Shown here: in pieces, positions 1 through 64,000 of the stretch | Layout of the letters: the number at the start of each line of letters is the position of its first letter | How positions within the stretch are numbered: position 1 is the first letter of the stretch | NCBI RefSeq assembly: GCF_003990975.1 | Contig: NZ_RZJR01000007.1 | Span: forward strand, 249,079-313,078 | Length of the DNA: 64,000 nt | Origin: Cohnella sp. AR92 | GTDB lineage: Bacteria; Bacillota; Bacilli; Paenibacillales; Paenibacillaceae | Direction: 5' to 3' | Notes under the pieces: model-generated | The model's input: the letters and a program-made list of their open reading frames with translations, nothing else | What the model was told of the DNA's origin: nothing | Databases searched by the model: none | Made by a program: the position numbers and the translations under genes

Positions 1-263
1 ACGACCTCGGAGCGGCCGGAGATTTGCACGGACGCCTGCAGCATGTCTTGAAACAAGAGGTTCACGTTCAGGCCGACCAGGTACAGGGAATCCTGCGCGG
101 ACTTGCCCAGATTCCGTTCGATGACCTTCTCCAAGGGCTTGTCCATGAGATAGAAGGTCAAGAGAACCGGAATCATGAGATAAAGGACGATGGAGGAAAC
201 CAGCTTGAAGCCGATCGTATTCATTCGATCCGCTAAAGCGGAAGCGCCGGTAAATTTGTTCAC
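1..263 (-). CDS. YesM-type sensor histidine kinase, N-terminal part (runs off the window)
   Basis: Reading leftwards from a GTG at 263, about 87 residues are present before the window edge. Residues 15-38 form a hydrophobic segment, followed by an extracytoplasmic stretch that begins KPLEKVIERNLGKS. This pattern (short cytoplasmic tail, one membrane helix, large outside sensor) is usual for YesM-like two-component kinases that often sit with sugar uptake genes. An AAAGGA ribosome site at 274-279 lies 10 bases before the GTG; an in-frame ATG at 224 would remove only 13 residues. The kinase domains are outside the window, so the family call rests on the N-terminus alone. Confidence 0.6.
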   Translation of the reverse strand, partial: MNKFTGASALADRMNTIGFKLVSSIVLYLMIPVLLTFYLMDKPLEKVIERNLGKSAQDSLYLVGLNVNLLFQDMLQASVQISGRSEV

Positions 264-534
264 TATTTTCACGTCCTTTACTGCGCGATCTGGCTGCTCG
301 TCCCTAAGTGTAAAGGAATGATCAAGGCGCGATATCCCTTGGATTTTGCTTGTTTAAGGTCCATTTTTGACTTCTTGCCAGCAAAAGTTGGAATAGGGAG
401 ATTCACTAGGTTAAGGTGGGAGAAAAAGGGGGCAAGGAGCCGGAACGCGCCATCGAAAATTAACGATTGATTCGCCGGCCGGGCAGTGCTACCTTGGACG
501 AGGAATCCATTCGAAACGTTAGGAGAGAATACGA

Positions 535-1197
535 ATGACGACAAACACTTCGTTCACCGTCTTGTTCCAGGGAGATTCCATCACGGATGGAACCCGTTCG
601 AGGGAAGGAGATCCCAGCCTCTGCCTCGGGCAAGGATACCCTTATTTGATCGCGGCCCGGCTGGGCGAGGAGCTGGCCGGCCGGCCGCTTCGGTTCGTCA
701 ACCGCGGGATCAGCGGGAACCGCGTATCGGATCTGTACGCCCGTTGGAACGAGGATACGATCTCGGTCAAGCCGGACGTCGTCAGCATTCTGATCGGCGT
801 CAACGACGCGTGGAGAATCGTGGAAGAGCTGCCTACGGGAGCGACCGACCGCTTCGAGCGGGCTTATCGCCACTTGCTGGAGGAGACGAGAGAGGTGCTT
901 CCGAACGCCGCCATCGTGCTTTGCGAGCCTTTTATTCTCAAGACCGGCGTTACGGAAGCGCGTTGGGAGCGGTGGCAGTCAAGAGTCGCCGCTTACGGGC
1001 GGACGACGAGGAAGCTGGCCGAGGAATACGGCACGCTGTTCGTGCCCTTGCAGGAAGCCTTCGATCGGGCGGCCGAGCGGGCCGAACCGGCTTATTGGAT
1101 CTGGGACGGGGTTCATCCGACGGCGGCCGGTCATCAGATTATCGCCCGCGAGTGGCTGGCCGCGGTACAAAGCGCTACTCCCGCTCTGAGAGCATAA
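535..1197 (+). CDS. SGNH/GDSL-family hydrolase (esterase or lipase-like)
   Basis: A 220-residue cytoplasmic protein without a signal peptide. All four SGNH blocks are visible: GDSIT with nucleophile Ser15, RGISGNR with the oxyanion Gly near residue 61, IGVNDAW with Asn90, and DGVHPT with Asp191 and His194. The family hydrolyses ester bonds of lipids or acylated sugars; the substrate is not deducible here. An AGGAGAG ribosome site sits just before the ATG. The gene is monocistronic, ends in a strong hairpin, and faces the minus-strand maltodextrin operon tail to tail. The 271 bases before it (264-534) hold no convincing gene. Confidence 0.9.
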   Translation: MTTNTSFTVLFQGDSITDGTRSREGDPSLCLGQGYPYLIAARLGEELAGRPLRFVNRGISGNRVSDLYARWNEDTISVKPDVVSILIGVNDAWRIVEELPTGATDRFERAYRHLLEETREVLPNAAIVLCEPFILKTGVTEARWERWQSRVAAYGRTTRKLAEEYGTLFVPLQEAFDRAAERAEPAYWIWDGVHPTAAGHQIIAREWLAAVQSATPALRA

Positions 1198-1204
1198 TCC
1201 GAAT

Positions 1205-1258
1205 AACAAAGAAGACACTGCTCCCCCGATGGCATAGAGGGACAGTGTCTTCTTTGTT
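1205..1258. terminator. Bidirectional rho-independent terminator
   Basis: A perfect 16-base inverted repeat (1205-1220 against 1243-1258, AACAAAGAAGACACTG and its complement) lies between the convergent SGNH hydrolase and amylase genes. It is suited to ending transcription from both sides. Confidence 0.85.
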
Positions 1259-1287
1259 AGCGGTCTCGCACGGCAAACATTCCTTGC

Positions 1288-3126
1288 TTAGAAGCTTGGA
1301 TAGACATCCACGGTGGTTCCGCCGGTCACGGTGTAGTTCGACCCTGTGGACCAAGTGTCATTATTGATCATAGGCTTGAATTCTACCGTCGTTCCCGCGG
1401 GAATTCTCTCCATCTCGAACTCCCACACATCCGATGAGACGTTTCTCATCGCTCTGCCCTTGTCCCACCACAATGGATAATTGGAGCCTCTGAGATACAT
1501 GCTGTTCCCATAACCGACATTATAGTGTACCCGGATCTTGGTGATGGTCGGCGTAGGAGGAGTATAGCTGGCAACCATACCCGCAGCCAGAATCATTCCT
1601 TGTTTGCCGTCAAGGGTCACCGTAATTTGCTTGCCGGTTACGCCGCCCGATGCCACCGTAACGGTCTGGCTCGTGTTCAGCAGGTTCGTCAGCACGGTTC
1701 CTACCGGAATCGTGCTCTCCGCTCTCAGCGGTATTGTTCGAGTAGAGCTGTCATATCCGTTGTTCAATACGGTGATGACTTCATGCGCGGTCGTATCGAT
1801 TCTTCTTGAATACGAATAGACGAAGGAATCCGACCACATCTCCCTCTGCGTACCCGATCTCAATGCGTCGTAATCCTTGCGGATCTGAGCCAGCCTTTGG
1901 ATGTATTTGAAGTTGATGTTCGTTTCATTGAACGAAGGCATGACTTCCCTGTTCTCCTTGTTCGCGATGCCGGTGTATTCCGTCGGCACTCCTCCGCCAT
2001 AATTCGCCTGCTCGGTTCCGTAATAGACATCCGGTATGCCTCTGACCGTAAACAGGAACGTCATGGCCAACCGGAGCTTCTTGTAATTGTCGTTAGCCAG
2101 ATTCAGGAATCTGTCTCTGTCGTGGTTGTCCATGAAGGTAACCAGATGGTTCGTATTTTGATACTTATAGTCTTGATCGAATATGGTTTTGAGGTTGTTC
2201 ATGCTGGTATCGTTCGCGAAGACATCCCGGGAGGAGAAGAATAACGGGAAATCCAGTACCCCCCACTCGTAATTCTGGAAGTCGCTGACGAAATTAACGT
2301 CTCCGTTAAACACTTCCCCGAAAGTCGGAACGCCCGTCGCGGTTTGGAAATCCGTAATGAAACTCTTGGGCAAGGAGCTCGCCGCGTCGATACGGATTCC
2401 GTCAAAGCCGACATCGGCAACCCATGAGCTATAAGCGCTCAGGATCGCGGCTTTCGCGGATGGATTGGATTGATCCAGGTCGTCGAGCCCACCCATGTCG
2501 TTGTTAACGAGCTGGGTATAATTGTTGTAATCCAGAATATCTCCGTTATGGTGGTACCAGCTCGGATCGTTGAACGGAGCGGCCGGCGCATACGTGCTAG
2601 GCGAGTAAGAGGTGGCTGTGCCGTTCAGATAGTCCGCCGTATGGTTAGGAACGGCGTCGAGGATGACTTTGATCCCGTTCGCATGAGCCGTATTAACCAG
2701 CTCGATCAATTTGGCTTTGCTGCCGAAGTGAGGATCGGTAGAGTTATAATCGTGAGTGAAATACCCATGATAACCGGACTCGCTGCCATCCCGGCTGAGA
2801 AGCTCGTTCTGTTGCGGAGGAGAAATCCAGATCGCCGTAACCCCAAGATCTTTGATGTACGACATTTTATCGATAATTCCTTGCCAGTCTCCGCCTTGCG
2901 TATACTTCAGTTGACCCGGTCTGTACTCGTTGCCCAGGGTGCCGTTGTTGCTGGAATCCCCATCATAGAATCGGTCTGTCAGGATCATGTAGACGATATC
3001 GTCCTCGCTCAGCACGGATGTCGATGTCGTTGCGGCCGCTTTATTCATGGTCGTCGCTCCGGAGATAACGACGGACAACAGGATAAAGACGCTCAAGACG
3101 GCTTTGATAGACCTGCTCATGCGCAA
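1288..3126 (-). CDS. Secreted GH13 alpha-amylase with C-terminal starch-binding-like module
   Basis: The 612-residue protein has a signal peptide (charged start, hydrophobic residues 9-23, cleavage near AAA-TTS). The GH13 barrel is complete: DAVPNH at 157-162, GIRID with nucleophile Asp247, FGE with acid/base Glu271 and FMDNHD with Asp336. An all-beta C domain follows. Residues about 530-612 form a separate tryptophan-rich module (WWDKG, WEFEME) resembling starch-binding beta-sandwiches; which CBM family is uncertain. It is the last gene of the operon, 16 bases after the second permease, so it probably cuts extracellular starch into the maltodextrins that the upstream transporter imports. Confidence 0.92.
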   Translation of the reverse strand: MRMSRSIKAVLSVFILLSVVISGATTMNKAAATTSTSVLSEDDIVYMILTDRFYDGDSSNNGTLGNEYRPGQLKYTQGGDWQGIIDKMSYIKDLGVTAIWISPPQQNELLSRDGSESGYHGYFTHDYNSTDPHFGSKAKLIELVNTAHANGIKVILDAVPNHTADYLNGTATSYSPSTYAPAAPFNDPSWYHHNGDILDYNNYTQLVNNDMGGLDDLDQSNPSAKAAILSAYSSWVADVGFDGIRIDAASSLPKSFITDFQTATGVPTFGEVFNGDVNFVSDFQNYEWGVLDFPLFFSSRDVFANDTSMNNLKTIFDQDYKYQNTNHLVTFMDNHDRDRFLNLANDNYKKLRLAMTFLFTVRGIPDVYYGTEQANYGGGVPTEYTGIANKENREVMPSFNETNINFKYIQRLAQIRKDYDALRSGTQREMWSDSFVYSYSRRIDTTAHEVITVLNNGYDSSTRTIPLRAESTIPVGTVLTNLLNTSQTVTVASGGVTGKQITVTLDGKQGMILAAGMVASYTPPTPTITKIRVHYNVGYGNSMYLRGSNYPLWWDKGRAMRNVSSDVWEFEMERIPAGTTVEFKPMINNDTWSTGSNYTVTGGTTVDVYPSF

Positions 3127-3142
3127 TCCATCCTTTCTTGAA

Positions 3143-3994
3143 TTAGCCTTTGATAGAACCGCTGGATAATCCGGATATAAAGTACTTCTGCAAGGCCAAG
3201 TAGAATAGAACGACGGGCACCATCGATAAGCTAGTCATCGCGAACACGTAACCCCAGTCCGTTCGGTTGTGCGCTTGGAAGAACATCGTGATAGCGACCG
3301 GCAAGGTCCGGATTTCATCGGATTTCAATATCGTCTGGGACCAACCGAGCTCTTCGAACGGGAACAAGTAATTCAAGATGCTGATGGCCGCGATCGCGGG
3401 AGACGCCATGGGCATGATGACGAACAGATAAACGGAATAGATGCTGCCGCCATCCATGTAGATCGCTTCGTCCAATTCCCTTGGAATGTTGTCCTCGATA
3501 TACCCCTTAAGCAAGAACGTAGAGAATGGGGTCACCCAAGCGGAATAGAACAAGATCACGCCCCACAGATGGTTCACCATGCCGAACCTCACGGCCATTT
3601 CGAACTGCGGAATGATCATCGCGAGTCCCGGAATCAGCATGACGGAGATAATCATTCCGTAAAACAAGGATTTGCCCGGAAACTTGAATCTCGCGAACGA
3701 ATACGCCAGAACGGAGGAGATGACCGCGGATAGGAGGACCGTCATCAGCGCCGTGAAGAGCGTATTGCCCAAGTACTTGAGAAAGCTTACGTGCCGAAAA
3801 ATATAAACGTAGTTCTCAAGCGTGATCTCGTGCGGATTCGGGAACAATTGGGGCGGGTAGGAAAAGGTCGACTTGTTGCTCTTGAGCGATGAGATCACCA
3901 TGTAGAACATGGGAATCACCGTTACGACCAAGCCCAGGATCAGCAGCGCGTAACGAACAGCCATGAAGGGTTTGATTCTACGTCGGCGCCTCAT
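3143..3994 (-). CDS. ABC sugar transporter permease, MalG type
   Basis: 283 residues with six predicted membrane helices. The EAA-loop signature (DEAIYMDGGSIYS, then a conserved hydrophobic run with a proline) that docks the ATPase lies around residues 180-200. The Arg-rich start MRRRRRIKPF fits a cytoplasmic N-terminus, and GGAGAG precedes the ATG. It lies between the MalF-type permease (28-base gap) and the secreted amylase. By family it forms the inner-membrane channel for an oligosaccharide, here most likely maltodextrin. Confidence 0.9.
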   Translation of the reverse strand: MRRRRRIKPFMAVRYALLILGLVVTVIPMFYMVISSLKSNKSTFSYPPQLFPNPHEITLENYVYIFRHVSFLKYLGNTLFTALMTVLLSAVISSVLAYSFARFKFPGKSLFYGMIISVMLIPGLAMIIPQFEMAVRFGMVNHLWGVILFYSAWVTPFSTFLLKGYIEDNIPRELDEAIYMDGGSIYSVYLFVIMPMASPAIAAISILNYLFPFEELGWSQTILKSDEIRTLPVAITMFFQAHNRTDWGYVFAMTSLSMVPVVLFYLALQKYFISGLSSGSIKG

Positions 3995-4022
3995 CTACAT
4001 CTCTCCTCGTTGATTCATCATA

Positions 4023-4925
4023 TCATTCCCCCTTTCTCGCTAACGTTCGAAACAGGATAACCGTAATGGAGGTAATAATCAGGGTTATAATGATCGATAA
4101 AGCCGCCGAATACCCCATTTTGCCCGTCACGTTAAAGGTTTGAAAATACATCCACGTTAGGACCATCTCCGTCTGATGAGCGGGATTCCCGCCCGTCAGA
4201 ACCGCAATCGGGGTATAAGTGTTGAACGCTCCGATACACAGCATGACCAATGCGAACAGCAAGGTGCCGCGGATGCTCGGCAGGGTGATCCGGAAAAATT
4301 GCTGCCTCCCGTTCAAGCCGTCGATAGAAGAAGCTTCGTAATATTCTTTGGGCACCGCCTGCAAGGCCGCAAGGAAGATGACCATATTCCACCCGATCCC
4401 CTTCCATATCCCTAGAAACATGGCGACGACAAGGGCTGGAACTCGGGAGCTCAGCCATCCGACCGGCTCCCCGACCACATGCAGCACATCGGCAAGGAAA
4501 TAATTCAATAAGCCTTGATTACTGAAGATGTAGCGGAACAGCAAGGCCACGACGACCCAAGACGTGATGACCGGAAAATAGTAGGCTAGCCGGAAGGTGA
4601 CGCTGAACTTGGTAATGCCGTTGATTAGCAGGGCGACTATCAATCCCAATGCCATCTGCAGCGGTACCGTCACAACGGCATACATCAAGGTGTTGACCAG
4701 AGCCCGAAGGGCGATCGGATCCGCGAGCACTTGGCTGTAATTCTCAAGACCGACGAACTCGGACGTTTGCCGATACCCGATTCTCCAATCGAAGAAGCTC
4801 ATCGCGAGCATTTTGCCTATCGGGTAGAACGTGAATATCGCAACGAATATCAATCCCGGTAACAGCAGCGTGTATAAGCGCCAATCCGTTCTCCAAACGC
4901 TTCTTTTGCCCGCCATGTTGCTCAT
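4023..4925 (-). CDS. ABC sugar transporter permease, MalF type
   Basis: About 300 residues with six membrane helices and an EAA-type loop (EYYEASSIDGLNGRQQFF). The frame opens further upstream to 5003, but that start would overlap the binding-protein gene by 44 bases. The ATG at 4925 has GAGTGGTGA about 7 bases ahead and gives MSNMAGKRSVWRTDW, a usual permease start, so I prefer it. It pairs with the adjacent MalG-type permease. No ATPase gene is present in the operon, so a shared MsmX-like ATPase encoded elsewhere is the expected partner (inference from Bacillus). Confidence 0.88.
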   Translation of the reverse strand: MSNMAGKRSVWRTDWRLYTLLLPGLIFVAIFTFYPIGKMLAMSFFDWRIGYRQTSEFVGLENYSQVLADPIALRALVNTLMYAVVTVPLQMALGLIVALLINGITKFSVTFRLAYYFPVITSWVVVALLFRYIFSNQGLLNYFLADVLHVVGEPVGWLSSRVPALVVAMFLGIWKGIGWNMVIFLAALQAVPKEYYEASSIDGLNGRQQFFRITLPSIRGTLLFALVMLCIGAFNTYTPIAVLTGGNPAHQTEMVLTWMYFQTFNVTGKMGYSAALSIIITLIITSITVILFRTLARKGE

Positions 4926-4959
4926 TTGTTGGTCACCACTCAAATTTTGACTTAGGCCG

Positions 4960-6216
4960 TTACTTCCCGGCGATGAGCTTGTCGATCTCGCTTGCCGCTT
5001 CATCCAGCGCGGTCTTTACCGCCTTCTGGCCGGTGATGGCTTCCGCGACCTTCGTGGCGATAATGTTCTCCATCTCGCCCCACTTGGCCGTTACGGGTCT
5101 CGACTTGGCCGTCTTCAGCGCTTCCGAGAAGACCGGAAGCAGAGGCATGGCTTCTATGGATTCCGGAGCGGACAGAGCTTCTTTGTTGACGGGCAGTTGG
5201 CCTACCTTGGCCATCTCCACTTGGGCGTGCTTGCTCGTCATGAATTTGATGAATGCCCATGCTGCCTTCTTGTGAGCGTCATCCGATGTTTTGAACATCA
5301 TGAAGTCTTCGCCCCCGAGCACGCTAATGGAGCCTTTGCTGCCTGCGGGCAGCGGCGTGGCGCCATAATCGACTCCGGCTTCCTTGTTCGATTTCTCTCT
5401 CCAGGGTCCGTCGAGCTCCATCGCATACGCTCCTGCCGCCCATCCGTCGGTGTCGCCGATTGCGCCGGGATCCATCGAAGAGCCTGCAAGCGCTTTCTCT
5501 TTATACAAATCCGCTAGCTGTTGAATGACCTTGACGGCTATCGGGCCATTGATATAGCCTTGCGCCGTGCTGTTGTCCGGCGCCAAGACATCTCCGCCTT
5601 CGCTCCAGATATAAGGACCCACGTTCCATACTCCCGTCCACGGCTCCACCATTCCGATCGTTTTGCCGCCGCTCGCTTTCCGCGCCGTTGCCCATACGTC
5701 ATCCAACGTCTTCGGAGCATCCGCATTGGCTTGTTGCAATAAGGTCTTGTTGTAGAACAGAATCTTCGTATTCGTATTCGCGGCGATGCCGTAGAATTTG
5801 TCTCCCATTCGGGCCGTGCTGTTCGCCGACTCCAGGACGCCGGCAGCCGCGTCTTTGTAGTCGCTTAGCGCGCTCATTTCTTCCAGCACGTTCAGGCTTT
5901 GGAATTGAGGAACGAATGCGATGTCTCCGCGGAGAACGTCAGGCAGCGTTCCCGTGCTGGCTCCGGAGACCACATTGTTCTTAAGAGCTTCCCATTCCAG
6001 ATAGACTTGCTTTACCGTGACATTCTTGTTCTCCGCCTCGAACTCCTTGATTAATTTCTCCAGTACGTCGACTTGGCCGGATCCTGCGTCGTAATTATGC
6101 CAGAATTCGATGGTTACCGGTCCGTCCGAAGCGTCCTTATCCTTGCCGCCGCATGCTCCCAGCACGCCGGACACGAGCAGGAGCGTCGAGGCTCCCAGGA
6201 CCATTCTTCTTCTCAT
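4960..6216 (-). CDS. Sugar ABC transporter substrate-binding lipoprotein
   Basis: A 418-residue extracytoplasmic binding protein anchored as a lipoprotein: MRRRMVLGAS, hydrophobic core, lipobox LGAC with Cys22, then a charged linker (GGKDKDASD). The start of the mature domain, TIEFWHNYDAGSG, is typical of family 1 solute-binding proteins that bind malto-oligosaccharides and other glycans. It lies 5 bases after the intracellular GH13 gene and before both permeases, which supports a maltodextrin ligand, although specificity cannot be read from the sequence. Confidence 0.92.
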   Translation of the reverse strand: MRRRMVLGASTLLLVSGVLGACGGKDKDASDGPVTIEFWHNYDAGSGQVDVLEKLIKEFEAENKNVTVKQVYLEWEALKNNVVSGASTGTLPDVLRGDIAFVPQFQSLNVLEEMSALSDYKDAAAGVLESANSTARMGDKFYGIAANTNTKILFYNKTLLQQANADAPKTLDDVWATARKASGGKTIGMVEPWTGVWNVGPYIWSEGGDVLAPDNSTAQGYINGPIAVKVIQQLADLYKEKALAGSSMDPGAIGDTDGWAAGAYAMELDGPWREKSNKEAGVDYGATPLPAGSKGSISVLGGEDFMMFKTSDDAHKKAAWAFIKFMTSKHAQVEMAKVGQLPVNKEALSAPESIEAMPLLPVFSEALKTAKSRPVTAKWGEMENIIATKVAEAITGQKAVKTALDEAASEIDKLIAGK

Positions 6217-6221
6217 ATTCG

Positions 6222-7994
6222 TCAGCTCCTGTTTTTGAATTGTCGTTCGGGCTGCTCTTTAAGTTCGATTGCCATCCTTCTGACCGCGTGTCCCTCCCCC
6301 TCCCGGATCAGACTTAGGATCTCGTACGAGTTGGCCGGGATCTCTACGGTGTCGCTATCGGGAACGGAAACGGAAGCTCGCTCATTCAACCACTCGCCGG
6401 TGATTAGGCAATCTTCTTGGTCGTTATTCAGCAATACGATGATTGTCTCGTCTTCGTAAGTTCGGATGAAACCGTACAATTCGCTTGCCGTATCGATATG
6501 TTTGAAGTCTCCGTATCGCAATGCGTTGCTTCCGTGTCGGATTCGAATGATATTTTTGTAAAATTCTGAAATCATCGCGTTCGCCGAGTCCCAGGCCATC
6601 GCTTTTCGGCACAGCGGATCGGTCTCGCCCGTCATGCCGATCTCGTCGCCGTAATAGACGAACGGCATCCCTGGAAACGTCATTTGAAACACAATAGCAA
6701 GCTTGAACGTATCGATGTTCTCCTTGCAAACCGTAAGAAAACGCGCGGTATCATGGCTTCCCAACAAGTTGTATAAGACATTGCGGGAGGCCAGGGGATA
6801 ATCGAATAGCATGCTTTCTATCCGCCGCGCAAAGGCCGCGCGGCCAATCGATTTATTCGCGAAAAAGTCGATTACGGCATCCCTGAAGCGATAATTCATG
6901 ATGGTGTCCATCTGGTCTCCGCGGAGAAGATCGGCGCCGTTCTTCCATGTCTCTCCGATCAAGAGGAGATTCGAATCGATTCCCTTGATTCTTCGCCTGA
7001 ACTCCTGCCAGAAAGTAAAGTCGACTTCGTCCGCAACGTCCAGGCGCCAGCCGTCGATTCCCGCTTCCCTGATCCAATGTTCTCCGACGCTCAGGAAGAA
7101 TGTCCTGACGTCCGGGTTCGAGAAGTTCAGTCTGGGCATCCATTTGTAATAGCCCACGCATTCATAATTGACAGCTTTCGTATCCACCGTGTCCCCTTGA
7201 ATGAAGAACCAGCTCCAATAGGGTGAATCTTTGCCGTTAAGAATAGCATCTTGGAACTGATACGAGTAATACCCGATGTGATGGAAGACACCGTCCAGGA
7301 CGAGCTTTACGCCATGGCTATGGCACAGGGCAACGAGCTCCTTCAGGTCTTCCGTATCGCCGAACGAGGGATCGATCTTGAAATAGTCGGTCGTATCGTA
7401 CTTATGGTTGGAAGGCGAGCAGAAGATCGGCGTTAGATAGATAATGTCGATTCCCAAGTCTCTAAGGTGGGAGAAGCGCTCAATGATCCCTCTCAGATCG
7501 CCGCCCATAAAATTGTCTCTTGTAGGCGGATCGTTCCACTTGGCCACGTTGGGAGGATCGTTGCCGGCATCTCCGTTGCCGAATCGCTCCGGAAAGATCT
7601 GATACCCGACGCTGCCCTCTGCCCAAGCCGGAACGGTAAAAACATCATCCACGTTCGTGCTCGGGTATTCGAAGTGCTTGGCGGGAAGTTGGTCGGCCAG
7701 CCCATACGGCGAATAATAAAACCGATCGTCGCCGTGCCTGATCACGAAGTAATAGCTCAAATACTTGGCCGGTTCGTCGAATGCCAGCGTCGTGCTGTAG
7801 AACTCGCTGGGTCCGCCGAGGCTCAGGCTTTCGAGTCGGCCTTCCTTGAACTCGTTCCTGAACTTGTTCCAGTAGACGATGGACACGGAACAATCGGCTG
7901 CTGCCGCGCATTTGACTTTGACATGCAAGGAGTTTCTATCGATAGGGGAGATATATTCTCTGGTGTCATAGTGCGTGATGAAGATACCGTCCAT
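6222..7994 (-). CDS. Intracellular GH13 cyclomaltodextrinase/neopullulanase/maltogenic amylase type
   Basis: A 590-residue enzyme with no signal peptide. Residues 1 to about 118 form the CBM34-like N-domain of GH13_20 enzymes. The barrel has VLDGVFHH at 232-239, GWRLDV with nucleophile Asp319, LIGETW with acid/base Glu348 and GSHD with Asp415. These enzymes hydrolyse cyclodextrins, pullulan fragments and maltodextrins inside the cell. It lies 3 bases after lacI, with an AGGTGA ribosome site that overlaps the lacI stop, and just before the binding lipoprotein, so uptake and intracellular breakdown are co-transcribed. Confidence 0.92.
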   Translation of the reverse strand: MDGIFITHYDTREYISPIDRNSLHVKVKCAAAADCSVSIVYWNKFRNEFKEGRLESLSLGGPSEFYSTTLAFDEPAKYLSYYFVIRHGDDRFYYSPYGLADQLPAKHFEYPSTNVDDVFTVPAWAEGSVGYQIFPERFGNGDAGNDPPNVAKWNDPPTRDNFMGGDLRGIIERFSHLRDLGIDIIYLTPIFCSPSNHKYDTTDYFKIDPSFGDTEDLKELVALCHSHGVKLVLDGVFHHIGYYSYQFQDAILNGKDSPYWSWFFIQGDTVDTKAVNYECVGYYKWMPRLNFSNPDVRTFFLSVGEHWIREAGIDGWRLDVADEVDFTFWQEFRRRIKGIDSNLLLIGETWKNGADLLRGDQMDTIMNYRFRDAVIDFFANKSIGRAAFARRIESMLFDYPLASRNVLYNLLGSHDTARFLTVCKENIDTFKLAIVFQMTFPGMPFVYYGDEIGMTGETDPLCRKAMAWDSANAMISEFYKNIIRIRHGSNALRYGDFKHIDTASELYGFIRTYEDETIIVLLNNDQEDCLITGEWLNERASVSVPDSDTVEIPANSYEILSLIREGEGHAVRRMAIELKEQPERQFKNRS

Positions 7995-7997
7995 GAT

Positions 7998-9020
7998 TCA
8001 CCTCGGTTTGCCGGCGGCAGTCGTTTCTCTCTCTTCCACGTTGGTGGAGATCAGAAGGGTCTGCTCCCTTGCCCCCGGATTCTCGATCAATTCGAATAGC
8101 AGCTTGGCCGCTTGCAATCCTAATTCGTTCACGTCAACGTTGATGGTAGAGATGGTCGGATAAGAGAGTTCGGCAATCTGCGCGTTATCGAAGCTGATCA
8201 GCCCCATATCCTCCGGCGCGGACCGCCCAGACTCCTGAATGGCCCGTAACGCGCCTACGCTCAGCAAGGTGTCCGCGCAGATCACGGCATCCGGAACGTT
8301 GTTCTTCAATAATTCGTTCATCATCCGGTACCCTTCGTCCCTGGAATTCCCCCCTTCGATAACCAGCCCGGCATCGAACTCGATGCCTCCCTCTTGCAGC
8401 GCGTTCTTGTACCCTTGGAATCTTCTCCTGTTGAAAATTTTAGTTTCGTCGTAACCGATGTAAGCAATCTTCCTGCAGTGGCTGTCGATAAAATAACGAG
8501 TGGCCTGTTCTCCCGCTTTCAGGTTGTTGATATCGACCCAGTTCACCTCTTCCTTCAAGCTTACGGGTTCCCCGATGACGACGAAGGGAATTTCATTCTG
8601 CTTCAGTGTCTTGATTATCCTCGAATCCATGACGGTGGAGGGGAGGACGACGCCTTCCGTCCGTTTGCCTTTGATCAGCCAATCGATAACGCTTTCATTT
8701 CTCAAGGAAGTGTTCAGGTTGGCTACGTTCAGACAGTACTCTTTCTTGTAAACGATCTTCTCGATGCCGTGCATGACCTCATGGAAAAACGGATTGTAGA
8801 ACGATTTCTCGTCCTCGATGTCCACGATCAACGTAATGGTGTAGGAGTTGTTGTTGGATAGAGCCTGCGCCATGCTGTTGGGAGAATAATTCAATTCCTT
8901 GATCGTCTTCAGGACCTTTTCTCTCGTTGCCGCCGAAATGGCGGGATTGTTGTTGATGATTCTGGAGACGGTCGATACGGATACGTTTGCGGCTTTGGCG
9001 ACATCTCGAATACTGGCCAT
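7998..9020 (-). CDS. LacI-family transcriptional regulator of the maltodextrin operon (MalR-like)
   Basis: 340 residues. Residues 1-50 are a canonical LacI helix-turn-helix and hinge (IRDVAKAANVSVSTVSRI, then SPNSMAQAL); the remainder is a periplasmic-binding-protein-like sugar sensor. GGAGGTACCT precedes the ATG. It is the first gene of the six-gene operon, with two matching operators and a strong promoter directly upstream, so autoregulation and repression of the whole operon until a maltose-type inducer binds is the simplest reading. The inducer is inferred from context only. Confidence 0.93.
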   Translation of the reverse strand: MASIRDVAKAANVSVSTVSRIINNNPAISAATREKVLKTIKELNYSPNSMAQALSNNNSYTITLIVDIEDEKSFYNPFFHEVMHGIEKIVYKKEYCLNVANLNTSLRNESVIDWLIKGKRTEGVVLPSTVMDSRIIKTLKQNEIPFVVIGEPVSLKEEVNWVDINNLKAGEQATRYFIDSHCRKIAYIGYDETKIFNRRRFQGYKNALQEGGIEFDAGLVIEGGNSRDEGYRMMNELLKNNVPDAVICADTLLSVGALRAIQESGRSAPEDMGLISFDNAQIAELSYPTISTINVDVNELGLQAAKLLFELIENPGAREQTLLISTNVEERETTAAGKPR

Positions 9021-9053
9021 AGGTACCTCCGACTCGGATCGAATTCAAAGTTA

Positions 9054-9071
9054 TGCATACGGTTTCATTAA
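9054..9071 (-). promoter_or_regulatory. LacI/cre-type operator 2
   Basis: TGCATACGGTTTCATTAA on the plus strand, 34 bases before the lacI start. It matches operator 1 (9141-9158) at 16 of 18 positions and the cre/MalR consensus TGWAANCGNTNWCA with two mismatches. Confidence 0.7.
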
Positions 9072-9140
9072 TCAATTAAAGAAAACATTGCATATACCGA
9101 ACTAATTGAATAGCTAAGATAAGTAAATGCTCGAACATTG

Positions 9141-9158
9141 TGCAACCGGTTTCATTAA
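9141..9158 (-). promoter_or_regulatory. LacI/cre-type operator 1, just downstream of the -10
   Basis: TGCAACCGGTTTCATTAA on the plus strand. The core TGCAACCGGTTTCA differs from the cre consensus at one position. It covers the expected transcription start, so a bound repressor would block initiation. Either the operon's LacI protein or CcpA could bind it. Confidence 0.75.
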
Positions 9159-9166
9159 CTAATTCC

Positions 9167-9195
9167 AGTATAATTAGGCTTCTAATTTCTGTCAA
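9167..9195 (-). promoter_or_regulatory. SigA promoter of the maltodextrin operon
   Basis: On the minus strand a perfect TTGACA (9195-9190) is followed after 17 bases by TATACT (9172-9167). It is the only strong promoter seen ahead of lacI and probably drives all six genes. Confidence 0.85.
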
Positions 9196-9200
9196 TATAG

Positions 9201-9231
9201 AAAAAAGCCTTGATGGCGATCATCAAGGCTT
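9201..9231 (-). terminator. Terminator after the ABC-2 exporter operon
   Basis: An 11-base stem (AAGCCTTGATG at 9205-9215 against 9221-9231) is followed, on the minus strand, by a run of six T. Confidence 0.85.
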
Positions 9232-9282
9232 TCCCATTATCGCTATTCCCCACAAGGGCTTGCTTGTTCATGCGCCGCTTCT

Positions 9283-10566
9283 TTAAACCTTATAAGCCTT
9301 CATCGCTCTCCTAAGCTCCGCGAGGGTCGGGCGCTTGCCGTACATAAGAATGCCGGTCCGGTAGATCTTCGCCGCGAGCCAGCCGATCGCGAGAATGCTT
9401 GCGAGCAGGATGGCAACGGATAAAGCGATCTCCCACCAGGCCGGTTCTGCCAGGCCGATCCGCAGGAAGAGCAGGAACGGCGAGAAGAACGGAACGTAGG
9501 AACAGATCGTAATGAAGCTGCTGTCCGGGCTGTTCAGTCCGAAGAACGAGATATAGAAGCCGGCCAGGGTAATCATCGTGACCGGCATCGCGGCTTGAGC
9601 GAGATCTTCCGTTCTGCTGACCAGGGAACCGATCGCCGCGAACAGCATCGCATAGAGAAAGAAGCCTGCCAGGTACAGCAAGACTGCAGATACGAGCATT
9701 ATCGGGTCTATGCTGCCGAAGTCGATGCCGAGAGAAGCAAAGCTCACCTTGTTATGCGGGAGAGACAGATTCACAACGGATACCGCTACAAAGACAATGA
9801 GCTGCATGACCGCGACGATGAACGTGCCCAGCACTCTCCCGAACAATTGCTGAAGCGGAGCTACGCTGGTCACGAGAATCTCCATGACCCTGGAGCTCTT
9901 CTCCGCCGTGATCTCGGACGCGATCATCTGCCCGGAGAACATGACGGACATAAAGAGCAGGATGAGGACTACATAAGTGAGCAGCACGGCGGTATCCCTC
10001 TCTTGCTCGGTCTTGCCTGTGCCGTCCAATTCATCCAGTTGAAGCGCATCGAAGGAGACCGGGGCGGTCAAGCGAGCGAGCTGCTCCTGCGACAGCTTCG
10101 CGTCCTTGACGACCGCGTCGTTCTTGGCTGCCAGAAGCGCCGCTTGAAGCTGTTGGGAAGCATCTCCCGTAAACACTTTCTTCGATAAATAAGTCACGCT
10201 AGGGAAGACTCCGTCTTGCCCGGGCTTGAATTCCAGATAACCTTTGATCCGCTTATCCTCGATGGCTTGTCTCATCGCGGCCGAACGCTCGGCTGCCCCG
10301 GCCGGAGCTTCGATCGGAACCAATGCCACTTTCGGTTCCTCGATCGTTCCCAGATAGCGGTCGACCGCCGCCACGATCTCCGCTTGTTCCCCTTGAACGT
10401 AACCGACCTTGACCGCTCCTCCGCCCGAAGACCACTTATCGATGAGATAGGGAAGATTGGAGGCGACCATCAGAAGCACGGAGATCAGGATCGTCATCGT
10501 CAGGAACGACTTGCCGCGCAGCTTGGTCTTCATCGTGAAGGACATAACCGTCCACAGGTTATTCAT
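9283..10566 (-). CDS. ABC-2 type exporter permease (NatB/YhaP-like)
   Basis: About 427 residues. One N-terminal helix (FLTMTILISVLLMVASNLPYL) is followed by a large soluble loop of about 150 residues, then five or six helices, the layout of NatB/YhaP-type ABC-2 permeases. The ATG at 10566 overlaps the stop of the ATPase gene (ATGAATAA), with AGGTGA as ribosome site; a GTG at 10575 is also possible. Family members export sodium ions, drugs or antimicrobial peptides, and the substrate here is unknown. Confidence 0.88.
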   Translation of the reverse strand: MNNLWTVMSFTMKTKLRGKSFLTMTILISVLLMVASNLPYLIDKWSSGGGAVKVGYVQGEQAEIVAAVDRYLGTIEEPKVALVPIEAPAGAAERSAAMRQAIEDKRIKGYLEFKPGQDGVFPSVTYLSKKVFTGDASQQLQAALLAAKNDAVVKDAKLSQEQLARLTAPVSFDALQLDELDGTGKTEQERDTAVLLTYVVLILLFMSVMFSGQMIASEITAEKSSRVMEILVTSVAPLQQLFGRVLGTFIVAVMQLIVFVAVSVVNLSLPHNKVSFASLGIDFGSIDPIMLVSAVLLYLAGFFLYAMLFAAIGSLVSRTEDLAQAAMPVTMITLAGFYISFFGLNSPDSSFITICSYVPFFSPFLLFLRIGLAEPAWWEIALSVAILLASILAIGWLAAKIYRTGILMYGKRPTLAELRRAMKAYKV

Positions 10567-11461
10567 GGCGATCACCTACCGTTCGGATAAAGATCTCGTT
10601 CAAGCTGGGCTCCTTCAGCTCGAAGCGGCGAACCGGGCCTTGCTTGAGCGCATGCTGCAGGATCGACTGGGCGGCTTCCGGATGGTCGACCTTCATCTCA
10701 TAGCCTTGTTCGTTCCGAACGACCGCGGATACGCCCGGAAGCTTGTCCAACCCGTTCACGTCATGGTCCGCCGACAGAATTACCCGCTCCATCGGGAACT
10801 GCTTCTTGATCTCCTTCACGGCGCCTTGAAGAACGGGACGCGACCTGTGCATGATCGTGATATTCCGGCACAGCTCCTCCACATGCTCCATCCGATGGGT
10901 CGAGAAGAGGATGGTCGTTCCTTGATCCCGCAGCTCCTTCACCGTAGCCTTGAGCAGCTCGACGTTGACCGGGTCCAATCCGCTGAACGCCTCGTCCAAC
11001 ACAAGAATCTTCGGACGGTGCACGACGGCCGCGATGAACTGGATTTTCTGCTGGTTGCCCTTCGACAGTTCCTCCACTTTCTTGTCGTAGTGCTCGGGAA
11101 TCTCGAAGCGGTCGAGCCAGCGCTTCAGGCTGCTGTCCGCTTCCTTGCGGGACATGCCGCGCAGCTGCCCCAGATAAACGACTTGGTCGCTCACTTTAAT
11201 CTTCGGGTACATGCCCCGTTCCTCCGGCAGATAGCCCATGGTACGAAGCAGCTCCCGGCTATATGGCTTGCCGAAATACGTTACCTTTCCTTCATCCGGC
11301 ATGATAAGCCCCAATACCATTCTCATCGTCGTCGTTTTGCCCGCTCCGTTGGCGCCGAGCAACCCGTAGATCTCCCCTTCGCCGACTTCGAGGCTCAGAC
11401 CGCTCACCGCCGTACGATCGCCGTATCGCTTGACGATTTGTTGAACGACTAACCGATTCAT
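10559..11461 (-). CDS. ABC exporter ATP-binding protein (NatA-like)
   Basis: About 300 residues. Walker A is GANGAGKTTT, the signature is LSKGNQQ, Walker B is ILVLDEAFSGLDP, and the switch His lies in STHRMEH. A C-terminal regulatory extension of about 80 residues is usual for the NatA/DrrA type. The frame is open to 11581, but the ATG at 11461 follows a perfect AAGGAGGAG and starts MNRLVVQQIVKRYG, as homologues do. It is translationally coupled to the permease gene. Confidence 0.93.
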   Translation of the reverse strand: MNRLVVQQIVKRYGDRTAVSGLSLEVGEGEIYGLLGANGAGKTTTMRMVLGLIMPDEGKVTYFGKPYSRELLRTMGYLPEERGMYPKIKVSDQVVYLGQLRGMSRKEADSSLKRWLDRFEIPEHYDKKVEELSKGNQQKIQFIAAVVHRPKILVLDEAFSGLDPVNVELLKATVKELRDQGTTILFSTHRMEHVEELCRNITIMHRSRPVLQGAVKEIKKQFPMERVILSADHDVNGLDKLPGVSAVVRNEQGYEMKVDHPEAAQSILQHALKQGPVRRFELKEPSLNEIFIRTVGDRHE

Positions 11462-11555
11462 GACTCTCCTCCTTAAGTCCGATGATGTTCCTCCCTCATC
11501 ATAACGGATAACCCCTCCTATCGGTTCTAATTTTATGTAAAATGTCCCCACCTGT

Positions 11556-11585
11556 TCATAATTTCCCATCCCTTCGACCATATTA
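11556..11585 (+). promoter_or_regulatory. SigG-like (forespore) promoter of the germination operon
   Basis: TCATA at 11556-11560, an 18-base gap, then CATATTA at 11579-11585. The -10 fits the SigG consensus CATNNTA exactly and the -35 differs from GHATR at one position. The predicted start is about 45 bases before gerKA, and ger operons are known SigG targets. Confidence 0.6.
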
Positions 11586-11638
11586 AGTATCGATTTCCAT
11601 TCTTAGGTAGATCCCTTCCGCGAAGGAGTGAGCATCCC

Positions 11639-13159
11639 ATGAGCGCCTCTTCCGGTGCTTCATCCTCGTTCGACGATTCCTTGCTTGAAGGACGGATGAA
11701 GCAGAACCTTGCCTACATAGGAGACTCTCTCGGGCATAGCCAGGACCTGGTCGCGCGGGAGTTGACCCTCCCGTTCGATATCCGTTGCGCCTTGGTCTAC
11801 ATAGACGGGATCACGGATCCCCAGCTTCTCCATCATGCCGTCATCGACTCGCTGCTTGGACTTGGCGGCAGCGAAGACGCCGTACAACTCTCCCGGCTCG
11901 ACAAGTCGGAACGGCTTCGTTACCTCTCCGATCGCGTTCTCGCGGCCGGGGATATCCATCCCTTGAAGGACTGGAACTCTCTCTTCCAGGATCTGCTGTC
12001 CGGCGATGCGATCCTGTTCGCGGATGAATGCGGCGGCGCCCTTCGGATCGGAGTCGGCGGCTTAGAAGAACGAGCCGTCGGAGAGCCGGTCTCTCAGTCC
12101 GTCACCCGCGGCCCGATGGAGGCGTTCAACGAGAGCCTTCGGACCAACACGGCGCTGCTGCGCCGCAAGATCAAGGATACAAGGCTGCGGATGGACTCCC
12201 TTCGAATTGGACGGGTGACGAAGACGAATGTCACGGTGACTTATCTTCAAGGAATCGCGAAGGAAGAGATCGTCGCCGAGGTCCATCGGCGTCTCGGCAA
12301 GATCGATATCGACGGGGTCCTGGAAGGCGGGTATATCGAGGAGTTCATTCAAGACCAGACGCTTACGCCTTTCCCAACCGTGTACAACAGCGAGCGTCCG
12401 GATACGATCGCGGCGGGGCTTCTGGAGGGCAAAATCGCCATTCTCGTCGACGGCACTCCCTTCGTCCTTCTCGTGCCGGCGCTGTTCGTCGAATTTTTCC
12501 AAGCGTCCGAGGATTACGCGCAGCGCTTCGATATCAGCACCCTGATCCGGATCATCCGTTATATTTCTTTCTTCATCACGACGTTGGCTCCTGCCTTGTA
12601 TGTGGCGATTACGACCTTCCATCAAGAGATGCTGCCGACCAACCTGCTGATCAATCTGGCTGCTCAACGCGAAGGCGTTCCCTTTCCCGCCGTTATCGAG
12701 GCGATCCTAATGGAGGTCACTTACGAGATCCTGCGGGAAGCCGGCATCCGGATGCCGAGAACGGTCGGACAGGCCGTCTCCATCGTCGGCACGCTCGTCA
12801 TCGGCCAAGCGGCCGTCCAAGCCGGCATCGTCTCCGCCGCCATGGTCATCATCGTCTCTATTACCGCGATAGCCAGCTATGTCATTCCGTCGGGAAGCAT
12901 GTCCATGTCCGCGAGAATGCTTCGGTTCCTCTTTATGGTCCTGGCTGCTTCCTTCGGCTTGTTCGGCGTCATCATCGGGCTGATCGGGCTCGTTCTGCAT
13001 CTGAGCAGCCTGCGATCCTTCGGCGTCCCTTACATGGCGCCCATGTCGCCGATCATTATGTCGGATATCAAGGACAGCTTGTTCCGTTTCCCTTGGACAA
13101 TGATGAAGAAACGCCCCTGGTCGACGGCCAGCCCGAACAACCGAAGAAGGGAGAATTAG
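11639..13159 (+). CDS. gerKA: Spore germinant receptor subunit A (GerA/GerKA family)
   Basis: 506 residues. A large soluble N-terminal domain (to about residue 280) is followed by several membrane helices, as in the GerA/SpoVAF family. Conserved family blocks are visible: the TNVTVTYLQGIA region and the GGYIEEFI-like block before the first helix, then PFPAVIEAILMEVTYEILREAG between helices. AAGGAGTGA lies 7 bases before the ATG. It sits in the inner membrane of the spore and, with the B and C subunits, senses nutrients. First gene of the operon. Confidence 0.93.
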   Translation: MSASSGASSSFDDSLLEGRMKQNLAYIGDSLGHSQDLVARELTLPFDIRCALVYIDGITDPQLLHHAVIDSLLGLGGSEDAVQLSRLDKSERLRYLSDRVLAAGDIHPLKDWNSLFQDLLSGDAILFADECGGALRIGVGGLEERAVGEPVSQSVTRGPMEAFNESLRTNTALLRRKIKDTRLRMDSLRIGRVTKTNVTVTYLQGIAKEEIVAEVHRRLGKIDIDGVLEGGYIEEFIQDQTLTPFPTVYNSERPDTIAAGLLEGKIAILVDGTPFVLLVPALFVEFFQASEDYAQRFDISTLIRIIRYISFFITTLAPALYVAITTFHQEMLPTNLLINLAAQREGVPFPAVIEAILMEVTYEILREAGIRMPRTVGQAVSIVGTLVIGQAAVQAGIVSAAMVIIVSITAIASYVIPSGSMSMSARMLRFLFMVLAASFGLFGVIIGLIGLVLHLSSLRSFGVPYMAPMSPIIMSDIKDSLFRFPWTMMKKRPWSTASPNNRRREN

Positions 13160-13165
13160 CCTGCC

Positions 13166-14404
13166 GTGACGATTGCCAAGCCGCCGATCGCTTCGCTATC
13201 CTGCCGGATAAGAAAGCCGCTCCTGCTGCTTCTCTGCGCGGCGCTTCTGTTGCTGCTGACCGGCTGCTGGAATCGCCGGGAGCTGGATACCCTCGGCATT
13301 GCGCTGGGCTTCGGCATCGACAAGACGGAATCCGCATATCGCGTCTCCGTTCAGGTCGTCGATCCGGGACAGGTCTCCGTATCGCGCCCCGCTTCGCCCG
13401 GACACCCGCCGACGGTCCTTTTTCACAGCGAATCCCCTTCCCTCTACGAAGCCTTGCGCAAGATGACGGAAGTCAGCCCTCGCAAAATCTATCTATCCCA
13501 TATCCGTGTCCTTATCTTAGGGGAGGAGATCGCCAGGGAAGGGGTGGGCAAGGTGCTCGATATGCTGTCGCGGGATGCCGAATTTCGGACCGACTTCTAT
13601 CTATTCGTCGCGAAGCATACGACCGCGGAGAACGTCCTGAAGATCTTCACTCCCCTCTCCAACATCCCCGCTTACAAGATGTACGACGCTCTATTGACCT
13701 CCTCCCGCACCTGGGCTCCGTCCGCGACGGTAACGCTTGATCAATTCATGAGCAGGATCGTCGGACCGGGCCTCAATCCCGTGCTGACCGCCATCGAGGT
13801 AGCGGGAGACCAGAAGAAGGGAGAATTGCCTAGCAACGTAAGCCGAATATCCGCCAGCACGATGCTCCGTACGAAAGGACTCGCGATATTCGATAAGGAT
13901 AAGCTCGTCGGTTGGTTCAACGAGGAAGAGAGCATCGGCTACAACTACATCATGAACCAGGTGAAGAGCACCATCACCAAGGTTCCTTGCGAATCAAACG
14001 GTCTTATCGCTTTGGAGAACATCCATTCCGTGACGAGATTGAAGTCCCGGGTTCGGAACGGTTCTCCCGTTATCAAGGTGAAGCTGAACAGCCAGGTCAA
14101 CATCGGAGAAGTCCAATGCGACTTCAAGACGACCGAGCCGGAGAACATTCGCAAGCTTAAACATTCGTTGGAACAGAAACGAATCGAGATGATGGACTCC
14201 GCCGTCGAGAAAGCCAGAGAGCTGCACGTCGACGCCTTCGGCTTCGGCAACGCCTTCTACCGCAATCAGCCCGCTTACTGGCGCAAGGCCGAGAAGGATT
14301 GGGATGCTCTCTTCCAGTCCCTTCGAGTCGATTACGATGCCAACATCCAGATTCTGAAGGTCGGCACCGTCTTCGATCCATTTCATGCAAGCGTAAAGGA
14401 GTAA
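13166..14404 (+). CDS. gerKC: Spore germinant receptor lipoprotein subunit C (GerKC, Ger(x)C family)
   Basis: 412 residues beginning at a GTG, with a long hydrophobic leader and lipobox LTGC (Cys34). The mature start CWNRRELDTLGIALGFGID is diagnostic of Ger(x)C proteins (WxxREL). The family is a lipid-anchored outer-face subunit of the germinant receptor. The gene is 6 bases after gerKA. The ribosome site (AGGGAG, about 12 bases upstream) is weak, so translation may depend on gerKA. Confidence 0.92.
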   Translation: MTIAKPPIASLSCRIRKPLLLLLCAALLLLLTGCWNRRELDTLGIALGFGIDKTESAYRVSVQVVDPGQVSVSRPASPGHPPTVLFHSESPSLYEALRKMTEVSPRKIYLSHIRVLILGEEIAREGVGKVLDMLSRDAEFRTDFYLFVAKHTTAENVLKIFTPLSNIPAYKMYDALLTSSRTWAPSATVTLDQFMSRIVGPGLNPVLTAIEVAGDQKKGELPSNVSRISASTMLRTKGLAIFDKDKLVGWFNEEESIGYNYIMNQVKSTITKVPCESNGLIALENIHSVTRLKSRVRNGSPVIKVKLNSQVNIGEVQCDFKTTEPENIRKLKHSLEQKRIEMMDSAVEKARELHVDAFGFGNAFYRNQPAYWRKAEKDWDALFQSLRVDYDANIQILKVGTVFDPFHASVKE

Positions 14405-14409
14405 CTGCC

Positions 14410-14652
14410 ATGATCGGTCTCACCGTGATTCTCCTGTGCGTCGCCGCCCTCATCTGGAAGACGCTGCTTCCGATGCTGCGAAGAGGCGAATTTCGCGACG
14501 GCGTCGTCTTCTCCGTCATGCTCGCGGGAGGAGCGTTCTTCAGCTTCTTCGCCGCGAATCTGATCCCGTTCCCGGCACCTCTCCACCTTCTTGTAGCCGT
14601 ATACAAGCCGTTCTCGCAATGGCTATTCTCTGCAATGGGGTGGAAGAGTTGA
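14410..14652 (+). CDS. Small two-helix membrane protein, candidate germinant-receptor D subunit
   Basis: 80 residues with two clear hydrophobic helices (about 3-20 and 31-50) and a less hydrophobic C-terminal segment. The ATG follows AAAGGAG by 8 bases. It lies between gerKC and gerKB, ends inside the start region of gerKB, and reads as a true gene in frame and spacing. Small two-helix D proteins that modulate germinant receptors are known in and near Bacillus ger operons; size and position fit, but I cannot confirm sequence homology by eye. Confidence 0.7.
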   Translation: MIGLTVILLCVAALIWKTLLPMLRRGEFRDGVVFSVMLAGGAFFSFFAANLIPFPAPLHLLVAVYKPFSQWLFSAMGWKS

Positions 14653-15761
14653 AGAACCTGCTTGAGAAAGGCCGAATCAGCACAAGGCAGCTTGCGATAC
14701 TGATCGTGTTCATGACCGTGGGGGATTCCATTCTGATCCTTCCTTCGTTAACCGCGGAAGCGGCTGATCAGAACGCTTGGCTGTCCGTTATTCTCGGGGG
14801 CGCCTTGGCAATGCCCGTTCTTTGGATCTGGGGCGCTCTGGCCCGCTTCTATCCGCAAGCCAATCTGATCGAGATCGTTCAGAGCTTGCTGGGCAAGTGG
14901 CTTGGCGGAGCCGTTGCCCTCTACTATTCCGTCTATTTCTTCTTCGTCGCTGCCGGACTGATCCGCGAGCTGGGGGACTTTTTCACGATCCAGATTCTTG
15001 CGCAGACTCCGCTGCGGGCGATCCATCTCCTTCTTCTCTTCGTACTGGCATGGGGGCTTGCCAAAGGATTGGAGCCCATCGTTCGGACCGGGGAGCTGTT
15101 CTTCCCCTGGTTTCTATTGATGCTGACCGCGTTAATCGTCTGTTTGACCCCCAATCTGCGCCCGGTCAATCTGAAGCCGTTCCTCAGCGAAGGCATCTCT
15201 CCCGTCCTTCACGGTTCCCTGTACGTCTTGGTCTATCCGTTCGCGGAGCTGGTGGCCTTGCTGATGGTCCTGCCTTATGTGAACCGCAAAGCGAACACCA
15301 AGAGGGATTATTATCTAGCCGCGCTATTCGGAGGATTGATCATGCTGATCATCGTTCTGTTCTCTCTCTTGGTGCTAGGCCCCTTCTTGACCTCGAACCA
15401 AGTCTATCCTACCTACGCATTGGCGAAAAAAGTCAATATCGGCAACTTCCTGCAGCGAGTGGAGGCGGTCGTGGCGATTATCTGGGTGCTGTCCACTTTC
15501 TTCAAGACCGCCATTCACAGCTATGCCTTCCTGCTCGGAATGGCGGAAACTTTCAAGCTGCAGGGCTATCGCCGGCTGATCGGTCCCTACGTGCTGCTTC
15601 AATTCGGAATGGCCTATATCATCACGCCGAACTTCACCTTTTACACCGACGTGCTGTACAAGTATTGGCCTTTCTGGGACCTGACGAACGCTCTCCTGCT
15701 TCCTCTTATCCTGCTCGCGGCCCACGCGGCCGGCAGAAAGAGAACGGCCGTAAAGGCATAA
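14649..15761 (+). CDS. gerKB: Spore germinant receptor permease-like subunit B (GerKB, endospore permease)
   Basis: About 370 residues and ten or more membrane helices, of the amino acid/polyamine/organocation superfamily typical of GerB proteins (GRISTRQLAILIVFMTVGDSI near the start). The start is uncertain: TTG 14649 has GGGGTGG ahead and overlaps the preceding stop (TTGA), giving a homologue-like MKNLLEKGRIS; GTG 14640 and ATG 14619 are alternatives without clear ribosome sites. It ends the operon in the order A-C-small-B and probably forms the nutrient-binding membrane subunit. Confidence 0.9.
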   Translation: MKNLLEKGRISTRQLAILIVFMTVGDSILILPSLTAEAADQNAWLSVILGGALAMPVLWIWGALARFYPQANLIEIVQSLLGKWLGGAVALYYSVYFFFVAAGLIRELGDFFTIQILAQTPLRAIHLLLLFVLAWGLAKGLEPIVRTGELFFPWFLLMLTALIVCLTPNLRPVNLKPFLSEGISPVLHGSLYVLVYPFAELVALLMVLPYVNRKANTKRDYYLAALFGGLIMLIIVLFSLLVLGPFLTSNQVYPTYALAKKVNIGNFLQRVEAVVAIIWVLSTFFKTAIHSYAFLLGMAETFKLQGYRRLIGPYVLLQFGMAYIITPNFTFYTDVLYKYWPFWDLTNALLLPLILLAAHAAGRKRTAVKA

Positions 15762-15859
15762 AGCAGGGAAGGAGGAAAGGAGCATTTCCATTCTCTTAGC
15801 GCATGCCCTATAATCAGCATAACGATGCTTCATCGAATAGCAGGAGGCACAGACTTAAC

Positions 15860-16804
15860 ATGAACAAGAGAACGAAACGGCCGGAAACAGGCTCCGCCAA
15901 GCGCCCTTCCCCCCCGGCCAAATCCTATAAGGTCCAGGAAGCGGCCGAGTTGCTACCCTTCCTGATCTCCAATCTCAAGGGAGAGGGGCGGAACTCGATC
16001 AAGTCCATGCTTGCCCGCGGCCAGATCTCGGTCGATGGACAGGCTCAAACCGTCTATAACTATGCCCTTAAGCCCGGTCAGCAAGTGACGGTCAGCAAGG
16101 AGAAAATTCAAGCGCCTCCGCGGCTTGTCGGTTTATCCATCATTTATGAGGACGATCATCTTCTGGTCGTGAACAAGGAGCCCGGGCTTCTGTCGATCGC
16201 GACCGAGCAGGAGAAAGAGCTGACCGCTTACCGCCAGTTGATGGATCACGTCAAGCGGGAGAACCCTGCGAACCGGGTGTTTATCGTCCATCGGCTGGAC
16301 CGCGACACTTCGGGCGTCATGATGTTCGCGAAGTCCGAGGCCGTGCAGCAGGAGCTTCAGAATCATTGGACGGAAGCCGTCAAGGAACGGAGCTATATCG
16401 CTCTTGTCGAAGGAGAGGTCAAGAAGGCGGAAGGAACGATCTCCTCCTGGCTGAAAGAGAGCAAGACGCTCAAGATGTACTCCAGCCCTTATCCGGGCGA
16501 CGGCCAGCATGCCGTAACCCATTACAAGCGATTGCAGGCGAATCGTCACTTTACTCTGTTGGAGGTTCGGCTCGAAACGGGACGCAAGAATCAGATTCGC
16601 GTCCACATGCAGGATCTCGGGCATCCGATCGTCGGCGACAAGAAGTATCGGTCCAAATCGAAGGAGATCGGCCGTCTTGGCCTTCATGCCTTCGTTCTCT
16701 CGTTCGAGCACCCCGTTACCAGAGAAGTGCTTCGGTTCGAGAGCCCGATCCCGCGGGCTTTCCTGAATCCTTTCCGCAACGGAATGCAGGCGGGAGACGA
16801 CTGA
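15860..16804 (+). CDS. RluA-family pseudouridine synthase
   Basis: About 314 residues. Residues 22-80 form an S4-like RNA-binding domain (LLPFLISNLKGEGRNSIKSM, then RGQISVDG), and the catalytic HRLDRDTSG motif places the active Asp at 147. The enzyme isomerises uridine to pseudouridine in rRNA or tRNA; the target site is not deducible. The ATG at 15860 lies 12 bases after AGGAGG. An earlier in-frame ATG at 15803 has no ribosome site and is less likely. Confidence 0.92.
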   Translation: MNKRTKRPETGSAKRPSPPAKSYKVQEAAELLPFLISNLKGEGRNSIKSMLARGQISVDGQAQTVYNYALKPGQQVTVSKEKIQAPPRLVGLSIIYEDDHLLVVNKEPGLLSIATEQEKELTAYRQLMDHVKRENPANRVFIVHRLDRDTSGVMMFAKSEAVQQELQNHWTEAVKERSYIALVEGEVKKAEGTISSWLKESKTLKMYSSPYPGDGQHAVTHYKRLQANRHFTLLEVRLETGRKNQIRVHMQDLGHPIVGDKKYRSKSKEIGRLGLHAFVLSFEHPVTREVLRFESPIPRAFLNPFRNGMQAGDD

Positions 16805-16934
16805 TTGGACCTATTTTGCTAATATGCCTCAAATACCGGACTAATGGACTATGAAAATTTTCAAATTAAAGTTACAATATCAATACCGAATAATTTGTAG
16901 AATTTTGTAAATCCAACTCCGATATAGGTGACAT

Positions 16935-18953
16935 ATGGCTGAGATGGCTCTCTCGCATCCCGTTCTATACTACATGCTATCTTATTTGGCCGCGATCGCT
17001 TTCTCTTGTTATGCTTTCTGTCTGGCTGCCAGAATATCGGCATCGAGAGACAAGCTGCGGGCCTTGCCGTTAGCAGGCGCATCCGTCCTTCTTGGGATCG
17101 GACTCTGGCTTGCCTGTTTCTTCTGCCTGCAGGCGACGGGGCTGCGGATCTCCGCATCCGCCCGCGTTCCTGCGCTGGCTCTCTCCTTGGTCCTGGCGGT
17201 GCTGATCGGATGGGGGGCGCTTCTGTTCCTCTCCGAGAAGAGACGCAGCAGGAAGGCTCTCCTGTCCGGCGGCCCTCTTCTGGGGGCGGGATTCTTCCTT
17301 ATGCCCTATACCCAGCTTTACGCTCTCTCAAAGGGCATACGTCTCGTCTTCGATGATGTTTCGCTGGCGTTATCCGCTATCCTCGCATGTCTATTATCTA
17401 CAGCCGCCTTGTCTCTCATGGAATTCGACTCACACTATCCGCGTAGAAGAAGGAACTTGATCCTTTCCTCGCTATTCATCGGCGGGGCCGCTTTGAGCAT
17501 GCCGATCGCGGGGCTGCTTCAATCCTCGTACTCGTTACCGTTAAACTCTCCCGAAGCGGCGGGACTGACCTCGGATCTTCCCATTTACGGCCTGGCCTTA
17601 CCGCTCGGATTGTTCACGATGGTTGTCCTGATCAGCCTGATTCTGCTTCCCCACTCCGATCGCAAGCATGCCGAACAATACGATCCCCTTACCGGCCTGC
17701 CGAACCGGAGCTTATTCGCGAGAAGCCTCCAACAAGCCCTCTTGGCGGCGGAGAACGGCCGCGAACCGTTCGCCGTCCTGTTCCTGGATCTCGACCGGTT
17801 CAAGAACGTGAACGATTCTATCGGCCATCATGTCGGAGACCACCTGCTGCAGACGATGGCGAACCGCATCCGCGAATGCGTAGCCGACAAAGCGCTGATC
17901 GCCCGGCTTGGCGGCGACGAGTTCGCCCTGCTCTTCAAGCCCGGTTTCTCGCGGGACAGCTTGCTGCTCACGGCCGGCCATCTCCTGTCGGAGATCGCTC
18001 GTCCGCTCTTCTTCGGCGATGTCGAGATTCATGTGACGGCCAGTCTCGGAATCTCCATGTTCCCGATCGACGGGGAGACGGCGGTCAGCCTCATGAAGAA
18101 TGCGGAGTCCGCTCTCTATTCCGCCAAAGACGAGGGCAAAAACACCATTCGCTTCTACGTCCCGAACATGAACGATACTCTTCGAGAATCCGTTCTGCTG
18201 GAGACGGACTTGCGCAAAGCGTTGGAGAGGAACGAATTCTATCTGGTTTATCAGCCGCAGATCAATGCCTCTACCGGCCAGGTGGTCGGCGTGGAGGCGC
18301 TCCTTCGCTGGAAGCACGGCAAGCGAGGGCTAATCTCGCCTTCGGACTTCATTCCGCTCGCCGAAGAGACCGGAGTGATCGTCCCGATCGGCAATTGGGT
18401 TCTTCGCACCGCATGCCGCCAGAGCAAGCAATGGCAGCAGCAGGGGCTTCCTCCCGTTCGCATCGCCGTGAACCTCTCCGGCCGTCAATTCTTGAACAAA
18501 GGGCTTGTCCCCTTCATTAAGCGCACGCTGGTCGAGACCGGAATGGATCCTTCGCTATTGGAATTGGAGATTACCGAATCGATGACTCTGGATATCGAGC
18601 GCTCCTTCTCCACCCTAAGAGAGTTGAAGCGGCTCGGCGTCAGCATCTCCATCGACGACTTCGGCACCGGCTACAGCTCTCTCAGCTACCTCAAGAGCTT
18701 CCCGGTCGACTGCTTGAAGATCGATCAATCGTTCGTCCGGGAGCTGCTCTCCGAGACCAACGACCGATCCATCGTCTCCACGATCATTACCCTTGCGCAT
18801 AACCTGAATCTAAGGGTCGTCGCCGAGGGAGTGGAATCCGAGGAGCAGCTGACCTATCTGGCCACTTACGGCTGCGACGAGATTCAAGGCTTCTACATCA
18901 GCAAGCCGATCTCCGAGCAGGATGTCGCGCGGTTCCTGAGGAAGAGCTCCTAA
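16935..18953 (+). CDS. Membrane-bound GGDEF-EAL cyclic-di-GMP protein
   Basis: 672 residues. About 240 N-terminal residues contain six to seven hydrophobic helices in a MHYT-like layout, without clear M-H-Y-T motifs. GGDEF is intact at 326-330, and no RxxD inhibitory site is visible five residues upstream. The EAL domain has EALLRW at 454-459, [26 protein letters not shown] and AEGVES, which look competent for phosphodiesterase activity. Both synthesis and breakdown of c-di-GMP are therefore possible. It stands alone and ends at a bidirectional hairpin. Confidence 0.92.
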
Positions 18954-18978
18954 CGAACATCCGCGAGATAGACAAGAA

Positions 18979-19025
18979 AACCCGCCAAGCATGCTGTTCC
19001 TGAGGAACAAGCCTGCTGGCGGGTT
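18979..19025. terminator. Bidirectional terminator
   Basis: AACCCGCCA/TGGCGGGTT arms close a long hairpin between the convergent GGDEF-EAL and DUF420 genes. The upper stem is imperfect. Confidence 0.8.
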
Positions 19026-19037
19026 CTGTTCGTTATC

Positions 19038-19502
19038 CTACGATCCGAAGATGGCGTCGATCACGGGCTTCGTATGTCCGCCCGGATACATGAGATACAG
19101 CAGCACGTAGACCGTCACTCCCGTAATCGCCGTGATGAACCAGACGACCGCGGTGAATCGTCCCCACTTCCGATGCTTCGCGAAGTTCTTCCGGAAGGCC
19201 AGGACGAGAGTCGTAATGCCGAATACGGCAGCCACCATCGCCAGGACGATATGGAAGATGAGGAAGACCCGGTAGAGCGTCTCCAGGCTGTCCGGACCGC
19301 CCCAGTTCGTGTTGCCGACGAAGATCGTCCGGGACGTATACATAAGGAAGAACAGGATGGCAGCGATCGAAGCGGCGATCATCGTCTTCTCGTGCGCTTC
19401 TCTCTTGCGGAGAATAATCAGTCGCCAGCCGATCGCTACTAGGATAGCGCTTAGGGCGATAAAGCTTGTACTGATTGTCGGGAAAATCTCGTACCAGGAC
19501 AT
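19038..19502 (-). CDS. DUF420 membrane protein (YozB/CtaM-like oxidase factor)
   Basis: About 154 residues and four predicted membrane helices, with histidines in the helices (FHIVLAM) and a YPGGHTKP tail typical of DUF420. The Staphylococcus member CtaM is needed for haem-A-containing oxidase function (established for that family), and this gene sits next to ctaG and the caa3 genes. The ATG at 19502 has AGGTGA 6 bases ahead; an ATG at 19529 is in frame but has a poorer ribosome site. Confidence 0.85.
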   Translation of the reverse strand: MSWYEIFPTISTSFIALSAILVAIGWRLIILRKREAHEKTMIAASIAAILFFLMYTSRTIFVGNTNWGGPDSLETLYRVFLIFHIVLAMVAAVFGITTLVLAFRKNFAKHRKWGRFTAVVWFITAITGVTVYVLLYLMYPGGHTKPVIDAIFGS

Positions 19503-19591
19503 TTGCGATTCACCTGCTCCAATGAACAATGATTAAGTTGATAACATTGTAACTTGACGGACCGTTCACTTACAATTTTTTCTCTATGGTG

Positions 19592-20503
19592 TCACACATT
19601 GTTCAAACGAGGTTCCCCCACGGACTCGATCGGCAGCTCGTCATCCTCCCTGCGTTCTCTGCGGAACCATTGCATGAACACGATATAAAGCGCTCCGATG
19701 TTGATGAATTCCTGCACCAGCTTCATGATGATGCCGCCAAGCTGCTGATCCTCTTGCGCGCTGAGCGAGCCGAAGAAGGACGGGCCCTGGAACCTCGCGA
19801 GCAGCTCCGCCGAATTGCCGGATACGCAATACCGCATCGCCTGCGCCCATACGTTCGGATCGTTATAGACATCGAACAGCGGCGATCCCGCGAAGATGAT
19901 CAAGACGCAGGCCGGGGTGAGAATCAAGCTATTCAGGAAAATATAGAGGAGACGCATGAGCGGGGACACGCGCGCCCACTCCGGCACGGGACATTGAATA
20001 TGCCACCAGTTGAGCATAGCCGACAAGAGAAGAAGGACATAGAATACCGCATGGATGAAGTAATGCACCATGATCCAGTCATGGATGTTAGGCAGATGGT
20101 AGAACGAGAAGAGCAGATTGAACATGAACAGTCCGATAAGAGGCTGCCCCAAGAAGCGGAAGGGCTTCAAGAAAGGACGTCCCAGCATCGAACGCCACAG
20201 CCAAGCCGGAATTCCATAGAGCAGCAATGGCGGCACGACCATATAGGAGATCGCCATATCCGTCATATGATATGAGAACATGAGATGACCGAGCAGGCTT
20301 AGAGGTCCGCCATGAACGAGATAAATAAGAAGCAATGCCAGATAGAAGCTTGCTTGCCTTCCGAACGAGACTGCTTCCGCCCCCGAGAACTTCGTTCTCC
20401 ATGGCCCTACGACGAACGAGTAAAGCGTAGCAACCGCAAGTATGAAGATAAGAAAATAGGGACTCCACACGTCTCCGAACGAGAAATACTTCAAGCTGTT
20501 CAT
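19592..20503 (-). CDS. ctaG: Cytochrome c oxidase assembly factor CtaG
   Basis: 303 residues with seven predicted membrane helices. The caa3_CtaG family pattern is visible: HGGPLSLLGHLMFSYHMTDM and later HDWIMVHYFIHAVFYVLLL, both rich in His in membrane segments. In Bacillus CtaG is needed for active caa3 oxidase, probably for copper delivery. It follows the ctaC-F genes in the same direction but is separated from them by a terminator hairpin, so it may be transcribed partly on its own. Confidence 0.93.
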   Translation of the reverse strand: MNSLKYFSFGDVWSPYFLIFILAVATLYSFVVGPWRTKFSGAEAVSFGRQASFYLALLLIYLVHGGPLSLLGHLMFSYHMTDMAISYMVVPPLLLYGIPAWLWRSMLGRPFLKPFRFLGQPLIGLFMFNLLFSFYHLPNIHDWIMVHYFIHAVFYVLLLLSAMLNWWHIQCPVPEWARVSPLMRLLYIFLNSLILTPACVLIIFAGSPLFDVYNDPNVWAQAMRYCVSGNSAELLARFQGPSFFGSLSAQEDQQLGGIIMKLVQEFINIGALYIVFMQWFRRERREDDELPIESVGEPRLNNV

Positions 20504-20564
20504 TCTAGCTCACCCTTCTCACGCATTAATCTTACTTATTATACCGCAACAAGGTCTAACCACA

Positions 20565-20593
20565 AGAAAAGAGGCGGGAACAGCGCCCGCCTC
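20565..20593 (-). terminator. Terminator after ctaF
   Basis: GAGGCGGG (20571-20578) pairs with CCCGCCTC (20586-20593). On the minus strand the stem is followed by a T-rich TTTTCTTG. Confidence 0.75.
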
Positions 20594-20615
20594 TCTGTAG
20601 TTTATCCGGTATAGA

Positions 20616-20930
20616 TTACCACCATACCCAGTATTCGGCCATAATGACCATCGTGAAGACGACGATGACGCCGAAGAGAATTCCCATGATCGGGAATAGA
20701 TGCCCTCTGTCCTTCATGTGCATCCAGAAAGCCATCTGTACGAATACCTGGACTAACGCCATGCCGACAAGAATGATGTAAGTGAACGTCGTGTTGATCT
20801 CGCCGGAAGCCACGGCCGCGAAGGCAATGATCGTCAGCACGAGCGACAGAACGAACGCTACGATGTGCTTCTTAGGGCCTTCATGACGATGACGCGTTGT
20901 TTGTTCATGCGTAGAGTGGTTGCTCGACAT
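20616..20930 (-). CDS. ctaF: Cytochrome c oxidase subunit IV (CtaF)
   Basis: 104 residues with a His-rich cytoplasmic start and three membrane helices (residues about 25-45, 50-70 and 78-100), matching the prokaryotic cytochrome C oxidase subunit IV family; HMKDRGHLFPIMG links helices 2 and 3. It begins 3 bases after ctaE and closes the oxidase structural genes. It is a small accessory subunit without metal centres. Confidence 0.93.
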   Translation of the reverse strand: MSSNHSTHEQTTRHRHEGPKKHIVAFVLSLVLTIIAFAAVASGEINTTFTYIILVGMALVQVFVQMAFWMHMKDRGHLFPIMGILFGVIVVFTMVIMAEYWVWW

Positions 20931-20933
20931 CGG

Positions 20934-21548
20934 TTAGACCACCTTTCCCATCAGGTAAACGACGGTGAAGATGAATACCCACACGACGTCGATAAAGTGC
21001 CAATAGATCGCGGACACGTAGACCTTGGGAGCCGTGACGACGGTCAAGCCCTTCTTCAGGAGCTGAAGAATGATGAGCGTGATCCACAGGACGCCGAAGG
21101 CAACGTGGGCGCCGTGGAAGCCGACTAGCGTATAGAAGGATGAACTGAATGCGCTTGTCGGCATCTTGTGTCCTTCATCGATGTAGTTCAGGAATTCCAC
21201 GACTTCAAGCGCAAGGAAGCCGAGACCGAGAACGATCGTCGCGATCAGCCAGCCGATCAGCGGCTTGACCTTCTTCTGGTGCAGCGCTTGGACCGCGAAC
21301 ACGCTCATCAAGCTCGAGGTGAGCAGGATCATCGTGGCCGCGAAGGTCATCGGCAGCTCGAACAGTTCGCTTGCAGGCGGACCGTCGCCGATGTTATGGC
21401 GAAGGGCCAGATAAGAGGAGAACAGAGTGCCGAAGAGAACCGTCTCCGCTCCCAGGAACAGCCAGAAGCCGAGAATCTTATTGCGGCCTTCAAGGGTCGC
21501 CTTCTCAGGCTCATGAGGCAATTCGCCGTTCAGTTCATGTGCGCTCAT
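20934..21548 (-). CDS. ctaE: Cytochrome c oxidase subunit III (CtaE)
   Basis: 204 residues and five membrane helices, the short five-helix form usual in Bacillus. The family blocks WLFLGAETVLFGTLF and GFHGAHVAFG and the end segment YWHFIDVVWVFIF are present. Its start overlaps the ctaD stop, indicating translational coupling. Subunit III stabilises the catalytic core. Confidence 0.95.
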   Translation of the reverse strand: MSAHELNGELPHEPEKATLEGRNKILGFWLFLGAETVLFGTLFSSYLALRHNIGDGPPASELFELPMTFAATMILLTSSLMSVFAVQALHQKKVKPLIGWLIATIVLGLGFLALEVVEFLNYIDEGHKMPTSAFSSSFYTLVGFHGAHVAFGVLWITLIILQLLKKGLTVVTAPKVYVSAIYWHFIDVVWVFIFTVVYLMGKVV

Positions 21549-23407
21549 GCTTGCACCCCTTTCTCTTGTTCTTCTTCGCTGATGTGGAAGCCATGATCGT
21601 CGTAAACCGAGCGAAGCAGCATGCAGAGGAGGGTAAGTCCAATGCCGCCGATGGCCAGATACAGCTTGTCGTACATGAATCCGAAGCCGGCGATGAAGAG
21701 CCCGATGCTCATGATCAGCGGTTTAATCGATGGAGAAGGCATGTGAATCGGCCCTACAGGCTCGGACGGAGTCATCTCCTTCTTGCCTTCCATCTTCTCT
21801 TTCCACCAAGCGTCCGCGCTGCGAACAAGCGGGATCTGCTTGAAGTTGTACTCCGGAGGAGGAGAAGGAATGGACCATTCGAGCGAACGGCCGTCTTCCC
21901 AAGGATCGTTCGCCGCGTTCTTAGCCTTGAACGACGTGATAACGATGTTGATCAGAAGCATGATCGTACCGATTCCCATCAGGAACGCTCCGATCGTACT
22001 TACCAAGTTCATCGTGTCGAACCCTTGGTTCGGCAGGTAAGTCCATACCCGGCGCGGCATCCCGATCAGACCGAGGAAGTGCTGCACGAAGAAGGTCATA
22101 TGGAAGCCGATGTAGAACGTCCAGAAGAACCACTTGCCGAGCGTCTCGTTCAAAGTGCGTCCGAACATCTTCGGCCACCAGTAGAACAGGCCGGCGAAGA
22201 TCCCGTTGATGAGACCCCCTACGATAACGTAGTGGAAGTGGGCAACGACGAAGTAAGTATCGTGGTACTGGTAGTCGGCAGGAGCCGCCGCCAGCATGAC
22301 CCCGGTTACGCCGCCCATCGTGAAGGTCGGAATGAATCCGATTCCGAAGAGCGAAGCGGTCGTAAACCGAATAGAGCCGCCCCACAGGGTGAACAGCCAG
22401 TTGAAGATCTTAACCCCGGTAGGAACCGCGATCAGCATCGTCGCGATGGAGAACAACCCGTTCGCAACCGGACCGAGGCCCGTCGTGAACATATGGTGAG
22501 CCCATACCATGAAGCCGAGGAACGCGATCAGGATAAGCGCGAAGACCATCGAGCTGTAACCGAACAGGCGCTTGCGCGAGAAGGTGCTGACGACTTCGGA
22601 GATAATCCCGAACGCCGGCATGATCAGAATGTAAACTTCAGGGTGTCCGAATACCCAGAAGACGTGTTCCCACAGCACCGTGCTGCCGCCGGTCGCCGTC
22701 TCGAAGAAGTTCGCCTGGAACAAGCGGTCGAACATCAGGGCGACGAGGCCTACGGTCAGTACCGGGAACGCGAACACGATCAGCATGGACGTAATGAAGA
22801 TCGACCAGGTGAACATCGGCATTCTCATGAAGGACATGCCTGGCGCGCGCATGTTGATGATCGTCGCCATGAAGTTGATCCCGCCGAGCAGCGTACCGAT
22901 ACCGGCAATCTGCAAGCCCAGGACATAGTAGTCGACGCCATGTCCCGAGTTGTAAGTAGGTCCGGCGAGCGGAACGTAAGACGTCCAACCTGCGTCCGGC
23001 ACATGGCCGGCGAACCAGCTGACGTTCAGCAGCACGCCGCCGAAGAAGAAGGTCCAGAAGCCAAGAGAGTTCAGGAACGGGAACGCGACGTCCCGCGCTC
23101 CGATCTGAAGCGGTATAACCGCGTTCATCAAAGCGAACAGCATAGGCATGGCCGCCAGGAAGATCATGGTCGTACCGTGCATGGTCAGCAATTCGTTAAA
23201 CGTGTCGGCCCCGACGAAATCCTTCTGAGGCCCGATCAGCTGAATCCGGATCAGGATGGCTTCCAGGCCGCCGACCAGGAAGAACAAGCCTCCGGCGATT
23301 AAGTAAAGAATACCGATTTTCTTATGGTCGACGGTCGTCAACCAATCCATCAAGCCGCGATACCGCTTGACCGGATGCGCATGGGCATGTGCAGCATGTG
23401 CAGTCAA
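21545..23407 (-). CDS. ctaD: Cytochrome c oxidase subunit I (CtaD, caa3 type)
   Basis: 620 residues, 13 or 14 helices. Haem and copper ligand regions are recognisable: MHGTTMIFL (low-spin haem His), WVFGHPEVYILIMPAFG (CuB His and the cross-linking Tyr region), HHMF (CuB histidines) and HFHYVIVGG. The C-terminal extension carries extra helices, as in caa3 oxidases. It reduces oxygen to water and pumps protons across the cell membrane, receiving electrons from the cytochrome c domain fused to CtaC. Confidence 0.97.
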   Translation of the reverse strand: MTAHAAHAHAHPVKRYRGLMDWLTTVDHKKIGILYLIAGGLFFLVGGLEAILIRIQLIGPQKDFVGADTFNELLTMHGTTMIFLAAMPMLFALMNAVIPLQIGARDVAFPFLNSLGFWTFFFGGVLLNVSWFAGHVPDAGWTSYVPLAGPTYNSGHGVDYYVLGLQIAGIGTLLGGINFMATIINMRAPGMSFMRMPMFTWSIFITSMLIVFAFPVLTVGLVALMFDRLFQANFFETATGGSTVLWEHVFWVFGHPEVYILIMPAFGIISEVVSTFSRKRLFGYSSMVFALILIAFLGFMVWAHHMFTTGLGPVANGLFSIATMLIAVPTGVKIFNWLFTLWGGSIRFTTASLFGIGFIPTFTMGGVTGVMLAAAPADYQYHDTYFVVAHFHYVIVGGLINGIFAGLFYWWPKMFGRTLNETLGKWFFWTFYIGFHMTFFVQHFLGLIGMPRRVWTYLPNQGFDTMNLVSTIGAFLMGIGTIMLLINIVITSFKAKNAANDPWEDGRSLEWSIPSPPPEYNFKQIPLVRSADAWWKEKMEGKKEMTPSEPVGPIHMPSPSIKPLIMSIGLFIAGFGFMYDKLYLAIGGIGLTLLCMLLRSVYDDHGFHISEEEQEKGVQA

Positions 23408-23437
23408 AGCAACGAACCCCCTTCAGTGCAAGCAGAA

Positions 23438-24469
23438 TTAGTAGTCAAGCTTATAGCCCGCCAAGTACTTGGCGATTCCGTCGAGTTCTTCTTGCGTCAC
23501 GCCGAGGTCATCGGCATTAGGCATCGTTGCTCCCGGCTTCACCGATTGAGGATCCTTGATCCATTCCTTCAAGTTCTCTTCGGCCGGATGATCGGAGTTG
23601 TACAGAATGCCGCCGACGGTCTCTCGTCCTCCGATTCCCGTCAGGTTAGGCGCTCCCGCGCCGGAATTCTGTTCGCCGATCGCATGGCAGCTCAGGCACT
23701 TGCTCTGGAAGGCTTCCTTGATGGAAGCGTCTTCCGGAAGCACTCCCGGTCCTTTCATCGCGGCTACCCAGCGGTCGAAGGAAGCTTGGTCAACCGCTTT
23801 GGCTTTGAAGTCCATCAAGCTGTGGGAAGGCCCGCAAAGCTCGGCGCACTTGCCTCGATACACGCCTTCCTTCGGGAATTCCAGGAACATCTTGTTGTCG
23901 ACTCCGGTATTGGTATCCATCTTGCCCCCGATAGACGGGATCCAGAACGAGTGCTTAACGTCGGCGGAAGCAAGCTTAAATTGAATCTTCTTGCCCGTTG
24001 GAACAACCAGATCCTGCGCCGTCGTGATTCCGTATTGCGGATATTCGAACTCCCACCAGTACTGGTGCGAAGTGACGACGACCTGAACGGCGTTCTTATC
24101 GTGCGAATAGTCCTTCGCATAGCCGAAGACTTTGTCGATAGTCGGCACGCCAAGGATAATAAGGAGAACAATTGGAATAACCGTCCAAGTGATCTCGAGC
24201 TTGTGATTCCCTTCCACTTGCTTCGGAATCGCGTTATCGCCCTTGCGGCGACGGAATCTGATCAGCACGTAGAAACAAATCGCGAATACGACGACGACGA
24301 CAAGCGCCATGATACTGATCGATAGCACCATTAAATCATATTGGCCTTGAGCTACCGGCCCTTGCGGCTTCAAAGTCGACAGATCCGATCTGCCTCCGCA
24401 TGCCGACAACAGGAGCATCATTCCTGCCAGCACCGGCAGTAACCGCTTCATTACACGCCACCGATTCAT
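23438..24469 (-). CDS. ctaC: Cytochrome c oxidase subunit II with fused cytochrome c domain (CtaC)
   Basis: 343 residues. It has a lipobox (LSAC, Cys24), two helices (about 46-70 and 93-112), a cupredoxin domain with the CuA ligands His173, Cys208, Glu210, Cys212, His216 and Met219, then a C-terminal cytochrome c domain with the haem site CLSCH (258-262) and a distal Met near the end. The fusion defines a caa3 oxidase. An internal ATG at 24451 would also leave a good signal peptide; the longer start resembles homologues. It is the first gene of ctaC-D-E-F. Confidence 0.96.
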   Translation of the reverse strand: MNRWRVMKRLLPVLAGMMLLLSACGGRSDLSTLKPQGPVAQGQYDLMVLSISIMALVVVVVFAICFYVLIRFRRRKGDNAIPKQVEGNHKLEITWTVIPIVLLIILGVPTIDKVFGYAKDYSHDKNAVQVVVTSHQYWWEFEYPQYGITTAQDLVVPTGKKIQFKLASADVKHSFWIPSIGGKMDTNTGVDNKMFLEFPKEGVYRGKCAELCGPSHSLMDFKAKAVDQASFDRWVAAMKGPGVLPEDASIKEAFQSKCLSCHAIGEQNSGAGAPNLTGIGGRETVGGILYNSDHPAEENLKEWIKDPQSVKPGATMPNADDLGVTQEELDGIAKYLAGYKLDY

Positions 24470-24600
24470 TCAATTCAACCCCATCTCGACGTTTTCATAG
24501 ATTGCTTCTTGTTGTGGCGAATGCAATCCATGTGGTGACTCAGGTGGTGACACCTGTACGAACTTCCAAATCACACCTAAACATACGTTCCTAATCAATA

Positions 24601-24630
24601 AATATAGAGTTAGCCCACACAGTTTGTCAA
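24601..24630 (-). promoter_or_regulatory. SigA promoter of the cta operon
   Basis: On the minus strand TTGACA (24630-24625), an 18-base spacer, then TATATT (24606-24601). The leader to ctaC is about 125 bases. Confidence 0.75.
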
Positions 24631-24631
24631 T

Positions 24632-24652
24632 GTTCACAGAACAGTTCACAAA
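24632..24652 (-). promoter_or_regulatory. Tandem ResD-like boxes ahead of the cta promoter
   Basis: On the minus strand TTTGTGAAC (24652-24644) and CTGTGAAC (24639-24632) are direct repeats 12 bases apart, immediately upstream of the -35. They resemble the Bacillus ResD site TTTGTGAAT, and ctaCDEF is under ResDE control in Bacillus subtilis. No resD gene is in the window. Confidence 0.5.
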
Positions 24653-24850
24653 TTGTTCTTATAACTGTCAAAATCCTTGCCGCTCAACGGTTTTAACATT
24701 CAAATTCCCTCTTGACGGGCCTTGAAATTCCGTTTTGCAAACGCACACATTCCCAGTCCAGCGCCCGTCTTTGGCTTTGCTGGCGGGCAATGGTGGCCTC
24801 TCCTCATCATCTTTTACCAAACGCCCCTTGTTTTATGTACGCCGTTTCAA

Positions 24851-24879
24851 GCATACGAATTTCCCTTCGGGTTATGCTA
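24851..24879 (+). promoter_or_regulatory. Possible forespore (SigF/SigG) promoter of the YhcN-like gene
   Basis: GCATA at 24851-24855, 17 bases, then TATGCTA at 24873-24879, one base off CATNNTA. It lies about 35 bases before the lipoprotein gene. Plausible for a sporulation gene but weak on its own. Confidence 0.4.
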
Positions 24880-24914
24880 CCTGTAACAAGCCCGCTAAGG
24901 AGGAATGAAACTGG

Positions 24915-25640
24915 ATGACCCGTCACTTCCCGTTACGGAGGCTGCTCCTTCTGGGGTTGGGATTCGTCTTGGTCATGGGCCTTGCCGCATGCGGCAGCTA
25001 CACGGCTAAGTTCCAGAAGAGCTCCAAGGATTACAGCAGCCGCGAACCGAACGATCCCAAGGTGGACCATGTCCAATCTTACGGCACCTTGACCGCCAAG
25101 ACGCAACAGAGCAGCCATGATAATCGGTACTTCAAATACAGCTCCCAAACCTCGTATGACGTGCGCGGCTTGCCCGGCGTCAATTCCGCTATCGTCATGC
25201 TGACGGATAAGAACGCGTACGTAGGCATCATGACCGACTGGACCGCGACCGGCACGAAGTCGCACGGCGGCGCCTCCACCAGGGAGCAGGACAACAGCGG
25301 TACGACCGAAGGCGTCTACAACGTCGATACCGGCGGCAAGACCCCCGTTTACCGGGAGATGGTCACGCCTTACAATTCCTACTTCAGCCATAAAGACGTC
25401 TCGGACCTGTCCTCCGAGTTCAGGCAGAAGATCGGGGATACGGTCCGCAAGGATAACCCCGGGCTTAACGAGGTCTTCATCTCCGCCAACCGGGAATTCG
25501 TGAATCAGTTGCTCTTGTTCGCCCGGGCCTCTTGGAGCGGCCAACCGACGGAACCGTTGACCGGCGACTTCAACACCCTCGTGAAGTATATCTTCAGCCA
25601 AGGAGAAGCCATCCCTCTCCCGCTTCAAGATCGCAAATAG
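24915..25640 (+). CDS. YhcN/YlaJ-like sporulation lipoprotein
   Basis: 241 residues with a basic start, a long hydrophobic core and lipobox LAAC (Cys26). The region from about residue 75 (GLPGVNSAIVMLTDKNAYVGIM, reading as two short blocks) and the segment KIGDTVRKDNPGLNEVFISANREFV match the YhcN/YlaJ family found in the inner spore membrane. AGGAGG precedes the ATG by about 11 bases. Members affect spore outgrowth or coat; the exact role here is unknown. Monocistronic, with its own terminator. Confidence 0.8.
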   Translation: MTRHFPLRRLLLLGLGFVLVMGLAACGSYTAKFQKSSKDYSSREPNDPKVDHVQSYGTLTAKTQQSSHDNRYFKYSSQTSYDVRGLPGVNSAIVMLTDKNAYVGIMTDWTATGTKSHGGASTREQDNSGTTEGVYNVDTGGKTPVYREMVTPYNSYFSHKDVSDLSSEFRQKIGDTVRKDNPGLNEVFISANREFVNQLLLFARASWSGQPTEPLTGDFNTLVKYIFSQGEAIPLPLQDRK

Positions 25641-25658
25641 GTTGTCCGCGCAGACAAA

Positions 25659-25695
25659 AAAGATCGACATCCCTTCGCAGGGATCGTCGATCTTT
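25659..25695 (+). terminator. Terminator after the YhcN-like gene
   Basis: AAAGATCGAC (25659-25668) pairs with GTCGATCTTT (25686-25695), with an inner ATCCC-TTCG-GGGAT-like extension. Confidence 0.75.
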
Positions 25696-25710
25696 ATTCC
25701 ATGCTCACGT

Positions 25711-25902
25711 TTAGGAAGCAGGGGAATTCAATTTAACCAACTCTCGTTCAACGAGCAGAGTCAACTCATCTTCATATCCGCCTGTGATTCTGTATTTGCG
25801 GATGTAATCCTTCACAAACTTGCGCGGATCCTTGGGCCGGAAAATTCTCGTCAGTTCTCTGAGACTTTCTTGGACTTCGTTGTGGCTTCGTTTGGCTGCC
25901 AT
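25711..25902 (-). CDS. Small conserved-looking protein, function unknown
   Basis: 63 residues from an ATG at 25902 that follows GGGAGGGAA. The protein is highly charged and probably helical (EVQESLRELTRIFRPKDPRK, then KYRITGGYEDELTLLVEREL), with no membrane or metal motif. The frame is open further (to 25992), but that part has no ribosome site. I do not recognise the family. Confidence 0.6.
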   Translation of the reverse strand: MAAKRSHNEVQESLRELTRIFRPKDPRKFVKDYIRKYRITGGYEDELTLLVERELVKLNSPAS

Positions 25903-26100
25903 GCGATTCCCTCCCAGCGGAATAAAACCCGCAAGTTTTGCTAAAGCAGTCACTCTCCAGTTGTCGACATTTTCAACCCTACTGTTCCCCATTATACCAG
26001 TTTTCGGCTGTGGTTAAAAGAAAAAACCATCTGTGATAGAGAACCGGGCTCCATCGAACCGGCGTAGAGACTTAAAAATGATGCAGCTGAATGATCTATC

Positions 26101-26562
26101 TTATGAGGATCGAGGCCCCTCTGATTCATCCCCGGACGGATTAAGGTTCGGCTGCCTCCAGGAGAACATCGCCGATCCCGCCTCTTCCTCCTCCGACTCC
26201 GCCCATTCTTCCGGCTCTTCCGCATGCCCCTTGGACTTAGCCGTCATCTGAAGAAACGCGATAACGGCTCCTACGGAAACCAATATTCCGATCCCCATGG
26301 CCGCGAGCAAAGGCAAGGTGCCGATTCCCGCCTTGGCGACCGATGAGGTTGACATTCTATCCGATGCTTGAACGGGCGCGACTCCGAATGCACTCCACAA
26401 AGAAGCTCCAACCGCCAAAGTACGTGCAACGGATCTGCCACTGCGCCAGCTTAGCTTTCCAGTCTTCTTGGTCGGTACCGGGATCGCCTTGCCGACCCCC
26501 GAATGATTCGTCGCCAACGTCCGCTCGCCGGATGCTTCATTCCGGGAAACGGGCGCGTTCAT
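26101..26562 (-). CDS. Membrane protein of unknown function with acidic tail
   Basis: About 153 residues from an ATG at 26562 preceded by GGGGGG; an ATG at 26616 is an alternative. A basic Ser/Thr-rich N-terminal half contains a signal-like segment (SVARTLAVGASLWSAFGVAP followed by VQAS), a second hydrophobic helix at about 77-100 (LPLLAAMGIGILVSVGAVIAFL), and then a very acidic tail (EEPEEWAESEEEEAG). A cre-like site lies upstream. No family recognised. Confidence 0.6.
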   Translation of the reverse strand: MNAPVSRNEASGERTLATNHSGVGKAIPVPTKKTGKLSWRSGRSVARTLAVGASLWSAFGVAPVQASDRMSTSSVAKAGIGTLPLLAAMGIGILVSVGAVIAFLQMTAKSKGHAEEPEEWAESEEEEAGSAMFSWRQPNLNPSGDESEGPRSS

Positions 26563-26650
26563 CAATTCAATCCCCCCTATATGCTTTATATCGGAACGAC
26601 CAGGCAACGAATTCACCCCTCAGACGGATATGATTACTTTCTTTTATTAA

Positions 26651-26664
26651 TGTAAACGCTTACT
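26651..26664 (-). promoter_or_regulatory. cre-like (CcpA) site
   Basis: TGTAAACGCTTACT differs from the cre consensus TGWAANCGNTNWCA only at the last base. It is about 90 bases upstream of the membrane-protein gene and overlaps a poor -35-like TTTACA on the minus strand. Confidence 0.5.
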
Positions 26665-26764
26665 AACTTGTGTTTAAAAAAAGAAATCGATTTCCTAGAT
26701 ACGTTCTCAGTATACCGAAAAAGCGTTGCGCGCACAACGAACACATCCTTAATATTCCATTAAA

Positions 26765-28279
26765 TCAAGCCCTGTTCTCCGGAGGCAGTTCTCGCTTCAA
26801 CGCTTCCCCCCACAGCGTCTGAGGGAGCTCCCGCACGAACTCGAACCGCACCGGCGTCCCTCTCCGCCCGGCTCGGTTGCGGCACCACCGCTGCAGCTGC
26901 ATGGGCGAAACGCGCCTCTCCGCGTTCAGAACGACATAAGCCAAGGCTTGTTCATTCCCGTCGTCGTCCTTCGTTCCGATCACGCAAGCCCGGCTTATCG
27001 CCGGGTGCCCCCGAAGGATAGTCTCCACCTCATTCGGCATGACCATTCCTTGCATCGTCTCGAACCGGTGCGACTTCCGCTCCGCGAAGATAAAACAGCC
27101 GTCCTCTTCCATTCGGGCCAGGTCTCCCGTCCGGATCCAGCCTTCCGACGACTGCCCCCCTTCGTCCCCCCAATAACCGCGCGCCAGCTGCTGTCCTCTT
27201 ACCGCCAACTCCCCTACCATGCCCACAGGCCGTTCATCGAAGCTCCCGTCCCCGACGACTCTGGCTTCGATCCCGGGGAGCGGATAGCCTAACGCGCCCG
27301 CCTTGGCCCTCGCGTTGGGAGGAAGGGCAAGCGCAAGCGAAGCCGCCTCCGCAAGCCAATATCTCCCCGCTTGCCGCGTTAAACGCTTCTCAAAACGAAA
27401 CCGGCTCTCCCGTTCGGGAAGCTCCAAGCAGCCGGAACGGTAAACGGAAGCATTCAAGCTCGCCAGACCTTCCGGATGCAGGAGCGGAGCGTTCAAGGTG
27501 CGCAAGCTTTCCTCCGCGTTCACGCCTTCGTGCCAGAAGGCATGCCGGGCCGCCCCAGCCTCTATCGCCGCATGAGTAAGGATGGCGCCTCTCGCCGGGC
27601 CGGTCGTTCCGTTGGTGTATTGGATCACCGCCAAGTCTTCCGGATGGGGGGCGATCTCCATGGATTGCGGCGCAGGGATACTAAGAAAGGCATTCCCGTT
27701 CAACACGGCGCGATCCTTCCTGGATAGTTTATCCAGAATAGAAGCCGGAACCCCTCTAAGAGCCTCTGCCCGGAGCCGCCTCGCCCGCGTTTCTTCTATT
27801 ACTATGACTTTTGTCACGGACGTCTCTTCCGCAAGCCGCTCCGGCTCGCGTACGAGGTCTCCGGCCGTGACGATGGCAGCCGTTCCGGTCTCGATCGATC
27901 TTCTCCGAACCTCATCCAGCCCGCAGTTCTCATGAAGCGGAACCGCGACGGCTCTCGCGAGCAGTACGCCGTAATAAGCCATGATGGCTTCGGGGATAGA
28001 CGGAAGGTAAATGGCGACCCGATCTCCCGGCTTGACTCCGCTTGCCCTTAGTCCGTTCGCGAAACGAAGGCTGCGCCGAAGCAGACCGGCATAGGAGCCC
28101 GTTCTGCCGTTGTACCGGTATGCCGGATCCTTCGGATGGAGCTCCGCCGAGCGGAGCAGCCCGCTGGCCGCGTGACCGGACGGCAGAGAGGACATGCCTT
28201 CCCTAAGCAACGGATAACGGCTCCACCAGCTCGGGCAGGGGCTCGATGCCGTTCCCGCTTCGACTGCTTGTTCAACCAT
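26765..28279 (-). CDS. Degenerate acyl-CoA synthetase-like (AMP-binding) protein
   Basis: 504 residues in one open frame with the ANL adenylation fold: P-loop-like YTNGTTGPARG at 221-231 (usual YTSGTTGxPKG), RTGD at 383-386 and the hinge region ERKSHRFETMQGMVMPNEVE. Three departures suggest it is not a normal ligase. The usual 80-odd residues between the A4 region and the YGxTE motif are almost absent (290-307), YGxTE itself reads YWLAE, and the C-terminal catalytic Lys of TGK is Glu492 (WGEALKREL). The frame is uninterrupted, so it may encode a non-catalytic paralogue. Monocistronic. Confidence 0.8.
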   Translation of the reverse strand: MVEQAVEAGTASSPCPSWWSRYPLLREGMSSLPSGHAASGLLRSAELHPKDPAYRYNGRTGSYAGLLRRSLRFANGLRASGVKPGDRVAIYLPSIPEAIMAYYGVLLARAVAVPLHENCGLDEVRRRSIETGTAAIVTAGDLVREPERLAEETSVTKVIVIEETRARRLRAEALRGVPASILDKLSRKDRAVLNGNAFLSIPAPQSMEIAPHPEDLAVIQYTNGTTGPARGAILTHAAIEAGAARHAFWHEGVNAEESLRTLNAPLLHPEGLASLNASVYRSGCLELPERESRFRFEKRLTRQAGRYWLAEAASLALALPPNARAKAGALGYPLPGIEARVVGDGSFDERPVGMVGELAVRGQQLARGYWGDEGGQSSEGWIRTGDLARMEEDGCFIFAERKSHRFETMQGMVMPNEVETILRGHPAISRACVIGTKDDDGNEQALAYVVLNAERRVSPMQLQRWCRNRAGRRGTPVRFEFVRELPQTLWGEALKRELPPENRA

Positions 28280-28334
28280 CCTTCTCTCCCCTTCCCCTCC
28301 CGTTCCTATATGCCAAATGTATTCGGCGGCATAA

Positions 28335-28381
28335 ACGGACAGAACCCCGTTCGGCTGCTTCCGAACGGGGTTCTATCCGTC
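28335..28381 (-). terminator. Terminator after the stalk-domain gene
   Basis: A long, nearly perfect hairpin (GGACAGAACCCCGTTCGG arm and its complement) lies directly after the minus-strand gene that ends at 28389. Confidence 0.8.
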
Positions 28382-28388
28382 TTATCGC

Positions 28389-29594
28389 TTATTCTTCAAT
28401 CGTCTGGATATCGAAGATGTACTCCGAGCCGTCGAACAGCCACTTGCCGTCCTTCTTCACCAGATAGTTGCCTTCGTAGAAGCGCGTCTTGTAGCCGTCT
28501 TCCAAGTCTTCGACGATAATGGATCGAATCGCTACCGCTTTATCGGAACCGTTGTAGTAGACGATGCCCGTCTTCTCGTTCGCAAAGGATTGGTCGTAAT
28601 CATCATAACCGGATTGGATCTCATCGAAGTAATCGTCCAAACCGTCCGTCGATGCGAAGGTTGCCTTATAGGCAGCCATATCTTCCTTGTTCAAGGCATC
28701 AAGCTGCTTGGCCAGCAGAGCGTCGATCGCCGTCTTGTCGGCGTCCGGAACCGCAACCGTCTTGTCGATCAGAGAACCGTCGGCCGTATACTCCGTGCTC
28801 AAGTATTCCATGTCGTAGAGCAGCCATTGGCCTTGGGCATTCGGATGCAGCGTGAACACGACCTCGGTCGACTCGTCGAAGAAGTAGTCATCGCCGCCAG
28901 TCTTGGCCGTGTCTTGCACGGCATACAGAACCGCTTCTGTCGAAGAATACTGTTCGATGCTCGCATCGTGATACGAAGTCTTCGTCTGAAGCGATTTGCT
29001 TTGCTCTTCCGCCAGGGATTTAACCAGCGCATCGCGCAGCGGGGAATCGCTCGTTACCAGCGCAAGTACGTCATCCGAAGTAGCCGTTGCCGAGTTGAAG
29101 ACCTTCTCCGATCTGGACAGGAAGTCGAGAACCGCCGCCTTCTCGGCTGCCGTCGGTCCCTTGTCTGCGATAACAACCGTGCGGCTGGAGGAATCCCAGT
29201 TGACGGACTTGCCGGACAGGGTTGCGATGAAGCGAACGCCGACAAGCGTTCTTCCGTCCTTCGCCACCAGCTGGCCGTTCACCGGAACGGACTCTCCGTC
29301 GACGAACGCGACGTCCGCCCCGAGGGACATCTCGATCTCATGCTCGTCGGAAACGGCGTGGATCGTCTTGGTCTTCGCCGCGTAGTCGATCTCGTAGCCG
29401 AGCGCCGCGAAGAGCGAACGGAATTCGACGAAGGTCGTGCTGTTGATGCTCGTCGGTTGAACCTCGAATTTAAGAGCTTGTCCATTCAAGGTTACTTGAA
29501 TAGGCTTGGGCGCGCTGGCTGCCATAGCTCCTCCCGCGGAAGACAGGAACAGGGCGGAAGCCAAGGCAATTACCGTGAATTGCTTCTTCATCAT
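28389..29594 (-). CDS. Secreted copper-amine-oxidase-N-terminal-like (stalk domain) protein
   Basis: 401 residues with a signal peptide ending AMAASA. Residues about 30-150 are the stalk-domain repeat of copper amine oxidase N-terminal-like proteins (VEFRSLFAALGYEIDYAAKT, then LVGVRFIATLSGKSVNWDSS). The remainder is two acidic, possibly NTF2-like halves of similar size, ending KDGKWLFDGSEYIFDI. There is no enzymatic copper site. Such modules are common on secreted Paenibacillus proteins and probably mediate surface binding; the role is unknown. Confidence 0.85.
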   Translation of the reverse strand: MMKKQFTVIALASALFLSSAGGAMAASAPKPIQVTLNGQALKFEVQPTSINSTTFVEFRSLFAALGYEIDYAAKTKTIHAVSDEHEIEMSLGADVAFVDGESVPVNGQLVAKDGRTLVGVRFIATLSGKSVNWDSSSRTVVIADKGPTAAEKAAVLDFLSRSEKVFNSATATSDDVLALVTSDSPLRDALVKSLAEEQSKSLQTKTSYHDASIEQYSSTEAVLYAVQDTAKTGGDDYFFDESTEVVFTLHPNAQGQWLLYDMEYLSTEYTADGSLIDKTVAVPDADKTAIDALLAKQLDALNKEDMAAYKATFASTDGLDDYFDEIQSGYDDYDQSFANEKTGIVYYNGSDKAVAIRSIIVEDLEDGYKTRFYEGNYLVKKDGKWLFDGSEYIFDIQTIEE

Positions 29595-29716
29595 TTACCA
29601 ACCTCTCTGATCTGATAGATAAATTGCTAGAATTGCTATAGTAAAATTTACAATAATCCGCAAGGGGTTGCAATAATTATACTGGATTGGTTGATTTTCG
29701 GTCATGAATTGGCTAA

Positions 29717-30280
29717 TTATTGAAGAATTCTTCGCAGATCGGATAGGCTTGGTTTCTTGAATTCGATAATCATCTGCCCGTCTTCGATTCGAATTCCTTG
29801 TACCTTCAGTAGGTCAGGAAGCTCGCTGCCCAGAGGGATGACGACGTCGTTGAACGAATCCGCCGGCAGATCGATGTCCTTGAGCTTCGCCCTCGTTACC
29901 GTCGCTACCAGGTTGGGAGACATCCACTTCACCTCATAGGTCAGCTGCATCCCCACCGGAATCCGCTCCATCGCCTTCAGATTCACGTCCGCGATAAGCT
30001 GCCCGTCCGCCAGCTTGAACCGGACGCCCGTGATCTTGATGTTCTTCATATAGTTAGGATTATCCGCCAACTGCGCTTTAGCCAGATTGTTGACGTCCTT
30101 CTCCGTCAGAACGAGCTCCGGCGACAAGCGCTTCGCCATCTCGATGGCCCTGCTCTTGAGCGGAACCTCATCGTATCGAAGGTTCAGCTCCTCTTCGGGA
30201 GATACGTAGAAGAACGCCCCTATACCCGCTCCAGCCGCTAGAATTAGAAGGACAAAGAGGGCAATGAACCATTTTCTCAT
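29717..30280 (-). CDS. YpmS-like membrane-anchored protein of unknown function
   Basis: 187 residues from an ATG at 30280 (AAGGAGG about 11 bases ahead; a TTG at 30304 is an alternative). One N-terminal helix (WFIALFVLLILAAGAGIGAF) is followed by an extracytoplasmic beta-rich domain (ITGVRFKLADGQLIADVNLK, later QGIRIEDGQMIIEFKKPS) resembling the YpmS/DUF2140 family. It sits divergently to the ilvA T-box promoter. Function unknown. Confidence 0.65.
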   Translation of the reverse strand: MRKWFIALFVLLILAAGAGIGAFFYVSPEEELNLRYDEVPLKSRAIEMAKRLSPELVLTEKDVNNLAKAQLADNPNYMKNIKITGVRFKLADGQLIADVNLKAMERIPVGMQLTYEVKWMSPNLVATVTRAKLKDIDLPADSFNDVVIPLGSELPDLLKVQGIRIEDGQMIIEFKKPSLSDLRRILQ

Positions 30281-30320
30281 GTCGGATTTTTCCTCCTTCG
30301 CCAATCGTTTGATCTAAGCA

Positions 30321-30349
30321 TTGACTTCCGCCTTAGGTAAGAGTATAAC
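30321..30349 (+). promoter_or_regulatory. SigA promoter of the ilvA T-box leader
   Basis: TTGACT (30321-30326), exactly 17 bases, then TATAAC (30344-30349). The predicted start (about 30356) would give a leader of about 325 bases. Confidence 0.75.
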
Positions 30350-30360
30350 ATTAGTTAAAA

Positions 30361-30640
30361 TTCAATGACGGGAACACGTTCCCCGGTCCCCCGAAACCCA
30401 GAGAGTCGGCGATTGCTGAGAGCCGATATTCGAGCCCGGTTGAGTATCCTCCCCGAGAAGTCGCGCCGAACGGAGTAAGCGCGAACGATTCGCCCCCGTT
30501 AAGGGTTCGCGCCTGCGAAGGCGCGGCTGAAGCGCCGGAAGCGCCTGGCTGGATGAATCCGCCGATTACGCCTCCGGAACAAGGGTGGTACCACGGATCC
30601 GATATCCGTCCCTATACCTAGGGGCGGATTTTTTTATTTT
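30361..30640 (+). promoter_or_regulatory. T-box riboswitch, isoleucine type
   Basis: The leader contains the AGAGAG stem-I element at about 30400, a GCTGAGAGCC distal-loop-like segment, a candidate specifier ATC (Ile) at 30446-30448, and the canonical T-box AAGGGTGGTACCACG at 30581-30595. An intrinsic terminator follows (ATCCGTCCC paired with GGGGCGGAT, then T-run, 30604-30637). Uncharged tRNA-Ile would favour the antiterminator and allow ilvA expression. The specifier assignment is inferred from position; the T-box itself is clear. Confidence 0.93.
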
Positions 30641-30681
30641 CATTATCTTATTCGATTCAACCAGGAAGGGTAGGAAAGCCG

Positions 30682-31944
30682 ATGTCCGCGAATACGCCGT
30701 CCGTCGTCCGTTTGGAAGACATTCTTCACGCCGATCAAGTTCTTCAGGAGGTCATCGTCCCGACGCCGCTGCAGCCGAACCGGGGCCTGTCCCGCAAGCA
30801 TGACTGCCAGATCTTCTTGAAGAGAGAAGACCAACAGACCGTCCGCTCGTTCAAAATCCGGGGAGCCTTCAATCTGATCTCTTCGCTTCCCGAGGAGACG
30901 AGACGGGCGGGGGTCGTCTGCGCGAGCGCAGGCAATCACGCGCAGGGCGTGGCTTTCTCCTGCCATGCTCTCGACATCCCCGGCATCATCTTCATGCCGA
31001 CGACCACTCCGCGCCAGAAGATCAACCAAGTCAAGCTGTTCGGCGGCGGCAACGTGGATATCCGGCTGGTCGGTGACACCTTCGACGACGCCTACAACGC
31101 GGCGATCAAGGTGAGCGCGGAGGAGAAGCTCCCCTTCGTTCACCCCTTCGACGATCCGAAGATCATCGCCGGCAACGCGACGGTCGGCAAGGAGATCATC
31201 GAATCCAGCAAGCAGCCGATCGACGTCGTATTGGTCACGATCGGAGGCGGCGGCCTTGCCGCGGGAGTGGCCTCGTACGTGAAGGCCGTCAGCCCGACGA
31301 CGGTCGTTATCGGCATCGAGCCGGAAGGTGCGGCTTCCATGCAGGCGGCATTCGACCGCCAGCAGGTGGTTACTCTGGACGAGATCGATAAGTTCGTCGA
31401 CGGCGCCGCCGTCAAACGGGTGGGCGACCTGACCTATTCCATGTGCCGGGAGCTGCTCGACGACGTGGTCTCCGTCCCGGAGGGCAAGGTGTGCACGGCG
31501 ATTCTCGAGCTGTACAACGAGCACGCCATCGTCGCCGAGCCGGCGGGGGCGCTGCCGGTCGCCGCGCTATCCATTCTCGGCGATCGCCTGAAGGGCAAGA
31601 ATGTCGTCTGCATCGTCAGCGGGGGCAACAACGACATCGACCGGATGCAGGAGATCAAGGAACGATCGATGATCTACGAAGGCCTGAAGCATTACTTCAT
31701 GATCAACTTCCCGCAGCGCGCGGGCGCCCTTCGGGAATTCCTCGACGACGTGCTCGGCCCGAACGACGACATCGTGCAATTCGAATATACCAAGAAGCAC
31801 AACAAGGACAACGGGCCGGCGCTGGTCGGCATCGAGCTCAAAAGCCGCGAGGATTACGAGCCTCTAGTCGATCGCATGAACCGCAAAGGCTTCGTCTATT
31901 CCGAGCTTAACAAAGACCCGCTGCTGTTTAATCTGCTGATCTGA
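30682..31944 (+). CDS. ilvA: Threonine dehydratase, biosynthetic (IlvA)
   Basis: 420 residues, the length of Bacillus IlvA. PLP is bound by Lys58 in VRSFKIRGAFN; the glycine-rich phosphate loop is GGGGLAAG, and SAGNHAQG is present. The C-terminal region from about residue 330 is a single ACT-like regulatory domain (FPQRAGALREFL, then GIELKSREDYEPL) that mediates isoleucine feedback. The enzyme deaminates threonine to 2-oxobutanoate, the committed step to isoleucine. The T-box upstream gives a second, transcriptional control by the same amino acid. Confidence 0.96.
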   Translation: MSANTPSVVRLEDILHADQVLQEVIVPTPLQPNRGLSRKHDCQIFLKREDQQTVRSFKIRGAFNLISSLPEETRRAGVVCASAGNHAQGVAFSCHALDIPGIIFMPTTTPRQKINQVKLFGGGNVDIRLVGDTFDDAYNAAIKVSAEEKLPFVHPFDDPKIIAGNATVGKEIIESSKQPIDVVLVTIGGGGLAAGVASYVKAVSPTTVVIGIEPEGAASMQAAFDRQQVVTLDEIDKFVDGAAVKRVGDLTYSMCRELLDDVVSVPEGKVCTAILELYNEHAIVAEPAGALPVAALSILGDRLKGKNVVCIVSGGNNDIDRMQEIKERSMIYEGLKHYFMINFPQRAGALREFLDDVLGPNDDIVQFEYTKKHNKDNGPALVGIELKSREDYEPLVDRMNRKGFVYSELNKDPLLFNLLI

Positions 31945-31968
31945 TCTTGAAACGACCGCTTATTCATA

Positions 31969-32027
31969 AGTCCCGAGGCATGAACATTTCGCGGAGGAAA
32001 GGTTCATGCCTTGGGCTCTTTTTTTTT
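31969..32027 (+). terminator. Terminator after ilvA
   Basis: A GTCCCGAGGCATGAAC arm pairs with GTTCATGCCTTGGGCTC and is followed by a run of eight T. The region 32028-32270 holds nothing further that I can recognise. Confidence 0.9.
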
Positions 32028-32273
32028 GCGTTGCGGACGCTGCCCCATGCGAAAACGCGAAATAACCGAGATAAGACGGTGAATCCTTCCCGCTGCAGGT
32101 GGGTACCATGCTCATGAAGGGACTTTTCGGAATCGCGCTCATGAACGAAGCGGAAGGAAGTTTCCGTTTCTCAAGCAAATCGGGAACTTCCTGCCGCGCC
32201 TATCCGTAGAACAGATAGAGCTTGTTTCCGGCCGTTATCGGCAGCCATGACGCGGTGGACGCCTTGCGAGTAT

Positions 32274-32301
32274 TGGACATCATGCGTGAATTATCTATAA
32301 T
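32274..32301 (+). promoter_or_regulatory. Probable SigA promoter of the MFS gene
   Basis: TGGACA (32274-32279), 16 bases, then TATAAT (32296-32301). Confidence 0.6.
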
Positions 32302-32406
32302 CAAGTAGAATGCTGTTGCGCCGAACTTCCTTTTATTCCGTTATTTCCCGTGCGAATCGTCCTTCGAATCCTAGACCGCTAGATGCCAAAGGAGACGCTT
32401 AGCCTA

Positions 32407-33606
32407 GTGAGAAAAGCCGCCTTAAAGTCGTTGTTCGCCCCGGAAATGACCCTGCTCATCGCCGCTCTCTTCCTGGTCGAATTCGTCCGAGGCGCCGCCC
32501 TGATCAGCTTCCTTCCGATCTATGGCAAGAACGAACTTGGCTTGACGCTCGACGTCATCGGGATCGCGACGACGGCTCACTTCGTCACGGACGCGACCGT
32601 GAAGCTTTTTATCGGTTACTTGATGCACCGGTTCCATGTCCGAGCTCTAGTTAGCGGCGGCTTGCTCTTCTCGCTGGCCGGGATATTGATGCTGGGGTAT
32701 GCGGACGTACCATGGCTGTTCATCGTCGCATGCGCCGTGTACGGCATCGGGATCTCCCCGATCTGGATCGTCTGCCTGACGAAAGTGGGCGACGAGAGCC
32801 GGGCGACGCAGATGGGAGCTCTGTACACCATCTGGCTCGTAGGGCTCGGCGTCGGTCCGGTCGTGACCAACTTCACCCTGGAAGTCAGCCATCAAGCGAC
32901 CTATTGGCTTCTGGTCGCCGCCTCGGCAATCGCGTGGCTGCTGTCTCTGTTCATCCCGAAGGGCTCCCATGCGGAGATCGACTTCGTGCCCTTCAAGCGG
33001 CAGTTGGCGATGCTGGGCGACCGCCTCAAAGAAATGAAGGTGCTGCTTCCCGGCATGGTGCTGCAGACGCTTGGCGCCGGCATGCTTATGCCGATTCTGC
33101 CGAGCTTCGCGGGAGATCATCTGGGGCTGAGCCCTTCGCAATACAGCTTGCTGCTCTTCATCGGCGGCGGCTGCACGGCGGCGAGCTTGATTCCCATGGG
33201 AAAGTTCTCGGACCATCTCGGCAAGAAGTGGTTTCTCGTCATCGGATTCTGTTTGTTCGGAATCGCTCTTTTCGCCTTGACGCAAGCGCCCGGACTTGCC
33301 GCGTCGTTGTTCTGGGCTTGCCTGCTGGGACTCTCCTACGCGGCCGTGCTTCCGGCATGGAACGCCTTGCTCGCCGCCTACGTTCCTCCGGGGCAGAAAG
33401 GGCTGGGGTGGGGAGTGTTCTCTACCGTGGAGAGCGTCGGCAGCCTGTTCGGCCCGAGCCTCGGCGGCGTGCTGGCCACCTCCTTCGGTGAGCCGGCCGC
33501 CGTCGGCACGGCAGGAGCGATCTTCCTTGTCATAAGCGCATTTTATTTGTTATTCCCATTCCGTCTATTCCGCGGAGAGCTGTCTGCGGGAGATGCTGCG
33601 AGGTAA
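32407..33606 (+). CDS. Major facilitator superfamily transporter
   Basis: About 399 residues and 12 predicted membrane helices in two halves joined by a basic loop near residue 200 (VPFKRQLAMLGDRLKEMK). MFS features such as DHLGKKW after helix 8 are visible. The start is uncertain: GTG 32407 has AAAGGAG 12 bases ahead, whereas ATG 32383 is in frame but has no ribosome site. Substrate unknown. It is 3 bases from the following TVP38/DedA-like gene, so the two are probably co-transcribed. Confidence 0.88.
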   Translation: MRKAALKSLFAPEMTLLIAALFLVEFVRGAALISFLPIYGKNELGLTLDVIGIATTAHFVTDATVKLFIGYLMHRFHVRALVSGGLLFSLAGILMLGYADVPWLFIVACAVYGIGISPIWIVCLTKVGDESRATQMGALYTIWLVGLGVGPVVTNFTLEVSHQATYWLLVAASAIAWLLSLFIPKGSHAEIDFVPFKRQLAMLGDRLKEMKVLLPGMVLQTLGAGMLMPILPSFAGDHLGLSPSQYSLLLFIGGGCTAASLIPMGKFSDHLGKKWFLVIGFCLFGIALFALTQAPGLAASLFWACLLGLSYAAVLPAWNALLAAYVPPGQKGLGWGVFSTVESVGSLFGPSLGGVLATSFGEPAAVGTAGAIFLVISAFYLLFPFRLFRGELSAGDAAR

Positions 33607-33609
33607 ATT

Positions 33610-34239
33610 ATGCATGATTTGATGGCCCTGTTCGGGGCGCAAACGTGGGAGAAAGTGACCGACTACTTCAAAACCTTCACCCTGGACGATATTCAATCCT
33701 TGCTGGATCAATATTCGGCGCTCGGTCCTCTGCCCGGAATTCTGCTTCCCTTGCTCGAGGCCTTTCTTCCGTTCCTCCCGCTTATCGTGTTCGTCGTCGC
33801 GAACTCCAACGCCTACGGGATCGGACTCGGGTTCCTCTACTCCTGGATCGGCGTCTCCGTGGGAGCCATTCTCGTGTTCCTTGTCGCCCGAATGTTCGGC
33901 AACAAATACGGGGACCGAATCCGGCGCAGGATGCCTAAGCTGGAGAGATTCTTCTCTTGGATCGAACGGAGAGGCTTCAGCCCGATCTTCGTTCTGTCGT
34001 GTTTCCCTTTTACCCCGTCGGTTATCGTCAATGTCTCTTCCGGGTTGTCCAAGATTCCTTTTCATACCTTTGTTATCGCCACCATCCTGGGCAAGGCCGT
34101 CATGATCTTCATTCTCTCGTTCCTCGGTCATGATATTCGCGCGCTTATCGAGCAGCCATGGCGCTTGATCGTGGCGGCTACGATCCTGTTGCTCCTCTGG
34201 TTGGTCGGCAAAAAGCTGGAGAAGCACTATCTGAAGTAA
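33610..34239 (+). CDS. TVP38/TMEM64 (SNARE-associated, DedA-like) membrane protein
   Basis: 209 residues with five or six hydrophobic segments. The family core is visible at about 60-135: LEAFLPFLPLIVFVVANSNA, GVSVGAILVFLVARMFG and then FSPIFVLSCFPFTPSVIVN with conserved Phe/Pro residues. Such proteins are thought to move lipids or polyprenyl carriers across the membrane. It directly follows the MFS gene, suggesting one transcript. Confidence 0.88.
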   Translation: MHDLMALFGAQTWEKVTDYFKTFTLDDIQSLLDQYSALGPLPGILLPLLEAFLPFLPLIVFVVANSNAYGIGLGFLYSWIGVSVGAILVFLVARMFGNKYGDRIRRRMPKLERFFSWIERRGFSPIFVLSCFPFTPSVIVNVSSGLSKIPFHTFVIATILGKAVMIFILSFLGHDIRALIEQPWRLIVAATILLLLWLVGKKLEKHYLK

Positions 34240-34355
34240 CTTCGGAGAATGGCGGCCTACGGGGCTTGGTCGATCTTCGGCGGGCGGAATAACGCGCGAT
34301 CCGGCGTGGAATTCTAACTCGGAATGGATCAAGCAACGGGAAGGAGGAGATCATC

Positions 34356-34499
34356 CTGTCAGGCGAATATCCATCCGAGAAGCAATTAGCCGCCAGCCGC
34401 GCGCAATCGAAGGCTGACCGCTCCGGCAAAGGCAAGGAGCAAGCCCGACGGCTGCAGTCCGAGGCCGATTCCGCCGGGTACCGCAAGCACGGGGACTGA
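34356..34499 (+). CDS. Possible 47-residue hydrophilic protein with a CTG start
   Basis: An open frame of 48 codons begins at CTG 34356, six bases after a perfect AAGGAGGAG (34341-34349), and ends at TGA 34497. The product (SGEYPSEKQLAASRAQSKAD, then GYRKHGD at the end) is charged and disordered, in the style of small spore or stress proteins. No ATG, GTG or TTG is available in frame after the ribosome site. I recognise no family; the strong ribosome site is the main support. Confidence 0.4.
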   Translation: MSGEYPSEKQLAASRAQSKADRSGKGKEQARRLQSEADSAGYRKHGD

Positions 34500-34609
34500 A
34501 CCCTGCGTCGATGCGATGAAGGATTCGAGCGTCGGCCTGACTCAATGCACGTTGTCCAATGCCATGCGGCCGTCGGCGTCCGATCATTCTCAGAAGAGGT
34601 GACACCCAG

Positions 34610-34891
34610 ATGAGTGAACACTCACACTCCATGCCTCCCATCTCCGGAGAGCGCGTCGAAACGGACGGGGTCTACAAGAACGAGTGGGGACGCGAAGAGG
34701 AGCTCAATCGCGGGGAAGAGTTCCCGGCCGATCCGATTCTCGGCTCGACCGAATGGGAGCTCGCGGAGTTGAGTTTCGACAACCACCACGAAGGCGAAAC
34801 GGACCCTCGGCTTGTCCCGAAGAAGGACGACATCGACAAGCGGGGCAAGATCGTCCACCCTCGCAGGCAGATGGACCGAGGGAAGAAATAA
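34610..34891 (+). CDS. Small hydrophilic protein of unknown function
   Basis: 93 residues from an ATG at 34610 with AGAGGTG ahead. It is very polar and acidic (GREEELNRGEEFPADP, later ETDPRLVPKKDDIDK), has no membrane segment, and is likely disordered. A clean terminator follows. It may be a general stress or spore protein by style only; I do not recognise the family. Confidence 0.65.
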   Translation: MSEHSHSMPPISGERVETDGVYKNEWGREEELNRGEEFPADPILGSTEWELAELSFDNHHEGETDPRLVPKKDDIDKRGKIVHPRRQMDRGKK

Positions 34892-34895
34892 GGCA

Positions 34896-34931
34896 AAGGC
34901 GGCGCCAGGTGATCCTGACGCCGCCTTATTT
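34896..34931 (+). terminator. Terminator
   Basis: AAGGCGGCGCCAGG and CCTGACGCCGCCTT form a 14-base stem with a TGAT loop, followed by ATTTGTGTTT. Confidence 0.85.
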
Positions 34932-34995
34932 GTGTTTGCGCAAGCGGGGAGGCGCTATCAAGGCTCCTCGCAATATACCTGCATATGAACCGTGA

Positions 34996-35249
34996 TTATT
35001 GAACATCGTTCAACAATTCACCCTTTGCGGCGGACTCGACCCCTGAGTTATTGAACATCGTTCAACAATTCACCCTTTGCGGTGGGCTCGACCCCTGAGT
35101 TATTGAACATCGTTCAATAAATCACTCTTTACGGTGGGATCGACCCCTGAGTTATTGAACATCGTTCAATAATTGACTCTTTACGGTGGGCCTAGCCCCT
35201 GAGTTATTGAACATCGTTCAATAATTCACCCTTTACGGTGGGATCGACT
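34996..35249. repeat. 52-bp tandem repeat array A (five units)
   Basis: Units start at 34996, 35048, 35100, 35152 and 35204, an exact 52-base period; the last unit is about 46 bases long. Each opens with TTATTGAACATCGTTCAA, an inverted repeat (TTGAAC-ATC-GTTCAA), followed by a variable middle and a GCGGTGGG-CTCGACCCC-like end. Units 1-2 read CAACAATTC and later ones CAATAATTC or similar. There are no spacers between units and no open frame through the array. It lies between a terminator and the 3' end of the FUSC-like gene. A related array in opposite orientation is at 54064-54275. Confidence 0.92.
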
Positions 35250-35276
35250 GTAGAACCTCTTCTCCCGCAGCTTCCA

Positions 35277-36344
35277 TCACTTCTCGGCCACTTCTTCTAC
35301 CGATTCCGCTTCGTCATCCTCCGCTTCCTCCCGCTCGAGGTAGCGATCCATCAAGCGGTTCAGCCGGCGCAGGCGATCCTCGTACGCGAACATCGAAGAC
35401 GTGATGACCAGCAGCCGGGATCGCGTTACCGCGTCCGCTTCGGCGGTGCCCCTGATTCTGTCGGTCAAGCTGACGACTTCATCGGGCGCGGGCGCCGCCG
35501 CGCAAGCTCCGGGCTTCAGCTTGCCCTCCCACTTCCAGATCAGCTGCTCGTGGTAGGCGCACAGCGCCTCCAGATGGTCGTCGGCATCCTTGTTCCAGGA
35601 AGACTCGCTCGATACGGCCCAATACTGCTCTTCGACCGCCTCGACCAGGCTCTCTCCCCGCTGAAGCGTAATGACCATCTCCTTGTACACGACAAGGAGA
35701 CGCTTGCGCTTGGCGCGCGACTTGCGAAGCCAGACCCGTTCCTCCGCGAACATATGATAATACTCCTGAAGCTTCTTGATCTGCTCCTGAAGCTTCTCCT
35801 GCTCCTTGCGGAAGACGCTCTCCTTCAGCTCGTTCGAGACGGAGGTGCGAAGAAGCCGGGACAGCAGGCTCTGGGACTCTTGCACCTGAACCATGAAGCG
35901 GTTGCGGTGGCGCGGCGGCGCGATGGTCACGTTCACGACGAACGCCGAACCGATCCCCAATAGCAGGCCGCCAAGCCGATCCAGTGCCGTCGGCCAGCCT
36001 TGGCTGCGGGCTTCCATGATGACGACGACGGTGACCAGCGTCAAGCCGATCGTGTCCGCGATCTTCAGCTTCAAGCACAGCAGAATGACGACGATGCAGA
36101 CAAGCCCGACGGTGATGGGCGAGCTGCCGAACATCCAATAGGCTCCAATGGCGATAATGACGCCGAGCACGTTGCTCTGGAGCTGATCGATGATCTGCAT
36201 CCAGCTTCGATAGATCGAAGGCTGAATGGTGAAGATCGCCGTGATCGCCGCCAGAAGGGGAGAATCAAGGCCTAGCCAGTCCCCGAGCCAGAGTGCGACG
36301 GCAACCGCAAGTCCCGTCTTAAAAACGCGGGCGCCGATGGTCAT
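35277..36344 (-). CDS. FUSC/aromatic-acid-exporter family membrane protein
   Basis: 355 residues. The first about 145 residues hold six membrane helices with the family start ARVFKTGLAVAVALWL and ITAIFTIQPSIYRSW. A cytoplasmic, largely coiled-coil domain follows (KEQEKLQEQIKKLQEYYHMF) and an acidic tail. These ArAE/DUF939 proteins are presumed efflux pumps for aromatic acids or similar compounds. Its ATG overlaps the stop of the DNA alkylation repair gene, so the two are coupled. Confidence 0.85.
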   Translation of the reverse strand: MTIGARVFKTGLAVAVALWLGDWLGLDSPLLAAITAIFTIQPSIYRSWMQIIDQLQSNVLGVIIAIGAYWMFGSSPITVGLVCIVVILLCLKLKIADTIGLTLVTVVVIMEARSQGWPTALDRLGGLLLGIGSAFVVNVTIAPPRHRNRFMVQVQESQSLLSRLLRTSVSNELKESVFRKEQEKLQEQIKKLQEYYHMFAEERVWLRKSRAKRKRLLVVYKEMVITLQRGESLVEAVEEQYWAVSSESSWNKDADDHLEALCAYHEQLIWKWEGKLKPGACAAAPAPDEVVSLTDRIRGTAEADAVTRSRLLVITSSMFAYEDRLRRLNRLMDRYLEREEAEDDEAESVEEVAEK

Positions 36345-37444
36345 GCTTCCGCCCCTCCCTCCAGCAGCTCGATCTCCGCGGCGGCAAGCTCATGCCCGTT
36401 CACGATCAGCGCGAGGCCGTGAATCCCCGGCTCATGCTTTCTCGTCGACAGGTCGCGGAAGATCAGCATGCGCGATCCCGCGAGCGAGCCTCCTCCTTCG
36501 ACGCTCTTCTCGCTTAGCTTGAACAGCTTCCGGTATGTACGTCCGCCCTGCCTAGGGTAGCGGACCGCCAGCTCCAGCCGCAGCTTCACGGCCGGGCCGT
36601 TCGGAACTCGCACGGAGTAGCGTACCTCCGCCGACCCGCCGGCGGGGACTCGTCCGACCGACGGCTCCAGGGCCTCGACCGCGATGCCCTTCGGAGCGTG
36701 CAAGCCGAACAGCTCCAGCGCCTCCGGATTGGCGGACGCGCGAATCAGAGTGCGGCAAGCGTGCTTGAGCATCGAATCGGTAAGCGGGTCGTTCCCGCTC
36801 CAGCGCTTCGCGATGTCCAGCACGAGCTCCGGATGATCCTTGGAGATGTCGTTGAGGTTGTTCGCCACGCTGCGGCGCACGTACTCCGAAGAGTCAGCCT
36901 TCAGCAGCTCCAGGATCGGAAGGATCGGCGAGGGATCCTTCTTGAAGGCAGGCAGCGCGTCCGCCCAAGGCAGACGAGGACGGCAGCCTTCGCTCGCTAG
37001 GCGCCGAACATGCTCGTCGGGGTGCTTCGCCCACTCCAGCATCCGCTTCATCATCTTCTGAGGATCCTTCCGAATGAAGGGCCTCACCGCGAATTCCGAG
37101 CTGGAGAGAGAAGTGAAGCGCTCCAGCGCCCGTATCGATAGCTCCCAATGATCCAAGCCGAAGCGCTCCACGAAGTCGGGGAAAATCAAATAAGGGAACC
37201 CGCCGCACTCGGGCGACATCTCGTCGAGGATCGCAAGGGCCCGCTCGTATTCGGAGGGCAGCACGGCTCCGAGACTGACGGAGATTCTCCGGATTCGGCC
37301 TTTGAGCTCAAGCTCGTCCCAGCCTTCCGCGAAGACCAGCGCGACGAATCGCTCCGTATCGAACTCGCTCCATCTGCGGCGCGCCTTGTCCCCGAGCTGG
37401 CGGATAAAGGGCTCGTCATAGATTGCTTTTAGCGGCTCTGCCAT
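36341..37444 (-). CDS. DNA alkylation repair protein, HEAT-like (AlkD2-type)
   Basis: 367 residues from ATG 37444, which follows AGGAGGAACC; the open frame extends to 37657 without a ribosome site. Helical HEAT-like repeats fill residues about 30-275, including KHPDEHVRRLASEGCRPRLP and SSEYVRRSVANNLNDISKDH, which are typical of the DNA alkylation repair family that flips out or excises alkylated bases. The C-terminal 85 residues form a separate beta-rich domain (VEALEPSVGRVPAGGSAEVR). Coupled to the FUSC gene. Confidence 0.88.
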   Translation of the reverse strand: MAEPLKAIYDEPFIRQLGDKARRRWSEFDTERFVALVFAEGWDELELKGRIRRISVSLGAVLPSEYERALAILDEMSPECGGFPYLIFPDFVERFGLDHWELSIRALERFTSLSSSEFAVRPFIRKDPQKMMKRMLEWAKHPDEHVRRLASEGCRPRLPWADALPAFKKDPSPILPILELLKADSSEYVRRSVANNLNDISKDHPELVLDIAKRWSGNDPLTDSMLKHACRTLIRASANPEALELFGLHAPKGIAVEALEPSVGRVPAGGSAEVRYSVRVPNGPAVKLRLELAVRYPRQGGRTYRKLFKLSEKSVEGGGSLAGSRMLIFRDLSTRKHEPGIHGLALIVNGHELAAAEIELLEGGAEA

Positions 37445-37659
37445 AGGTTCCTCCTGATGCTCCAATACCTTTTTTTTCATCCATAATATAAGGTCAATGT
37501 GAATCCCGAACATCTGCTTAAGAAGCCGGGGATAGCTTATTATAGCATGAGTCATCGGCGCTTCGCCCGCTCGCCGAGAATGGACTTCCCCTCCTCCGCG
37601 AGGAACCCGTATAATAGGTCTACCGGCATCGTTCGGAAGAGAGGGAGGCTTCTGCATCT

Positions 37660-38580
37660 ATGATAATGTTCGTCGTAAATCCTTCATCCGGCAACGGGCG
37701 GGGTCGAATCGTCTGGGAGAAAGTCGAGAGAAGACTGAAGAAGGATGGAGTCTCCTATCTCGCCGTATCCGAGGCGACCGAGCAGCGCTCCATCGAGCTC
37801 GCGGCGAAGGAATTGGAACAGGGTCTCGTGAAAGCGGTTGCAGTTATAGGCGGAGACGGAACCCTGCACAGCGTCCTCCCCCTGCTCGCGGGAACTTCGA
37901 TCCCCCTCGGGCTGATCCCAGCGGGTTCGGGCAACGACACCGCGCGCGCCTTCGGCATTCCGAAACGCACGATGGCCGCTCTCGATATCATTCTCTCTCC
38001 CTCCATCGTTCAAGCCGATCTCTTGCGGGCGAAGCTCGCCACGGGAGAAGAGCTGCTGACGCTGACCGCGCTCGCGATCGGACTGGACGCGGCCGTCGCC
38101 GAAGACGTCAACGTCTCGGGCTACAAGAAGTGGTGCAACCGCTTCGGCATCGGCTCGCTCGCATACGTGATCGGCCTGCTGCGCGCCCTCTCCCGCTTCA
38201 AGCCGGGGGAAGCGGAGATTGTCATCGACGGCAAGCGGCATTCCTTCCGCCGCGTCTGGCTGTCCGCGGTGACGAATGCATCCAATTACGGCGGCGGGCT
38301 AACAATCTGCCCGGGCGCTCTTCCGACCGACAACAAGCTGCATGTCTGCGTCGTTCATGGCTGCACCAAAGGGCAGTTGCTGCGGTTGTTCCCTACCATT
38401 CTGAACGGCTCTCACGTTCGCACCCGCTTCGTCACGATCCTTAGCGGCACCGACATTCAAGTCTCCGCCGACCGGTCCCTGCTTGCGTTCGGGGACGGAG
38501 AGCCCGTCGGCCATACTCCGCTCCGTACGACGGTTCTTCCCGGTCAATTGCCGTTCATGACGGCCGGAGTCTCGGGATAG
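37660..38580 (+). CDS. Diacylglycerol/lipid kinase (YegS/BmrU family)
   Basis: 306 residues. The DAGK catalytic signature GGDGTLH is at 64-70 and PAGSGNDTAR at about 90-99. NPSSGNGRG at the start and the late DGEPVG block complete the family pattern. It phosphorylates diacylglycerol or a related lipid at the membrane. Its 3' end overlaps the convergent histidine kinase gene by 37 bases, so the two messages are complementary there. Confidence 0.92.
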   Translation: MIMFVVNPSSGNGRGRIVWEKVERRLKKDGVSYLAVSEATEQRSIELAAKELEQGLVKAVAVIGGDGTLHSVLPLLAGTSIPLGLIPAGSGNDTARAFGIPKRTMAALDIILSPSIVQADLLRAKLATGEELLTLTALAIGLDAAVAEDVNVSGYKKWCNRFGIGSLAYVIGLLRALSRFKPGEAEIVIDGKRHSFRRVWLSAVTNASNYGGGLTICPGALPTDNKLHVCVVHGCTKGQLLRLFPTILNGSHVRTRFVTILSGTDIQVSADRSLLAFGDGEPVGHTPLRTTVLPGQLPFMTAGVSG

Positions 38581-40301
38581 CGGAACGGGAAGCGAATCTC
38601 GAACGTCGTTCCGATTCCGAGACGGCTGCTGACATGGATATAGCCTTCGTGGTTGTCGACGATCTTGTAGCTCACCATAAGACCCAGCCCCGTTCCCTTC
38701 TCCTTCGTCGTGTAGAAAGGCTGGCCGATCTTGGCCAGTTGATCCTGCCCGATACCCGGCCCTTCGTCCGAGATCAGAATCCGCACCGAGTCGCTCTCCC
38801 GGCTAAGGTTCACATGAATGGCCCCTCCGTCGATCATCGCCTCGATCGCATTCTTGATCACGTTGATGAACACCTGCTTGATCTGGTTGGATACCCCGTA
38901 TACCCACAGCGGATCCCTGCTGTATGTCGCCTCGATAGAGATGCTATGCAGAATCGCCTGCGTCTCCAGCAGCGTAATGGTGTCTCTCATCATCTCGCGA
39001 ACGTCGTGATAGCTGAGCTCGTAGACTTGAGGCTTCGCGAGCATGAGCAACTCGCTGACGATCGATTCGATTCGGTCCAGCTCCGAATTCATGATTTTGT
39101 AATAGCTGGCTTCCTTGCGTCCGGAGGCGATGAGATGCAGAAAGCCCTTCAGGGAGGTTAGCGGATTGCGGATCTCATGCGCGATTCCCGCTGCCAACTG
39201 ACCGGCCACGTACAGCTTCTCCGAATTGATCATCAGTTCTTCGTTCTTCTTCCTCTCCGAGATGTCGCGGATGATCACTTGCACCGCCGGCTCGTTGCAC
39301 AGCGTCGTCATCGTCTCTACGATCTCGGTGTCCAGCAAGCGTCCGCTAAGAGAGTACCAGAGCTGCTGCATCGGCTTGTTGTCGCCTTTGAACTGCAGGT
39401 TCTTCATGCGCTCGCGAACCTTATCGACATCTTCGGCCGGCAGGAAAGAGAAGATCGGCTTGCCCAGCAGATCGCTTGGATGCACCGCGTCGAACATCCT
39501 TAGACCCGCCTGATTGACGAATACCCACTTCTCCTTTTTAAAGATCGCGATCGTATCCAGTGAATTCTCGACGAGCAGACGGTACCGTTCGTCCATCTGG
39601 TTCAATCGCTTGTCGATGTACCAAGTCGCCCAAGTCGATGCGAGAATCAGCACCCCCGCGATCCCGATGATGAGAATAAGAAAATTCACATCCGAGTTCA
39701 GCTTGTCCCAGTTGTAGTAGAATTGATATTGAAGGTCGATCGCGTTCGTGCCGATAATCTGGACGATCATCGCCGAGAGGCCCAAGGTCAAGCTGGCCAG
39801 GTTGCGGTTGCGTCCCCTTCCCAAATCGTGAAGTTTAAGCGAGGTATAGGTGCCCGCCAGAAGAATCAGGATCGAGATCGCGATCAGCGCCGGCTGCACG
39901 GTGATATGGGCAATCGGCTGCCCGAGAATCGTTAGGTAGTTTAAGAGTCCTACGCTGAATGCCAGCACGAACGTTCCGATCGCGATCCGGAATTTCGTGC
40001 CGCTCTGCGAGGTCAGGAAGACGAAGGCCATCATCGAGAAGAAAATCGTAAAGAAGAGGGCGATCGGCATGCTCCAGGTGAAGTAGACGACCTTCTCCAA
40101 GGCCATCGACGCAACGAGATGCTTCGCCCACAGCCCGATTCCGAAGACGAAGGAGCCCCCGGCGAGCCAGAAGAGACGGAATTCGTTGTTCTGCCGCTTA
40201 AGATTGCCAATGAAATTAAACATCGTATATGATGCAAATAGACTGATCAACAAGGCAAACAGAAGAAAAGCGATCGACCACGTCCCCACATGGCTGCTCA
40301 T
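38544..40301 (-). CDS. Membrane sensor histidine kinase with PAS domain (sporulation-kinase type)
   Basis: 585 residues. Seven N-terminal helices (to about residue 228) in a MHYT-like arrangement, with GIGLWAKHL at 54-62, are followed by a PAS domain (236-350) and then HisKA with GIAHEIRNPLTSLKG (phospho-acceptor His375) and HATPase boxes NVIKNAIEAM, DEGPGIG and GTGLGL. This architecture is close to KinB/KinE-like kinases that feed the sporulation phosphorelay. No response regulator is adjacent, consistent with an orphan kinase. Confidence 0.92.
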   Translation of the reverse strand: MSSHVGTWSIAFLLFALLISLFASYTMFNFIGNLKRQNNEFRLFWLAGGSFVFGIGLWAKHLVASMALEKVVYFTWSMPIALFFTIFFSMMAFVFLTSQSGTKFRIAIGTFVLAFSVGLLNYLTILGQPIAHITVQPALIAISILILLAGTYTSLKLHDLGRGRNRNLASLTLGLSAMIVQIIGTNAIDLQYQFYYNWDKLNSDVNFLILIIGIAGVLILASTWATWYIDKRLNQMDERYRLLVENSLDTIAIFKKEKWVFVNQAGLRMFDAVHPSDLLGKPIFSFLPAEDVDKVRERMKNLQFKGDNKPMQQLWYSLSGRLLDTEIVETMTTLCNEPAVQVIIRDISERKKNEELMINSEKLYVAGQLAAGIAHEIRNPLTSLKGFLHLIASGRKEASYYKIMNSELDRIESIVSELLMLAKPQVYELSYHDVREMMRDTITLLETQAILHSISIEATYSRDPLWVYGVSNQIKQVFINVIKNAIEAMIDGGAIHVNLSRESDSVRILISDEGPGIGQDQLAKIGQPFYTTKEKGTGLGLMVSYKIVDNHEGYIHVSSRLGIGTTFEIRFPFRYPETPAVMNGN

Positions 40302-40407
40302 GCTTCACATCCTTTCTTCCGTCGTCAGGATTCGTGCTCGTTGATTATGTTTCGACGATGAGGTGAGAAATCCTCTCCATCATTAACCAAAATTGGAGGA
40401 AACGAAA

Positions 40408-40920
40408 ATGATAGGAAATTGGGTAAAAGAATTCAAAACGTTCGCGATGCGCGGCAACGTCATCGACCTGGCGGTCGGCGTCATCATCGGCGGCGCGTTC
40501 GGGCAGATCGTCACCTCGCTGGTGAACGACATCGTCATGCCGCCAATCGGTCGCCTTCTCGGGGGCGCCGATTTTAAGGATTTGTTTGTTCGGATCGGGC
40601 CTATTCCGGATGATGTGACTGAGAAGATCAATACGCTAGCCAAAGCGAAGGAGCATGCCGTCCCCGTCATCGCCTACGGCCAATTCATCAACGTTCTCTT
40701 AAACTTCCTGATCGTGGCGGTCTGTATCTTCTTCATGATCAAGGTCATCAACACGCTCACCCGCAAGAACAAGAAAGAAGAAGAGAGCGCAGCCGCGGCA
40801 GCCGCCCCGACGACGAAGGACTGCCCTTATTGCCTGTCTTCCATTCCGGTCGCCGCTACTCGCTGCGGGCATTGCACGTCCATTCTTGCCGATGGACAAG
40901 CCGAAACCGCGAGAGGATAG
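40408..40920 (+). CDS. mscL: Large-conductance mechanosensitive channel MscL with C-terminal zinc ribbon
   Basis: 170 residues from ATG 40408 (GGAGGAAACGAAA ahead). Residues 1-120 are a complete Msc[21 protein letters not shown] (gate helix), periplasmic loop, then [20 protein letters not shown] (second helix). After an Ala-rich linker the end carries CPYC (139-142) and CGHC (153-156), a zinc-ribbon-type four-cysteine motif absent from classical MscL. The channel relieves hypo-osmotic pressure; the role of the ribbon is unknown. Confidence 0.95.
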
Positions 40921-40933
40921 GGGAAAATAAACC

Positions 40934-41608
40934 GTGGCTGAACACTTCGACATCTACGACGAACGAGGGTACGGGATCGGCAGCGCCGCGCGTTCCGACG
41001 TTCACGCGCTGGGCTTGTGGCATCATACGTTTCATTGCTGGCTTGTCCGCCGCGCGAACGCAGGGACCGCCCGCATCCTGTTCCAGAAGCGGAGCCCCGG
41101 GAAGGACACGAACCCCGGCCGCTTCGACACCACCGTCGCCGGCCATCTGTCCGCCGGGGAGACAGTCCGCGACGCGGCCCGCGAGATGGACGAGGAGATC
41201 GGCTGGAGCGTTCCCTTCGAAAGGCTCGCCTTCTGCGGAACCGTTCGGGAGGAGGGCGAAGGAGTCGTCCGCTCCGTGTCCTACCTAGACCGCGAGGTCA
41301 GCTATGTGTATGGCTGCGTAACGGACTTGCCTCTCAGCGCCTTCAAACTCCAGAAGGAAGAGGTCTCCGGGATCTACGAAGCGGATGCGGACGAGCTGAT
41401 CGCTCTCATGCTCGGGGAACGAGACGCGGTCGACGCCATCGGAGTCCCTTGGCGGGAGCCGTCCGCGGAGTCGGCGTCCGCCGGGATGCGTGGGGATTCG
41501 GTAGTAGAGAAAGTAAGAGCGGAGGACTTCGTGCCCCGGGAGATCAGCTATTACCTGGACGCCTTCCGTTTCCTTAAGCGATTGGCCTTCAAGGAATCCT
41601 CTCTCTGA
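40934..41608 (+). CDS. Nudix hydrolase (isopentenyl-diphosphate isomerase-like subgroup)
   Basis: 224 residues from a GTG at 40934. The Nudix box is GHLSAGETVRDAAREMDEEIG (within residues 65-90), with the six-residue spacing between E and RE that occurs in the YfcD/IDI-like subgroup. FDIYDERGYGIGSAARSDVHALGLWHH is typical of that subgroup. The substrate is an unidentified diphosphate. Its last 58 bases overlap the convergent tyrosinase-like gene. Confidence 0.88.
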   Translation: MAEHFDIYDERGYGIGSAARSDVHALGLWHHTFHCWLVRRANAGTARILFQKRSPGKDTNPGRFDTTVAGHLSAGETVRDAAREMDEEIGWSVPFERLAFCGTVREEGEGVVRSVSYLDREVSYVYGCVTDLPLSAFKLQKEEVSGIYEADADELIALMLGERDAVDAIGVPWREPSAESASAGMRGDSVVEKVRAEDFVPREISYYLDAFRFLKRLAFKESSL

Positions 41609-42420
41609 AGCGGTTCTCCCACCCGTTCGACCGCGATCCGGTTCCATTCCAGCCGCCCCGTGCGAACGGAGCCTTCCCACCATTCGCCGTTCTTCGGCTG
41701 ATAGAACACGATCTCCAGACGGCCGTCTCCATCCGTGTCCCAGATGCGGAAGGGACGGCCGTCTTCTATCTTGCCGAAGGCGGAGCTGTCGCCGACGGCT
41801 CCCCATTCCAGGCTCCCCGCCCGATCCTTGCCGTCCGCTCTTCCGAGCCACCAATGGTTCCCCTGGCTGTCGTAACGAAGAACTTCGTTCTCCTCCGCGA
41901 AGAAGCGTCCGCTCCAGTAGGGCATTCCTTCCTCGAAGCGACCCAGTCCTTCCCAGTTGCGCCACCAGTTATTGATCATGCCGTGAATGTTGTAGAAGAC
42001 GGTATTGCGCGGGGCTAGATCGAAGTCGTTGATCTCGTCGTCTCCATAAAGCGCGGCGGCCTCCTGGTGAATGCAGCCGTGTATGCCGGAGCCCTCGATG
42101 AAGCGGCCCAATTCGTCGCTCGACCGGAACGTCTCCGGCTGATTGAGAATTCTCCACTCGGCGTTCTGGTCGTAGCAGGAAGCCCGGCGGATGGGCTCCG
42201 GAACCGACGGCCAGGGCTCTACCAGCCGGGGGTCCAACCCTTGCTGCCGGTACCAATCCAGCACTTTGGCGACAAAATTCCGGTGGAACGTCAAAAAATC
42301 CTGTCCGTAGCCGGAAGGAGGGTTGTTCGTATCCACGGAATGGCGGGCATGATGCCATCTCTTATGCTCATCCAGCAGTTGTTCCGGGAAGTTCGGGATT
42401 ACGGTCATGAGCGTTCGCAC
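41551..42420 (-). CDS. Tyrosinase-like copper-domain protein
   Basis: 289 residues. The type-3 copper pattern is visible: CuA-like H19xxxH23/H27 with FLTFHRNFV (His46), and CuB-like IHGCIH (His114 and His118) with FYNIHGMINNWW (His146). Tyrosinases oxidise phenols with a dinuclear copper site. The C-terminal about 80 residues (IWDTDGDGRLEIVFYQ and on) form a Trp-rich beta domain. There is no signal peptide. The GTG at 42420 directly follows GGAGGGAGA; ATG 42408 is also possible. Enzyme activity is not certain from these motifs. Confidence 0.7.
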   Translation of the reverse strand: MRTLMTVIPNFPEQLLDEHKRWHHARHSVDTNNPPSGYGQDFLTFHRNFVAKVLDWYRQQGLDPRLVEPWPSVPEPIRRASCYDQNAEWRILNQPETFRSSDELGRFIEGSGIHGCIHQEAAALYGDDEINDFDLAPRNTVFYNIHGMINNWWRNWEGLGRFEEGMPYWSGRFFAEENEVLRYDSQGNHWWLGRADGKDRAGSLEWGAVGDSSAFGKIEDGRPFRIWDTDGDGRLEIVFYQPKNGEWWEGSVRTGRLEWNRIAVERVGEPLQREDSLKANRLRKRKASR

Positions 42421-42516
42421 TCTCCCTCCGCCCGGGCGGAGGACCGCCTGGGCGAATGTCTTGTCGTGCTACTATATGCGGGAGAGCGCTGGCGCGTTCG
42501 GTCTCGAGGCTTGACC

Positions 42517-43611
42517 TTACGGGTCGATGATCTCGATCTTGCGCAGCTTATAGAGGCGATAAGCATGAGAGACGATAATCTTGAGCAAGGCGTAGCAGGG
42601 AACGGCCACGAACATGCCGGCAAGGCCGCCGATGCTGCCGACCGCGAGAAGCACGATGATCAGCGTGAGCGGATGGATCGACAGCTTCTTGCCCATGATC
42701 TGCGGCGAGAGCACCTTGTCTTCGATCTGTTGAACGATGAGGACGACGACGATCGTCCATACGACCTGCATCGGCGAATCGAGGAAGGCGACGATAACGG
42801 CCGGTACCATCCCGATGATGGCGCCGACATACGGGATGAAGTTCATCAGCGTAAGGACGACGGCAAGCAGCAACGAGTACTTGAGTCCGATAACCGAATA
42901 ACCGACCCACGTCAGGATGCACAGACCGAAGCTCACAAGGATTTTCCCCTGAATGTAGGCGCTGAGAGCTCCGTCCATCTCCTTCATGATCGTAAGCGCA
43001 CGGTCGTCGTGCTTGTCCGGAACCAGCTTCAGGAACAGGTCGGGGAACTGTTTGTCTCCCTTGAGCATGTAGTAGACAATGAACGGAACGGTCGACAGCA
43101 GCAGGACGAAGCTGGAGACGAAGCTCATGATTCCGTTGAAGGCGTCGCCCATGTTATTGACGACCCGGTTGATCAGCTCTTGGACCTTGGCCGAGAGATC
43201 GACCTGGTGCTCCTGCAGGTAGCTGGCGATCCGGTCGTTGTTCTGCAGGTTCGTTACTTGGTCCTGCCCCATCTTGATCAGCTCCGGCAGATTGTCGACC
43301 AAGCTGTTGACCTGATCCCCGATCACCGGTCCGACGAGGAGCGCGATCAGCACGAGCACCCCGGCGAGAATCAAGAACACCGTAGAGATTGCCAAGGTTC
43401 GGTTGCGAAGGTACTTCTCGAGCAGGTTGACCGGGGCACGGAGTAGATAGTAGAAGACAAGAGAGAGAAGCAGCGGCGTCATGAGCCCCTTGATCATCGT
43501 CCAGAACGGCTGGAAGAGGAAGTCTACCTTGGAAGCTAGCAGGACGATTAGTAGGACGACGATAATGCCGTACCCAATGCGAAAATACTTGCCCTGTGGA
43601 ATAAGGATCAC
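42517..43611 (-). CDS. AI-2E family transporter (UPF0118/YtvI-like permease)
   Basis: 364 residues with about seven helices and the long soluble segment between helices 3 and 4 that contains paired helices (DQVNSLVDNLPELIKMGQDQ). The family's conserved end region, NFIPYVGAIIGMVPAVIVAF then VEDKVLSPQIMGKKL-like sequence, is clear (here IEDKVLSPQIMGKKLSIHP). Members include AI-2 exporters and sodium/proton antiporters, so substrate is open. Confidence 0.92.
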   Translation of the reverse strand: MILIPQGKYFRIGYGIIVVLLIVLLASKVDFLFQPFWTMIKGLMTPLLLSLVFYYLLRAPVNLLEKYLRNRTLAISTVFLILAGVLVLIALLVGPVIGDQVNSLVDNLPELIKMGQDQVTNLQNNDRIASYLQEHQVDLSAKVQELINRVVNNMGDAFNGIMSFVSSFVLLLSTVPFIVYYMLKGDKQFPDLFLKLVPDKHDDRALTIMKEMDGALSAYIQGKILVSFGLCILTWVGYSVIGLKYSLLLAVVLTLMNFIPYVGAIIGMVPAVIVAFLDSPMQVVWTIVVVLIVQQIEDKVLSPQIMGKKLSIHPLTLIIVLLAVGSIGGLAGMFVAVPCYALLKIIVSHAYRLYKLRKIEIIDP

Positions 43612-43643
43612 CCATTCTATGTATATTGATTGCTGTTATGTAA

Positions 43644-43675
43644 GGGGAAGCCGGCGTCATGCCGACGGCTTCCCC
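43644..43675 (-). terminator. Terminator after the lysin gene
   Basis: GGGGAAGCCG (43644-43653) pairs with CGGCTTCCCC (43666-43675) between the lysin and AI-2E family genes. Confidence 0.7.
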
Positions 43676-43706
43676 GCTTCATACTGCCGTTGTCATATAT
43701 TGGTGA

Positions 43707-44936
43707 TTATACCGGAATTCCGGCCGCTTTGCGAACCTCATTCGCCAGCCGATTGAACTCGTTCCTCGAGGCGTCGTCTGCCGCCGCGAACCAGGCGGCC
43801 GAGAGGAACCGGATGATTTTCTCCGCGTCGTCCTTGCTCATCGTGATCGCTCCTTCCTCCGTATTCCACCAGCCTTCGCCGCCGTAGGAGCGGTTCAGGT
43901 CCACCGAGACTCCTGCCACCGATGCGCCGTTCTTGTATTGATAGACGTTGGCGTGGCTGCTCTGCTTGCCTTGGCTCCAGGCATAGGTCTGCCAGAAGTG
44001 CTTGCAGGCGCCTCGTTTGTACATTTCTTCGATCACGGCATAAGAGGCGTACACGCCTGCTTCGTAGCCGGTAATCTGGGATGCCGCGGCCTTCAGGTAC
44101 GCTTCGATCGCGTTGTAATCCGCCGGCTGGGCGTCATAGTCGACCGCGAAGTAGATCGCGCTGCCCGCGGTCTGGGCGATGGCCTGGGCTTCCTTCAGCG
44201 CGGCGGCTCCGTCCGCTTGGCCGCTGGCGGCTCCGCCCTTCGCGCGGTCCGCCGTCGTCTCGAAGACGGAGATGATCTGCATGCCCGCGGCAGTGATCCC
44301 CTGCGCTTCGGTCAGCGTCAGCCGCTTCCAGGTGTATGTGGCCGGGACGAGATAGCGGGCCGCGAACTTGTATCCGGCCGCCGCAATCTGCTTCGCCGCG
44401 GACGCAGTCAGCGGGGTGGCGCAATCGATGCCCGGGGTAGGTGTCGTTGCCATAGGGGGCGTCTCTCCTTCCGATGCCGGCTGGGGCTTCACGGCATCAT
44501 ATTGATTCAGCTTATAGGTGTCCATAAGCGCGATAAGCTTGTCGGCATAGGCCGGATCCGTCGCGTAGCCGGCGGCCGCCGCCGCCTTCGCGGCGGACTT
44601 GCCGTCGGTGTTGAGCGCCTTCTTGTAGCGGTTGCCGCTTAACAGTCTAGAGTGGTCGGCGATCGACTCCTCCCAGCTGTGGTAGGCTCGGAACGCCGCT
44701 TGCACTTGAGCCGTGCGTCCGTCCTCATACTCCGTCGTCGCCATCGTTACGCTCCCGGCCGGGCCGGTCCCTTTGATGCCGAACAGGTTGTTGGCCTTCC
44801 GCGTCAGCCCGCTCCGCCCCCAGTTCGACTCCAGCGCAGCCTGCGCGATCGTCAGCGACGCTGGAACGCCGGTGCTCTTCTGGTCGGCGAGCACGGACGG
44901 AAGGATTTTCGTTATGAAGTCGTCATAGATGGACAT
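43707..44936 (-). CDS. Two-domain peptidoglycan lysin: glucosaminidase plus DUF1906 domain
   Basis: 409 residues without a signal peptide. Residues 1-150 are a FlgJ/LytG-type glucosaminidase (AQAALESNWG with catalytic Glu36, NNLFGIKG, YHSWEESIADHSRLL). After a Pro/Thr linker, residues about 165-365 are a DUF1906 glycoside-hydrolase-like TIM barrel (GIDCATPLTASAAKQIAAAG, YFAVDYDAQ, GVYASYAVIEEMY). The pairing is typical of phage endolysins and autolysins. G+C-rich like the core genome, unlike the region to its right. Confidence 0.9.
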   Translation of the reverse strand: MSIYDDFITKILPSVLADQKSTGVPASLTIAQAALESNWGRSGLTRKANNLFGIKGTGPAGSVTMATTEYEDGRTAQVQAAFRAYHSWEESIADHSRLLSGNRYKKALNTDGKSAAKAAAAAGYATDPAYADKLIALMDTYKLNQYDAVKPQPASEGETPPMATTPTPGIDCATPLTASAAKQIAAAGYKFAARYLVPATYTWKRLTLTEAQGITAAGMQIISVFETTADRAKGGAASGQADGAAALKEAQAIAQTAGSAIYFAVDYDAQPADYNAIEAYLKAAASQITGYEAGVYASYAVIEEMYKRGACKHFWQTYAWSQGKQSSHANVYQYKNGASVAGVSVDLNRSYGGEGWWNTEEGAITMSKDDAEKIIRFLSAAWFAAADDASRNEFNRLANEVRKAAGIPV

Positions 44937-45065
44937 GGCGCGTATCCCTCCTTACTACGTCGGGAGTCGAGCGAGGTTGCTTGCTTCGGGGACGAGTTAG
45001 TGTATGTCCGCGAGCGGGGGAACGGAACGGCGGGTGAGGGCAGGGGCGAGCAAACAACAAAAAAC

Positions 45066-45081
45066 TATTGAACACAGCAAC
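45066..45081 (-). repeat. Possible solo remnant of the 52-bp repeat
   Basis: TATTGAACACAGCAAC resembles the core TATTGAACATAGTGCAAC of the 52-bp units with a two-base deletion. It lies at the start of the A+T-rich island. Short, so chance is possible. Confidence 0.25.
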
Positions 45082-45220
45082 TTCAAAGTTGTTTTTGATA
45101 GCCTATCTTACACTTTATTAGTAGAGCGGAAGAGATCTTTGCAAGAGGCACTGGATGACCTCTGGCAATGACATCCACTAGTCTAATGCTCTTTAAAACT
45201 GCTCAGGAAAGAGGGGGACT

Positions 45221-45571
45221 ATGCCTTCGTCGTGGATAGGCCACAAGATAGAGGTGTTTACCGACGATCTTTCTTCTATCGCGTATCAAGCACTTGCTCT
45301 ACTTAGAGAGTTCGATGTCCCTCACCTGGCTCGAAACGTAGTCCATGAGCCCGAAGCCCGGAAGGATTTCCAACTTCTAAGGCTGCGATTTGTCCCTTCC
45401 TTCATTATCGGGGGACACTGTTACGAGGGATATGACCCAAAGGAGCTCGGAATGCTCATTAAGAAGCACTTCGATATCGATATCCCGGAGGATCGCCTGT
45501 TTGTGGGAATTCAAGAGCACAAACCATGGCTATTCGAGTACTCAAAACCGTTTATCAGTATTTCAAAATAA
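45221..45571 (+). CDS. Glutaredoxin/thioredoxin-fold protein lacking the CxxC active site
   Basis: 116 residues. The pattern IEVFTDDLSSIAYQALALLREFDV, a helix, then RFVPSFIIGGHCYEGYDPKEL (cis-Pro segment and last helix) is that of a glutaredoxin fold. The position of CxxC is occupied by SSIA, so no redox dithiol is present; one Cys follows the cis-Pro strand. GGAAAGAGGGGG lies just before the ATG. First plus-strand gene of the A+T-rich region. A binding rather than a redox role is the likely inference. Confidence 0.7.
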   Translation: MPSSWIGHKIEVFTDDLSSIAYQALALLREFDVPHLARNVVHEPEARKDFQLLRLRFVPSFIIGGHCYEGYDPKELGMLIKKHFDIDIPEDRLFVGIQEHKPWLFEYSKPFISISK

Positions 45572-45591
45572 TAGGATCGGGAGGAATTACT

Positions 45592-46212
45592 ATGGCCGTT
45601 GTATGTCCTAGCAGCAGCAGCTACCCAGCCAAACCAAGCTACAATGATTTCTGGAACTCTTATCACAGCCTTGCGGGCGATCTGGTTCCTTGGATCGGAA
45701 CCTCTATTTCTTTCATCCTAGTACACTGGTTCTCGGAATGGGGCATTCCGATTAACAACCCGGCATTCCAGACCTCAACCGAAGGTTATGCAAGCTCGCA
45801 AGGCAAGTGCGGCAACTTCCCCATCTTCGATACGCTTCAAGACGGAGCTTATGCCTATAAGGAGCTCATGGAGCGGCGTTATGTATTGCCTGCAACGGCA
45901 TACTCGAACATCTTTGGCGACAAGAACAACGTCAACGACGCATATATGAACGGGTTTGCCTCGGGTAAAACAGCAACAAACGTACTTACCGATAGCGGTA
46001 CGTACAAGTCGTCCGTGTCGTCGGTGCAGTTCAAAGGACGTTTGGAATCGGGCGGCACAATTACTTCGGGTACCTACGCGGCGAACGAAGCACTTGGAGC
46101 ATCCGCATGGAATGCCGGTCATTACATGCTGTCGACGGATACCTATCCGGGCGCTAAACTGAACCGTGTACTTGACTCTTCCGGTTGGGCTGCGAAGGAA
46201 GCAGCTTTGTAA
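45592..46212 (+). CDS. Peptidoglycan-hydrolase-like (glucosaminidase/lysozyme-type) protein
   Basis: 206 residues from ATG 45592, with GGGAGGAATT ahead. Residues 35-100 follow the glucosaminidase pattern: SFILVHWFSEWG with a candidate catalytic Glu49, INNPAF in place of NNLFGI, and FDTLQDGAYAYKELM. The remainder is unassigned. It has no signal peptide. It follows the glutaredoxin-like gene by 20 bases and is probably co-transcribed. The family match is distant. Confidence 0.55.
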   Translation: MAVVCPSSSSYPAKPSYNDFWNSYHSLAGDLVPWIGTSISFILVHWFSEWGIPINNPAFQTSTEGYASSQGKCGNFPIFDTLQDGAYAYKELMERRYVLPATAYSNIFGDKNNVNDAYMNGFASGKTATNVLTDSGTYKSSVSSVQFKGRLESGGTITSGTYAANEALGASAWNAGHYMLSTDTYPGAKLNRVLDSSGWAAKEAAL

Positions 46213-46222
46213 TAGACAAATA

Positions 46223-46263
46223 GGAGAAAGAGGAGAGATCATCTCCTCTTTCTCCCCTTATTT
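46223..46263 (+). terminator. Terminator
   Basis: GGAGAAAGAGGAGA (46223-46236) pairs perfectly with TCTCCTCTTTCTCC (46242-46255), followed by CCTTATTT. Confidence 0.8.
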
Positions 46264-46303
46264 GAGGGTTTAAATCAGAAAGGACTCACAGAGGAGTGGA
46301 CTC

Positions 46304-46516
46304 ATGCCAAATGAAAATTCTTATGGAAATCGCCTATTGTTCCTGCACGGCGAGCTATGTCGCGTTTCCCGGATGGTCACATTCTGTCATCCGGAAGATC
46401 AGGATTTATTTACTCAGGTCGGGCAGTTATTTGCAACTAGGCTAAAGGAGCTTCACAATGGCCGTCAACAGTCGTACTTGGATCTGATTTGCAAACCTGT
46501 CGTTTCCCACCAATAG
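46304..46516 (+). CDS. Small protein of unknown function
   Basis: 70 residues; ATG preceded by GAGGAGTGG. Probably helical (HPEDQDLFTQVGQLFATRLK) with two cysteines and no signal or membrane segment. A terminator follows at once. Family not recognised. Confidence 0.5.
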   Translation: MPNENSYGNRLLFLHGELCRVSRMVTFCHPEDQDLFTQVGQLFATRLKELHNGRQQSYLDLICKPVVSHQ

Positions 46517-46536
46517 GGTAGATTACTTAGTGTCGT

Positions 46537-46562
46537 GAGAAGCGGAACCCGCTTCTCTTTTT
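46537..46562. terminator. Terminator between convergent genes
   Basis: GAGAAGCGG (46537-46545) pairs with CCGCTTCTC (46549-46557), followed by TTTTT on the plus strand. Confidence 0.85.
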
Positions 46563-47172
46563 AATTTTCTATATTTGGGTCAATTAAGAAGGTCGTTAGT
46601 TCCAAATCCGTGACTTTATCATCAGTCAGGTTTAATATGAGCGCCGGGTAGAAGTATCCTTCATTCTCAGATGTACCCGTAATCCACATCGTGTAGGCAC
46701 CATTGTTCTGCGGTTGGCCTTGAACGGCATCCGGGTAGGCCTCGATCGCCTCATTCCTTGTACTTCCAACTCCAATATTATTTTGTGTTCTCATTTTAGA
46801 ACCGGAACTCACTATTATGGAGTCTACCCCCCTTGCATCGTCACTTTCTCCGGAGCGGTAGAAACTAATAGACATATCCAACTCATCATAGATCCACCAC
46901 ATATCCGGGCTTCCCCCGCCTCCATTCTGAGTGCTTGAAGGATCGCCAAGAACGCGCTTGACCTCATCTTGCGTGTCTCCGATGTGTACTCCTGCTATCG
47001 ATATGTTTTCTTTTGTTAAGGAACCTTGACCGGCTTCTTTTACGTTCTGTACGATTCTCTGATTGGCGCTTTCATTAGGACTTGCTTTATCTCCATCAGT
47101 CTCGCTACGGGTACATCCCGCAAGCAACAATCCAATTATGCTTGCCATAATAATCCCTTTTTTCAAATACAA
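46561..47172 (-). CDS. Lipoprotein of unknown function
   Basis: About 203 residues from a TTG at 47172 preceded by GAGGTGG, giving MYLKKGIIMASIIGLLLAGC with a clean lipobox; ATG 47148 would leave too short a leader, and the open frame to 47265 lacks a ribosome site. The mature part contains VHIGDTQDEVKRVLGDPSST and VGSTRNEAIEAYPDAVQG, two repeats of a small beta domain like those in SmpA/DUF4309-type lipoproteins. Function unknown. Confidence 0.7.
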   Translation of the reverse strand: MYLKKGIIMASIIGLLLAGCTRSETDGDKASPNESANQRIVQNVKEAGQGSLTKENISIAGVHIGDTQDEVKRVLGDPSSTQNGGGGSPDMWWIYDELDMSISFYRSGESDDARGVDSIIVSSGSKMRTQNNIGVGSTRNEAIEAYPDAVQGQPQNNGAYTMWITGTSENEGYFYPALILNLTDDKVTDLELTTFLIDPNIEN

Positions 47173-47286
47173 TCTATACCACCTCACAAATCTCAATATG
47201 TATATGGACTGCAGACGAATGGAAAAAGTTTCAAGCCATAAGTCATTTATTAAAGTGAGCGTCATTGATTAACTACGTTGTCTTTT

Positions 47287-47979
47287 CTAATTGACCTCTT
47301 GTAACGACAGTTCCCCCACCGTTAATGATTGATCTAACATTTGAAATTCGGCTTCTACAGTAGCCATGAAATTTCCAGGAGATACTTGGGCGGGCACTTC
47401 AGCTATCACTTGTTTATCCTCAATCCTATACCGGACAATATTGCCAAAGACAACGTCGTCAAACCATAAGCCCGCTTCCTTAACCCCGTATTCCTTAGTC
47501 AACGTTTTGCCTTTATAGGACAAGGAAAAACGATGTTTTCCATCGTTTATTTCGTGGCTCGACTTCACGCTGGAACGAACCGCTTGAACCGGGTCTTGTA
47601 CGGAAAACTCATAGTAGTCGTTCTTTAGGGCATGAAGCTCTGTTTTTTGTACTCCGGTTCCGTATCCCGACGTAAGCACGATAATGATCTCATTCTCCGG
47701 GCCGTTATCCATGTTTTCAACGTATATCTCGGGACTATAGGTTGGGTTTGCGACATTCTTCCAAGGGAACTTCTTTTCTTGGTTTCTTATTTTCACGGTC
47801 AAGCCTGTGAACATCTCCCCCGTTGCCTTGGTATCGGCAAGGATCTGAACGGATTTATCCTGGCTTTCAGATATAACCTGCTGCGTTGCTTCTGAACTTA
47901 TGGGTTCACTGGTTGCAGAGGAATTAGAACATCCCGCCATGAGAAAGCATAAACCGATCACGCTTAAATACTTCTTCAT
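47287..47979 (-). CDS. Lipoprotein of unknown function
   Basis: 230 residues with a good signal peptide and lipobox MAGC (Cys17), then a Ser/Glu-rich linker. A beta-rich domain follows (SPEIYVENMDNGPENEIIIV). There is no family I can name with confidence. Its A+T-rich codon use matches its neighbours. It is separated from rsoA upstream by a strong terminator, so it must have its own promoter, which I did not find. Confidence 0.7.
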   Translation of the reverse strand: MKKYLSVIGLCFLMAGCSNSSATSEPISSEATQQVISESQDKSVQILADTKATGEMFTGLTVKIRNQEKKFPWKNVANPTYSPEIYVENMDNGPENEIIIVLTSGYGTGVQKTELHALKNDYYEFSVQDPVQAVRSSVKSSHEINDGKHRFSLSYKGKTLTKEYGVKEAGLWFDDVVFGNIVRYRIEDKQVIAEVPAQVSPGNFMATVEAEFQMLDQSLTVGELSLQEVN

Positions 47980-48065
47980 CTGTATCCCTCCTCATGTTCT
48001 CAAAAGTATCCATTATTAAGTAGACATCTTTATCCTTCCAAAAGTTTCAAATAAACATTCCCAAA

Positions 48066-48092
48066 AAGAAAAAACCGCTCACAAACGAGCGG
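48066..48092 (-). terminator. Terminator after rsoA
   Basis: CCGCTC/GAGCGG stem (48075-48080 and 48087-48092) with, on the minus strand, GGTTTTTTTCTTTTTGG after it. Confidence 0.85.
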
Positions 48093-48108
48093 GATTGGTA
48101 CGATTCCG

Positions 48109-48351
48109 TTAGAAAGAGTCACTAAGATTGCGGCAGAAAGAGGTGAAGTCTGGATTCTTCGACATGTCGTAACCTTGTACTTTGTTGATAATCCTCTCGA
48201 TAATAGATTGTTCAAGATCATCCTGCCGATCTTGTTTCATCTTGTATTTTGCGCTTCTAATAACCGGCATAAACATGGACAAGATGCTTTGCATGGCCTC
48301 TTTGTCACCGTCTTGCGCTTTTTGCACGAGCTCGTACAGGTCATTTTCCAT
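48109..48351 (-). CDS. rsoA: Co-sigma factor, RsoA-like (region 2 half of a split sigma factor)
   Basis: 80 residues, close to the 79 of Bacillus subtilis RsoA. The helical sequence ENDLYELVQKAQDGDKEAMQ and RQDDLEQSIIERIINKVQGY has the helix-rich layout of sigma region 2 (core RNA polymerase and -10 contacts) without region 4. Its start overlaps the yvrJ stop. In B. subtilis RsoA works with SigO as a two-part sigma factor. The call rests on size, layout and the adjoining sigO-like and yvrJ-like genes. Confidence 0.75.
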   Translation of the reverse strand: MENDLYELVQKAQDGDKEAMQSILSMFMPVIRSAKYKMKQDRQDDLEQSIIERIINKVQGYDMSKNPDFTSFCRNLSDSF

Positions 48352-48532
48352 GGCTATCCTCGCTTGAATTCTTTTTTATTACTTCCGTCAACCTGAGAAT
48401 GCTCTCGGTCAGCGTTTCGAGTTTTTTCTCAAACCGGATAAGCAGGTATCCCGTTAAGACAATGGGAAACCCAACCTGACTGACCGCGGTAAGCAAATAG
48501 GTAAGGGTCTGGCTCTCTTCCAAACTCGTCAC
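48341..48532 (-). CDS. yvrJ: YvrJ-family small membrane protein
   Basis: 63 residues from a GTG at 48532 whose GTGA overlaps the sigO stop. One membrane helix (LLTAVSQVGFPIVLTGYLLIRF) is followed by a charged cytoplasmic helix (EKKLETLTESILRLTEVIKK). The VGFPI-xxxYLL pattern is that of the YvrJ family, which in B. subtilis is linked to the SigO locus. Function unknown; an anti-sigma or holin-like role has no direct support. Confidence 0.8.
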   Translation of the reverse strand: MTSLEESQTLTYLLTAVSQVGFPIVLTGYLLIRFEKKLETLTESILRLTEVIKKNSSEDSHGK

Positions 48533-49134
48533 CCCCTCTCTATCAAGGCAAGTCGCAGTTTCTTCAAGGCTAAGTTCCTTGTTTTGCTCACGGCCTGCGG
48601 GGATACTCCAATCATTCGTGCGATTTCGTTATCCTGGTAACACAAGGAGTAATAGAGAGTGGCGATATGCTGTTGTTTAGGGGAGAGGATAGCGAAGGCA
48701 CGTGAAAGGCTCTCGTTTGAGAAGGAGACTTTAAATTGATCGGGGTCTGCTAGAATGGCCTCCGACTCCGATTGAATTTGCTTGGATAATTGTCTTTCTC
48801 CCAGAGTCTCCCCGCCATCCCCCTCTGCTGAGGAGGGGCGATCGAAAATCAATGGATATCGATTATCATTCTTTCGATGTTGACGTTGCTGATCGATTGT
48901 ACAGAATTTAATAGTGGAGACAAGATACTTGACGAATCGAATTCTAAAAAAGTGTTTGCGGAATCGGTCATCGAGTTCCTTTCTGCCTTCTTCTTCCCCA
49001 TCGAGAGCTCTTAATAGAAGTACGACATGCCGATCCGTTAGAAAAAAATCTCGAATAACGCGATCCGAATATACAAGTCGGTTCTCTTCGCAGTGTCGTT
49101 GGAATCTTTCTCTCTGAACTGGAGTAAGTGCCAT
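48529..49134 (-). CDS. sigO: Sigma-70-type factor, SigO-like (region 4 half of a split sigma factor)
   Basis: 201 residues. The C-terminal 60 residues are a region 4 helix-turn-helix (LSPKQQHIATLYYSLCYQDN, then EIARMIGVSPQAVSKT). The N-terminal half has no clear region 2. A long polar segment lies in the middle. GGGGGG precedes the ATG. It is coupled to yvrJ and rsoA, the combination that in B. subtilis yields a SigO-RsoA holoenzyme. A UviA/TcdR-type single sigma factor is the alternative, but the rsoA-like partner speaks against it. Confidence 0.78.
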   Translation of the reverse strand: MALTPVQRERFQRHCEENRLVYSDRVIRDFFLTDRHVVLLLRALDGEEEGRKELDDRFRKHFFRIRFVKYLVSTIKFCTIDQQRQHRKNDNRYPLIFDRPSSAEGDGGETLGERQLSKQIQSESEAILADPDQFKVSFSNESLSRAFAILSPKQQHIATLYYSLCYQDNEIARMIGVSPQAVSKTRNLALKKLRLALIERG

Positions 49135-49206
49135 TTACATCCCCCCTTAGCCTCGTAGAATGCATCTATCCTAAAAGTGGAAATAAACTGCAATAAAACA
49201 ACCAAC

Positions 49207-49223
49207 TTTACCATTTTGGTAAA
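49207..49223. promoter_or_regulatory. Palindromic operator 1 in the sigO leader
   Basis: TTTACCA-TTT-TGGTAAA, a perfect inverted repeat, about 73 bases before the sigO start and 72 downstream of its -10. Confidence 0.75.
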
Positions 49224-49294
49224 ATAACTAAACGACTTCTCTCCCAATCGTTAAGATCCCCCAAATTTTTTCCAAGATCTCGCCATAATAGGAT

Positions 49295-49322
49295 AGTATA
49301 TTACCATTATGGCAAGTGTCAA
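49295..49322 (-). promoter_or_regulatory. SigA promoter of sigO-yvrJ-rsoA with operator 2 filling the spacer
   Basis: On the minus strand TTGACA (49322-49317), 16 bases, TATACT (49300-49295). The spacer is occupied exactly by ATTACCA-TTA-TGGCAAG (49300-49316), a close copy of operators 1 and 3. A bound repressor would exclude RNA polymerase. Confidence 0.8.
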
Positions 49323-49375
49323 CCCGAATTAAGCTACATAAATCAGGTCGTTTGCCAAATCGGAAATCACCTAGA

Positions 49376-50194
49376 CTATCCTTGCTGCCGCTCTGTTACA
49401 TAGAAAGAAACGTTATCAACCTTCCAGTCGCGACCATCGAAAAGAAAAGTCACTTGCCGATGAAGGACTTTGCCCGGCTCGGTGTATTCGGGGTGGAGAT
49501 CGCCTTCGGACGACTCCAGGTAGATTGCGGTTTTCTCATCCTTGTACGCGACGTTCCCTAGCCGAATGGAATTGACGATCCTCACGTTATACGCTAGTCC
49601 TTTGCTAGAAGACAACGACTGGATCATTTTATCCGTAAAATAAGAGCTGAAGGTGGTCTTAACGTTCTTTATGGACGCCAGATTGGTCGCTTCGTTCACT
49701 TTACTAATCATGTCGGTAAGCTGCTGTTCCGTGATTTTCTTGAGAATCTGCGGGGCTGGCTTCTCCGGGATGATTCGGATCTGCTTGCCGTCGAGAGAGA
49801 CGGTAGCCGATTGGGCGGCCTGGCTCCATTCCACCTCCGCCCCCATTACCTGGCTGACGAATCGCAACGGCACGAAGGTCCGGCTATTCTCCAGGTACGC
49901 AGGCACGTCGATCTGAACCTCTTTTTGATTGACATAAACAATCTTCGAATCGACCTTGAGGACGATGACGACATCCCCTTTGATAATCGTGATGTCTTTG
50001 GACTTCGAATCCCATGCGACCTCGGCTCCCATCTTCTCCGATACGGAACGCAGGGGGATAAGCATCCGATTCTCCTTGAGCTTTCCTTCCACTGCAGGAT
50101 CTGCCTCGTCCGCATAAGCGGAGGCAGATAATAAGGGCGCACTCCACAGCGCGGTGCCTAATAATAGGACAAGCATTCCGTTCGTTCGGATCAT
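49376..50194 (-). CDS. Secreted stalk-domain (copper-amine-oxidase-N-like) protein
   Basis: 272 residues with a signal peptide ending ASAYA. Two stalk-domain repeats are visible: MLIPLRSVSEKMGAEVAWDS and TFVPLRFVSQVMGAEVEWSQ. The C-terminal about 120 residues are an unassigned domain (ISKVNEATNLASIKNVKTTF). It is divergent from the XRE gene, with operator 3 in the shared 142-base gap, so it could be regulated by the same repressor. It is unlike the longer stalk protein at 28389 in its C-terminal half. Confidence 0.85.
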   Translation of the reverse strand: MIRTNGMLVLLLGTALWSAPLLSASAYADEADPAVEGKLKENRMLIPLRSVSEKMGAEVAWDSKSKDITIIKGDVVIVLKVDSKIVYVNQKEVQIDVPAYLENSRTFVPLRFVSQVMGAEVEWSQAAQSATVSLDGKQIRIIPEKPAPQILKKITEQQLTDMISKVNEATNLASIKNVKTTFSSYFTDKMIQSLSSSKGLAYNVRIVNSIRLGNVAYKDEKTAIYLESSEGDLHPEYTEPGKVLHRQVTFLFDGRDWKVDNVSFYVTERQQG

Positions 50195-50270
50195 GCATAG
50201 ACCTCCCTATTCCTTTTCAGAATAAGACTCCATTTATAGGAAAATGTTGCAACAGGGGATCTGAAACCAT

Positions 50271-50300
50271 TTTACCAATATGGAAAACATGTGCTATACT
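50271..50300 (+). promoter_or_regulatory. Promoter of the XRE gene overlapped by operator 3
   Basis: TTACCA (-35, 50272-50277), 17 bases, and extended -10 TGCTATACT (TATACT at 50295-50300). TTTACCA-ATA-TGGAAAA (50271-50287) covers the -35. This layout suggests negative autoregulation. Confidence 0.7.
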
Positions 50301-50336
50301 GAATCCATCCAATTCCGGAGTAAAGGAAGATTCTCT

Positions 50337-50729
50337 ATGACATTGGGCAAGAGATTAAGAGAACGGCGAGAACGCTTCGGCAAGACGCAGCTGGATGCCG
50401 CGAGAGAGCTGGGGATCAGCAACGTCCAGCTGTCCCGGTACGAATCGGACGACCGCAAGCCGGAGCCCGAGATGCTGAGCCGGTTCGCCGAATATTACCG
50501 GACGACGACCGACTACCTGCTGGGCCGGACGGAAGACACCACGCTGGGAAGCGGAAGCTCCGCCAACCTAGCCGAGTTCGAACGCTTCATCAATAACCCG
50601 GAGCACGGCGTTTTTTTCAAAGAATATCTGAATGCCCCCGAAGAGAGAAAAGAAGAGATGCTGAGATTCTGGGAGTTTATTCGAGAGAAAGAACGGAATC
50701 GCCGGCCTGGCGACCGCCAAGGAGAGTAA
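50337..50729 (+). CDS. XRE-family repressor (ImmR-like)
   Basis: 130 residues from ATG 50337 (AAAGGAA ahead). Residues 2-58 are a standard Cro/C1 helix-turn-helix (GKRLRERRERFGKTQLDAAR, then SNVQLSRYESDDRKPEPEML) ending in DYLLGRT, as in ImmR-like repressors. The C-terminal half is helical and may dimerise or be the protease target. The next gene encodes an ImmA protease, the usual partner. It probably binds the TTTACCA-N3-TGGTAAA palindromes (inference from position). Confidence 0.88.
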   Translation: MTLGKRLRERRERFGKTQLDAARELGISNVQLSRYESDDRKPEPEMLSRFAEYYRTTTDYLLGRTEDTTLGSGSSANLAEFERFINNPEHGVFFKEYLNAPEERKEEMLRFWEFIREKERNRRPGDRQGE

Positions 50730-50832
50730 ACAAATCGCCCGATCTGTATTATGATAAGTGGAGCACGCCCGAAGGGGCGTTCCTTTTTACCCATTAATGC
50801 GAACATACATTCCCGTAAAATGAGGTGCAGCT

Positions 50833-51423
50833 ATGCTTCGATACGATATGACGACTCCGATGGAGCAGTGGATCGAGAACCTGTGGAGGAGAGCCGGAAT
50901 CCTGTCGCCCGCCCAGCTTAACGTCGATGAGGTGGCGAACCGCCTCAATGTCTGGGTTCATTACCTGAACCAGTCCAGCAAGGCGCTGGAATGGATGGGG
51001 ATGCGCTCGATCTTGCTGGACCGCAGGCTGAGCCGGGTCGAGCAATGGGAGGACTTCCTGCACGAGCTGTGCCACGTGCTGAGGCATGCGGGCAGCCAGA
51101 CGCTGATGCCCCAGGCGTTCCTGGAGCATCAGGAGGCGGACGCGAACCGCTTCGTCCTGTACGCGGCCGTCCCTTCCTTCATGCTGCAGGGCGTTCGCCT
51201 GCCCGAGCGCCAGAGCGAAGCCGCCGATTGGATCGCTTCTCACTTCGGGGTGACCCATACGCTTGCCTATCAGCGGCTGGAGCAGATCCAACGCCGCACG
51301 TTCGAAGCCATTCTGTGGGAGGAACTGGAGAAGCTCGAAGGGAGCAGGGGCGGCCGACCGTCGCGGAGCCGGTCCGGCGGAGATGCGCTATCCGCGTCCT
51401 TGGCCGAAGTTTTCGCGCTTTAG
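50833..51423 (+). CDS. ImmA/IrrE-family metallo-endopeptidase
   Basis: 196 residues. The zinc motif HELCH (77-81) and the downstream EHQEADANRF (third ligand Glu) define the ImmA/IrrE family. Such proteases cleave a cognate XRE repressor to relieve repression, as ImmA does to ImmR in ICEBs1 and as IrrE does to DdrO. The gene is 103 bases after the XRE gene. The C-terminal 30 residues are low-complexity (GGRPSRSRSGGD). Confidence 0.9.
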   Translation: MLRYDMTTPMEQWIENLWRRAGILSPAQLNVDEVANRLNVWVHYLNQSSKALEWMGMRSILLDRRLSRVEQWEDFLHELCHVLRHAGSQTLMPQAFLEHQEADANRFVLYAAVPSFMLQGVRLPERQSEAADWIASHFGVTHTLAYQRLEQIQRRTFEAILWEELEKLEGSRGGRPSRSRSGGDALSASLAEVFAL

Positions 51424-51503
51424 GGCAAACGAGGTTGAACCCTTTTCTGATCGAAACAGTCTAATTCCTTGATCAGACTATATATCGATTAGAGGCGATT
51501 CGA

Positions 51504-52316
51504 TTGAGAAACCAGACTTGGCAATGGCTCTCGTTGACTTCATTAGCACTCCTGTTGTTCGCTGCAGGGTGCCAAAGTTCTTCTTCCGATCAGAACTTAC
51601 CCGCAGCTACCTCATCCGCATCTCCTTCTACCGTTCCTCTTGCAACGAGCACCGAATCGGCTAGCCCGGCTGCACCGAGCCCATCGGCAAGCTCGGACGA
51701 AGCGCTAGTAACGGAAGGAACGGTACCTTCGGGTGCCAAATGGGCGATTTATCGGGAGCACGCAGGGAAGGAGCTTACGTTCCACCTTGAGAAGGGGAAT
51801 GGAGAACAGCAGGAGACGATCATTCCCGTTCAACAGGATTGGGAGCGGAACGTGCAGCGGGAAGGCGTCTTCCCTTCGATCGGCGGAAGCGGAGCGCAGA
51901 CGGGCGATTGGCTGCTTCTTACTTCCGATCCCGGCTTGGGGCAGATGTCCAAGAGCCTATATCGATTGGACGGGAAGAAAGGGGCTTGGGCATTCGTTGC
52001 CGATCTTAGCACGGTGTTGGACGGTTATCCGACGGGAATGGCTTTCCGCGATTCGCTGCACGGTTGGATTGCGGCGACCTATCACGGCGCGAGCTCCGTT
52101 CCGTTGTTTCGCACCGAAGACGGAGGCAGCCATTGGGCGCTGCAGGAGATCTCGATCCCGGAAGGCTTTAAATACGGCAATGCATTCCCTCCGGAGTTCG
52201 ACTCTTCCGATCCGCGCAACGGTACTCTTTCTATCCAATTCGTGAGCGATGATCAGCGTTTGACGGTTGTTTATACGACGTCCGACGGCGGCGATACCTG
52301 GGTCGCCAATCAATAA
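51504..52316 (+). CDS. Lipoprotein with BNR/Asp-box repeats
   Basis: 270 residues from a TTG at 51504 (AGAGGCGATTCGA ahead). Lipobox FAAGC (Cys23) is followed by a Ser/Pro/Thr-rich linker of about 40 residues. Two Asp-box motifs, TEDGGSHW and TSDGGDTW, mark a beta-propeller-like fold of the sialidase/Sortilin superfamily; with only two or three blades visible it may be a partial propeller. Outer-surface binding protein by inference. Confidence 0.8.
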   Translation: MRNQTWQWLSLTSLALLLFAAGCQSSSSDQNLPAATSSASPSTVPLATSTESASPAAPSPSASSDEALVTEGTVPSGAKWAIYREHAGKELTFHLEKGNGEQQETIIPVQQDWERNVQREGVFPSIGGSGAQTGDWLLLTSDPGLGQMSKSLYRLDGKKGAWAFVADLSTVLDGYPTGMAFRDSLHGWIAATYHGASSVPLFRTEDGGSHWALQEISIPEGFKYGNAFPPEFDSSDPRNGTLSIQFVSDDQRLTVVYTTSDGGDTWVANQ

Positions 52317-52359
52317 GAGCCGCGTGGGAGCCGGGCTTCGGCCCGCCTTCTCGCGGCTC
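52317..52359. terminator. Bidirectional terminator
   Basis: GAGCCGCG and CGCGGCTC close an outer stem around an inner GCCGGGC-TTCG-GCCCGC hairpin between convergent genes. Confidence 0.8.
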
Positions 52360-52378
52360 TCATCCAAAAATTAAAGGC

Positions 52379-52912
52379 TTAATAAGCGGTTACGCCGATC
52401 TTGTTGATCGTCTCCTGAATGAAGGCCGGCTCGTCCTGCGGGCCGCGGGACGTGATCAGGTTGCCGTCCACGACGACCTCTTTGTCGACGAACGTACCGC
52501 CGGCTTGCTCGATCTCCGCTTGAATGCCGGAATATCCGGTCAGCGTTTTGCCCTGCAGCAATCCGGCGCTGGCCAGCACCTGCGGGCCGTGGCAGATGGC
52601 GGCGATCGGGATGCCTCGGCTGTTCGCCTGCTTCACGAATTCCTGCACGGCCCGGTCGCCGCGCAGCTTCTCCGGAGAGCTGCCTCCGGGAATGACGACC
52701 GCCTCGTAATCCGCCGCATTCGCTTCCGACGCGGCCAGGTGGGTCGTATAGGAGATCGTCCCTTGCTTGCCTTTCAGCTCTTCGCCGCCCTTAAGCCCGA
52801 TAATCACGGCGTCGCTGCCGTTCTCCACCATCGCATCGTACGGATTTCTCATCTCCGAATCCTCATAGCCTTCGGCCAAGAGAAAAGCGACTTTCTTTGC
52901 ACTCTGTTTCAT
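52379..52912 (-). CDS. DJ-1/PfpI-family protein (YfkM-like general stress protein)
   Basis: 177 residues, the full family length. The nucleophile elbow AAICHGPQ places Cys107-His108, and an N-terminal Glu near residue 18 completes the site. PGGSSPEKLRGD is also typical. Members are deglycase-, chaperone- or protease-like; B. subtilis YfkM is a general stress protein. It is monocistronic, with no SigB promoter that I could identify. Confidence 0.92.
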   Translation of the reverse strand: MKQSAKKVAFLLAEGYEDSEMRNPYDAMVENGSDAVIIGLKGGEELKGKQGTISYTTHLAASEANAADYEAVVIPGGSSPEKLRGDRAVQEFVKQANSRGIPIAAICHGPQVLASAGLLQGKTLTGYSGIQAEIEQAGGTFVDKEVVVDGNLITSRGPQDEPAFIQETINKIGVTAY

Positions 52913-53112
52913 GACGCATCGCTCCTATCCGAATGAACTTCTTCCCTTCCTGACAGGGATTAGATTACCCGGATAAGCTTGGAACCAAACGTCATTTCTT
53001 GCTTGCGCGAGCAAAGATCGAAGCTCCATTTTCGGCTCGGTTCGATGGATTGGTAAAAGGAGAATGCAAAAATGCGGCCCTCCGAGGAGGAACCGCATTG
53101 GGTTTGTTTAGG

Positions 53113-53188
<76 letters not shown>

Positions 53189-53350
53189 GCGACGACTTCT
53201 ATATATTATCGATTTTCTCCGGACAAGTCAACACTTTTGGCAAATGTATTTTTTTACAGTTTTTACCCCGTGTTTGAACGCTTATTTCACCCCCTCCGCG
53301 ATCGCCGCATACGTTGTAAGGACGTTAGCCCAAGGCAAAGGGGAGCAGAC

Positions 53351-53959
53351 ATGAACGGTCAGACGTTAATGGTCCCGATCGAGGTCCATCAGATTACGGA
53401 ACCGCACATCAAAGTGAGCGTTCCCGTCGTCACCGGCGGAACGAACGAAGCCGCAAGAAAGAAGATGAACGAGGAGATTCTGAAGGTTACCCATCAGCTG
53501 ATGAAGGATCAGAGCTATCCCAGCCCCGATATTCAGGAGATGGACGGCACCTTCGAAGTGAAGAACAACCAGCGCGGGGTACTGAGCTTGTCTCTGCTGA
53601 ACTACACATACACCGGGGGCGCTCATGGCAATACGCTTCAGAAGTCGCTCACCTTCGACGTGGAGAACGCCAAGAGCTACAAGCTGAGCGAGCTGTTCAA
53701 GCCGGACAGCAACTACAAGAAGCGGCTTAACGATATCATTCAGGCCCAGATCAAAGCGCGGAAGCTTCCTCTGCTCGGGGAATATCCCGGCATCACGGAC
53801 GACCAGGACTTCTATATCGCCGACAAATCGCTGGTCATTTACTTTCCGCTGTACGCCATCGTGCCATACGCCTGGGGCTTTCCGTACTTCCCCATCTCGG
53901 TGTACGAGATCGAGGACATTATCGACGAGAACGGGCCGCTCGGCATGATGATGTACTGA
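53351..53959 (+). CDS. RsiV-like protein with DUF4163 and DUF3298 domains, no signal peptide
   Basis: 203 residues from ATG 53351 (GGGGAGCAGAC ahead). The N-terminal half (LSLSLLNYTYTGGAHGNTLQ) has the YTGGAHG motif of DUF4163, and the C-terminal half (DKSLVIYFPLYAIVPYAWGF and on) matches DUF3298; this pair forms the extracellular, lysozyme-binding part of the anti-sigma factor RsiV. Here there is no membrane helix or sigma-binding part, so a stand-alone role, possibly intracellular, is implied. Confidence 0.88.
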   Translation: MNGQTLMVPIEVHQITEPHIKVSVPVVTGGTNEAARKKMNEEILKVTHQLMKDQSYPSPDIQEMDGTFEVKNNQRGVLSLSLLNYTYTGGAHGNTLQKSLTFDVENAKSYKLSELFKPDSNYKKRLNDIIQAQIKARKLPLLGEYPGITDDQDFYIADKSLVIYFPLYAIVPYAWGFPYFPISVYEIEDIIDENGPLGMMMY

Positions 53960-53980
53960 AGAAAATAGGGCGTCATTGGG

Positions 53981-54027
53981 CAAAAGGGGCACGAAGGAAG
54001 ATCCTCATTCGTCGCCTCTTTTCCTTA
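53981..54027 (+). terminator. Probable terminator
   Basis: AAAAGGGGC-ACGAA pairs imperfectly with TTCGTCGCCTCTTTT, followed by CCTTATG. Confidence 0.55.
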
Positions 54028-54063
54028 TGCAGCGGTAGCGTGAACTTGGCATAGGCCGGGCGT

Positions 54064-54275
54064 TGTTGCGCTTTGTTCAATAACTCCGCTTCAACTCCAC
54101 CTTTTCTGCAGCCGATGTTGCACTATGTTCAATAACTCTGCATCAACTGCACCTTTTCGCACGCCGTTGTTGCATTTTGTTCAATAACTCCGACTCAGTT
54201 CCCCCTCTGCGACTCCCGTTATTGCGATTTCGGAAATAACTCCTCGCCTACTTTTGTTCAATAACTCCGCTCCAT
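54064..54275. repeat. 52-bp tandem repeat array B (three full units plus decayed copies)
   Basis: Full units start at 54064, 54116 and 54168; a divergent one at 54220 is shortened, and a last partial copy carries TTGTTCAATAACTCC near 54254. The period is again exactly 52 bases. The reverse complement of a unit contains GAGTTATTGAACATAGTGCAACA and AAGGTGGAGTTGA, which aligns in the same phase with array A units (GAGTTATTGAACATCGTTCAACA, GCGGTGGGCTCGA). There are no spacers and no open frame. Confidence 0.85.
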
Positions 54276-54290
54276 CTCCCCCTAAACCCG

Positions 54291-54647
54291 CTATTTCGTC
54301 GTTCGGATGCTTATTCTCAACAGCCGGTCCGTCTGGGAATCGAATACGATCCGGACGTGAACTCCGAATTCCCGGCTCCCTTCCCTAAGCCACATTTTGA
54401 ATGTCTCTTGTGCGGTTGTCTTCGTAAGCGCTTCTCGCCCTACGTGCGAATAGTCGACAATGGAGGCTCGCGGGTAGAGCTCCTTAATCTTGGCAATCGC
54501 AACCCGGCCCCACTTCGCGTAGTCGGGTTCAGGTTTGGAGAAGGGGTTCTCCGGGTTGTAGGCAAGCGCCGAGTTACCGCTAACGCTAGACGCGAAACCG
54601 ACTGCCAAGCTGATCAAAGTCGCCGCCAAAAATTTATACAGATGCAA
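54291..54647 (-). CDS. Secreted DUF3889-family protein
   Basis: 118 residues with a signal peptide (FLAATLISLAVGFASSV, cleavage near ALA). The mature domain YAKWGRVAIAKIKELYPRAS, IVDYSHVGRE, FKMWLREG and VHVRIVFDSQTDRLLRI is the DUF3889 pattern of Bacillus YqzG-like proteins. Function unknown. Array B lies immediately downstream of its stop codon. Confidence 0.85.
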   Translation of the reverse strand: MHLYKFLAATLISLAVGFASSVSGNSALAYNPENPFSKPEPDYAKWGRVAIAKIKELYPRASIVDYSHVGREALTKTTAQETFKMWLREGSREFGVHVRIVFDSQTDRLLRISIRTTK

Positions 54648-54699
54648 CGCCCCCTAAGATCGTGTTGTCTCTTCGTTTGTACTTTCCCCAAAAAGCGCA

Positions 54700-54725
54700 A
54701 AAAAAACGGCTGATTGCTCAGCCGT
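54700..54725 (-). terminator. Terminator after the phosphodiester glycosidase gene
   Basis: ACGGCTGA-TTGC-TCAGCCGT (54706-54725), followed on the minus strand by a run of T. Confidence 0.85.
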
Positions 54726-54784
54726 TCTGTTGTTTTGCTATTCTGCTGTTCTGCTATTCGCATAAACCTTCTCTTAATCCCTAT

Positions 54785-55960
54785 TCACCACTTCGCCGGG
54801 TCGATGTCCTTGGACGTCAAGCCGGACCAGATGTTGTTCGTCGTCACCGTCGAAGGATCCTCGAACACCAGCCAGGCGGTCGGCAGGTAACGCTCGCCGT
54901 GCGTAGAGGACGGCTTGTTGACGATCTCGCCGCCTTCCGTCACGAGCACCGTCGAGGAGCCGCCGTCCAGGTTGGCCGCGATGACCGCTCCGTGATCCAG
55001 CATGATCTGCTGGGCGTCGTACAGGTCCGCTCCCACGCTGTAGCCGAGCTGGCGGCCGTCGATCACCAGGAACAGGATGGAGCCGTCCTCCTTCTGGCCC
55101 ATGACCGTACGCGGGGCGATTCCCCAGCCGTCCTTGTGGTTCTTGATCTGCCCTTTGCCGTTGACGATAATCCGCGGCGCGAAGCTGACCGCTTCCGAGA
55201 TGCCGAGCTTCAGCAGCTCGTTGATCGTGTAACGGCCCGCGATCATCTTGCCGTCCTTGTCGATGCCGACGATCTGCGTGTTCTGGTCCATGCCGATATC
55301 CCGGTAGAAAACCTTGCCCTGGGAGATCACGAGTCCGATCGGCTGGAAGCCGTTGCCCTTCCAATTCGGGTCCGCGAAGCCGCCCGCGTTCACCCCGGCG
55401 ATCGCCCCGGTCCTCTTGACCATGCTCGTGACCTTTTCTCCTTTGCCCTTGGTGCTGGTCACGCCCAGCCTAACTTTCTTCGGATCGCTTACGGTAAGCA
55501 GGTATCCGTGGTAGCCGTCACCGTCGACCGGCTCGATCTGCGTCAGCGGAACGGGCTCGTTGGCGTTATTCTCCTGTTCAGCCCCAGCAGGCACGGCGAT
55601 CTCATGGGTATCGCGCTCTTCCCCCATCTCTTCGAATTGCTTGGCGTATTGCGCGACTCTTTCTTTGAGGCCATCTTCGCCGACCAGATACTTCGCCCAC
55701 TCCCGATGCTGAGTCGTGATGATCGTATCGGCCATCCGGTAGCGCAGCGACTCCCCCGAAGGAGTTAAGAAGAACCAAGCCAGGAACAGGGCAAAAAGAA
55801 GAAGCATGACGACGAACAATCGCAGCAGAATCCCCCATACCGAGCGCTTGCGGCGCTTGCGGTTGGTGCGGGTTCGGCTGAGCGGCTCCGCTCCTTTGCC
55901 CGGGTGCCCCGAATTCGATGGAGGGTTGGAGGAGGGCGACGGGGTCGATAATGGAGGCAT
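54785..55960 (-). CDS. Membrane-anchored phosphodiester glycosidase (NAGPA/DUF2233 family)
   Basis: 391 residues. A Ser/Pro-rich cytoplasmic tail and one helix (LRLFVVMLLLFALFLAWFFL) are followed by the extracytoplasmic domain. Family blocks are clear: GAIAGVNAGGFAD, RTVMGQKEDGSILFLVIDGR, and AANLDGGSSTVLV near the end. The family includes the uncovering enzyme that removes GlcNAc from phosphodiesters; bacterial members act on wall or capsule glycans. AGGAG precedes the ATG. Monocistronic. Confidence 0.9.
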   Translation of the reverse strand: MPPLSTPSPSSNPPSNSGHPGKGAEPLSRTRTNRKRRKRSVWGILLRLFVVMLLLFALFLAWFFLTPSGESLRYRMADTIITTQHREWAKYLVGEDGLKERVAQYAKQFEEMGEERDTHEIAVPAGAEQENNANEPVPLTQIEPVDGDGYHGYLLTVSDPKKVRLGVTSTKGKGEKVTSMVKRTGAIAGVNAGGFADPNWKGNGFQPIGLVISQGKVFYRDIGMDQNTQIVGIDKDGKMIAGRYTINELLKLGISEAVSFAPRIIVNGKGQIKNHKDGWGIAPRTVMGQKEDGSILFLVIDGRQLGYSVGADLYDAQQIMLDHGAVIAANLDGGSSTVLVTEGGEIVNKPSSTHGERYLPTAWLVFEDPSTVTTNNIWSGLTSKDIDPAKW

Positions 55961-56169
55961 TGTGTAATCTCCTTCTTCGTTGACTTCTTTTCGATACTAT
56001 CTATAACGACAGAGCGCCTCAACTTGTTTCTTCCGCTTCATGAAAACAGTTCTTAACTCCCACGCTTTCCGCAAGAGCTCCGCCCGTTCGACAGAAGCCG
56101 AGCTCCGCCTATCCTTCGCCTGATGAACTGATATAATAAGAACATATGAACCTACAGGAGGCATCCCCA

Positions 56170-57048
56170 TTGAGCAGCGCAGCATCTCCCTATCGTATCT
56201 CAAGCTACGAAGATTCTTTTCGAATTTATGAACTGACCGACTCGTCCACGGAGTCGCGCGTTTTGGTCTGTCCCGAACGGGGCGGCATCGTGATCGGCTG
56301 CCAGCTCGGCGGCAAGGAGCTTCTCTATCTGGACCGGGCGACCTTCCTCGACCCGGCGGCGAACATTCGCGGCGGCATTCCGATCCTGTTCCCGATCTGC
56401 GGGCAGCTCGTCGGCGGGCAATACGAATGGGAAGGCGAGACGTATAAAATGCGGAATCACGGCGTGGCCCGAACCTCTGCATGGGAAGTCATCGAAGAGA
56501 GCGCCGAGGGCGGAGCGTCCCTGACGCTCGGCCTGAAGAGCAACGAAGAGACTCGAGCTTCCTATCCGTTCGACTTCGAGCTTCGGTTCACGTACCGTCT
56601 CACGGAAGGCAAGCTCTCCATCGAGCAATCTTATCGGAATCTCTCCGACCGCGGGATGCCCGTGCAGACCGGCTTCCATCCTTACTTCGCGACCGGAGAG
56701 AACAAGAAGCTTCGTTATTCCTCGGACGCGACGAAGTACCTCGATTACAACGACAACGCCGTCAAGCCGTTCCAAGGCGAGGTCGATCTCTCCGCACTCG
56801 TGGAATCGGTGGCGTTGCTCGATGCCCGTACCGCTTCCGTCTCCTTCCCGCTGGGGGAAGAAGGAACCGTTCGCCTCGACTACAGCCCGGAGTTCGACAA
56901 GGTCGTGCTGTGGAGCGTGCAGGGCAAGCCGTTCGTCTGCGTGGAGCCGTGGACGGCGCTTAACGAAGCGCTGAACCATAAGGAAGGGCTGCGGATCCTG
57001 AACCCTCAAGAAGAATGGAAGCTCGATTTCGCCATATCGTATTCTTAA
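56170..57048 (+). CDS. Aldose 1-epimerase-like protein
   Basis: About 292 residues. I prefer a TTG start at 56170, preceded by AGGAGGCATCCCCA; ATG 56146 is in frame but lacks a ribosome site. The galactose-mutarotase-like beta-sandwich signature is visible: RGGIPILFPICGQ near residue 70, MRNHGVART, and FHPYFATGE with a catalytic-type His. It interconverts anomers of a hexose or hexose phosphate. A strong terminator follows. Confidence 0.88.
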   Translation: MSSAASPYRISSYEDSFRIYELTDSSTESRVLVCPERGGIVIGCQLGGKELLYLDRATFLDPAANIRGGIPILFPICGQLVGGQYEWEGETYKMRNHGVARTSAWEVIEESAEGGASLTLGLKSNEETRASYPFDFELRFTYRLTEGKLSIEQSYRNLSDRGMPVQTGFHPYFATGENKKLRYSSDATKYLDYNDNAVKPFQGEVDLSALVESVALLDARTASVSFPLGEEGTVRLDYSPEFDKVVLWSVQGKPFVCVEPWTALNEALNHKEGLRILNPQEEWKLDFAISYS

Positions 57049-57119
57049 GGAGCGGCGATCGTGATTAGATCGCGATTGGCGAATATCGGCTTCTGATCCG
57101 ACATTGGATTGGTGCACGA

Positions 57120-57155
57120 AGATGATTCCTGTCCGGCACAGGAATCATCTTTTTT
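57120..57155 (+). terminator. Terminator after the aldose epimerase-like gene
   Basis: GATGATTCCTGT (57121-57132) pairs with ACAGGAATCATC (57138-57149), followed by TTTTTT. Confidence 0.9.
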
Positions 57156-57167
57156 GCTTATTTCGTA

Positions 57168-57196
57168 TTGACACATATCATATGTACTCATATTAT
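57168..57196 (+). promoter_or_regulatory. SigA promoter with palindromic operator, SRPBCC-EVE-MarR operon
   Basis: TTGACA (57168-57173), exactly 17 bases, TATTAT (57191-57196). Within it lies ACATAT-C-ATATGT (57173-57185), a perfect palindrome of the A+T-rich kind bound by MarR proteins. The operon's own MarR product is the obvious candidate. Confidence 0.75.
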
Positions 57197-57227
57197 ATAA
57201 GCAAATACAAAAATGAGGTGATGGATC

Positions 57228-57671
57228 ATGTGGCAATTCGAACACGCGATCGAGACGAAGGCAAAGGCGGAGGCCATCTGGAGGCTGTACACCGATCTGA
57301 CGACTTGGACGTCTTGGCATAACGGCCACATCGCAGAGGCAACGCTGGAAGGGCCGTTCGCCGTCGGCTCGCGCGGCACGATGCAGCCGCAAGGGCAGGC
57401 GTTGCTGCCGTTCGAGCTGACGGAGGTCGAGCCGCTGGTCGGGTTCGCCGATGTGACGCTTATGCCCGGCATGGATGTGGAGATCCGCTTCTTCCATGAT
57501 CTGACGCCGACGTCGAACGGCTTGAGCATCCGCCACAAGGTGGTGATCGCGGGTCCTGACGCGGATCGGATCGGGCCGAAGATGATCGAGCACTTCTCGC
57601 ATGCGATCCCGCAGAATATGGAGACGCTGGCGGCGATGGCGGTAGAAGGGAACCTCGGCCATGAGGGCTGA
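57228..57671 (+). CDS. SRPBCC-fold protein (START/Bet v1-like)
   Basis: 147 residues. The pattern WQFEHAIETKAKAEAIWRLY, TDLTTWTSWHNGHIAEATL and GPFAVGSRGTMQPQG is that of the polyketide cyclase/SRPBCC family, which binds hydrophobic ligands in a deep pocket. GAGGTGATGG precedes the ATG. First gene of a three-gene operon whose reading frames overlap one another. Confidence 0.88.
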   Translation: MWQFEHAIETKAKAEAIWRLYTDLTTWTSWHNGHIAEATLEGPFAVGSRGTMQPQGQALLPFELTEVEPLVGFADVTLMPGMDVEIRFFHDLTPTSNGLSIRHKVVIAGPDADRIGPKMIEHFSHAIPQNMETLAAMAVEGNLGHEG

Positions 57672-58134
57672 TGCTCCGGAAGAGGAGACGCGTTATTGGA
57701 TCGGCGTCGTCTCGGCCGCTCACGTGAAGCTGGGCGTAAGCGGGGGCTACGCCCAACTGTGCCACGGCAAGTCGGCTCCGCTGCGGCGTATGCGGGCCGG
57801 GGATTGGCTTATCTACTACTCGCCGCGCTCCTCTTATCCGGACGGTGAACCGCTGAGAGCTTTTACCGCCATAGGCCAGGTCGTCGACGAGCGTGTCTAC
57901 GAATACCGCATGTCCGAATCCTTTGTACCGTTCCGGCGAGATATTCGCTATACTCGGTGTAAGGAAGTACAGATCGGCGGCCTGCTCGACCGGCTATCCT
58001 TCACGCGAGGCCAGCGGAATTGGGGATACCCCTTCCGAACGGGGCACTTCGAGATCTCGCGCGAGGATTACCGAACGATAGCGGAGGCTATGCGGGGAGG
58101 ACAACATGAGCTCGGAATATCGGGAATCGAATGA
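57661..58134 (+). CDS. EVE (PUA-like) domain protein
   Basis: 157 residues. YWIGVVSAAHVKLGVSGGYA, then GDWLIYYSPR and FTAIGQVVDE follow the EVE-domain pattern (UPF0310). EVE domains bind modified bases in DNA or RNA in related proteins; what this one reads is unknown. It overlaps SRPBCC by 11 bases and marR by 29 bases, so all three are made from one message. Confidence 0.85.
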   Translation: MRADAPEEETRYWIGVVSAAHVKLGVSGGYAQLCHGKSAPLRRMRAGDWLIYYSPRSSYPDGEPLRAFTAIGQVVDERVYEYRMSESFVPFRRDIRYTRCKEVQIGGLLDRLSFTRGQRNWGYPFRTGHFEISREDYRTIAEAMRGGQHELGISGIE

Positions 58135-58546
58135 AAGTCCGGGATTTCTGCTGTGGCAGGTCACGAATAGCTGGCAGAGGGAGATTCGGCGAGCGCTCGA
58201 GCCGCTCGGGCTGACGCATCCTCAGTTCGTGCTGCTCTTCTCGTGCCAGTGGCTGAACGACCGGGAAGGCACTGGCGTGACGCAGATCCAACTGGCGCAG
58301 CACGCGAAGGTCGACGTCAACGTCACTTCGCAGGTCCTGCGGTCGCTTGAGCAGCGCGGCTACATCAAGCGGGCGCCCCATCCGTCGGACACGAGGGCGA
58401 AGATCATCACGACGACGGCATCGGGAAGCGAGCTCGCCTCCCGGGCCGTTCGGGCCGTCGAGGCGGCGGACCGGTCCTTCTTCTCCGGGCTTGGGGAAGA
58501 GACGGGCCAGTTGATTCGCCTTATGCGCCGCTTGAATCAGGAGTAA
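58106..58546 (+). CDS. MarR-family regulator
   Basis: 146 residues with a winged helix: VTQIQLAQHAKVDVNVTSQV, LRSLEQRGYIKRAPHPSDTR and then KIITTTASG. GGGGAGG precedes the ATG. It probably represses its own operon through the palindrome in the promoter at 57173-57185. The ligand is unknown; MarR proteins usually respond to phenolic compounds or oxidants. Confidence 0.92.
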   Translation: MSSEYRESNESPGFLLWQVTNSWQREIRRALEPLGLTHPQFVLLFSCQWLNDREGTGVTQIQLAQHAKVDVNVTSQVLRSLEQRGYIKRAPHPSDTRAKIITTTASGSELASRAVRAVEAADRSFFSGLGEETGQLIRLMRRLNQE

Positions 58547-58570
58547 TGGCTTTCGCTAGCATAATTAGCA

Positions 58571-58620
58571 AAAAAAAGACGGCAGCGCTCTCCCTCGCGG
58601 ATGATGCGCTGCCGTCTTTT
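58571..58620. terminator. Bidirectional terminator
   Basis: AAAAGACGGCAGCGC and GCGCTGCCGTCTTTT (58573-58587 and 58606-58620) form a 15-base stem with A and T tracts on both sides, between marR and the convergent tetR. Confidence 0.9.
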
Positions 58621-58660
58621 CCAATATAGGGTATGAAATCATCGACTTGCTGCGATTAGG

Positions 58661-59563
58661 TCAATAAGGCCCCCGCGTTCGACGCTCCAGCCGTTCCAGC
58701 AATCTCATTCGGGAAGGGCTTGCCCTCTCTTTGAGGAGGGAGACCATCCCGCGAACGATGACCCGATCCGGAACCGGCTTGCCGAGCTCCTCCTCCAGAA
58801 GCGTTAGAGCGGACACAAGATCCTCGTAAGACTCCGAGCCTTGCGCGTCTTTTCCCTCCGCTTCCGCTAGTCGCCAAAGCTCCCGCAGAATCGCGGACGG
58901 ATGCTCCGAAGCGAGATCCTCCTCGCTGCCGCCGCACTCCTTCACGCCCATCAGATCCGCGAATCCCATGAGCGGAGTTCCCTTCTCGCGGATAAGTCCA
59001 TGCATGAGATCGTCCAACCGGCTTACGAAGAAGCGGGAGAGCCGGGCTTCGTTGAAGGAAGGCTCCCCGACCAAGAGCACCCGGTAGTATTCCATCATCA
59101 TGCCGTTCAGCAGCGCCGCTCCATCCCATACATAGGGGCCTGCCTCCGGCCCGTAGATCGTTTCGATATGATCGCGGCACCACCGGAGCGAACGGGAACG
59201 GATATCCGCCATGATTCTCTTGAGCTCCGGCTTCATCTCCATCAGCGGCTCGCGCATCAACAGAAGCGGGAACTGCCGATTCTGAATAATGGAGTCGAAG
59301 CTTCGCTCCAACTGCAGCCTGAGCCGTTCCCTCGGAGGAAGCTGCCTCTCGTGAGGCAGCTCGGACATGCCGAGGAGCATGCGTTCCGCGAAGTGCGCGA
59401 ACACGGAGAGCAGCAGCTCTTCCTTGGACTTAAAGTAGAAGTACAGCGATCCCTTGGCCATGCCCAGCTCGTCGGCGATTTCCTGAATAGAGGTGGCCTG
59501 GAACCCTTTGCGGGAGAAGCAGCGCAGCGCCGCTTCGATAATCTGCTTCCTCTTGTCGTTCAT
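58661..59563 (-). CDS. TetR/AcrR-family regulator
   Basis: 300 residues, long for the family. The helix-turn-helix is at 5-50 (RKQIIEAALRCFSRKGFQAT, IQEIADELGMAKGSLYFYFK). The ligand domain follows, and a C-terminal extension of about 80 residues (GSEESLASEHPS region onward) is unassigned. It lies 41 bases downstream of swrC in the same direction, so it probably reports on and represses its own efflux operon. Confidence 0.9.
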   Translation of the reverse strand: MNDKRKQIIEAALRCFSRKGFQATSIQEIADELGMAKGSLYFYFKSKEELLLSVFAHFAERMLLGMSELPHERQLPPRERLRLQLERSFDSIIQNRQFPLLLMREPLMEMKPELKRIMADIRSRSLRWCRDHIETIYGPEAGPYVWDGAALLNGMMMEYYRVLLVGEPSFNEARLSRFFVSRLDDLMHGLIREKGTPLMGFADLMGVKECGGSEEDLASEHPSAILRELWRLAEAEGKDAQGSESYEDLVSALTLLEEELGKPVPDRVIVRGMVSLLKERASPSRMRLLERLERRTRGPY

Positions 59564-59604
59564 GGATTCGTCCTCCGATCAGGCTGCGGCGCATAGCCGC
59601 GATG

Positions 59605-62600
59605 TTATTCGGCTGTTGCTTCGCCTGCTGCCTTAGCCGCCGCAGCCTTCTTGTTCCGGCGCTTCGTCAACAGCTCGTAGGCGATCGGAACGATAATCAG
59701 GGTCAGTAGCGTGGAGCTGACGAGACCGCCGATGACCGTTACCCCGAGACCGCGGGAGATGATGCCGGATCCGCCTTCGAAGCCGAGAACGAGCGGCAGC
59801 AGAGCGCCGATCGTCGCCAAGGCCGTCATCAGGATCGGACGAAGGCGAGTGCCGGCCGCTTCGAGAATAGCCTCGCGGGTGGACATGCCTTCCTTCTCCT
59901 TGTGGATGACGCGGTCGACGAGCACGATGGCGTTCGTGACGACGATACCTATCAGCATGAGCGCGCCCATGAGCGCCGATACGCTAAGCGTTTCTCCGGC
60001 GATCCAGAGAGCCACAAGGCCGCCGATGATCGTGAACGGCAGCGAGAACATGATGGCGAACGGAGCCAGCGCGCCGCCGAATGTCAGAACGAGCACCAGG
60101 TAGACGATAGCGATTGCCGCTACGATAGCGAGACCGAGCTGAGTGAACGTCTCGTTGATCTGCTCGGTAACGCCGCCGAAGCTGACCTCTACGTTATCCG
60201 GAATATCCATCTTGTCGATCTGATCCTGCAGCTCCGAGGAAGCCTTCGAGACGTCCTTGCCCGTCGCTTCCGCTTCGACAGTCACGACCATGCGGCCGTT
60301 CTCGCGGGCGATCGAGCTCTGCGACGTTCCTTCTTCGACGGTCGCCACTTCCTTGATCGGAACGGCCGTGCCCGTCGGAGATTGCAGCGTGACGTTCTCG
60401 ATATCCTCGATCGAGTTATAGACCGCATCGTCCGTTTGAACGTAAACGTTGTACGCGTTGCCGCCTTCTTCGACCGTCGTCACGACAGGACGGTTATACG
60501 TAGGAGCCAGCGCCATGGCGAGCTGCCCCGCCGTCAATCCGTAGCTGCTCAGCTTCTGTTGATCCGCCACTAGCGTGTATTGGTCGTACGTCTTCGCGAG
60601 GCTCGTATCGACCTTCTCGAACGAATCGCTCTTCTCCATCAGGCCGGCGATCTGATCCACGACCGGCTGAATGTCCTTCAGGTTATCGCCGTATACGCTC
60701 AAGCTGAAGGTATTGCCGCCGATGCCGCCGGACATGTCGAGTTCTTTCCACTCGCCGACATTGATCTGGGAATGCAGATCGGCGAGGATCGCTTCCTTCT
60801 TATCCGCGAAGTCCTTGGTATCGTCCTTGAACAGAACGTAGAACAGCCCGCCCTTGTTCGAGCCTTGCGAGAGCGGATTGCCGCTTCCGCCGATGGAATA
60901 TTGCAGCGTCGTAACGTCAGCTTGCGACAACAAATACTTCTCGGCGACGAGCGCGCGCTCTTGGACGTCCTCGACACGGTCTCCCGGAGCCGGGCTGTAC
61001 GTGATCGCCATGTATTTGTCTTCCGTCGCCGGAAGGAAGCTGACGCCGATGACCGGCACAAGCATGAAGCTTGCCAGCAGGACAACGACCGCGATAATGG
61101 ACGTTATCGCTTTATGGCGCAGGCAAGCCGCCAGGAAACGGCGATAACCGGAAGCCAGCTTGCCCGGCTTGTCTTCGTGATGAACGGCCTTGCCCGGCTT
61201 GATGCCCTTCTTGAAGAGAGAATGAGCCATCATCGGCACGATCGTGATCGCCACGAGCAGGGAAGCCAGCAACGCGAAGACGATGGTCAGAGCGAACGGC
61301 AGGAACAGCTGGCCGACCAGGCCGCTGACCGTCGCAAGCGGCAGGAATACGGCGATCGTCACGATGGTCGAGGACATGATCGGCAGGAACATCTCGCGCG
61401 TCGCTTCCAGCACGAGCTCCTTGCCCTTCAGCTTCTCGCCGGATAGGGACATCCTTCGATAGATATTCTCGATAACGACGATAGAGTCGTCCACGACGCG
61501 TCCGATCGCGACCGTCATCGCGCCCAGCGTCATGACGTTAAGCGTCACGTCGAACTGCTTCAGAACCAGAAGGCCGATGACGAGCGACAACGGGATCGAC
61601 AGGATCGAGATCAGAGTCGAACGGATGTTGCGAAGGAACAGCAGAATGATAATGACCGCGAACAGCGCCCCGAAGATCGCCTTGTCCAGCATCGTGCTGA
61701 CCGATTGCTCGATCGGCTTGCCTTGGTCCAGCAGCACTTCGACGTCGATGTTCGAATACTCTTTCTCCAGGTCTTTGCTGACATCCTTGACGGCGTTTAC
61801 CACGTCGACCGTGTTGGCGTCGTTCGCCTTCACGACCTGAATGCCGATCGATTCCTGGCCGTTCGTCCGGGAGATCGATTCCGCGGAGCCGGTCAGCTCG
61901 ACGTCGGCGACGTCGCTCAGCTTGAGTCCGCCCGGAAGCGGCAGGCTGCGCAGGTCGTCGACCGTCGCGACCCGACCGTCCACGACGATCGACTTCTCGG
62001 TCTTGCCCAGCTCGAAGATCCCAAGCGGAACCTTCACGGCCGCAGCCTTGATCAGTTGGGTAACCGTATCTTCGTTCATGCCCAGCGCCGCCAGCTTATC
62101 CTTCTTATAAGTAAGCTGAACTTCCTTGACGTACTGGCCGGAGATGGTGACCGACGCGACGCCCTCGGTTCCTTCCAGTTCCGGAGCGATCTTGTCCTCG
62201 ACGATCTTCGTCAATTCCTCCAGGCTGCCTCCGCCGGCTACGCTAAGCGAGATAACCGGGAAGGAGTTGATGGAGAACTTGGCGACGGAGGGAGCTTCCA
62301 CGCCTTCCGGGAGCTTCACCCCGTCGATCGCTTCCTTCACGTTATTGGTAGCCGTCGTCATATTCTGGCCGAAGTCGAATTCGATCATGATCGACGAGGC
62401 GTTCTCGAGCGAGGTCGAGGTGATGTTCTTCACGCCTTCGACGTTCTTAAGCTTCTGCTCCAACGGAGCCGTCACGTTCTCGACGACTCCTTCCGGAGCC
62501 GCGCCCGGATAAATCGTGGTGATGCTCAAATAAGGCAGGGACAGGTTAGGCATGCTCTCCTGCTTCATATTCATGCCGGAATACAAACCGGCGACGAGTA

Positions 62601-62664
62601 CGATGACCGTGATCATCCATAAAGCGAATTTGTTATTTAACGAGAACTTGATAATGCTTCGCAT
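59605..62664 (-). CDS. swrC: RND-family efflux permease (SwrC/AcrB type)
   Basis: 1019 residues, one complete HAE1-like permease with the duplicated layout of 12 helices and two large external loops. GQNMTTATNNVKEAID and RVVDDSIVVIENIYRRM (helix 4 Asp residues for proton relay) are characteristic. In Bacillus SwrC exports surfactin and other lipophilic compounds. No membrane-fusion or outer-membrane partner is adjacent, which is usual in Gram-positives. A TetR gene follows in the same operon. Confidence 0.94.
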   Translation of the reverse strand: MRSIIKFSLNNKFALWMITVIVLVAGLYSGMNMKQESMPNLSLPYLSITTIYPGAAPEGVVENVTAPLEQKLKNVEGVKNITSTSLENASSIMIEFDFGQNMTTATNNVKEAIDGVKLPEGVEAPSVAKFSINSFPVISLSVAGGGSLEELTKIVEDKIAPELEGTEGVASVTISGQYVKEVQLTYKKDKLAALGMNEDTVTQLIKAAAVKVPLGIFELGKTEKSIVVDGRVATVDDLRSLPLPGGLKLSDVADVELTGSAESISRTNGQESIGIQVVKANDANTVDVVNAVKDVSKDLEKEYSNIDVEVLLDQGKPIEQSVSTMLDKAIFGALFAVIIILLFLRNIRSTLISILSIPLSLVIGLLVLKQFDVTLNVMTLGAMTVAIGRVVDDSIVVIENIYRRMSLSGEKLKGKELVLEATREMFLPIMSSTIVTIAVFLPLATVSGLVGQLFLPFALTIVFALLASLLVAITIVPMMAHSLFKKGIKPGKAVHHEDKPGKLASGYRRFLAACLRHKAITSIIAVVVLLASFMLVPVIGVSFLPATEDKYMAITYSPAPGDRVEDVQERALVAEKYLLSQADVTTLQYSIGGSGNPLSQGSNKGGLFYVLFKDDTKDFADKKEAILADLHSQINVGEWKELDMSGGIGGNTFSLSVYGDNLKDIQPVVDQIAGLMEKSDSFEKVDTSLAKTYDQYTLVADQQKLSSYGLTAGQLAMALAPTYNRPVVTTVEEGGNAYNVYVQTDDAVYNSIEDIENVTLQSPTGTAVPIKEVATVEEGTSQSSIARENGRMVVTVEAEATGKDVSKASSELQDQIDKMDIPDNVEVSFGGVTEQINETFTQLGLAIVAAIAIVYLVLVLTFGGALAPFAIMFSLPFTIIGGLVALWIAGETLSVSALMGALMLIGIVVTNAIVLVDRVIHKEKEGMSTREAILEAAGTRLRPILMTALATIGALLPLVLGFEGGSGIISRGLGVTVIGGLVSSTLLTLIIVPIAYELLTKRRNKKAAAAKAAGEATAE

Positions 62665-62699
62665 GACTCCACTCCTTCAACATTGTGTCATTCTCTAGT

Positions 62700-62795
62700 G
62701 AACAGCTTGTCCATCTCTTGCTTGGGCATTCTCTCCAACAGCGCCAGCACGTGCAAAATGTTATCGAACAGCCGGTCGAATGTCAATCCCACCAC
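62700..62795 (-). CDS. Possible 32-residue leader ORF before swrC
   Basis: On the minus strand a frame beginning TTG (about 62787), after AAGGTGG, reads TFDRLFDNILHVLALLERMP then KQEMDKLFTRE to a TGA about 33 bases before swrC. The peptide would be an amphipathic helix. The same TTGACA can instead be a -35 box (TTGACA-17-TAACAT, 62786-62758), so the frame may be accidental. Limits are approximate. Confidence 0.25.
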
Positions 62796-62844
62796 CTTCA
62801 AACCTATTCCTGCAAAACTTCCTTACGTTAATACGTATCAACGG

Positions 62845-62888
62845 TTTGGACGTTTCAACCGTTTCGAACGGGCGGTCGAACGGACGGC
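62845..62888. promoter_or_regulatory. Repeated TTCGA motifs upstream of swrC, possible TetR operators
   Basis: CCGTT-TCG-AACGG and neighbouring GGTCGAACGG copies lie within 45 bases, and related GGTCGAA and ATCGAAC lie at 62763-62781. Clustered near-palindromes ahead of an efflux gene with its own TetR suggest operators. Confidence 0.4.
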
Positions 62889-62916
62889 TTATCCAATAGC
62901 TATCCAAACGCTAAAC

Positions 62917-62950
62917 AGCCTCCAAAGCCGGGAGAACGGCCTTGGAGGCT
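62917..62950 (-). terminator. Terminator after the SDR gene
   Basis: AGCCTCCAAAGCCG pairs with CGGCCTTGGAGGCT around GGAGAA, directly downstream of the SDR stop. Confidence 0.8.
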
Positions 62951-62965
62951 ATACACGAATCGTCT

Positions 62966-63667
62966 TTATAAAGGCATGGGACGTCCCAGGTAATCGACGA
63001 AGATCAGCTCGTCCGACAGCCGGATTCTCCCGGCGATGATGCCCAGCAGGCCGAGCGCGCTGTCTCCTGCCGACAGCGGAGCCGAGCTTCCGCCCATATC
63101 CGTTCGCATCCAGCCCGGATGAACGGCAATCGCCCGAAGCCCTCTCGGCTTCATCTCTTCGTTCAGCTGCTTCGTGAACATATTGAGAGCCAACTTCGAG
63201 ATCGCGTAGGGATAATCGCCGCCGTAGGCCCCGGAGAAGCTTCCCGCTTCCGAGGAGACGTTCGCGATCACCCCTCCGTCGCTTGCTCTCATCAGAGGAA
63301 TCATATGCTTCGACACCGCCATGGGACCGATGAGGTTCACCTCGAGCGTATCGCGCACATCCTCCAGACGCAGCGATTCGATTCCTTCCTCTCTGGCTTT
63401 CAGGATTCCGGCATTGTTCACGATAGCGTCCAGGAAGATTCCTTCCTCCCGCAGCTTGGCCGCTAGACGTTCCGCCCCCTCTTCTCCCGACAGGTTCAAT
63501 GCCTCGATCCGCATGAGGTCGGGATACGCGTCGGCCAGCTTCTTCAAATCCGCGCTTGGCCGAGACGCATCGCGAATGCATGCGACCACCGAATGCCCTT
63601 CTCGAACCGCAGCTGCCGCCAGCTCAAATCCAAGTCCTCTTCCCGCTCCCGTAATCAATATTTTCAT
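62966..63667 (-). CDS. Short-chain dehydrogenase/reductase (SDR)
   Basis: 233 residues. The cofactor motif GAGRGLG is at 7-13, NNAG near 88, Ser near 143 in NVSSEAG, and YPYAISK holds the catalytic Tyr and Lys. The C-terminus ends shortly after the substrate loop. It oxidises or reduces an alcohol or carbonyl with NAD(P); the Arg and Asp pattern after strand 2 does not settle which. It lies directly downstream of the truncated LacI gene in the same direction (12-base gap), so the two may be co-transcribed. Confidence 0.92.
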   Translation of the reverse strand: MKILITGAGRGLGFELAAAAVREGHSVVACIRDASRPSADLKKLADAYPDLMRIEALNLSGEEGAERLAAKLREEGIFLDAIVNNAGILKAREEGIESLRLEDVRDTLEVNLIGPMAVSKHMIPLMRASDGGVIANVSSEAGSFSGAYGGDYPYAISKLALNMFTKQLNEEMKPRGLRAIAVHPGWMRTDMGGSSAPLSAGDSALGLLGIIAGRIRLSDELIFVDYLGRPMPL

Positions 63668-63679
63668 CGTTCCGCACCT

Positions 63680-64000
63680 CTATAGCTTTCGGCAAGAGTC
63701 GCGAGCGATCAGCTCGTACCCGGCCGTGAATTCGTAACTCTCCGTCTCTTCGTTCTCGATACGCTCCAAGACCGCCTCGGTCAATCGCTTCATCATGATT
63801 CCGAAATCCACCTTAAACGTCGTCAGCGGCGGCTCGAAGCTGGAACTGCGCTCATGGTCGTCGAAGCCGATGACCGAGAGATCTCCGGGGACTTCAAGCC
63901 CGCGCTCCCGGATCGCGCGAATCGCGCCGAAGGCGACGCTGTCGTTCGCCATGATAATGGCGGAAGGCAGGGGCTTCCCCGAGCGCAGAAACGCCTGCAT
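63680..64000 (-). CDS. LacI-family regulator, C-terminal part (starts beyond the window)
   Basis: The last 106 or so residues of a LacI/PurR repressor: IIMANDSVAFGAIRAIRERG, VPGDLSVIGFDDHE, and PPLTTFKVDFGIM, which is the ligand-binding core with the conserved NDxxAxG and GFDD motifs. The helix-turn-helix lies to the right of the window. It runs into the SDR gene, so the repressor may control that gene. Confidence 0.88.
   Translation of the reverse strand: MQAFLRSGKPLPSAIIMANDSVAFGAIRAIRERGLEVPGDLSVIGFDDHERSSSFEPPLTTFKVDFGIMMKRLTEAVLERIENEETESYEFTAGYELIARDSCRKL

Follow-up and report, generated by a model that had tools for sequence, protein, structure and literature searches.

A Split Sigma Factor Operon Probably Governed by an SOS-Triggered XRE-ImmA Switch from a Lost PBSX-like Tail Element

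The sigO-yvrJ-rsoA operon of the soil bacterium Cohnella sp. AR92 is probably driven by a relay that responds to SOS induction and that uses the former control region of a PBSX-like tail element, itself now lost. The operon lies in a window of 64,000 nucleotides (the whole stretch of DNA analysed), beside a divergent XRE repressor gene and the gene of an ImmA-type protease. Comparison with related loci points to DNA damage as the likely signal for SigO-RsoA and yields a promoter motif for it, with wall hydrolases as candidate targets; in the literature searched we found no account of the role of SigO-RsoA across Paenibacillales. SigO-RsoA is a split sigma factor known from Bacillus subtilis. 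The operon and its upstream neighbor comprise the following genes:

48109-48351, minus strand: RsoA-like protein of 80 aa, the region 2 part of the sigma factor (HTH_16, 2.7e-10; alignment)
48341-48532, minus strand: YvrJ, small holin-like membrane protein (PF12841, 1.1e-16; phrog_4898 holin, 4.9e-7)
48529-49134, minus strand: SigO-like protein of 201 aa with sigma region 4 and the end of region 2 (TIGR02937, 1e-14; alignment)
49376-50194, minus strand: Cu_amine_oxidN1 protein between promoter P1 and the XRE promoter, apparently inserted

As the initial annotation had described, the first three genes overlap on the minus strand, sigO and yvrJ by 4 bases and yvrJ and rsoA by 11 bases. Profile matches place sigma regions 4 and 2 on separate adjacent genes: the SigO-like protein covers positions 34-165 of the sigma70-ECF profile TIGR02937 (1e-14), and the RsoA-like protein covers positions 2-54 (E 0.012). 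The match of the SigO-like protein to Sigma70_r4 (9.4e-5) falls under the cut-off of that profile. Against the curated RsoA equivalog NF041489 the RsoA-like protein scores 19 bits, short of the cut-off of 100, and a search of the same genome with NF041489 at 1e-12 returned zero matches. A phage-borne SigO was dropped as a candidate, since 50,697 phage records contain no match at E 1e-3. The Cu_amine_oxidN1 gene does not figure in the earlier account.

The divergent unit carries the helix-turn-helix repressor and the ImmA/IrrE protease that had been assigned to it. The protease gene, with its HExxH motif, comes directly after the XRE gene, as in the ImmR-ImmA pair:

50337-50729, plus strand: predicted XRE repressor, 130 aa (HTH_3, 1.9e-14)
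50765-50780, plus strand: terminator-like hairpin between XRE and immA
50800-50812, unstranded: LexA-like box CGAACATACATTC before immA
50833-51423, plus strand: ImmA-type M78 protease, motif HELCH (Peptidase_M78 PF06114, 8.8e-11)

The initial annotation also pointed to three near-identical palindromes, and all three are in place, with 0, 1 and 1 mismatches to its pattern. One fills the 16-base spacer of a SigA-type promoter for sigO-yvrJ-rsoA (P1, read from 49322 to 49295 on the minus strand), and another does overlap the -35 of the XRE promoter:

50271-50287, unstranded: candidate XRE operator over the XRE -35 (1 mismatch)
49295-49322, minus strand: P1, TTGACA-N16-TATACT (11/12 consensus match)
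49300-49316, unstranded: candidate XRE operator in the P1 spacer (1 mismatch)
49207-49223, unstranded: candidate XRE operator 93 bp downstream of that in the P1 spacer (0 mismatches)
49174-49203, minus strand: P2, predicted SigO-type autopromoter GGTTG-N19-CACTTT (26.1 bits)
45087-45116, plus strand: second predicted SigO-type promoter AGTTG-N19-CACTTT (25.2 bits)

The loose form of the palindrome (≤3 mismatches) has 11 matches in the window versus 6.3 expected. Because 7 of 100 shuffles reach 11 matches, this pattern alone is not significant, and the count was set aside in favor of conservation. A search for further copies across the genome with the pattern TTWACCANNNTGGYAAR found six places outside the sigO-XRE locus at 0-1 mismatch (C6:31435 with 0; C3:12274, C5:209169, C12:109418, C30:51769 and C33:401643), five of them within reading frames. 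The sixth, C30:51769, is non-palindromic, reaches into a frame at the frame's 3' end and lies wholly inside no frame of ≥60 aa; because of it, the three locus palindromes may not be the sole non-coding near copies. With ≤2 mismatches allowed, the genome yields 60 and 60 matches, fewer than the reversed-pattern control (80 and 69).

Strong support for the candidate operators comes from their conservation across Cohnella. Of 36 other Cohnella genomes, 30 have the XRE ortholog; one of these returned no locus, so that the 30 loci examined are those of 29 relatives and Cohnella sp. AR92. Upstream of XRE, the operator pattern TTTRCCANNNTGGYAAA has 34 exact sites in 27/30 loci (0 in 30 rounds of shuffling), and at ≤2 mismatches all 30 loci have operators (shuffle mean 0.33 loci), 25 of them at -70 to -56 of XRE. 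The spacer of a divergent TTGAC promoter contains an operator in 26/30 loci, Cohnella sp. AR92 included. The distance to the next operator is 93 bp here and 94-97 bp in six relatives; others have it at 99-137 bp, and 7 of the 26 operator-filled loci have none within the scanned range. XRE-side and P1-side operators are 971 bp apart here and ~50 bp apart in many orthologous loci.

What stands opposite XRE in the relatives points to the source of this arrangement. An Xpf-type phage sigma gene faces XRE in 26/30 Cohnella loci, and tail genes then follow in 12 of the 16 longer regions; when one region was typed, five of six proteins were tail proteins. One Cohnella Xpf shares 40% identity with the positive control sigma-like factor of PBP180. 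At the Cohnella sp. AR92 site the Xpf-type activator and the tail cluster are absent, and the genome contains no xpf ortholog (one weak match, 35% over 79 aa). Here sigO-yvrJ-rsoA occupies the place under the old divergent promoter. SigO operons also face XRE-ImmA at 5 further loci, each in a different genome of the family, so the refuting condition of the initial annotation, that homologous sigO loci never sit beside XRE-ImmA, does not hold. Within Cohnella the pairing is found in a single genome; the three further Cohnella genomes that have a SigO match, in one case on a contig of 5 kb, show no XRE or ImmA nearby. The XRE-ImmA switch was probably taken over from a PBSX-like tail element and is not specific to sigO. 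The original idea of a protease-sensitive switch is kept in part: control of the sigO operon by XRE with ImmA as the putative trigger is well supported by the sequence comparison, with the origin of the switch, its signal and the setting of the 49207 palindrome revised.

The exact palindrome at 49207-49223 remains a candidate operator, and its setting is now more specific: it stands 3 bp before the -35 of P2, where the SigO-type promoters of relatives have a LexA box. P2 received its 26.1 bits from a matrix made without the sigO-XRE locus, the instances being chosen by a pattern that contains both boxes. With the SigO matrix, the only window sites above 6 bits are 45087 and 49203; a lipoprotein gene at 47979, placed under a SigO promoter by eye, was dropped for want of such a site. 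Among 75 SigO loci, which are the stronger matches and not all matches (three from a genus-directed search), the strict motif occurs in 22, Cohnella sp. AR92 included (shuffles 0.04, max 1), and 19 regions stay under 9 bits. SigO loci totalling 1.07 million bases contain 100 sites above 17 bits; each of three shuffles contains 0. Beyond the window, a matrix scan of 225,570 bases of own-genome pieces (some overlapping the window) found only the known site, and two more exact GGTTG-N19-CACTTW places in the genome were rejected at 0.3 and -5.0 bits. Bacillus-type SigO loci lack the Paenibacillales motif itself; their promoters have an equal GTT-to-CACTT distance within one base, as seen by eye and without shuffle control.

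XRE-ImmA might instead be a self-regulating leftover of the tail element, with sigO there by chance and run from P2 or by readthrough from the Cu_amine_oxidN1 gene. The element's other functions are indeed gone in Cohnella sp. AR92, and 0.9 kb of sequence that includes a gene lies between the XRE operator and P1. We regard this explanation as unlikely, since P1 retains its -35, -10 and operator, and a second, exact operator stands at the inherited spacing, abutting the SigO-type promoter in the LexA-box place.

Control of sigO through XRE and ImmA raises the question of the signal. The box before immA is the same 13-mer, with 1-2 base variants, across 30/30 Cohnella loci (shuffle mean 0.39, max 2), and LexA boxes also precede the genome's own lexA. 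Among SigO operons, 34 of 58 carry an exact LexA box (shuffle mean 0.21, max 2), as do 40 of 75 in a larger set, and in 22 of the 32 box-carrying operons with the motif it lies exactly 7 nt before GGTTG; near sigO of Cohnella sp. AR92 there is no exact box. The conserved box before immA therefore makes DNA damage (the SOS response) the likely signal. The initial annotation had a signal activating the protease; that signal would be the SOS response. Some other ImmA signal, such as a peptide-quorum regulator or redox or metal sensing, with another reader for the box, seems improbable to us. One half of the box is imperfect (ATTC), and ImmA of ICEBs1 is, according to PMC11841131, also switched by RapI; against this stand the constancy of the 13-mer in all 30 loci and the exact LexA boxes at the relatives' SigO operons.

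The genes behind and around the second SigO-type promoter are:

43707-44936, minus strand: Glucosaminidase plus Rv2525c-like endolysin
45221-45571, plus strand: 116-aa predicted SigO target that resembles glutaredoxin by eye and has no Pfam match at 0.01
45592-46212, plus strand: predicted SigO target, lysozyme/glucosaminidase-like (hhalign 69.9% to glucosaminidase-like targets)
46304-46516, plus strand: small protein with CHPED motif, of a family recurrent at SigO loci; may be a separate unit
46561-47979, minus strand: two lipoproteins, related to proteins encoded at other SigO loci

The 45221 product shows 57% identity to one encoded behind a SigO-type promoter in L194, where a neighbor gene is ~55% identical to the 45592 product. 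The latter has no Pfam match and no signal peptide seen by eye, and its single-sequence model reached a pLDDT of 30. A hairpin-like sequence precedes the 46304 gene, and the endolysin probably remains from the lysis genes of the tail element. Behind SigO-type sites in relatives, Pfam assigned Amidase_3 (5), Glucosaminidase (4), Peptidase_C39_2 (3), GH46 (3) and Hydrolase_2 (2) among 46 proteins scanned, namely 44 of 53 downstream frames of ≥60 aa plus two window proteins; the nine frames left out came from near-duplicate loci or, in one case, were doubtful. That SigO-RsoA serves acid/oxalate functions through oxdC-like targets, its role in B. subtilis, is very unlikely here despite the same family and the similar promoter geometry of Bacillus-type loci, given that no oxdC-yvrL target was found beside the sigO operon among the window neighbor genes scanned and that the relatives' genes behind SigO-type sites include wall hydrolases.

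From gene content, conservation of operators and promoters, LexA-like boxes and motif sites we infer the following course of binding, cleavage, sigma activity and lysis or release. At rest, XRE on the three operators would repress its own promoter and P1, and probably P2 as well. DNA damage would lift LexA from immA, and possibly activate ImmA directly; ImmA would then cleave XRE. P1, once freed, would yield SigO, YvrJ and RsoA. With core polymerase, SigO-RsoA would fire P2 in positive feedback and also the 45087 promoter, leading to the lysozyme-like enzyme, for which YvrJ may serve as the holin. Tentatively, and with a confidence somewhat below even, we extend this to Paenibacillales: SigO-YvrJ-RsoA may be a split sigma system, induced by damage and self-amplifying, for making and releasing wall-cutting enzymes (a lysis or bacteriolysin program), and may repeatedly have taken over the XRE-ImmA switch from degraded tail elements, in place of their phage-type activator.

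Like SigO-RsoA of B. subtilis, the present system divides the sigma-4 and sigma-2 parts between two small proteins and has YvrJ close by. Unlike it, the genes form one operon with yvrJ in the middle, no oxdC lies beside them among the genes scanned, control appears to be of the SOS type, the relatives have wall-hydrolase neighbors, and the RsoA part is under the curated cut-off. UviA, in contrast to the split SigO-RsoA, is a sigma factor in one piece and belongs to another group; the likeness drawn here is one of features. According to PMC9527704, UviA-UviB-Bcn5 of Clostridium perfringens combines a sigma factor, a small BhlA-type holin, an amidase and a bacteriocin without signal peptide; YvrJ beside the sigma gene, with its match to a phage holin family, may be comparable. 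SigN (ZpdN) of the B. subtilis plasmid pBS32 is a damage-induced alternative sigma factor with a repressed SigA promoter and its own autopromoter, as PMC6751061 describes it. The P1/P2 layout and the proposed damage induction are alike; SigN is one protein and directly LexA-repressed, whereas here XRE would be the repressor, with ImmA in between. PBSX-type elements comprise Xre, an ImmA-like protease, the positive control factor Xpf and tail genes. The Cohnella elements with Xpf share with the present locus the repressor-protease pair, the divergent promoter under predicted operator control and the chromosomal place; unlike them, the locus has no xpf ortholog or tail genes, and the divergent promoter serves the split sigma factor. 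A phage-derived switch appears to have retained its operators while its output gene was swapped, in two genera.

All positions claimed in the initial annotation for the three minus-strand genes (sigO, yvrJ and rsoA), for the divergent XRE repressor gene, for the gene of the M78 protease ImmA and for three palindromes, the predicted XRE operators, are borne out by the sequence. The SigO-like protein contains sigma region 4 preceded by the final portion of region 2 (sigma70-ECF profile 34–165, E = 1e-14), the RsoA-like protein contains the first part of region 2 (same profile, 2–54, E = 0.012), and YvrJ matches its own Pfam family as well as a phage holin family.

Features in the window:
43707–44936, endolysin gene
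45221–45571 and 45592–46212, genes downstream of the predicted SigO-type site at 45087
46561–47979, pair of lipoprotein genes
49174–49203, minus strand, predicted SigO-type autopromoter (P2)
49207–49223, palindrome ending 3 nt before the GGTTG of P2
49300–49316, palindrome in the spacer of P1, the SigA-type promoter of sigO-yvrJ-rsoA
50271–50287, third palindrome

P1 and the XRE promoter are separated by a Cu_amine_oxidN1 gene. A scan of this genome for the palindrome pattern, allowing zero or one mismatch, returned six matches outside the locus, five of them inside reading frames; the sixth (contig position C30:51769) is non-palindromic and overlaps a frame at its 3′ end.

Of 36 other Cohnella genomes, 30 encode an XRE ortholog. 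Across 30 loci (29 of these 30 genomes plus AR92), ImmA is always encoded downstream of XRE, and TTTRCCA-N3-TGGYAAA with two mismatches or fewer is always found 5′ of XRE (shuffles: mean 0.33 loci, maximum 1). Exact copies number 34 in 27 loci, compared to 0 in shuffles, and 25/30 loci have a predicted operator between −70 and −56 relative to XRE. On the facing strand, 26 of the 30 loci carry a TTGAC promoter with an operator in its spacer, as here; none was detected by that test in L065, L066, L067 and L068. The next operator is 93 bp away in AR92, 94–97 bp away in six loci (L052, L053, L054, L055, L057 and L071) and 99–137 bp further in others; in seven loci it was not seen within the scanned range. 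Upstream of immA, all 30 loci contain CGAACATACATTC or a variant differing by one or two bases; shuffled sequences match the underlying pattern in a mean of 0.39 loci. This element resembles the LexA boxes upstream of AR92's own lexA, with one half imperfect. PBSX has a comparable gene under LexA control. LexA-like boxes also stand about 10–30 bases 5′ of two transposase-like genes in the AR92 genome (L109, C6:292129; L120, C12:159038), which by their look we take to be IS1595-type.

The gene facing XRE encodes an Xpf-type sigma factor in 26/30 Cohnella loci. One such protein was typed as phrog_1190 (7.8e-40) and matches 17 phage records annotated as sigma factors or positive control sigma-like factor (PBP180 and others). 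Tail clusters, recognized by likeness to a single region (L093), occur in 12 of 16 longer regions; of the six L093 proteins that were typed, five belong to families of tail components, among them baseplate wedge, tape measure and tail fibre, and the sixth has no match. Three loci contain instead an endolysin gene and a small holin-like gene, namely BhlA (L065), an XhlA relative (L066, 45%) or a YvrJ relative (L071, 55%). At the corresponding chromosomal place in Cohnella genomes G029, G001 and G003 (L087, L089 and L090), XRE faces a small holin-like gene followed by an endolysin gene, an isolated lysis cassette with tail genes absent. In the window, the flanking genes and the endolysin gene are retained, and the site has no tail genes. 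The AR92 genome has no xpf ortholog, its one match being weak (E = 4e-5). Here, sigO-yvrJ-rsoA occupies the old divergent promoter.

This arrangement is not confined to AR92. SigO adjoins XRE–ImmA in other genomes: the divergent pair is present in 4 of the first 58 SigO loci (AR92, L182, L189 and L206), and two more loci, L227 and L229, came from a search directed at one genus. L189 appears to belong to Paenibacillus endophyticus, L182, L227 and L229 to the same genus, and L206 to another genus of the family. Among 51 genomes of the genus of L189, 26 have an XRE ortholog, with ImmA downstream in 26/26. In 16 of these the facing gene is phage-activator-like; Pfam and PHROGs typed two of the 16, and the others were assigned by eye from sequence likeness. 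A holin-like gene faces XRE in 5 (two of them typed) and SigO does so in 4, and 1 is unclear. Among 11 longer regions four were inspected; both regions with an activator carry tail genes, which in one of them were assigned to tail sheath, tape measure and baseplate, and by eye none are present in the inspected holin and SigO regions. A quick SigO tree of 75 rows, many of its branches weak, requires at least five changes of the XRE–ImmA link. Three output types have thus occupied the slot facing XRE, across two genera. At L182 and L189, the promoter towards SigO is TTGACG-N17 with GGTAATTAAAATACC in its spacer. By eye this palindrome resembles an operator for the local XRE, which would represent the same layout with another repressor.

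SigO matches at 1e-10, some partial, occur in 91 of 392 genomes of the order, and 75 loci including AR92 were analyzed (the first 58 plus 17 more). The SigO with the highest identity to that of AR92 (64–65%) is encoded by G028, apparently Cohnella endophytica. The exact LexA box GAACN4GTTC lies between −300 and +110, counted from the longest SigO start, in 34/58 loci (shuffle mean 0.21) and is found in 40/75 of the full set. The motif GGTTG-N19-[CA]ACTTT occurs in 22/75 loci (shuffles 0.04); a looser search with spacers of 18–20 gave a spacer of 19 in 23/23 loci found, and 56/75 loci reach more than 9 bits with a matrix built on 19 of them. The box stands exactly 7 nt 5′ of GGTTG in 22 of the 32 loci in which box and site co-occur. 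AR92 sigO has no exact LexA box. The SigO promoters of L185, L187 and L188 also have none; a common kept stretch, AGGACTAATGGTT, stands there instead, and a different regulator may have been wired in. The GGTTG motif itself was not seen in G593, G661 and G456, presumably Bacillus genomes with RsoA over the curated cut-off. Upstream of their sigO, yvrJ and oxdC, named as SigO targets in PMC8103513, we recognized by eye GTT(T/G)AC-N17/18-CA(C/T)TT, with a GTT-to-CACTT distance that by the same inspection equals that of GGTTG-type promoters within one base.

Scanned with the matrix, the 64 kb window yields two sites scoring more than 6 bits, at 49203 (26.1) and 45087 (25.2). Relatives of the two genes downstream of the latter (57% for the first and 55% for the second) lie behind a 25.0-bit site directly after rsoA in L194, a locus outside the training set. 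The 75 loci (1.07 million bases) contain 100 sites above 17 bits, compared to 0 in each of three shuffles, and 42 of these precede SigO itself. Pfam families were counted in 46 proteins, comprising 44 of the 53 frames behind the remaining sites and two window proteins.

Pfam matches among the 46 proteins (set A3: 44 encoded downstream of SigO-type sites and two window proteins); the same protein may appear in several rows
Amidase_3: 5
Glucosaminidase: 4
Peptidase_C39_2: 3
GH46: 3
Hydrolase_2: 2
Lytic transglycolase domain: 1
Peptidoglycan-binding domain: 1
Phospholipase A2 families (A3 members): 3
Glutaredoxin: 2

The remaining proteins match sugar kinase or transposase or have no match. No Pfam family matches the 45592 product; aligning its profile with the glucosaminidase-like targets gave a probability of 69.9% (E = 4e-5). 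Lipoproteins akin to the window pair recur at SigO loci L187, L188, L193, L194, L197 and L212, some adjoining lysin-like genes, and may serve in immunity or as inhibitors.

The simplest account, read from sequence, is a relay in which LexA would act on immA and ImmA on XRE; XRE would in turn control SigO–RsoA, with feedback, and SigO–RsoA would direct production of an enzyme that cuts the cell wall, for which YvrJ may act as a holin. Among the open-access matches listed, judged by titles and abstract openings and thus not proof of absence, we found no description of SigO–RsoA under XRE–ImmA or LexA control, nor of a wall-hydrolase regulon for this sigma factor. Two known systems are similar. 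SigN of pBS32 also combines a repressed SigA promoter with an autopromoter (PMC6751061), and UviA–UviB–Bcn5 presents a set of parts similar to the relay proposed for AR92 (PMC9527704).
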